Of a stretch of DNA of 21,851 nucleotides, positions 1 through 21,851 are shown piece by piece. Positions within the stretch are counted from its first letter, which is position 1; each line of letters begins with the position of its first letter. The DNA comes from a virus, in the IMG/VR virus record IMGVR_UViG_3300017917_000124, positions 1-21,851 of that record; one strand, written 5' to 3'. The position numbers were made by a program, and so were the translations under genes. The notes below the pieces were generated by a model. The model searched no databases and was not told the DNA's origin. It saw only the letters and a program-made list of their open reading frames with translations.

Positions 1-1193
1 CTGTTTATTCCGTCTAGCATAAGGCTAGAATCATCAGCAAACACACTGCCCTTCATATCGCCTTCGTAGAAAGCTACACCGCCACCTAAGAATACAGCAT
101 CAACATATGACTTTGTAGCAGCATCCTGCAAATCTAAAGGATCTGCAATATTAGTAATTCTGCTACCACTGCCTACAATATTTCCCACGCCGTTAGCAGC
201 GTTAAGAATTAGGTTACTGCCTGATTCAATTGTAACTACACCAGCACCTGTAAATTCTAATGTGTCTGCTGTAATGCTATCTGCTGTGATAGAACCTGTG
301 TTAATATTACCAAAATTTGTTAGATCTGGCGGAGTATAAGTAAAGACTCCGGTTAGGTTATTATAGCCTAGAGAACCGTTGCCTGATGCCAGAGGCTCAC
401 TTGCTACACTAAACGCAGTTAAATCAACCCCGCCGCCAGCGGCAGCTCCTGGTTGCCAACGTTGGTTACTGCTGCTCCATACTAGAGACTGTCCATCTGT
501 AGCACCAACCTGTGACAGTCTATGTGTGTTTAATCTCGAACTGACACCATCAACTAGTAGAGTACTGTCATCACCAAAAACACTGCCTACTAGATCTGTG
601 TCAAAACTTCCGCTAGCTAGTGCAGCATTAATAGCAGTGTCAATGCCAGCAGCATCAAGAAATCCCATGTCATTGGTAAATTCTGACAGTGCTGTTGGTG
701 CTCCGTATACTGCTGAATAAGATATTCTGCTAGTTGCTGCATCAAAAACTAATGTACCGTCATTACCTCTTAGGTTACCGTAAAAGTTTTGTGCATGCAC
801 TTTCCAAAATCTATTAGTCGGTATGCCTATTTGATTGCTGCCGTCTGATGCTGGTAATATGTTTCCTGTTTCAAGTGTAAGATTGTCTACAGAAATATTT
901 CCTAAATCATTTACTTCAGAGAAAACTATTCCGGTTGCTGTAGAATTGACTCTTAAAAAATTACCAGCAGAATTGTTATAATTGCTAGGCACATCGGTTA
1001 AATCTGTAAAACTCTGTGCGACAATAGGTTGCCCTGCAATCGTAATTGCAGCAGCATCGATAGTTCCAAGGGCATTGATATCCTGTACTTCTTCTATGCT
1101 GTTATTTCTAAGATAAAGGTTATCACCTGCTGGCAACTCTTTTATCTTATTGCCATCACTAACATCTATAATTAATGGATATCTATTTGCCAT
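1..1193 (-). CDS. Fibre-type virion structural protein, 3' end beyond the window
   Basis: I translated this frame directly: it is open from ATG at 1193 to the left edge, giving 397 residues without a stop. The N-terminus (MANRYPLIIDVSDGNKIKEL) is of the kind found at the start of fibre proteins in T4-like cyanophages. The body is rich in Ser, Thr, Asn, Gly and Ala and has no enzyme motif. A DAATKSYVDA motif, common in phage tail fibres, lies near residue 350. The motif GSVFxDDSxLxxDG occurs twice, encoded near 550-595 and near 15-55; the second copy is close to the cut end, so more copies may follow. A purine-rich GGGAAG stands about 7 bases before the ATG and a late promoter motif lies at 1212-1219. 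The role is probably a tail fibre or baseplate-attached adhesin; which one cannot be told here. Confidence 0.85.
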   Translation of the reverse strand, partial: MANRYPLIIDVSDGNKIKELPAGDNLYLRNNSIEEVQDINALGTIDAAAITIAGQPIVAQSFTDLTDVPSNYNNSAGNFLRVNSTATGIVFSEVNDLGNISVDNLTLETGNILPASDGSNQIGIPTNRFWKVHAQNFYGNLRGNDGTLVFDAATSRISYSAVYGAPTALSEFTNDMGFLDAAGIDTAINAALASGSFDTDLVGSVFGDDSTLLVDGVSSRLNTHRLSQVGATDGQSLVWSSSNQRWQPGAAAGGGVDLTAFSVASEPLASGNGSLGYNNLTGVFTYTPPDLTNFGNINTGSITADSITADTLEFTGAGVVTIESGSNLILNAANGVGNIVGSGSRITNIADPLDLQDAATKSYVDAVFLGGGVAFYEGDMKGSVFADDSSLMLDGIN

Positions 1194-1211
1194 CTTTGCT
1201 TCCCATATACG

Positions 1212-1219
1212 TATTTATC
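1212..1219 (-). promoter_or_regulatory. T4-type late promoter motif
   Basis: The minus strand reads GATAAATA, seven of eight bases of the T4 late element TATAAATA. It sits in the 36-base gap between the 149-aa gene and the fibre gene, 18 bases before the ATG. Initiation about 6 bases downstream would leave a leader of roughly 12 bases that still holds GGGAAG. Such promoters are used by the phage late sigma factor (gp55 family). Confidence 0.6.
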
Positions 1220-1229
1220 GAATAGTTTA

Positions 1230-1679
1230 TTAGTCTTCCCAGCGCACAATTTGTTGTATTGATTGTGCGCTCACACTTAGACCTAGGCCTAGACTTTCCA
1301 CAGTGATTGCTAACTTACTGTCTGTGTCTACTATAGCATCTATATTTGCTAGAGGAGACAGTGAAGTATAAATTACTCCAAACACACTTGCATAAGCATT
1401 AGAATCATCTATTTTCTTGATTGCAATTACTTCGCAACTCTGTATAGTTTGATCTTGAGCAATAATCTGAAGAACAAATTTGCCTGTAATTACATCGCTA
1501 TTAATAGTAGTAAAAACAGTTTCTGTTTGACTTGGTCCGACGTAAGTGGTAACTGTTCCGCCGCCTATATTTTCATATATCTCTGAAAAGTTTAAATTTA
1601 TTTTGTTAAATGCAGTTCTTAAAGGATCGCCGTCACCTTTGTTAGCACTAGTCCCAATGTTAATTGTTTGTTTTGCCAT
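1230..1679 (-). CDS. Small virion structural protein with MAKQxINIG N-terminal module
   Basis: This encodes 149 aa. Residues 1-39 align with the start of the 2870-aa protein just upstream in the operon, 21 of 39 positions being identical (MAKQ, INIG, GD, R, F, K, N, NF, E, Y). This short module recurs at the N-termini of structural proteins in marine T4-like phages and probably attaches them to the particle. The remaining ~110 residues look beta-rich with no recognisable enzyme motif. The ribosome site AAAGGG lies 8-9 bases before the ATG, inside the end of the preceding 50-codon gene, which overlaps this one by 20 bases. It is likely transcribed with the giant fibre gene. It may be a small fibre, fibre-anchor or assembly protein; the exact role is unknown. 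Confidence 0.85.
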   Translation of the reverse strand: MAKQTINIGTSANKGDGDPLRTAFNKINLNFSEIYENIGGGTVTTYVGPSQTETVFTTINSDVITGKFVLQIIAQDQTIQSCEVIAIKKIDDSNAYASVFGVIYTSLSPLANIDAIVDTDSKLAITVESLGLGLSVSAQSIQQIVRWED

Positions 1680-1812
1680 TTTGATTACCCTTTAAAAACG
1701 CTACTCTAATACGTGTGGAAGAGACCACAACCTGTCGAGGCTGTGAATCTCTACTCACTACTGCTTGAGCTTTTCCGCTCTTGACTAATTTTTCTATTTG
1801 ACTCTGTTTCAT
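1660..1812 (-). CDS. Overlapping 50-codon basic protein, unknown function
   Basis: I found this frame by reading the gap between the two MAKQ genes. It starts at an ATG sharing one base with the stop of the giant gene (TAATG) and ends 20 bases inside the 149-aa gene. The 50-aa product begins MKQSQIEKLV, is basic (many Lys, Arg, Gln) and has no Cys, no signal peptide and no membrane segment. The overlaps at both ends suggest translational coupling, and otherwise a 132-base gap would break an operon that has almost no gaps. I do not recognise the family. It could be a small virion accessory protein or mainly a translational bridge. It could also be chance, since the frame is short. Confidence 0.6.
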   Translation of the reverse strand: MKQSQIEKLVKSGKAQAVVSRDSQPRQVVVSSTRIRVAFLKGNQNGKTNN

Positions 1813-4800
1813 TAGTGTTTACCTACAACAATTTCTATGGTGCCTCGATCAGTTGACTCTTTGTTTTCAAGAGCTTTACCGATAACCGTACCAACTTTTG
1901 CATCATTGTCTACGATAGCATAGCCTGGTATTGCAGCAGCTACCAACATGTCACCCTTGTTAACACGACCAATAACCTTACAAGGTACACGACCTTGTAG
2001 TGCTATTGCTGTTACATAAGTGCCTTCTAGTTGGCTGTTCATTAGGTGTGCAGGATTTGTAGAAACAACACCCGCTACTCGTCTGTCACTTCTAATATCT
2101 GTAGTAGTAACTTCTGCTGATCCACCAAACACTAGTACTGTGCCAGGTTCATATTCTGCATCACCTAGATAGTTTTCTGCCAAGTCAGCATAGTATGATT
2201 CAGTGGCTGTACCTCTGAACAGAGTAGCATAGATATTTGCATACTTTAGTGTAGCACTACCAATGTTATAAATGTTGTCAGTTTCTGGTACAGCGCCTGT
2301 TGAACTAAACTTCATAGGCACTACACTTGAGCTTGTTCCAGCGTCTGCAACCACCATACTGATCTGTCCAGCTGTAGACTTACCAGTATTAGCACCAATA
2401 GCAATACCTGTTGATGCTGTGCCTCTTTCACCAGGTGCTTCTAGGAATGAAGTATAAATCCAGTCAACACCTAGTCTCTTTTCGTTGTTAAAGTTAGATG
2501 CTGCCTGTAGAACACTCTGTTGTATTCCTGTGCCGCTAATATTAACGTTACCTGGAATCTGTAGGTCAGGATATGTAGGTGTTGCGCCGCCACTACCACC
2601 GACTGCTCGTAGTATCACGCCCTGTGCAGGTGTTTTAAACACTAGCTCAGTAGTGTCAAGTGCTAGCACTTCATAGCTTGAGTCACCGCCTAGTATTAGT
2701 GAGTTGACCTGTATGCTACCGCTACTGTTGGTTTTAACTATAGAATTAGTTTCACCTGTTTTAGTAACATTGGTTACACCGTAAACACCAGTAGCTGTTT
2801 TTATCAGTGCTAGACCAGGATCAACACCTGCCCCAAGTTCTGTTGTAAAATCGCCATCTTCGAGACCACCGCCTTGATTAACAATAGTACTGAAAGATAT
2901 TTCACTCACAGCACCTGTTGATCCAGTTGAATTACCAACAACTGTCTTTGAAGAAATGTTCTGAATAGATGCTAGTGATACACCGTTATTCTTAAGTGAT
3001 ATAAATCCATTAGTAGCATCAAAGTTCAGATTACTAAATGCAGCACTACCTAGATCGTTCTGTGTAATGCCCGTAGCATTGGCTCTTGTAGTCGCAGCAT
3101 TTAGACTTAGCTTGCTCTGAGCAATAGCTGCACTACCGCTTACGTCTGCGTTAACAATAGTACCTGCCTTTATCTGTGCGTTTAATGATGTGTATCTACT
3201 TGGTGAAAGGACTCTGTTAGTTGTAAGTTGAATGTCACTAGATGCATTCCATACACCGTTAGCCCATTCGTCAATTGGTCCATCAACTACCTGTCCGCCA
3301 GCACCACCTAGTACACTAACAAAGTCAGCTACTGTAATTCCAGAACCGCTGTTTGGTGTATAAACTAATGCTATTAGATCGCCTTCGTAACCTTGTACCT
3401 CAAACAGATCTACTACAGTGCCTGTTGATCCAGAATCGCTGCCGGTAAACACATCACCTACTTCAAAAGGTCCCCCAACAATAGTAGTTGCAAGAACAAA
3501 TATTTTCTTATATCCTGTTGCTACTAGTAATTGGTTAGCTTGTAGATCATTGATTTCAATGTCTCGCAATTTTGAAGTTGCATTAACTGTTGAAGATGAT
3601 GCATCAACGTATGCTTTAGTTGCAGCATCTGATGCTGTTATAGGTGCTCGCAAGTTAGTGATAGTGTTGCCCGCTGCATTTAGATCATCTGTCATTGGTA
3701 CTGCACCGTTAGGAGCAAGCACACCAGGACCTAATTTATTTGCAACAGCATTACCGTTTACATCATAGCCTAAACGTCTGTTTACATAACCACGCACAGC
3801 ACTTTCTGTAGGAACGCTGTCTGATGCGTTGTCAGTCATAGCCGAGTCTGTTGAGAACTCAGTAATAACAACACCGCGTTTGAATCCTAGTCCGTCAACG
3901 TCTGACAGTGCAAGTGAAGCACTGAATGTAACTGTACCAGTACCTTGGTCAACGCTAAAGAATCTACCTACACGGAAGATACCGTTTTGGTCTGTACTTA
4001 CATAGAACACACGACCCTTACCACGTTCCTGTACTTCTTTGGCTTGATCTGCTTCTCTTGGAAGACCAAAAATTACGTTAGGATAGTTACTTTGGTTAAA
4101 TCCGCCTGTACCTACGTCTAAGAAATCATGCGATGTAGCACGACAGGTTGAAATGTTAACAGTAACGCTACCTGTCGATCCTGCTTCAAGACCTGCTCTC
4201 AGTGTAACAGTTTCACTGCCTAATATTACAGGAGTTGAAAGGCCACTAACTGTGACCTGATTAATGTCGTCGCCTGTTGGTTCAATGTCAACAATACCGT
4301 AGGCGTTATCTTCTGCAACAGGAACTACAACGTTACTAGCATTAACACCTCTATAGTTGAACACGTAGAATTTCTTACCACCCCATGAAAGTATTGGAGC
4401 TCTAACTAGAGATCCTGCGGTCCAACCTGCGGGTCTATTTGCTTCAGGTGTCTTGAGGTTGTTGTTTAATCTGAATACTTCGTTAGCATCCACCGTCGGC
4501 GCAACAGCAATTACTACGTCACCAATTGTTCCACCCTTGGTTGTGCCACCATTGTTAAGTGCTGTTTGAGCAGCTTTTTCGGCATCAACAATCAATCGTA
4601 TGTAATCATAACTGGTATCAAATCCTGCCTGTGATTGATTTAGATCTAAATCATTGCCCAAGCTATCAGAATTGATAAAGCTGATTGATCTATAAACAGT
4701 GTTTGGATCTTCATCAAAGATCACAGCAGTTGAAGGTCTAATAGATAGTACGTCTGGTCTTGCAAGGTCTCCTAGAACGTGTGTTTGATTTCTTCTTAGG

Positions 4801-7800
4801 TTAAACAACACACCCCATGGAACAGCATTTAGCAGACCGTTTGTACTATATCGTACATCTGATGTTGAGAAGTTTAGTTTATAAACAACACCACTATATT
4901 TAGGTGTTGATGCTTCAACAGCGATTGTACCAGCAACAGTGACTCCTGTTATCTGCCCTGCAGAGTTTATAGATGAAACTGTTATAACAGCATTGTTAGC
5001 TGGAGTAGCACCGCCTAATTGTGCGCCTGCAACTGTTATAGTATCGCCAACGGAATAGTCTTCACCTATGGTAGTGATAGACGCAGTGTAACCGTATTCG
5101 ATTGTTTTGTAAAGAGTAAATCTAGCACCGGTACCAGCTACGCTTACTGTGGTAGCAGGAATAGTACCACCAACGTCTGGGAATGATCCTACCACTGGTC
5201 CCGCTACTTGAACGTTTGCTACTTCGTAACGAGCGAACGCGGGTCTAGCAGGATGATAGATATCTAGCTCTGATCTATTGCTTGGTATATCTTTAATATC
5301 GTAAGCATGTAGATATAGCTGTTCAACAGGGTTTCCATAGCCTGTAGAATCAACGTCTACAGGGACACTGTTTGCACCAAGTCCTACAGGTCCTACAGTC
5401 TTTTGCAATTGATGCGTTGCGTCAAATGCACCAGTAACATTTTTTAGGTAAATTACTCTAGAACCAGTAGCAGCAGTACTTACAGAAACAGTACCTGTTG
5501 CAGTACTGACTAGCTGGCTAATTGTATCACCTTCAACAAGTGTTACAGGTCCAGTTAGATATAGAACAACGTCTGCATTAAATGTTCTAGCAGGCTGCAC
5601 CATGTCCTGTACCAGTTCAACAGCATCAGGAATTTCATTAGGGTCTGAACCTTCTGCTACTAGGCCATATTCGCCGTAACAGCTTGAACCTGTTAAAGAA
5701 CGAATCTCTGAACCATTCTTGGCATAGTAGGATGTCCAGCAGTAGTAGGTAAACATCGATACCATTTCTGATAGCGCACCGTTTACACAGACTAGTCCAT
5801 AACCCAAGTCATTAACCTGTGTAAAGTCATTGCCCAGCATAGATCTATTACCTGCTGTCTGTAGCGTAATGTCTAATGGAGCAGGAACACTCTGTACTAC
5901 TCGTCTTGTAATCAAGGCAGTGTTTACATCGATCGCATCTTTAGCATCTTGATATGCTGCCAGTGCCCAAGTTATATTTGGGTATGCTGTAGCTGGTAGT
6001 GCTGAAAGCGTGTCTGAACTGATAACTGCTTGAATAATTCCTACTAGGTCTTCAACAATAGCCTGTTCTGTTGCTGATGCTGCTGTGCCTGATGTTTGAC
6101 CAGGATATAAGTTTCTAACTATCTGACCAACAATAGTTGCTAACTGCCCCATCGCAGCAGCAGTAACAGCCTTTTGTGCTGAAGGTAGAACACTAACTGC
6201 TCCTTCAAAATAAGCAGTAGCAGCTGATATCGTTGCTGAGTTACCTTCATATTGAACGTCATAGCTTAGTGCATCAACAATGTATCTAATATCTCTAGCG
6301 CACTTAACACCGTCATAAACTAGACCAACATAGTTAGCTGTGAGCCAAGCAATTATTTCACTTGATATAAAAGTTCTATTGGATTGTAACAGTGTTCTTG
6401 CTCTAGTTCTGTTTACACTGGTTCCCGGATTGGTCCAGGTAATTGCGTTAGCAGCACCCTCACCATTTTGAATGATGTCAATTACTTCGTTAAATGCTGC
6501 GGTAGCCCTAGATGTAGCAGTACCATTTGCTAGTACTTCTGGTAGTGCTAATACCTCAGCTTTACCAACTTCAATAGCATCTACTGTTTCAGTAAGTTGG
6601 TTATCAATAACTTCTGAAGCATTGCCTCGTCTGTAGGCAAGACCGTTTGTCACAGCATTATAATTTGTTCCTAGTGCTAGGTCATAACCTACACCTTGTA
6701 AAATTATACCTGTGTCTCTTGCACATTTTGCTTCGTCAAATTCAAATTCACCGATTGCATCTAAATTGTAGCCTGTGATTAACGAGCTTGTAATACCGCT
6801 AAATCCTAAACCGTCGTTTGAGTTTCTATCAAGTATTAGTTCAGCTGTACCAAAGTCCGGATCGTATTGTGTACATGCATTAACCTGGAAACGTCTACCG
6901 TCAATGTAGAATGCACTTGGTGTTTCAGGCTTGCGAATAAACAGACCCTGATCCGGCAAACTCTTGATTCTCAATCTAAATGGATCGCCATCAACTCGTT
7001 CAACAACCTGTACAGCACTATTACCAGTAAAGGCGTCGATAAACATACCACCACGGAATGCTTTTTTATTCAAGCTGGCTGAGAATGAAGAACCTGTCTG
7101 TATGTATGGTGATTTAGTAAGTACCTGTCCTTCAGGATCGAGAACGACCATGAAGCCGCCATGTCCTTGTACAGTACAGTTACGAATAATAGTTGCATCA
7201 TTCATCAAGAACACATCCATGTCCTTGTTATGCAGTGGTGGATTGTAGGCTGGATTAAATGCAAATGTTACAGTATCGATTAAGTTCTCTACTGTTTGAA
7301 CTGGCCCGTAAACTTCTGTCCAATATGCAGATATTTCAGGAGCATTGAAAACAGGACCAGATGTGTGTTCAGAAACGCACTGATAGTAGACGTAATTACC
7401 GCCTACAAAAAATCTAATTACATTGCCAACTCTATACAATTCTCCAGCGGCCCAATCTGCTGGATCAGCACTACCATTAAATAGGTCTGGCTCTGGATAG
7501 TCTAAATCTACTCCGTATATTGTTGGAGGAGCTTCACCGTCAAATAGATACGAAGCGATTGTATAGATATAGTTCATACCTGCGATACAACCAGCCTGAT
7601 TGATTCCACCAAGCGAACCGCTATAGAATTCTCCCTGTGTTTCTAGAGAAAATTCGTTGCCACCGTTGCGTAGGTCTTTTATCAATGCTTCAACAATGTA
7701 GCCTGTATCTCTCTTGCTTTTTGCTTCGCTGTAGTTACCTACCATTGATGGATAGGTAGTATTGATATACTTGACTACCTGCTCTTGTATAAACTCTTTA

Positions 7801-10424
7801 TTGTCAATGAGTGTAAGTGCAGCAGTTTCCCAATTACCAATATTTCTATAACCAGCACCGATGTTCTTTAATCTGCTGGGGTCTCTTAGATAGTGATAAC
7901 CAAAGTAACCATCCACGTTTCCTGATATAGGATTGATATATTCAACACCATTTGGTACTGAAGTAATCTCTATGAGAAGATCAGGTGCGCCGCCAGCGCC
8001 AAGTTCATCATCTGGAACTGTTATTAAGTCACCCACTCTCCAATTCTTACCAGTATTTGTTGCAGTGATATCAGTAACTGCACCATTGGCATCAACAGTG
8101 ATTTCAAACTCTGCTTCTATACCATAGCCTGTTGTTACATACTGATTAGGTAATATTGTATATGTTCCAGCTGTGCGCACAGGATGTGCAGGTGTGCTAG
8201 AAGTTAATGTTTCAATAGATGATTTACCTAATACAAGTCCGTCAAACTCGCTGTCTCTATAGAAGAATGTAGTTGCATATCTTGATTGAGATATTCTATT
8301 CTTAGGACGTATTAGAACACGACGGAATTCATCACCGTTGATTGAAACGTTAGGCGGAATTCTAATAGGATAGTCTTCGTGATAGATACCGCTTTCAACT
8401 TGTAGAGTGATCTGTGTCTCTCTAACAATCTCACCGTATTCTAGCTGTTCGCCTTCTTGGAATTCAGTAGGTTCCAACAATTGAACTTCAATTTCGTCTG
8501 TTTCAACAACACTAACTGCTCGTGGTCCTGATTCATATTTGTAATCAATAATTTTAGCAATAGCGCCTGAGCTCTTACCGCGAACAATTTTTCCTGGAAT
8601 AATATCTGTGTTTTCTGGATTGGCTTGATCAATGAAGCCAAAGTTACCATTTGAAATATTAATTTTATAATTTGTAGAACCGTCAACGATAGGTGGTGCA
8701 TCAAGCACACCGTCATTAATAACATCTAGTATGATCTGGAACTTTGCATCAATAGCATCGTCAGCCGCAGCATCTGGTATTACAGTAGGTTCAATATACT
8801 GTTCTATTCTATTTTGGTAAGTTGTTGGTACTGGTAGATTCTTAAGAATATAATTTACAACAAGATTTCTAGCGTACTGAATACCAGCAATCGTTTCGGT
8901 TCTTTGACTTCCTATAGCCTTTTGTGCTGAAGGACTTGAGTAGTATCTAATACCAGACCAACGTGAAAGATAGTTTGCGTTGTTTCCTAGAAGTGCATCA
9001 ATTGAAACAGCTTCAAGAATATAGCCTACATCTCGCTGGCATAGCTCTACATTGTATGATCCTGCAAATGCTGGATATAATGAATCAATATAGGCTGTAA
9101 CTTCTTTTTGTATAAATTCTTTGTTAGCTAGAATCAGTGTTCTAGCATTGTTTCTACCTGCGATAGGTGATGTTACACCCGAACTTACAATTTCACCTGT
9201 GCCTGCACCTGAATTATAAGTCATGGTCTGCATGTAAGGACCAGGCTCATAAGGTGCTGACAGGATTATTTCTTCTGCCTTGCGAGCAGCAGCATTTAGT
9301 GTTCTATAAGCATAGGCAGGATTTCTACCCTCTTTACCTACTGGAGTATTAGTCTGTCTATCATCACCGTTCGTAGCAACATACAGGTTTACTTGGCTAG
9401 TTGCGGCAGCATTGTCAACATAAAGTTTTGTTGCAGCTTGTAGGTCATCAGGTCCGTTTGGTAAACCAAAACCTGACAGTTCGCCTGGATGGTCGCTTAG
9501 GTGTAGCACACCTTCCATGCTATCGCCCTGTCTACGAACAATAGATTTTCTAGGCAGTGCAACATTTGATAACCAATTACCTGTTAGGTCTGGATCGTAA
9601 GCAGCATCAGTGATTGAGAACGTTCCTGTGCCACCACTTAATAGAATTCTTGAAGTACCGTTAACAGCATCAGTTTCAGTAGGATGCAGTGATATAGAGT
9701 TTGGTGTTTGAATTCTTATGTAAACAGTTCCGCCTGTGGTTACACCAAATGGGTCTGTTCCTGTGGAACGGAATATAAAAGGAGCACCATTAAATGCTTG
9801 TGTTAATCCGTGGCCGGGAATTGTTAGATTACCTAAGCTAATACCTGTTGATGTTTTAATGTACTGACTAGTACTGGCAGGTTCGTCTGCTAGACGAAGG
9901 CCACCACCCGCAACTTCTTTTTGCTGATAGTTTCTATCACCATAGGCTTTGTTAATAACAAGAGCGTCAATGCTTAAATCAGTACCGTAAACAGAGTTAA
10001 ATGTATCAATAGCTGCCTGTGATATTGCTACGTTAGCAATAGGCTGTGTAGCAGCATTTAGTGGACCACCTAGTACAGGTTCTGGGTCATTAGATACTTT
10101 TGAAACTAGCTGTCTAACAATTAACTTGCCATCTACACTAAAATCAAATCCAATAGTATCGATTGATCCGTCAAAGGCATTGTCAGATGCTAGTTGTAAA
10201 AACGCAATACCTGAACCATCGCCTTTAACAGCAGGAACCTTGTTTTCCTGCCCTTCGTAAGTATCCGGAGTATCAGTTAGGTCAGTTAGCGATATCTGTC
10301 CGCCAATACCAAATACAGCATACAGTTCTGTAAAGTTTTCATTAACCTTACGGAACGATTCTCGTATACTATCGCCGGTACCGTCGTTACCTTCTACGCC
10401 AATGTTAATATTTTGCTTTGCCAT
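1812..10424 (-). CDS. Giant fibre-like virion structural protein (2870 aa)
   Basis: The protein is a mosaic of fibre modules. Residues 1-39 are the MAKQxINIG module shared with the 149-aa protein. AATKLYVDN is near residue 330. An alpha-helical module with the core NKxFI...RDxGYIxxA appears near residues 431-540, 870-960 and 1343-1440, with a partial copy near 1232. Segments near 680 (GIYHEDYPIRIPPN) and 1080 (CTVQGHGG) look like parallel beta-helix edges. PTESAVRGYVNRRLG is near 2205 and DAATKAYVD near 2265. The last ~130 residues (YADLAENY, VAGVVSTNPAH, IGKALE) resemble C-terminal chaperone-type domains (peptidase G2-like) of phage fibres and spikes. GGAG lies 8 bases before the ATG, and the gene follows the Fe-S gene after 11 bases. 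It is likely a long tail fibre or other appendage that binds the host. No transmembrane helix or catalytic motif is obvious. Confidence 0.9.
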   Translation of the reverse strand: MAKQNINIGVEGNDGTGDSIRESFRKVNENFTELYAVFGIGGQISLTDLTDTPDTYEGQENKVPAVKGDGSGIAFLQLASDNAFDGSIDTIGFDFSVDGKLIVRQLVSKVSNDPEPVLGGPLNAATQPIANVAISQAAIDTFNSVYGTDLSIDALVINKAYGDRNYQQKEVAGGGLRLADEPASTSQYIKTSTGISLGNLTIPGHGLTQAFNGAPFIFRSTGTDPFGVTTGGTVYIRIQTPNSISLHPTETDAVNGTSRILLSGGTGTFSITDAAYDPDLTGNWLSNVALPRKSIVRRQGDSMEGVLHLSDHPGELSGFGLPNGPDDLQAATKLYVDNAAATSQVNLYVATNGDDRQTNTPVGKEGRNPAYAYRTLNAAARKAEEIILSAPYEPGPYMQTMTYNSGAGTGEIVSSGVTSPIAGRNNARTLILANKEFIQKEVTAYIDSLYPAFAGSYNVELCQRDVGYILEAVSIDALLGNNANYLSRWSGIRYYSSPSAQKAIGSQRTETIAGIQYARNLVVNYILKNLPVPTTYQNRIEQYIEPTVIPDAAADDAIDAKFQIILDVINDGVLDAPPIVDGSTNYKINISNGNFGFIDQANPENTDIIPGKIVRGKSSGAIAKIIDYKYESGPRAVSVVETDEIEVQLLEPTEFQEGEQLEYGEIVRETQITLQVESGIYHEDYPIRIPPNVSINGDEFRRVLIRPKNRISQSRYATTFFYRDSEFDGLVLGKSSIETLTSSTPAHPVRTAGTYTILPNQYVTTGYGIEAEFEITVDANGAVTDITATNTGKNWRVGDLITVPDDELGAGGAPDLLIEITSVPNGVEYINPISGNVDGYFGYHYLRDPSRLKNIGAGYRNIGNWETAALTLIDNKEFIQEQVVKYINTTYPSMVGNYSEAKSKRDTGYIVEALIKDLRNGGNEFSLETQGEFYSGSLGGINQAGCIAGMNYIYTIASYLFDGEAPPTIYGVDLDYPEPDLFNGSADPADWAAGELYRVGNVIRFFVGGNYVYYQCVSEHTSGPVFNAPEISAYWTEVYGPVQTVENLIDTVTFAFNPAYNPPLHNKDMDVFLMNDATIIRNCTVQGHGGFMVVLDPEGQVLTKSPYIQTGSSFSASLNKKAFRGGMFIDAFTGNSAVQVVERVDGDPFRLRIKSLPDQGLFIRKPETPSAFYIDGRRFQVNACTQYDPDFGTAELILDRNSNDGLGFSGITSSLITGYNLDAIGEFEFDEAKCARDTGIILQGVGYDLALGTNYNAVTNGLAYRRGNASEVIDNQLTETVDAIEVGKAEVLALPEVLANGTATSRATAAFNEVIDIIQNGEGAANAITWTNPGTSVNRTRARTLLQSNRTFISSEIIAWLTANYVGLVYDGVKCARDIRYIVDALSYDVQYEGNSATISAATAYFEGAVSVLPSAQKAVTAAAMGQLATIVGQIVRNLYPGQTSGTAASATEQAIVEDLVGIIQAVISSDTLSALPATAYPNITWALAAYQDAKDAIDVNTALITRRVVQSVPAPLDITLQTAGNRSMLGNDFTQVNDLGYGLVCVNGALSEMVSMFTYYCWTSYYAKNGSEIRSLTGSSCYGEYGLVAEGSDPNEIPDAVELVQDMVQPARTFNADVVLYLTGPVTLVEGDTISQLVSTATGTVSVSTAATGSRVIYLKNVTGAFDATHQLQKTVGPVGLGANSVPVDVDSTGYGNPVEQLYLHAYDIKDIPSNRSELDIYHPARPAFARYEVANVQVAGPVVGSFPDVGGTIPATTVSVAGTGARFTLYKTIEYGYTASITTIGEDYSVGDTITVAGAQLGGATPANNAVITVSSINSAGQITGVTVAGTIAVEASTPKYSGVVYKLNFSTSDVRYSTNGLLNAVPWGVLFNLRRNQTHVLGDLARPDVLSIRPSTAVIFDEDPNTVYRSISFINSDSLGNDLDLNQSQAGFDTSYDYIRLIVDAEKAAQTALNNGGTTKGGTIGDVVIAVAPTVDANEVFRLNNNLKTPEANRPAGWTAGSLVRAPILSWGGKKFYVFNYRGVNASNVVVPVAEDNAYGIVDIEPTGDDINQVTVSGLSTPVILGSETVTLRAGLEAGSTGSVTVNISTCRATSHDFLDVGTGGFNQSNYPNVIFGLPREADQAKEVQERGKGRVFYVSTDQNGIFRVGRFFSVDQGTGTVTFSASLALSDVDGLGFKRGVVITEFSTDSAMTDNASDSVPTESAVRGYVNRRLGYDVNGNAVANKLGPGVLAPNGAVPMTDDLNAAGNTITNLRAPITASDAATKAYVDASSSTVNATSKLRDIEINDLQANQLLVATGYKKIFVLATTIVGGPFEVGDVFTGSDSGSTGTVVDLFEVQGYEGDLIALVYTPNSGSGITVADFVSVLGGAGGQVVDGPIDEWANGVWNASSDIQLTTNRVLSPSRYTSLNAQIKAGTIVNADVSGSAAIAQSKLSLNAATTRANATGITQNDLGSAAFSNLNFDATNGFISLKNNGVSLASIQNISSKTVVGNSTGSTGAVSEISFSTIVNQGGGLEDGDFTTELGAGVDPGLALIKTATGVYGVTNVTKTGETNSIVKTNSSGSIQVNSLILGGDSSYEVLALDTTELVFKTPAQGVILRAVGGSGGATPTYPDLQIPGNVNISGTGIQQSVLQAASNFNNEKRLGVDWIYTSFLEAPGERGTASTGIAIGANTGKSTAGQISMVVADAGTSSSVVPMKFSSTGAVPETDNIYNIGSATLKYANIYATLFRGTATESYYADLAENYLGDAEYEPGTVLVFGGSAEVTTTDIRSDRRVAGVVSTNPAHLMNSQLEGTYVTAIALQGRVPCKVIGRVNKGDMLVAAAIPGYAIVDNDAKVGTVIGKALENKESTDRGTIEIVVGKH

Positions 10425-10435
10425 TTATTGCTCCG

Positions 10436-10798
10436 TTACTCCATAAAATGCGAATGTATTCTGTCATCAAAACTAACGCTCACACCGCAACCGCAACTGC
10501 TTTTTGCGTTAGGATTAGTTATTTCAAACTGTGCTCCGAATAGATCTTTTACATAATCTATTCTTGTTCCGAAAAGATAGATCAAACTCTGCACACCTAT
10601 AACTAAATTGCCAGCACCTGCGCTTATTACTTCGTCTTGTGTGTCTACATCATTTTCAGATTTAACCAGCCCCCAGTCGTATTCAAATCCTGCACAACCA
10701 CCACCTTTAACATTTAGGCTGATGCCGTAGCAATCATTTTGTTTACATAATGCGTTGATTTGGTCTTGGGCTGCTTCTGTTAGTGTGCAAATAGACAT
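10436..10798 (-). CDS. HesB/IscA-type (A-type) iron-sulfur carrier protein
   Basis: The 120-aa product has the normal length and motif order of A-type Fe-S carriers: C35 in GGGCAGFEY and the C-terminal pair C102-G-C104-G, the three cysteines that bind the cluster in the family. Family members receive and pass on Fe-S clusters in the cytoplasm. Homologues are known in marine T4-like phages, where their target is unclear. Three extra cysteines (C4, C18, C23) are present near the N-terminus. AGAGG stands 7 bases before the ATG. The gene heads the virion block and is divergent from the Cys4 gene at 10861. Co-transcription with a giant fibre gene fits either metal loading of a virion protein or late redirection of host Fe-S assembly; both are inference. 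Confidence 0.9.
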   Translation of the reverse strand: MSICTLTEAAQDQINALCKQNDCYGISLNVKGGGCAGFEYDWGLVKSENDVDTQDEVISAGAGNLVIGVQSLIYLFGTRIDYVKDLFGAQFEITNPNAKSSCGCGVSVSFDDRIHSHFME

Positions 10799-10860
10799 TG
10801 TTCTACCTCTCTATGATACTATTTAGCGTAAGATTTTATAATCTTAATGTAAATATAGTT
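10799..10860. promoter_or_regulatory. Divergent intergenic region with inverted repeat and -10-like box
   Basis: This 62-base gap separates the Fe-S gene (minus) from the Cys4 gene (plus). At 10829-10846 lies a perfect inverted repeat, TAAGATT-TTAT-AATCTTA. It contains TATAAT at 10837-10842 on the plus strand, but I see no good -35 box at the right distance (10814-10819 is TGATAC). On the minus strand GCTAAATA (10820-10827) matches the late element at six of eight bases, about 22 bases before the Fe-S ATG. The repeat could be an operator or merely AT-rich symmetry. Confidence 0.4.
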
Positions 10861-11148
10861 ATGTTCTTAGGTGAATACAAAGAAAAAACACGACACGAAA
10901 GACAGTCTAAGTCTGGAGTAAGGCATGAGTATTATCGCTACAAAACATTTGTTCGTTTGCGTTGTGATGCCTGTGATAGCGAATTCGTGAGAGAACGAGG
11001 ATCTATGGATCCTAATAGACTAAGCAATAATTATTTTCACGTTTGTTCTAACTGTGACGCAAAGCGTTATGGTCAGAAGAAGGGTGTGGAAAGAAAACAG
11101 GTCTGGGATTTAAGTGCATCCTCAGACCTGCCTATTAGTAAACTGTAG
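10861..11148 (+). CDS. Small Cys4 (zinc-ribbon-like) protein, unknown function
   Basis: This is the only convincing plus-strand gene. From ATG at 10861 it encodes 95 aa beginning MFLGEYKEKT. The frame stays open further upstream, to a TTG that is only the reverse of the neighbouring gene's start, so I prefer 10861; an ATG at 10813 is also possible. Cysteines pair as C35-x2-C38 and C62-x2-C65, a four-cysteine zinc-binding pattern, in a basic context (many Arg and Lys). This suggests nucleic-acid or protein binding; I cannot name the family. No good Shine-Dalgarno is visible. Its last codons hold the terminator hairpin of the opposing operon, and its stop is two bases from the stop of the coiled-coil gene. 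Confidence 0.75.
   Translation: MFLGEYKEKTRHERQSKSGVRHEYYRYKTFVRLRCDACDSEFVRERGSMDPNRLSNNYFHVCSNCDAKRYGQKKGVERKQVWDLSASSDLPISKL
11088..11130 (-). terminator. Rho-independent terminator for the uvdE operon, inside the opposing gene
   Basis: On the minus strand the arms CAGGTCTG (11130-11123) and CAGACCTG (11105-11098) form a perfect 8-bp stem, extended past a one-base bulge by GGA/TCC, with a loop of about 10 bases. TTTTCTTTCC (11097-11088) follows directly. That is a standard intrinsic terminator. On the plus strand no T-run follows the hairpin, so it should act only on minus-strand transcripts, those that have passed the coiled-coil gene (stop at 11151). It is encoded within the last 21 codons of the Cys4 gene. 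Confidence 0.75.
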
Positions 11149-11150
11149 TT

Positions 11151-11441
11151 TTAATTGTTTGGCCGACGCAAAGACTGCTGTAGTGCATCAACTGTGGTTT
11201 GTAAGCGTCCTAGTTTTCTTTCTAGAACATCTGTGGTTGCTCGCTGTTTGCGCAACTGTTCTTCTAAACTCTGTACGTATCGCTGTGTTGGAATCTGGCG
11301 CTCAACACCATCTTCGCCTAGCATGCTAAAATGGTCCGCACCTTGGCCTTTTAAACCGCCTGTTACTCGATTGGGATTCTTCTGGCTTTCTTTTTCTAAA
11401 GCCGGAACCTTTCTACCGTACATGTTTGTTAAAAAACTCAT
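11151..11441 (-). CDS. Small coiled-coil protein, unknown function
   Basis: This 96-aa product begins MSFLTNMYGRKVPALEKE. Residues ~55-92 are rich in Leu, Glu, Gln, Arg and Lys with heptad-like spacing (SLEEQLRKQRATTDVLERKL), so the C-terminal half is probably a coiled coil. There is no Cys, signal peptide or membrane segment. The start is well supported by AGGAG about 7 bases upstream. It follows uvdE after 15 bases, so it shares the uvdE transcript, which ends at the terminator at 11088-11130. A structural or assembly role is possible, but nothing in the sequence settles it. Confidence 0.8.
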   Translation of the reverse strand: MSFLTNMYGRKVPALEKESQKNPNRVTGGLKGQGADHFSMLGEDGVERQIPTQRYVQSLEEQLRKQRATTDVLERKLGRLQTTVDALQQSLRRPNN

Positions 11442-11456
11442 TGTGATCTCCTAGTA

Positions 11457-12473
11457 TTATTTAGTAGCATACTCATAAAGGCGCTGTGTAGCAAGATTCT
11501 TCATTTTGCTTTCTACCATAATATCAGCATGATCTAAAAATGCAAGGGCCCAATCGTTAACAGCATCATTCCACATATAGTCAGAATGTGCTCTTAGTTT
11601 GGCTTTTTTGTATCCTTGTCCAATAAGATCTTCCAAGGCCGGCCTTTGGTCTTGTCTATGTTCTGTGAGATAATCTTCTCTAGATATACTGTAATGAATA
11701 ACAGGACGCACACCGCGCCAACTGTCAATAACACGTTTGAATCTATCATCATTGGGTTCTATATACTCCCCTGTTTTACACCAGTGATGGTGAATATCTA
11801 GCACTAAGCCCAAATGTCCACTGAGTTCGAGGCTGTGTTCGATTCCCCAGGTGTTTTCGTCGTTTTCGATCGTGATGGTGTTTCTTGCTTCTGTGGATAA
11901 CCTTGGGAGGACTGCTTTGATGCCGTCGGGACCGCGCCTACCCGCGATGTGGACGTTGATCTTAAAGTCCTGGAAAGTCTTGCCATATCCCATCCAACGG
12001 GCCATATCTGCATGATACTCAAACTCCTCTATGCTTCGATCTACAATTTCATCGTTATCAGAAGCCAACACTGTAAACTGGCCAGGATGCATACTGAGAC
12101 GAACATTAAGCCTACGAGCAGCCTCACCCACCTTGGCAAATTCTCTTTCACAGTAGCTTTTAACATCTCCCAGTCTCCAATAATACCCCCATGTAGGCTC
12201 AGTGTAGACAGGCAAGCAATCGCTACCCAATCTAACCATTCTAAGCTCTTGCGGTAAAGTGCCAACATATTCTACTAGATTCCTGTACGAAGCAATATTA
12301 TGCTCCATAATATCCCACAGTCTTTGTTCTGCAACATCCTTGGTCTGTCTGTTGAGCCATTGGACTGTGGTTGCTCTAGTATTTAGTGGACGTTCAATCT
12401 CTTCCAGGAGCTTCTTCTTCTGGGTTTGATCTGGGTGCATATATTTGCAAGCGAAGCCGATACGTTTAGTCAT
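11457..12473 (-). CDS. uvsE: UV damage endonuclease (UvdE/UvsE family)
   Basis: The enzyme nicks DNA 5' to UV photoproducts and starts an excision pathway independent of UvrABC. The 338-aa product has the family motifs in order: RIGFACKY (4-11), EHN (H58), LSMHPGQF (H129), NVHIAG (H175), IENDE (E203), DIHHH (D226), HYS (H260), HSDYMWN (H296) and MVESKMKN (E321). These correspond to the His/Glu/Asp metal ligands of the TIM-barrel active site, and all appear intact. Its length is normal for the family. Repair of UV damage suits a phage of sunlit water. The ATG at 12473 lies six bases from a perfect sigma70 -10 box and has no Shine-Dalgarno, so the message is probably leaderless. A later start would lose RIGFACKY. 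Confidence 0.95.
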   Translation of the reverse strand: MTKRIGFACKYMHPDQTQKKKLLEEIERPLNTRATTVQWLNRQTKDVAEQRLWDIMEHNIASYRNLVEYVGTLPQELRMVRLGSDCLPVYTEPTWGYYWRLGDVKSYCEREFAKVGEAARRLNVRLSMHPGQFTVLASDNDEIVDRSIEEFEYHADMARWMGYGKTFQDFKINVHIAGRRGPDGIKAVLPRLSTEARNTITIENDENTWGIEHSLELSGHLGLVLDIHHHWCKTGEYIEPNDDRFKRVIDSWRGVRPVIHYSISREDYLTEHRQDQRPALEDLIGQGYKKAKLRAHSDYMWNDAVNDWALAFLDHADIMVESKMKNLATQRLYEYATK

Positions 12474-12479
12474 ACTAGT

Positions 12480-12508
12480 ATTATAGCTTGTAATTGTTGA
12501 AATGTCAA
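12480..12508 (-). promoter_or_regulatory. Consensus sigma70 (early) promoter of uvdE
   Basis: The minus strand reads TTGACA (12508-12503), a 17-base spacer, then TATAAT (12485-12480): a perfect match in both boxes and spacing. The TGA in TTGACA is also the stop codon of the upstream 2OG oxygenase gene. Transcription would start about 7 bases past the -10 box, at or beside the A of the uvdE ATG (12473). Host RNA polymerase should read this early in infection. Confidence 0.85.
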
Positions 12509-13113
12509 ACAGAATATTTTGTGTTGCTCAAATTGATGTAGTTAAAGCTAATTACGGTTCTGCCTGCATAGCCATTAGATGATGATCCGTGTTCTAACCA
12601 ACTAGGAAATAACACACATCTTCCTACAGTCGGTTCAACTGAGGCAGCAGGAGAAGTGTAAACGGTATCATGATTTTTGGTTTCTTCTGCCATTCTATAA
12701 ATCATAGTTGGATTTGTAAAATGAAGACTCGATGCATCTTTGCCAGAATCGATATAAAGAGCTCCGCTTATTGTTGCTCTTTCGTGTCTATGCGGAATTA
12801 CTTCGCTGCCTTCGGACATTACGTTAAACCAACTATTGGACAATATTACTTCTGCTAGCCCTAGATGTTCAGCATAGGCAGCAACAGCTTCGTCAATGTG
12901 TTCTTTAAGATTTGTCAGTTTTGGATCGTGTAGTATGCTTCCGCTATCAACACCCCAAGAACTCTTTCCTCCGGGAACTAGCGCATGGCCTGCGGTAGAG
13001 TAATCTTTTATTAGATTCCTAGCAATATCTATGTCAGGTAAACTGCTCATATCAAATATGCCTAGGGGTATTGCAAATGCATCTATAAACGATGCAGATA
13101 CAGTTTGTGTCAT
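12505..13113 (-). CDS. 2OG-Fe(II) oxygenase-family protein
   Basis: The 202-aa product fits the compact phage 2-oxoglutarate/Fe(II) oxygenase type (TIGR02466-like). It has SWFNVMSEG (94-102), then PHRHERATISGALYI with H108 and H110 as proximal iron ligands, then LFPSWLEHG with distal H175, then R185 in GRTVISFNY as the likely 2-oxoglutarate-binding arginine. Such enzymes hydroxylate a substrate using O2 and 2-oxoglutarate; the substrate here is unknown. The start lies one base after the stop of the glycosyltransferase-like gene, with GGAA upstream, so the two are coupled. Its 3' end carries the -35 box of the uvdE promoter. A prolyl or lysyl hydroxylase of phage proteins or a nucleobase enzyme are both possible. 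Confidence 0.8.
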   Translation of the reverse strand: MTQTVSASFIDAFAIPLGIFDMSSLPDIDIARNLIKDYSTAGHALVPGGKSSWGVDSGSILHDPKLTNLKEHIDEAVAAYAEHLGLAEVILSNSWFNVMSEGSEVIPHRHERATISGALYIDSGKDASSLHFTNPTMIYRMAEETKNHDTVYTSPAASVEPTVGRCVLFPSWLEHGSSSNGYAGRTVISFNYINLSNTKYSV

Positions 13114-13114
13114 T

Positions 13115-13816
13115 TTATTTCCAGTTTTCTTTGCACCAAGGATCTATGCAGTCCGCAGGATTTGGCTCTCCATGGAATACTGCAATACTTGTGGTTGGTT
13201 TAATTAAAGGTTCACCAGGAGTTTCAAAATTCCTGATACCTTTACTATCTCTTATCATATGAGGTTTGCCGCGCATTTCCCACTTGTAACTTTGTATCCA
13301 TTCGTCAGGCCAATAGTTAAAGTTCTGTTTGACAGAGTAATAGATCCAATCTTGATCGCCATGAAACTTTCCTATTACATTTTTAGGATTTTTAATTAAA
13401 TCTAGATAGACATGACTGTGCTGTCCAGTTTCTAATCTAAACACACTAGAATTAAATTTAGCGTAGTCTTTGATCATGCAGCGATTAAAGTCTCTTATGA
13501 TACAAAACTCTCCGGGCTTGTATGTGAACAAATAATCGATGTTGTTAAAAACAATTAGATCTAGATCTAAAAATAATACAGTGCCTTTTAGTTCTAACTG
13601 CGGGTCAAAGAACATTGGCTTGTACCACCAACCTTGGATACCAGAGTGAAGCGTCAATTGTTTGACTGTTATGCGAGGATCTATTCCGGCAGGATCTTCT
13701 GTATAGCATACAAACTCATGCGGAACCGTTAAGTTCCGCTCTACCATAGAATAGAGCGTATTAACGTATTCCGCAGAGTACTTGTTACCGTATTTTAAAC
13801 AGACAACGTAATTCAT
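13115..13816 (-). CDS. Glycosyltransferase-like protein with DxD motif
   Basis: The 233-aa product opens with a beta strand (MNYVVCLKYG), as in GT-A folds, and carries VLFLDLDLIVF with the D84-L-D86 metal/nucleotide-sugar motif, FHGDQDWIYY (D154, D156) and a late VFHGEPNP (H215). This order resembles family 8-type retaining glycosyltransferases, which move sugar from a nucleotide-sugar to an acceptor. There is no signal peptide or membrane segment, so it acts in the cytoplasm. The ATG overlaps the stop of the pterin-synthase homologue (TAATG), with GAAGG just upstream. Acceptors could be virion proteins, phage DNA or a host glycan; none is indicated. Confidence 0.75.
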   Translation of the reverse strand: MNYVVCLKYGNKYSAEYVNTLYSMVERNLTVPHEFVCYTEDPAGIDPRITVKQLTLHSGIQGWWYKPMFFDPQLELKGTVLFLDLDLIVFNNIDYLFTYKPGEFCIIRDFNRCMIKDYAKFNSSVFRLETGQHSHVYLDLIKNPKNVIGKFHGDQDWIYYSVKQNFNYWPDEWIQSYKWEMRGKPHMIRDSKGIRNFETPGEPLIKPTTSIAVFHGEPNPADCIDPWCKENWK

Positions 13817-14343
13817 TAACCTTCGTAGATAGCTGAGTTAGCATCGTGTTCAAATACTTCTGCTGAGAGTAGACGAACACCTTGGCCTGTAGGATAACGT
13901 GCTTCAAATGTTCTTCCATCTGGATGTGTCCACGCCCTACCTTCCTTGTATGCTTCAAGTATTTCATTCATTGTGTGGTACGCAAGTTCTGCAAACTTTT
14001 CGCAGCCTACCGCTTCAACTAGACGTAGATCAATAATACCTCTGTTTTGAAAGCCACCTTGTATCTTGTTTAGTTCGATAAATGTACCGCGTTCGGGATC
14101 GTCGTGGGCGATGATCAAAGTGTGATCAAACATCCATTCTGACCACTCCTTGAAAGCCTTAAGTCCACCGAAGTCCATAACCCAGTTACGATCATCTAGT
14201 GTCTCGCTTTCAAACTGTAGTCTAATACCAATTGAGTATCCGTGAAGTAGTGAGCAGTGTGAGTGTGTGGAACGCCACTGTCTAAAGCAACAGCTCAGAC
14301 CTCTGTCGTTACCGTAAGTTTTTGTTGAAATATATTTTGCCAT
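13816..14343 (-). CDS. 6-pyruvoyl-tetrahydropterin synthase / QueD-family homologue
   Basis: The family converts 7,8-dihydroneopterin triphosphate to pyruvoyl- or carboxy-tetrahydropterin, toward tetrahydropterins or 7-deazaguanines. The 175-aa product keeps the frame of the family: C30-x3-H34-G, WVMDFGGLK (54-62), a DHTL segment, a Glu in GCEKFAELAY, and a C-terminal VFEHDANSAIY. The zinc site departs from E. coli QueD: the second His of HGH is Tyr36, the AAH histidine is absent, and an H27-S-H29 pair precedes the Cys. I believe this variant is a recognised group in marine T4-like phages, so it may use altered ligands. The start is backed by AAAGGAGA about 10 bases upstream. It heads a coupled trio with the glycosyltransferase-like and oxygenase genes. 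Confidence 0.82.
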   Translation of the reverse strand: MAKYISTKTYGNDRGLSCCFRQWRSTHSHCSLLHGYSIGIRLQFESETLDDRNWVMDFGGLKAFKEWSEWMFDHTLIIAHDDPERGTFIELNKIQGGFQNRGIIDLRLVEAVGCEKFAELAYHTMNEILEAYKEGRAWTHPDGRTFEARYPTGQGVRLLSAEVFEHDANSAIYEG

Positions 14344-14388
14344 CTCTAGTCTCCTTTATTGAATGAGCAAGTTTGATGGCATGCAGAG

Positions 14389-14396
14389 TATTTAAA
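14389..14396 (-). promoter_or_regulatory. Possible late promoter motif
   Basis: The minus strand reads TTTAAATA, seven of eight bases of the T4 late element TATAAATA, 45 bases before the ATG of the pterin-synthase homologue. The departure (T for A at position 2) makes it weaker than the other candidates. Confidence 0.35.
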
Positions 14397-14426
14397 GAGG
14401 GTTGAATGCCTAAGAGTCCTCTATGC

Positions 14427-14468
14427 GTTAACATAATATATATTAACTTATCTTACTTATGTTGTCAA
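14427..14468 (-). promoter_or_regulatory. Sigma70-like promoter with overlapping inverted repeat
   Basis: The minus strand has a perfect -35 box, TTGACA (14468-14463), a 17-base spacer and TAATAT (14445-14440) as a four-of-six -10 box. It lies in the last codons of the 196-aa gene and points toward the pterin-synthase trio. An inverted repeat with 9-base arms and one mismatch, GTTAATATA-TAT-TATGTTAAC, spans 14427-14447. It covers the -10 box and the expected start point, as an operator would. Confidence 0.5.
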
Positions 14469-15033
14469 CCTTTACATTGCGTTCATTCCAGGCTTTAGGT
14501 AATGCCCAGTCATTAGGTTGATAAATCGTAAAATTAATTTTTGGAAAGCATTGAAATATCATACCTATTTGGTGTATCCAATAAACTGGATTAATAAAAT
14601 TATGATCGCTTTCTTTGTAGCCGTCTGTGTCTTTGTAAATGTTATTAATCTTACCTTCGTTGCCGTACAGATCAAATCCTAAGAGATTGACTTCTTTTTC
14701 TTTTGCGTAAGTTGCCGCAACTAGCACAGCATAGGGGCCACTGCCCCAATGCCAAGGATCATCCCATCGTTCGTTTCCTTTGTAGGGAAGATCCGGCACT
14801 CTGCGTATATTTTTTGTGTTATATTGATCTATCCAGTTGTGTCTAGTGTAGACTAGAGTAGTTTCGTTTATGCCTCTGCGTATAGCTTCGTCAACCATCT
14901 TGTTGTCTACACAAACAAGATAGTCCATAGCATAGTCACGCATGATAGCATTACAACCAACCTTGGGACCTTGCAGTTGATTGATGTCTATGTTCTTACG
15001 GCTTTCGCCATTGCCTATCGCATACATAGACAT
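14443..15033 (-). CDS. Possible glycosyltransferase-like protein (196 aa)
   Basis: The N-terminus MSMYAIGNGESRKNIDIN followed by VGCNAIMRDYAMDYLVCVDN resembles the nucleotide-binding start of CST-type (sialyltransferase-like) and DUF115-type proteins, where a Gly-Asn-Gly loop follows the first strand. A later EVNLLGFDLYG segment fits the same fold. The assignment is tentative: I see no complete active-site set. Many Trp and Tyr residues lie in the C-terminal half. There is no signal peptide or membrane helix. The start follows the membrane-protein stop by seven bases and lacks a Shine-Dalgarno, so translation is probably coupled; ATG at 15027 is an alternative. It adjoins the pterin/glycosyltransferase/oxygenase trio and may work with it. 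Confidence 0.6.
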   Translation of the reverse strand: MSMYAIGNGESRKNIDINQLQGPKVGCNAIMRDYAMDYLVCVDNKMVDEAIRRGINETTLVYTRHNWIDQYNTKNIRRVPDLPYKGNERWDDPWHWGSGPYAVLVAATYAKEKEVNLLGFDLYGNEGKINNIYKDTDGYKESDHNFINPVYWIHQIGMIFQCFPKINFTIYQPNDWALPKAWNERNVKVDNISKIS

Positions 15034-15040
15034 ATTTACA

Positions 15041-15337
15041 TTAGACTTTTAAGTCTTTCTTTATTTCCTGGATATCTTGTCTTACTGAATCAAACTTTTC
15101 AGTAGTATTGTTCATAACTATTGCTAGGTCAGCAATTTTATAAAGAGCCCACCACCACCAAACAACAGCCACAAAGAAAAATGTGCCGGTGCCTACTATA
15201 ATGGCTTTGTGATAAAAACTGTCCCATCCTACAAAATAAGACAGAGCAAGAAATGATAAGACGACGATAGGTAATGTGCCTGCGAAAAACGCCCACAATT
15301 TCACTTGACGAGTTGTGCCTTTTAAAAAGTTAAACAT
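15041..15337 (-). CDS. Two-helix membrane protein with C-terminal coiled coil
   Basis: The 98-aa product has two hydrophobic stretches, about residues 13-37 (WAFFAGTLPIVVLSFLAL) and 44-68 (including FFFVAVVWWWWALY), and a charged helical tail from 70 to 98 rich in Lys, Asp and Glu. A basic N-terminus precedes the first helix, so both ends probably face the cytoplasm. Size and topology would suit a holin, but they also suit other small phage membrane proteins and no lysin gene is next to it. The start is clear: GGGAG stands 7 bases before the ATG. A late promoter and a hairpin that would mask this ribosome site lie at 15347-15370, so the protein is probably made only late. Confidence 0.8.
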   Translation of the reverse strand: MFNFLKGTTRQVKLWAFFAGTLPIVVLSFLALSYFVGWDSFYHKAIIVGTGTFFFVAVVWWWWALYKIADLAIVMNNTTEKFDSVRQDIQEIKKDLKV

Positions 15338-15346
15338 TGATTTTCT

Positions 15347-15370
15347 CCCTCAGGAAAATATTTATGAGGG
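15347..15370 (-). promoter_or_regulatory. Late promoter within a ribosome-site-masking hairpin
   Basis: The minus strand has arms CCCTCA (15370-15365) and TGAGGG (15352-15347) around a 12-base loop. The late element CATAAATA (seven of eight bases) occupies 15366-15359. In a transcript arriving from the upstream fibre gene the GAGGG of the ribosome site pairs with CCCTC. A transcript started from the late element, about 6 bases downstream, begins at the 3' arm and leaves the site free. T4 uses this design for late genes such as e. Confidence 0.6.
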
Positions 15371-15395
15371 CGTTGAAAGAATTTAAATGCTGGTA

Positions 15396-16514
15396 TTAAG
15401 GAGCTATCTGACCGAATGGTTTCCATTCGCCAGGAGTACCGTCTCTTGTGCAAACCCAACCTACATAGCCGGTAGGTTTTGGATTTGAATTCCAAACTAT
15501 ATCGCCAACTTTATAACTGCCTGCGTTTGGTATGGCATCTGCTACTTCTTGACGCTTGCCTTGGAATTTAACAGGTCCTGCTGTTACGATATCGCAGTCA
15601 GGATTTTTAATGTTAACGCCTAGCTTGCCCTGTACAGTGGTTACAGCTTCTACGTTAGAACCAATTGTAATACGACCAGCTGAACTGATAGATATACGTG
15701 CAGTGTTATCAGTGATAATATCAAAGTCGCTAGCTGTCCAGTTACCTATGCGAGTGCCTTTGATTGTCTCAACATCAATTACAAATTCACCGTCCATGCC
15801 TGCAACACTTACAGTTCCATTTGGTGATTCAGTACCGATGCCTAATCTCTGTGATGCACTTTCGTAGTGTAGATACTCGTCTACGTTTAAACTGCCCTGT
15901 GTTCTAAGATCTCTCAGTGTACCAACAGTAGTTAAACTTGAATTAGTTACTGTAGGTCCTAGTTCTCTTGCTGATAGTGCAACAGTATTACCAATGAAGT
16001 AGGCAGCATCTTGATGTAGATCAATTGACTCTGAACTCCATATCCTGTCAGGATTGGCTTGATAGATAAACTGTTTGGTAGATGCGCCAGTTCTCCAGAA
16101 TAGGCCTTTACCGTATACGCTCTTACCTTCTTCTGCTACAAACTCTAAAGGACTTGTTCTTTCGTTTCTTATGTCTGCTGTTATTTCATTTACATGAAGT
16201 TTCTTTGCAGTTATCTCACCATGAACAAATAGGTTGCCTTTGACATTTGTATTTGAAAGGATGTTCTGAACATTGATATTCTCTGTGTGCAATCCTTTGT
16301 CGTTAACAAGAACAACGGATTGTGTAGCATCGTCTTTTATACCAATGCTTTGGAATTTAACTATTTTGCCGCCGCTGATGTGGTCGCCTGAAAGGCTTCT
16401 CTTTAATATTTCAGGTTGCGGAACTGGACGTGTGGCGATGCTCTCTACAGCTTTGTAGAGAGCATCCATTCCCTGTCTTAAATTTAGTAGATCAATGTCA
16501 GTAGTATCACTCAT
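15396..16514 (-). CDS. Tail-fibre-type structural protein (372 aa)
   Basis: I start this at ATG 16514 (MSDTTDIDLLNLRQGMDALY). The frame extends five codons further to a TTG inside the promoter hairpin, which is unlikely to be used. Residues ~1-30 look helical. The rest is a chain of short beta-type repeats typical of fibres: GNLFVHGEITAKKLHVNEI, TVGTLRDLRTQGSLNVDEYL, RLGIGTESPNGTVSVAG, and GKLGVNIKNPDC. The C-terminus (NSNPKPTGYVGWVCTRDG, then PGEWKPFG) is the familiar YVGWVCT..GtpGtWk-type end domain of phage fibre and spike proteins. A late promoter lies directly upstream. It is probably a virion fibre or a hinge/connector part, made late. No enzyme motif is seen. Confidence 0.85.
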   Translation of the reverse strand: MSDTTDIDLLNLRQGMDALYKAVESIATRPVPQPEILKRSLSGDHISGGKIVKFQSIGIKDDATQSVVLVNDKGLHTENINVQNILSNTNVKGNLFVHGEITAKKLHVNEITADIRNERTSPLEFVAEEGKSVYGKGLFWRTGASTKQFIYQANPDRIWSSESIDLHQDAAYFIGNTVALSARELGPTVTNSSLTTVGTLRDLRTQGSLNVDEYLHYESASQRLGIGTESPNGTVSVAGMDGEFVIDVETIKGTRIGNWTASDFDIITDNTARISISSAGRITIGSNVEAVTTVQGKLGVNIKNPDCDIVTAGPVKFQGKRQEVADAIPNAGSYKVGDIVWNSNPKPTGYVGWVCTRDGTPGEWKPFGQIAP

Positions 16515-16537
16515 GCAAGTATTTATCAAATACCTGC
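16515..16537 (-). promoter_or_regulatory. Late promoter in a 10-bp hairpin abutting the fibre start codon
   Basis: The minus strand reads GCAGGTATTT-GAT-AAATACTTGC and then the ATG at once. The arms pair over 10 bp with one G-U. GATAAATA (16527-16520), seven of eight bases of the late element, spans the loop and 3' arm. Initiation about 6 bases downstream falls on the A of the ATG, predicting a leaderless late message. Read-through RNA would carry the start codon flush against a stable stem. Confidence 0.55.
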
Positions 16538-16545
16538 ATCAGCAA

Positions 16546-17838
16546 TTAATTGACCTTTAGCAACACCGTATCAGCGTTAATACGACCATTTAATTTGGTG
16601 TCTGTTGTGTTGATGTTTTCAAGGAACTTGCGCAGTGCAACCTTGCCAGAGTTCTTAAACTCTTTGAGCTGTAGTTCAGGCTTGCGCAGTGTCTTTTGAA
16701 CACTGAGTTCTTCATTGAATCCAATGATTGTAGCACCCTTAACACTGAGACCGCTACCAGCACGAGCCTGTCCTGTAGGATCGATGTTTTGGGCTACATA
16801 TTTGCCCAATTTACGAGTCTTTGTGTTGAACACCCAAAGTTCGTTTGCACCCACAATTTCTGTAGGATTAATTGAAGCCAAACTGTTCTTATTGTCCACT
16901 TTGCAGTACTTGAGTTTGGACACCAACTTATCTGCTGATTTGGGCTTAGGAGTACGGGTCTTACGTGTCGCTTTGCTGGCGTCTACAACAAGCATACAAG
17001 CGTCTACAAGCGTTTCTAGCGCAGTTACATAGTTAGACACATCCTGCTTGGTTAAGTGGCTGTATCCTTCTTTGAGCTGTTCCAAAAGATCGACCTCTTT
17101 TGGATCCATCTTCTTCATTTGGGCGGCAGTGGGCATGTTTTGCAGTTCACGGAACTCTGCCAACTGGGCTTCATAAAATCCCATCAGCTTGCGAGCGTGT
17201 GCCTGTGTAACACCCATTTTAGTAAAATGAGATTTAAAGTCAAAGCCTTTTGGATTAAACTTCTTCTTGTCAGTGATGAAACCTTCCAACCAATCGTCGA
17301 TGGCTTCAGAAGCTGTTCTAGCTTGTTCTGCAATACGTTCCTGAATGGTTGGAACATACGTATTAGCTTTGGCTTTTTCTTCAGCGGCCTCTTGGACTAC
17401 TACAGTCTTACCTTTTTCGATAGCTTCTTCAAGGCGAGCTTTAATAAACGCACTAGCGGGTTTAATTTCACCCATAGTGCCTGCCAGACTCTGCCAATGT
17501 TCGTCATGTGCCTTATTGTAGTCAGGCATGCCTGTACGCAATAGCTTACAGCTGATTGCGACAACAATTGAAACTTCTCCAGCCTTGGCGTGTTTGATCT
17601 GTTCTGCGGTGTATTTGTTCTCTTTCATCCAAGCCCAAACGTCGGGCAATAGATCTGCGAGCTTGTAATGCTCATAATACCAATCTCGGGCGTTACGCTG
17701 AAATCTTTGGTATTGCTCACCGCTCCAAGTTTCCCAACCTTCGAAGTTAGGACCGGTGATTTTGTTACCGCGTTTGATAGTAGGTGCCAATCGCACTTTC
17801 TTTTTGCGAGGCGCCTTGATTGCAGTTTTGGTTGCCAT
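16546..17838 (-). CDS. Conserved-type phage protein of unknown function (430 aa, basic)
   Basis: The N-terminus is strongly basic (KAPRKKKVRLAPTIKRG, residues 8-24), followed by an aromatic stretch (WETWSGEQYQRFQRNARDWY, 35-54). Residues ~130-260 are helical and charged. The segment near 300 is again Lys/Arg-rich (SKATRKTRTPKPKSADK), and the end is a Lys-rich beta/alpha region. The pattern suggests a nucleic-acid-binding or scaffold protein, but I find no catalytic motif and cannot name it. The start has GAGGG about 6 bases upstream. A strong sigma70-type promoter at 17869-17896 gives it a leader of about 24 bases, so it is probably expressed early, ahead of the late fibre gene downstream. 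Confidence 0.85.
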   Translation of the reverse strand: MATKTAIKAPRKKKVRLAPTIKRGNKITGPNFEGWETWSGEQYQRFQRNARDWYYEHYKLADLLPDVWAWMKENKYTAEQIKHAKAGEVSIVVAISCKLLRTGMPDYNKAHDEHWQSLAGTMGEIKPASAFIKARLEEAIEKGKTVVVQEAAEEKAKANTYVPTIQERIAEQARTASEAIDDWLEGFITDKKKFNPKGFDFKSHFTKMGVTQAHARKLMGFYEAQLAEFRELQNMPTAAQMKKMDPKEVDLLEQLKEGYSHLTKQDVSNYVTALETLVDACMLVVDASKATRKTRTPKPKSADKLVSKLKYCKVDNKNSLASINPTEIVGANELWVFNTKTRKLGKYVAQNIDPTGQARAGSGLSVKGATIIGFNEELSVQKTLRKPELQLKEFKNSGKVALRKFLENINTTDTKLNGRINADTVLLKVN

Positions 17839-17868
17839 ATTTCCCTCTGGAGTTGTCTTACAATGTTT

Positions 17869-17896
17869 ATTATATAGCCAAACAGAAAACTGTCAA
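17869..17896 (-). promoter_or_regulatory. Sigma70 (early) promoter of the 430-aa gene
   Basis: The minus strand reads TTGACA (17896-17891), a 16-base spacer, and TATAAT (17874-17869). Both boxes are perfect and the spacer is one base short of ideal. As with uvdE, the TGA in the -35 box is the stop codon of the gene upstream. The start point would be near 17862, leaving a leader of about 24 bases that includes the ribosome site. Confidence 0.8.
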
Positions 17897-18207
17897 CCGA
17901 ATTTGAGCCTATAAAAAGTCTGTTGCTTTTCTGTAAGCATTCCAGTTATTGCATAGTTAATTGTAAAGGCTGCAATATCTTGATGGGTATGCAGAGATAT
18001 TTCTGTTGCATTTTCGCAACACCATCTACCTTGATCTGTTTTAGTCCAATCTATTATGTATTCCAAATAGTTTGGCTCCAAATGTATTGTTTCTTCTATA
18101 AGAGAAAACCGATGCAAGACAACCCTTGTCCTACTGGGTATTAGGAAATTTAACTGTAATGGAACCGTTGGATCTCTTAGAGTAGACACGTTATCCTTTA
18201 AGCGCAT
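17893..18207 (-). CDS. Hypothetical protein (104 aa)
   Basis: I do not recognise the family. The product opens MRLKDNVSTLRDPTVPLQLN, continues with a beta-rich half (RTRVVLHRFSLIEETIHLEP) and a segment with two adjacent cysteines (GRWCCENATEI), and ends LTEKQQTFYRLKFG. There is no signal peptide or membrane helix. The ATG at 18207 lies 17 bases inside the 83-aa gene and has no ribosome site. A GTG at 18189, right after that gene's stop, has AAAGGA four bases upstream and may be the true start (98 aa). It ends the DNA-ligase operon; its stop codon is part of the next promoter. Confidence 0.7.
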   Translation of the reverse strand: MRLKDNVSTLRDPTVPLQLNFLIPSRTRVVLHRFSLIEETIHLEPNYLEYIIDWTKTDQGRWCCENATEISLHTHQDIAAFTINYAITGMLTEKQQTFYRLKFG

Positions 18208-18442
18208 CTAGTGTCTGCTTTTTGGCTTCTTCTCTGATTTCCAATTTATGGATTGTTTGTAGTCCGCGGAACATTTCTTCAATCACATGAATAATGGCTT
18301 CTTTACCATCATCAGTAAGACTGCTATATTCTGGACTTACAGTGCTTTCTCGCCAAACCCGTGGATTCTGGCTCAGTTCCATAAGGGCACCGTAAACGAT
18401 GTCCTTGTTCATTGCTCTTTTAATTTCAAATTTTCTCGCCAT
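18191..18442 (-). CDS. Hypothetical protein (83 aa), alpha-helical
   Basis: The frame is open well into the ligase gene, but the likely start is the ATG at 18442, with GAGG about 8 bases upstream. This gives an overlap of 17 bases with the ligase end and an 83-aa product (MARKFEIKRAMNKDIVYGAL). It is charged and mostly helical, with Arg/Lys near both ends and a single Trp (VWRESTVSPEY). It has no cysteines, no membrane segment and no motif I know. The overlaps with the ligase before it and the 104-aa gene after it show co-transcription and probable translational coupling. Confidence 0.75.
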   Translation of the reverse strand: MARKFEIKRAMNKDIVYGALMELSQNPRVWRESTVSPEYSSLTDDGKEAIIHVIEEMFRGLQTIHKLEIREEAKKQTLDALKG

Positions 18443-19751
18443 CTTCAAAGCCTCTAAAACGGATAAACCTCGGGAAACGTAACGAATAGCTGCCATCTTG
18501 GTTTTGGGTGATTGCATCAGCCCGAACCTCAACCATTTTATTAACCATCGAATCTTGTTCCACATGTTCAGCCCAAAAAGTTTCTCGTTGGGTATCACTA
18601 AATCCTGACCCAACGTTTACACGGATATCTCGTCCGTCATCATTACCATGGCATACAAAGGCTCCAAGTTTGCCTTCGTTGCGTCCGGTTCCTTCTTCTA
18701 AAGAAGTAATACTTAATGTTACTTCTATAAATGGTTTGGCTTTGAGCCACGAATGGCTCCGCTTGCACTCATAGGGTGCATCAACATCCTTGATCATAAC
18801 CCCCTCATAACCACCGTCTACAGCCGCTTTATTCAGCTCTACAAAGCGTTTTTCTCCTTCGGGGGTACTTAGATCTACTGTTTCCCATTCCAGTGCTTGG
18901 ACATGTTGCAAAAAAGCCACATGTTTTGACACCCAAGCCTGAACCATTAGACTGCGAGTACTCTGTGGCTTTTTCCACACACCTTTTTGGAAGTCTTCCA
19001 GTGGAATAAAATCAAAAAGATGTAGTACAGCATCACTGGCCGCAACATCGCTTTTACGGTGTACCTGCTTCATGAGATCCTGGAACGAAGCACTCATTAC
19101 TTCGCCATCCAATACCAGGTCATAGGGCGGAGGATCGTAGCTCACTACCTTACGGATTTCTTCTGCGATATGTCCAAAGTTATGGAACTCCTTACCATTG
19201 CGACTGAACATGTCAATGCGTCCGTCTGTACGCACAACAGTGAGCACACGAACTCCGTCCAATTTAACTTCGATCTGTTTCTTGCCAGTCATCTTCTTTT
19301 CATGATTGGCACTGTCGTGGGCTAGCTGACATTCAAAAACAGGTATAGCATATTTTGGATAATCCACGGCTACCTTGTTTACAGTCTTTTCTGAAACGCC
19401 ACAGCGTAGATCTTTAATTAAGATTCTACGATAAAAGTCGTTCCATTGAGCTTTGGTTGCTGTGTCCATGCAGAGCTTGATAGCATCTCGTGCCGCATGA
19501 CCTGTGAGCTCTCTGCGATTGAGCTGCTCTGCTAGCATTTTAAAATTAGTCCAGGCAAGTCCTTGACCATCTACTGCGGCTTCTGGAACTTGCTTGACAC
19601 CAAAAGTATAAAGAGGATCTAGTGCCATACGCACACCCTCAAAGAATTCGTCCAAACCTTCAGCCATAGCATCTTCAAGGATTTGTTCCTTGTTAAGCCT
19701 GCTGTTATGGATTTCTAACTGTCGGATAATAAAATCTGGTTGTGTGCGCAT
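18426..19751 (-). CDS. ATP-dependent DNA ligase (T4 gp30-like)
   Basis: The enzyme seals nicks in duplex DNA by way of a lysyl-AMP intermediate, in phage replication, recombination and repair. The 441-aa product has the ligase motifs in order: motif I K163-L-D-G166 (adenylated Lys163), SRNG (183-186), motif III-type LVLDGEV (212-218, Glu217), motif IV EGVMIK (316-321), motif V WLKAKP (K337, K339) and a C-terminal OB-type region ending in SLRFPRFIRFRGF, which fits motif VI. It is somewhat shorter than T4 gp30 (487 aa) but looks complete. AGAGGA lies 4 bases before the ATG. The gene follows the 120-aa gene after 8 bases, in the same operon as the RNA ligase. Confidence 0.93.
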   Translation of the reverse strand: MRTQPDFIIRQLEIHNSRLNKEQILEDAMAEGLDEFFEGVRMALDPLYTFGVKQVPEAAVDGQGLAWTNFKMLAEQLNRRELTGHAARDAIKLCMDTATKAQWNDFYRRILIKDLRCGVSEKTVNKVAVDYPKYAIPVFECQLAHDSANHEKKMTGKKQIEVKLDGVRVLTVVRTDGRIDMFSRNGKEFHNFGHIAEEIRKVVSYDPPPYDLVLDGEVMSASFQDLMKQVHRKSDVAASDAVLHLFDFIPLEDFQKGVWKKPQSTRSLMVQAWVSKHVAFLQHVQALEWETVDLSTPEGEKRFVELNKAAVDGGYEGVMIKDVDAPYECKRSHSWLKAKPFIEVTLSITSLEEGTGRNEGKLGAFVCHGNDDGRDIRVNVGSGFSDTQRETFWAEHVEQDSMVNKMVEVRADAITQNQDGSYSLRFPRFIRFRGFEDGEKI

Positions 19752-19759
19752 ACAGTCCT

Positions 19760-20122
19760 CTAACTAAAGTTAAAATGGAATTCTTGTCTAAAGGATAAGT
19801 TGCCAGGCTGATCCTCACTATTAAGTAATTTTAACACCACTTCAGGAATAAATCTACCGAATTTTTCTAAAAATTCTTCTCTGGGTAGATTCTCTGCTCC
19901 TTGTGCATACCAAGTTCCAAAATGTTTTACAAATTCTCGTGCCGCTCGAAATTTGGCAGTGTTGGCTAATTCTCCAGGATGGAACCCTGTTTCGTCAAAG
20001 CGAGTTTCAGTTTTGTAGTCCTCTTGTTTTGGATATGCTCTTGTGATAAGAAGGCAGATGGTTCTGCCTTCACCTGTGGCAAAATAGTCACAGGCTATGA
20101 ATTGGTACAGTTCTTCACTCAT
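19760..20122 (-). CDS. Hypothetical protein (120 aa)
   Basis: I do not recognise this family. The product begins MSEELYQFIACDYFATGEGR, has a beta strand (TICLLITRAYP), a middle part rich in Glu, Phe and Arg (KFRAAREFVKHFGTWYAQG), and ends in SFRQEFHFNFS. It has two cysteines and no signal peptide or transmembrane helix. The start overlaps the end of the 175-aa gene by 8 bases, which supports coupling, and the stop is 8 bases from the DNA ligase start. The place between the RNA and DNA ligases suggests an early protein tied to nucleic-acid metabolism, by position only. Confidence 0.75.
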   Translation of the reverse strand: MSEELYQFIACDYFATGEGRTICLLITRAYPKQEDYKTETRFDETGFHPGELANTAKFRAAREFVKHFGTWYAQGAENLPREEFLEKFGRFIPEVVLKLLNSEDQPGNLSFRQEFHFNFS

Positions 20123-20642
20123 CGTTTTTCCAATCTACTACTATCCAACCTAACTGTTTTAGGTCTGCTCGTATTTCATCAGTTACAACACTTTCGCCTA
20201 CATAACCTTTGGTACCGTCTTCGTCACCGTTACCAAGGCCTGAACCTATACCAGAGCAGTACCAATCAATGTAATCACCTTGCTGTCTCATGTCTGCGAT
20301 AATACCGCCAGCATAACGCCAACTGCAACTCCAAGTTTGATCTTTGAGAATAGGCATGACTTCTAATTTTTGGAAATCATTGTTGCACATGGCTGCATAC
20401 AGATTCTGTGCATAGGTGTCTGATGCACGGACCTTTTCTAAGATCCAATCATTAGTACGAAGGTCCCATTCCATATCGTTAGAATGATCTTCTGATTCTG
20501 CCCATTCTAAGTCTTTATCATTTTCAAGTCGGTACATCTCTAGGTAAGCTGGACTAGGTTCTTTACCTTCCTTTTCACAACGTTCGATATACTTTTCTAC
20601 TTGAAAAGTGTTGCGTTCAGGGCTTTTTGATACTTTGCTCAT
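20115..20642 (-). CDS. Hypothetical acidic protein (175 aa)
   Basis: The start is the ATG at 20642; the frame runs five codons further to a TTG that I reject. The product begins MSKVSKSPERNTFQVEKYIE, then has a charged helical part (ERCEKEGKEPSPAYLEMYRL), an acidic stretch around residues 45-65, and a Gly/Trp-rich C-terminal half (WSCSWRYAGGIIADMRQQG, then SGIGSGLGNGDEDGTKGYVG). The second half looks like a small alpha/beta domain, but I cannot name it. The gene overlaps both neighbours (26 bases with the 65-aa gene, 8 bases with the 120-aa gene). No membrane segment or signal peptide is present. Confidence 0.75.
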   Translation of the reverse strand: MSKVSKSPERNTFQVEKYIERCEKEGKEPSPAYLEMYRLENDKDLEWAESEDHSNDMEWDLRTNDWILEKVRASDTYAQNLYAAMCNNDFQKLEVMPILKDQTWSCSWRYAGGIIADMRQQGDYIDWYCSGIGSGLGNGDEDGTKGYVGESVVTDEIRADLKQLGWIVVDWKNDE

Positions 20643-20814
20643 TTTGATATCTTTCAAGCTCGTTAGCGGCTTCTTCTAGCAAATCAGATATCCGATCAGG
20701 TCGACCTTCTTGTACTGATTTACGATCTTGATTATTGCGTCTAATCTCCGCCCGCTTGCGAAGACGGAAGATTAGACTCTGTTCAGCTACCGGTAAATGG
20801 CTTTCGTCTTTCAT
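20617..20814 (-). CDS. Hypothetical small charged protein (65 aa)
   Basis: The ATG at 20814 overlaps the TGA of the RNA ligase (ATGA), and GGGAG lies 8 bases upstream, so I choose it over a TTG seven codons earlier. The product begins MKDESHLPVAEQSLIFRLRK, is very rich in Arg, Glu, Asn and Gln, and seems almost wholly helical (DLLEEAANELERYQNEQ). There are no cysteines or membrane segments. The pattern is common in small phage regulators or adaptor proteins, but no family can be named. It is coupled to the RNA ligase before it and overlaps the 175-aa gene after it. Confidence 0.7.
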   Translation of the reverse strand: MKDESHLPVAEQSLIFRLRKRAEIRRNNQDRKSVQEGRPDRISDLLEEAANELERYQNEQSIKKP

Positions 20815-21710
20815 GCTAATTGCTCCCTTACCCAAGCTAGGCGAGCCTGCTCGTCCATAGCAGTGTACTCAACAATGTTAGCACGAATAGCATCTACCAG
20901 CGGATAGTATTCTTCATCCAAATTGTGCTTGATGTCCTTGTTCAAATCTACCAACTTGTCTGTACGTGGATTGCGAGCAACCCACTTTGAAGTCAAGTAG
21001 TAAGGCGACTTGATCTTAGCACTAACACCATCGTCTGTATAGAATACGTAACCTTCGTGCTTACACTCTTTAGCAAGTTCTTTCAGACGTGCCATGTTTG
21101 TAATAACTGATTCAGCATGGTAGCAGTTAAGCATACGAGCCAAATCCATCAATACACATGGGTCATGTCCGACTTTACTTTTCCAAGTGTTTTCACGATA
21201 ACCTAGTAGATACATGCCTGGCTTTTCTGGAATGATATGCGGATCACTTGGATGCACACATTCGAACATAAAAGTCATGCCATTGTTATCTGGTGTGCCT
21301 AAGATCATTTGCCAATCTGGCAATGGAGCATGTGTTAGCATCATTTCTTTGGCCATAGCAACATAGTCGCTGTCTGTACTACCGGTAGTTGAAACTATCA
21401 GTTCTCCATAAAATACAGTCATAGCAACCATAAAGCCGTTGACCTTACGGAATGCTGTAACACGAGTGTCGTCGGCAAGCACTGGTGCTTCTTTTTCGAT
21501 ACCGTAGTTATAGATTTTTGTGAAAGGATAGGACACTAGGTTGAAGTTGGCATCTACGATAGACCCACGGCATTCGGCAATGTAGTCGTTCCACAGATTA
21601 TCGTAGAATACCTTCTTCTTGTACTTTAACACGAACAACCCGTTGCCGGCTTCCTTCATATTAACCAATCCGGAAGTAGCAACGTACTTCTTTAACTCGT
21701 CCTTAAACAT
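20811..21710 (-). CDS. T4 Rnl1-type RNA ligase, short C-terminus
   Basis: The enzyme joins 5'-phosphate and 3'-hydroxyl RNA ends using ATP; in T4 it repairs tRNA cut by host defence. From ATG 21710 (AGGTGG five bases upstream) it has 299 aa. Motifs in order are ECRGSIVD (46-53), motif I K89-V-N-G92 with the adenylated lysine, STTGST (107-112), MFECVHP with F149-E150, motif IV EGYVFY (219-224) and motif V AKIKSP (K232, K234). The spacing follows T4 Rnl1 (K99, E227, K240/K242). Only 65 residues follow motif V, against about 130 in T4, so most of the C-terminal tRNA-specific domain is missing. The upstream gene ends one base before the ATG, so translation is coupled. Confidence 0.92.
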   Translation of the reverse strand: MFKDELKKYVATSGLVNMKEAGNGLFVLKYKKKVFYDNLWNDYIAECRGSIVDANFNLVSYPFTKIYNYGIEKEAPVLADDTRVTAFRKVNGFMVAMTVFYGELIVSTTGSTDSDYVAMAKEMMLTHAPLPDWQMILGTPDNNGMTFMFECVHPSDPHIIPEKPGMYLLGYRENTWKSKVGHDPCVLMDLARMLNCYHAESVITNMARLKELAKECKHEGYVFYTDDGVSAKIKSPYYLTSKWVARNPRTDKLVDLNKDIKHNLDEEYYPLVDAIRANIVEYTAMDEQARLAWVREQLA

Positions 21711-21711
21711 T

Positions 21712-21851
21712 TTAACCACCTACGTTCTTTCTAGCGATTGCCATTAATGTACTATCGCCTTTGGTCATAACTTCTAACAACAATCTCTTTTCCTCTAAGT
21801 AGGTCTTAGCAAACTTTTGATCGTGTTCTAAGATACTACGAGTGTTAGAGA
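21712..21851 (-). CDS. Unknown gene, only the C-terminal 45 residues in the window
   Basis: One minus-strand frame is open from the right edge to a TAA at 21714-21712; the other two are closed by stops within the first 25 bases. The 45 visible residues are charged and helical (ILEHDQKFAKTYLEEKRLLL) and end in RKNVGG. The stop lies one base before the RNA ligase ATG, the tight spacing seen between real genes here, and the end of the gene carries the ligase's ribosome site. The family cannot be judged from this fragment. Confidence 0.65.
   Translation of the reverse strand, partial: SNTRSILEHDQKFAKTYLEEKRLLLEVMTKGDSTLMAIARKNVGG

Follow-up and report, generated by a model that had tools for sequence, protein, structure and literature searches.

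Among the best described translational switches in phages are those of the T4 genes e (lysozyme), soc, 49 and I-TevI (reviewed in PMC3014915, PMC2988022). In each, a late promoter lies in or beside the 5′ portion of a hairpin; this hairpin conceals the Shine-Dalgarno site or AUG of the early read-through RNA, and the late RNA lacks the 5′ arm. The genes under hairpin control are late genes situated on long early or middle transcripts (PMC2988022). A hairpin that sequesters the ribosome site is also found at the free-standing genes segB of T4 and mobE of Aeh1, both of which are late homing endonucleases (PMC2988022). Our understanding of the T4 switch comes from individual genes of T4 and its close relatives.

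We consider it likely that a T4-type late-gene timing switch operates at a membrane-protein gene of a giant T4-like phage, represented by a 21,851-nucleotide stretch of DNA (IMG/VR virus record IMGVR_UViG_3300017917_000124, positions 1 to 21,851) referred to here as the window. The similarities support placing this gene with the switches of e, soc, 49 and I-TevI, and we did not find the adjoining leaderless variant, considered below, described. The locus differs from the T4 cases in that it belongs to another phage group and concerns an unrelated gene encoding a two-helix membrane protein; in some relatives the late element also lies inside the stem itself. In contrast to segB and mobE, the gene is not a homing endonuclease. 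The elements at its start are as follows.

15041-15337, minus strand: gene for a 98-aa two-helix membrane protein with an invariant WWWW motif
15352-15347, minus strand: 3′ arm TGAGGG, which includes the ribosome site GAGGG (15351-15347)
15353, minus strand: predicted late transcription start (+1), placed by T4 late-box numbering
15366-15359, minus strand: late promoter element CATAAATA, supported by motif enrichment and a gp55 homologue in a 357-kb relative
15370-15365, minus strand: 5′ arm CCCTCA, present in read-through RNA only; every predicted fold pairs it with the 3′ arm
15386-15391, minus strand: AGCATT, predicted in minimum free energy (MFE) folds of the read-through RNA to pair with the start-codon region AATGTT (15338-15333)

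Read 5′ to 3′ on the minus strand, the order is CCCTCA-TAAATA-TTTTCC-TGAGGG-AGAAAATCA-ATG, ending at the gene start at 15337. The two arms make up an inverted repeat of 6 bp without mismatch, closing a loop of 12 nt; the late element shares two bases with the end of the 5′ arm and then runs into the loop, and GAGGG is spaced 9 nt from the ATG. An arrangement with arms flanking a late element and a 3′ arm doubling as the ribosome site had been noted in a first-pass annotation, and it is confirmed here with correct coordinates; the strand, which was not given, is minus. The same annotation expected RNA from the late element to begin at the 3′ arm. The T4 late box is numbered −13 to −6 (PMC1524935), which puts the predicted +1 at 15353, one base ahead of that arm. 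Because the 5′ arm overlaps the promoter box, it follows from the sequence and T4 numbering that RNA from the predicted late promoter would be without the 5′ arm, even if the start lies a few bases off.

Folding the read-through and late leaders gave the predicted outcome that had been proposed, with the Shine-Dalgarno site hidden in the read-through RNA and cheaper to open in the late RNA. The predicted cost of opening the segment from the Shine-Dalgarno site to the AUG is 11.5 kcal/mol in the read-through RNA and only 2.0 kcal/mol in the late RNA; by the same measure the T4 controls give 15.6 and 0.0 for e, 13.2 and 0.35 for I-TevII, and 16.9 and 2.8 for gene 49. The pairing probability of the 3′ arm falls from 1.0 in the read-through RNA to 0.65 in the late RNA, so the late-RNA ribosome site is itself partly, if weakly, paired in the prediction, and this counts against a switch. 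Predicted pairing to the AUG comparable to that of AGCATT is seen in the homologous leaders L031 and L083.

Allowing one mismatch, the window contains 33 copies of TATAAATA where 37 are expected, so the motif shows no enrichment there, and the 357-kb relative G002 was needed to establish it. G002 is a record of 357,559 bases that was searched in full and contains the closely related locus L003. TAAATA lies upstream of 72 genes there in the sense orientation versus 21 antisense; the corresponding counts for the sense and the other strand are 17 and 2 for GATAAATA, and 10 and 3 for CATAAATA. G002 also encodes a gp55-like late sigma factor (phrog_234 match, E 9e-24), the window being a fragment, and the same phrog_234 search was positive in T4 and six other known phages. 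A similar ATAAATA motif has been reported in jumbo phage CBB, where it precedes structural genes (PMC5259590). Judged by comparison, the late element is real.

All of the genes around the membrane gene are co-directional, and the following features bear on the RNA that would enter it from upstream, and on the next gene downstream.

17896-17869, minus strand: sigma-70-type promoter with a 12/12 match to the consensus TTGACA-16-TATAAT, likely early
16546-17838, minus strand: gene for a 430-aa protein (phrog_11903), the first after the early promoter
16539-16528 and 16524-16513, minus strand: arms of a 12-bp hairpin at the start of the fibre gene, with loop GAT
16520-16527, minus strand: late element GATAAATA, 5 nt before the fibre-gene ATG
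15396-16514, minus strand: tail-fibre-like gene (PHROG tail fibre and virion structural matches), predicted to have a leaderless late mRNA
15033-15038, minus strand: TAAATA late element of the next gene (predicted leaderless), whose ATG at 15027 follows after 5 nt

The promoter at 17896-17869 carries the GGTTGACA motif common to many G002 promoters, and no terminator-like site was found on the minus strand between it and the hairpin. With a consensus early promoter upstream, read-through is plausible, and transcripts begun there would traverse the fibre gene before entering the membrane gene.

The fibre gene appears to follow the same switch logic in a stronger form. Its ATG is at 16514, a start supported by the aligned starts of relatives with leaders, and the reading frame is also readable from a TTG at 16529. 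The hairpin, GATGCAGGTATTT-GAT-AAATACTTGCATG, extends over the late element and into the AUG, of which it covers the first two bases. It has an MFE of −23.0 kcal/mol for 71 nt (z −4.9), which none of 200 shuffles reached, and a swap test of the kind described below gave 8.7 for the family's own upstream segments versus 6.6 ± 0.7 (p 0.001). T4 numbering puts the predicted late RNA start exactly on the A of the ATG.

The sequence of events that we infer at the membrane gene is as follows. RNA initiated at the early promoter would carry the CCCTCA arm into the gene, where pairing with TGAGGG would hide the Shine-Dalgarno site and probably the AUG too. Once a gp55-type sigma factor is available later in infection, RNA polymerase would start at about 15353, within the hairpin, and the short late RNA without the 5′ arm would be open to ribosomes. 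At the fibre gene, the late RNA would begin at the AUG itself and would be leaderless, and the read-through hairpin would hide the AUG. The most likely purpose is to silence, until late in infection, those late genes that form part of an early transcription unit.

The hairpin in the window, taken by itself, only marginally beats chance. The 38-nt interval has an MFE of −8.9 kcal/mol, compared with −4.0 ± 2.0 for shuffled sequences, and 2 of 200 shuffles were as good; a 101-nt interval was not significant against shuffles (z −0.25), and local and comparative tests were therefore used instead. Shuffling only the leader's own 5′ segment gave p 0.04 for the window and p 0.23 for L001, and the counterpart hairpin in G002 ranks about 12th among the 102 TAAATA sites upstream of genes (p 0.06). 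As the evidence from a single sequence is marginal, the weight comes from the relatives.

The three relatives with 86% protein identity (L001-L003) retain the 36-nt element CCCTCATAAATATTTTCCTGAGGGAGAAAATCAATG exactly, with an identical CCCTCA arm, and differ in the approximately 25 nt that precede it. A nucleotide similarity search in phages gave no match. A profile search of viral contigs recovered 67 homologous loci of the membrane protein, with 42 distinct leaders when the window is included. In 18 of these a late element lies at least 20 nt before the ATG together with a Shine-Dalgarno site, in 17 it is 4-5 nt before the ATG (predicted leaderless), in one it is at 8 nt, and six leaders are without any late element. 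Several distant homologues (L031, L083, L005, L038 and L080) build the stem at the late element from unrelated sequences, and four of these stems are given here.

L031: CCTCTGTATATGAAT-TAAATA-TTTTCATATAGAGG
L005: CCTAG-TAAATA-TTATACTGAGG, 6 pairs with one bulge
L038: ATACACAT-TAAATA-AGTGTATG
L080: CGTCTA-TAAATA-CTTTATGGACG, 10 pairs with the box itself within the stem

Predicted opening costs for read-through and late RNA are 12.1 and 1.6 kcal/mol for L031, 14.0 and 2.8 for L005, and 8.0 and 1.3 for L083. When 5′ segments were subjected to dinucleotide shuffling, the family mean z was 1.3 for leaders of the Shine-Dalgarno type and 1.5 for leaderless ones, compared with 0.1 and 0.3 for other late genes of G002; the family is higher at p 0.0013 with near-duplicates removed. 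Because the stems shift register between homologues, column-by-column covariation was replaced by a swap test, in which 5′ segments taken from relatives were placed before the 3′ part of each homologue and the hiding of the Shine-Dalgarno site or AUG was scored. For 15 Shine-Dalgarno leaders the own 5′ segment scored 8.74 versus 6.17 ± 0.51 for those of relatives, and for 14 leaderless ones 3.99 versus 2.41 ± 0.40, neither difference being reached in 20,000 permutations. Control sets of late-element genes from five genomes, which still included the genes discussed here, gave differences from −0.1 to +0.9, with a best p of 0.017 and most not significant. These results support the view that the leaders' own upstream sequences are co-adapted to hide the start region, and they are the main evidence for selected pairing; unrelated arm sequences that still pair are comparative evidence for selection on timing by choice of start site.

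Paired changes among relatives, which the first-pass annotation proposed to look for, are borne out by the swap test and by unrelated stems that still pair, and they do not extend to every homologue. Six leaders (L033, L046, L057, L058, L065 and L069) combine a late element with a ribosome site that upstream sequence does not clearly sequester. Loss of the arm with both other elements kept, which the first-pass annotation had named as evidence against its proposal, is therefore seen in some distant homologues (L057, L058 and L069 among them), and the hairpin is frequent rather than universal. The T4-style switch is otherwise well supported by the late motif, the gp55 homologue, a source of read-through RNA, the difference in opening cost (11.5 versus 2.0) and the co-adaptation.

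We also considered whether such hairpins are a general trait of all late promoters and rejected this, because the mean z across the genome is 0.1-0.3 and the swap controls show at most a small effect. The hairpins at the divergent late promoters of G002 (193699-195210) are a by-product of two facing boxes and were excluded as switches. By eye, a terminator-like stem with a T run lies directly upstream of the late element in L058, L070, L072 and L073; such stems would replace a strong hairpin over the Shine-Dalgarno site or AUG as another way to stop read-through. In many leaders (L031, L034, L074, L083, L065, L066 and others) a TTTAAATT-like block comes directly after the stop of the upstream gene and precedes the late element by 20-40 nt; this block can base-pair close to the AUG and may have another role.

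A simple alternative is that the inverted repeat arose by chance in an AT-rich genome and that the gene has a plain late promoter with a short leader. Similar repeats near TAAATA are fairly common in G002, where 12 of 102 sites reach p<0.05 by shuffling, and the hairpin is missing in some homologues. We nevertheless regard this as unlikely, since L001-L003 conserve the element exactly beside a diverged spacer, the swap tests gave 0/20,000 in two classes of leader with little or no effect in controls, and a stronger hairpin is present at the neighbouring fibre gene.

A further reading is that the repeat acts as a DNA dyad, with a bound protein repressing or helping the late promoter. Repeat and promoter do overlap, and there is a precedent in I-TevI, which binds an operator overlapping its own late promoter (PMC2988022). 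A binding site would be expected to keep its sequence, however, whereas the arms among homologues are unrelated in sequence and keep their pairing, and in the strong cases the 3′ side extends to the ribosome site or start codon; we judge this reading improbable. Slightly less probable still is that the hairpin acts mainly on the stability or processing of the read-through RNA, for instance through an RNase cut that frees the ribosome site, rather than on timing. Stem-loops beside start sites can serve as processing sites, but the co-adaptation was measured on hiding of the Shine-Dalgarno site or AUG, and late RNAs starting within the hairpin would offer no site to cut. A timing switch at the membrane gene remains our preferred reading. 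The strongest late-element hairpin hiding a Shine-Dalgarno site in G002 is at a different gene, a 156-aa gene at 31372-31842 (minus strand) with a weak MCD (PF05292) match, where the predicted opening cost is 19.7 versus 1.6.

The leaderless arrangement seen at the fibre gene recurs widely. Across five related records (G002, G007, G008, G009 and G011) the first ATG is most often found 4-5 nt after TAAATA, in a sharp peak of 54 genes; spacings of 6-9 nt account for 10 genes and those of 10-15 nt for 8, and the reverse-complement control motif gives no genes at 4-5 nt. The pattern TAAATAN4-5ATG occurs 30 times in G002 versus 8 for the reversed control. It shows no excess over the reversed pattern in T4, P-SSM2, RaK2 and PA5oct, and KVP40, phiM19 and Aeh1 have too few matches for a judgement. 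In approximately 40% of the homologous membrane-gene leaders, and at the fibre gene, the predicted late start falls on the AUG itself, several with an AUG-hiding hairpin. At the gene starting at ATG 15027, the proteins of relatives begin at the matching codon (for example MYVFGNGES in L086).

We put at about even the chances that, in a group of T4-like phages, many with large genomes, gp55-type promoters placed 4-5 nt before the ATG routinely give leaderless late mRNAs, several of them coupled to AUG-hiding hairpins. The same balanced judgement covers, jointly with it, the suggestion that these hairpins sometimes use the promoter box as one arm, as at the fibre gene of the window and the membrane gene of L080 and L086. 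If true, the choice of start alone would turn an untranslatable RNA into a leaderless message, and late translation would be independent of a Shine-Dalgarno site. Among leaderless phage mRNAs a familiar example is that of lambda cI, which resembles the RNAs proposed here in that translation starts at or near the RNA 5′ end. The present ones differ in being predicted, in coming from gp55-type promoters 4-5 nt before the ATG, and in some having an AUG-hiding read-through hairpin. A transcript study of the jumbo phage AR9 reportedly uses the term leaderless; we found no description in the open-access literature of leaderless RNAs from T4-type late promoters. In G002 (320254-322299, minus strand) and L027 (254-2299), a gene for a CHASE2 and class III adenylate/guanylate cyclase protein (PF05226 2.5e-39, PF00211 7e-15) is preceded by a late element of the leaderless type, and the box of this element serves as one arm of an AUG-covering hairpin.

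The first-pass annotation further suggested that the membrane protein is harmful if made too early, for example as a lysis factor. The late element inside a hairpin may well flag genes that should not be made early, including a membrane protein possibly acting in lysis. The argument for a harmful product is weakened because the tail-fibre gene, which is structural, has an even stronger hairpin of like logic, and because late genes are found on early or middle transcripts, both hairpins can be explained without assuming toxicity. As an addition to the switch, it is possible, if somewhat doubtful, that the protein is a holin and would be lethal to the cell if synthesized early. The protein has 98 aa and two helices with a charged C-terminal helix (sequence and AlphaFold2 model; helices 2-36 and 39-97, mean pLDDT 77), and shows a sub-threshold match to Holin-X (PF07332; E 9e-4, 19.8 bits with a cut-off of 28.4). 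Endolysin-like genes lie close upstream in L072 (GH19, phrog_181 8e-43) and L059 (PF07486), an XhlA-like 80-aa gene is next downstream in many relatives (phrog_1193, a weak match with best E 2.6e-4), and T4 gene t likewise follows tail-fibre genes. Set against this, the endolysin of G002 is approximately 36 kb distant, the structural tail-fibre gene is guarded by a hairpin of the same kind, and the protein matches neither a holin family at a significant level nor any PHROG. A tblastn search with the protein in phages gave no match, and a profile search against solved structures gave only weak matches (E above 0.05), mostly to coiled coils. A holin is thus a possible and weakly supported best guess.

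Curli-type genes are present in the relatives, with CsgF encoded in G002 at 326721-327176 (minus strand), and CsgF and CsgG near the membrane-protein gene of L070 (4198-4686 and 4686-5465); curli genes in marine phages have been discussed as possible lysis regulators (PMC9004378). Elsewhere in the window, the gene at 1812-10424 (minus strand) encodes a 2870-aa protein with tail-fibre PHROG matches, the N-terminus of which resembles T4 gp9/10 at a level narrowly below the Pfam cut-off. The same co-directional block on the minus strand includes genes for a UvdE-like UV endonuclease (11457-12473), a PTPS/QueD-like enzyme (13816-14343) and a T4-type RNA ligase (20811-21719).
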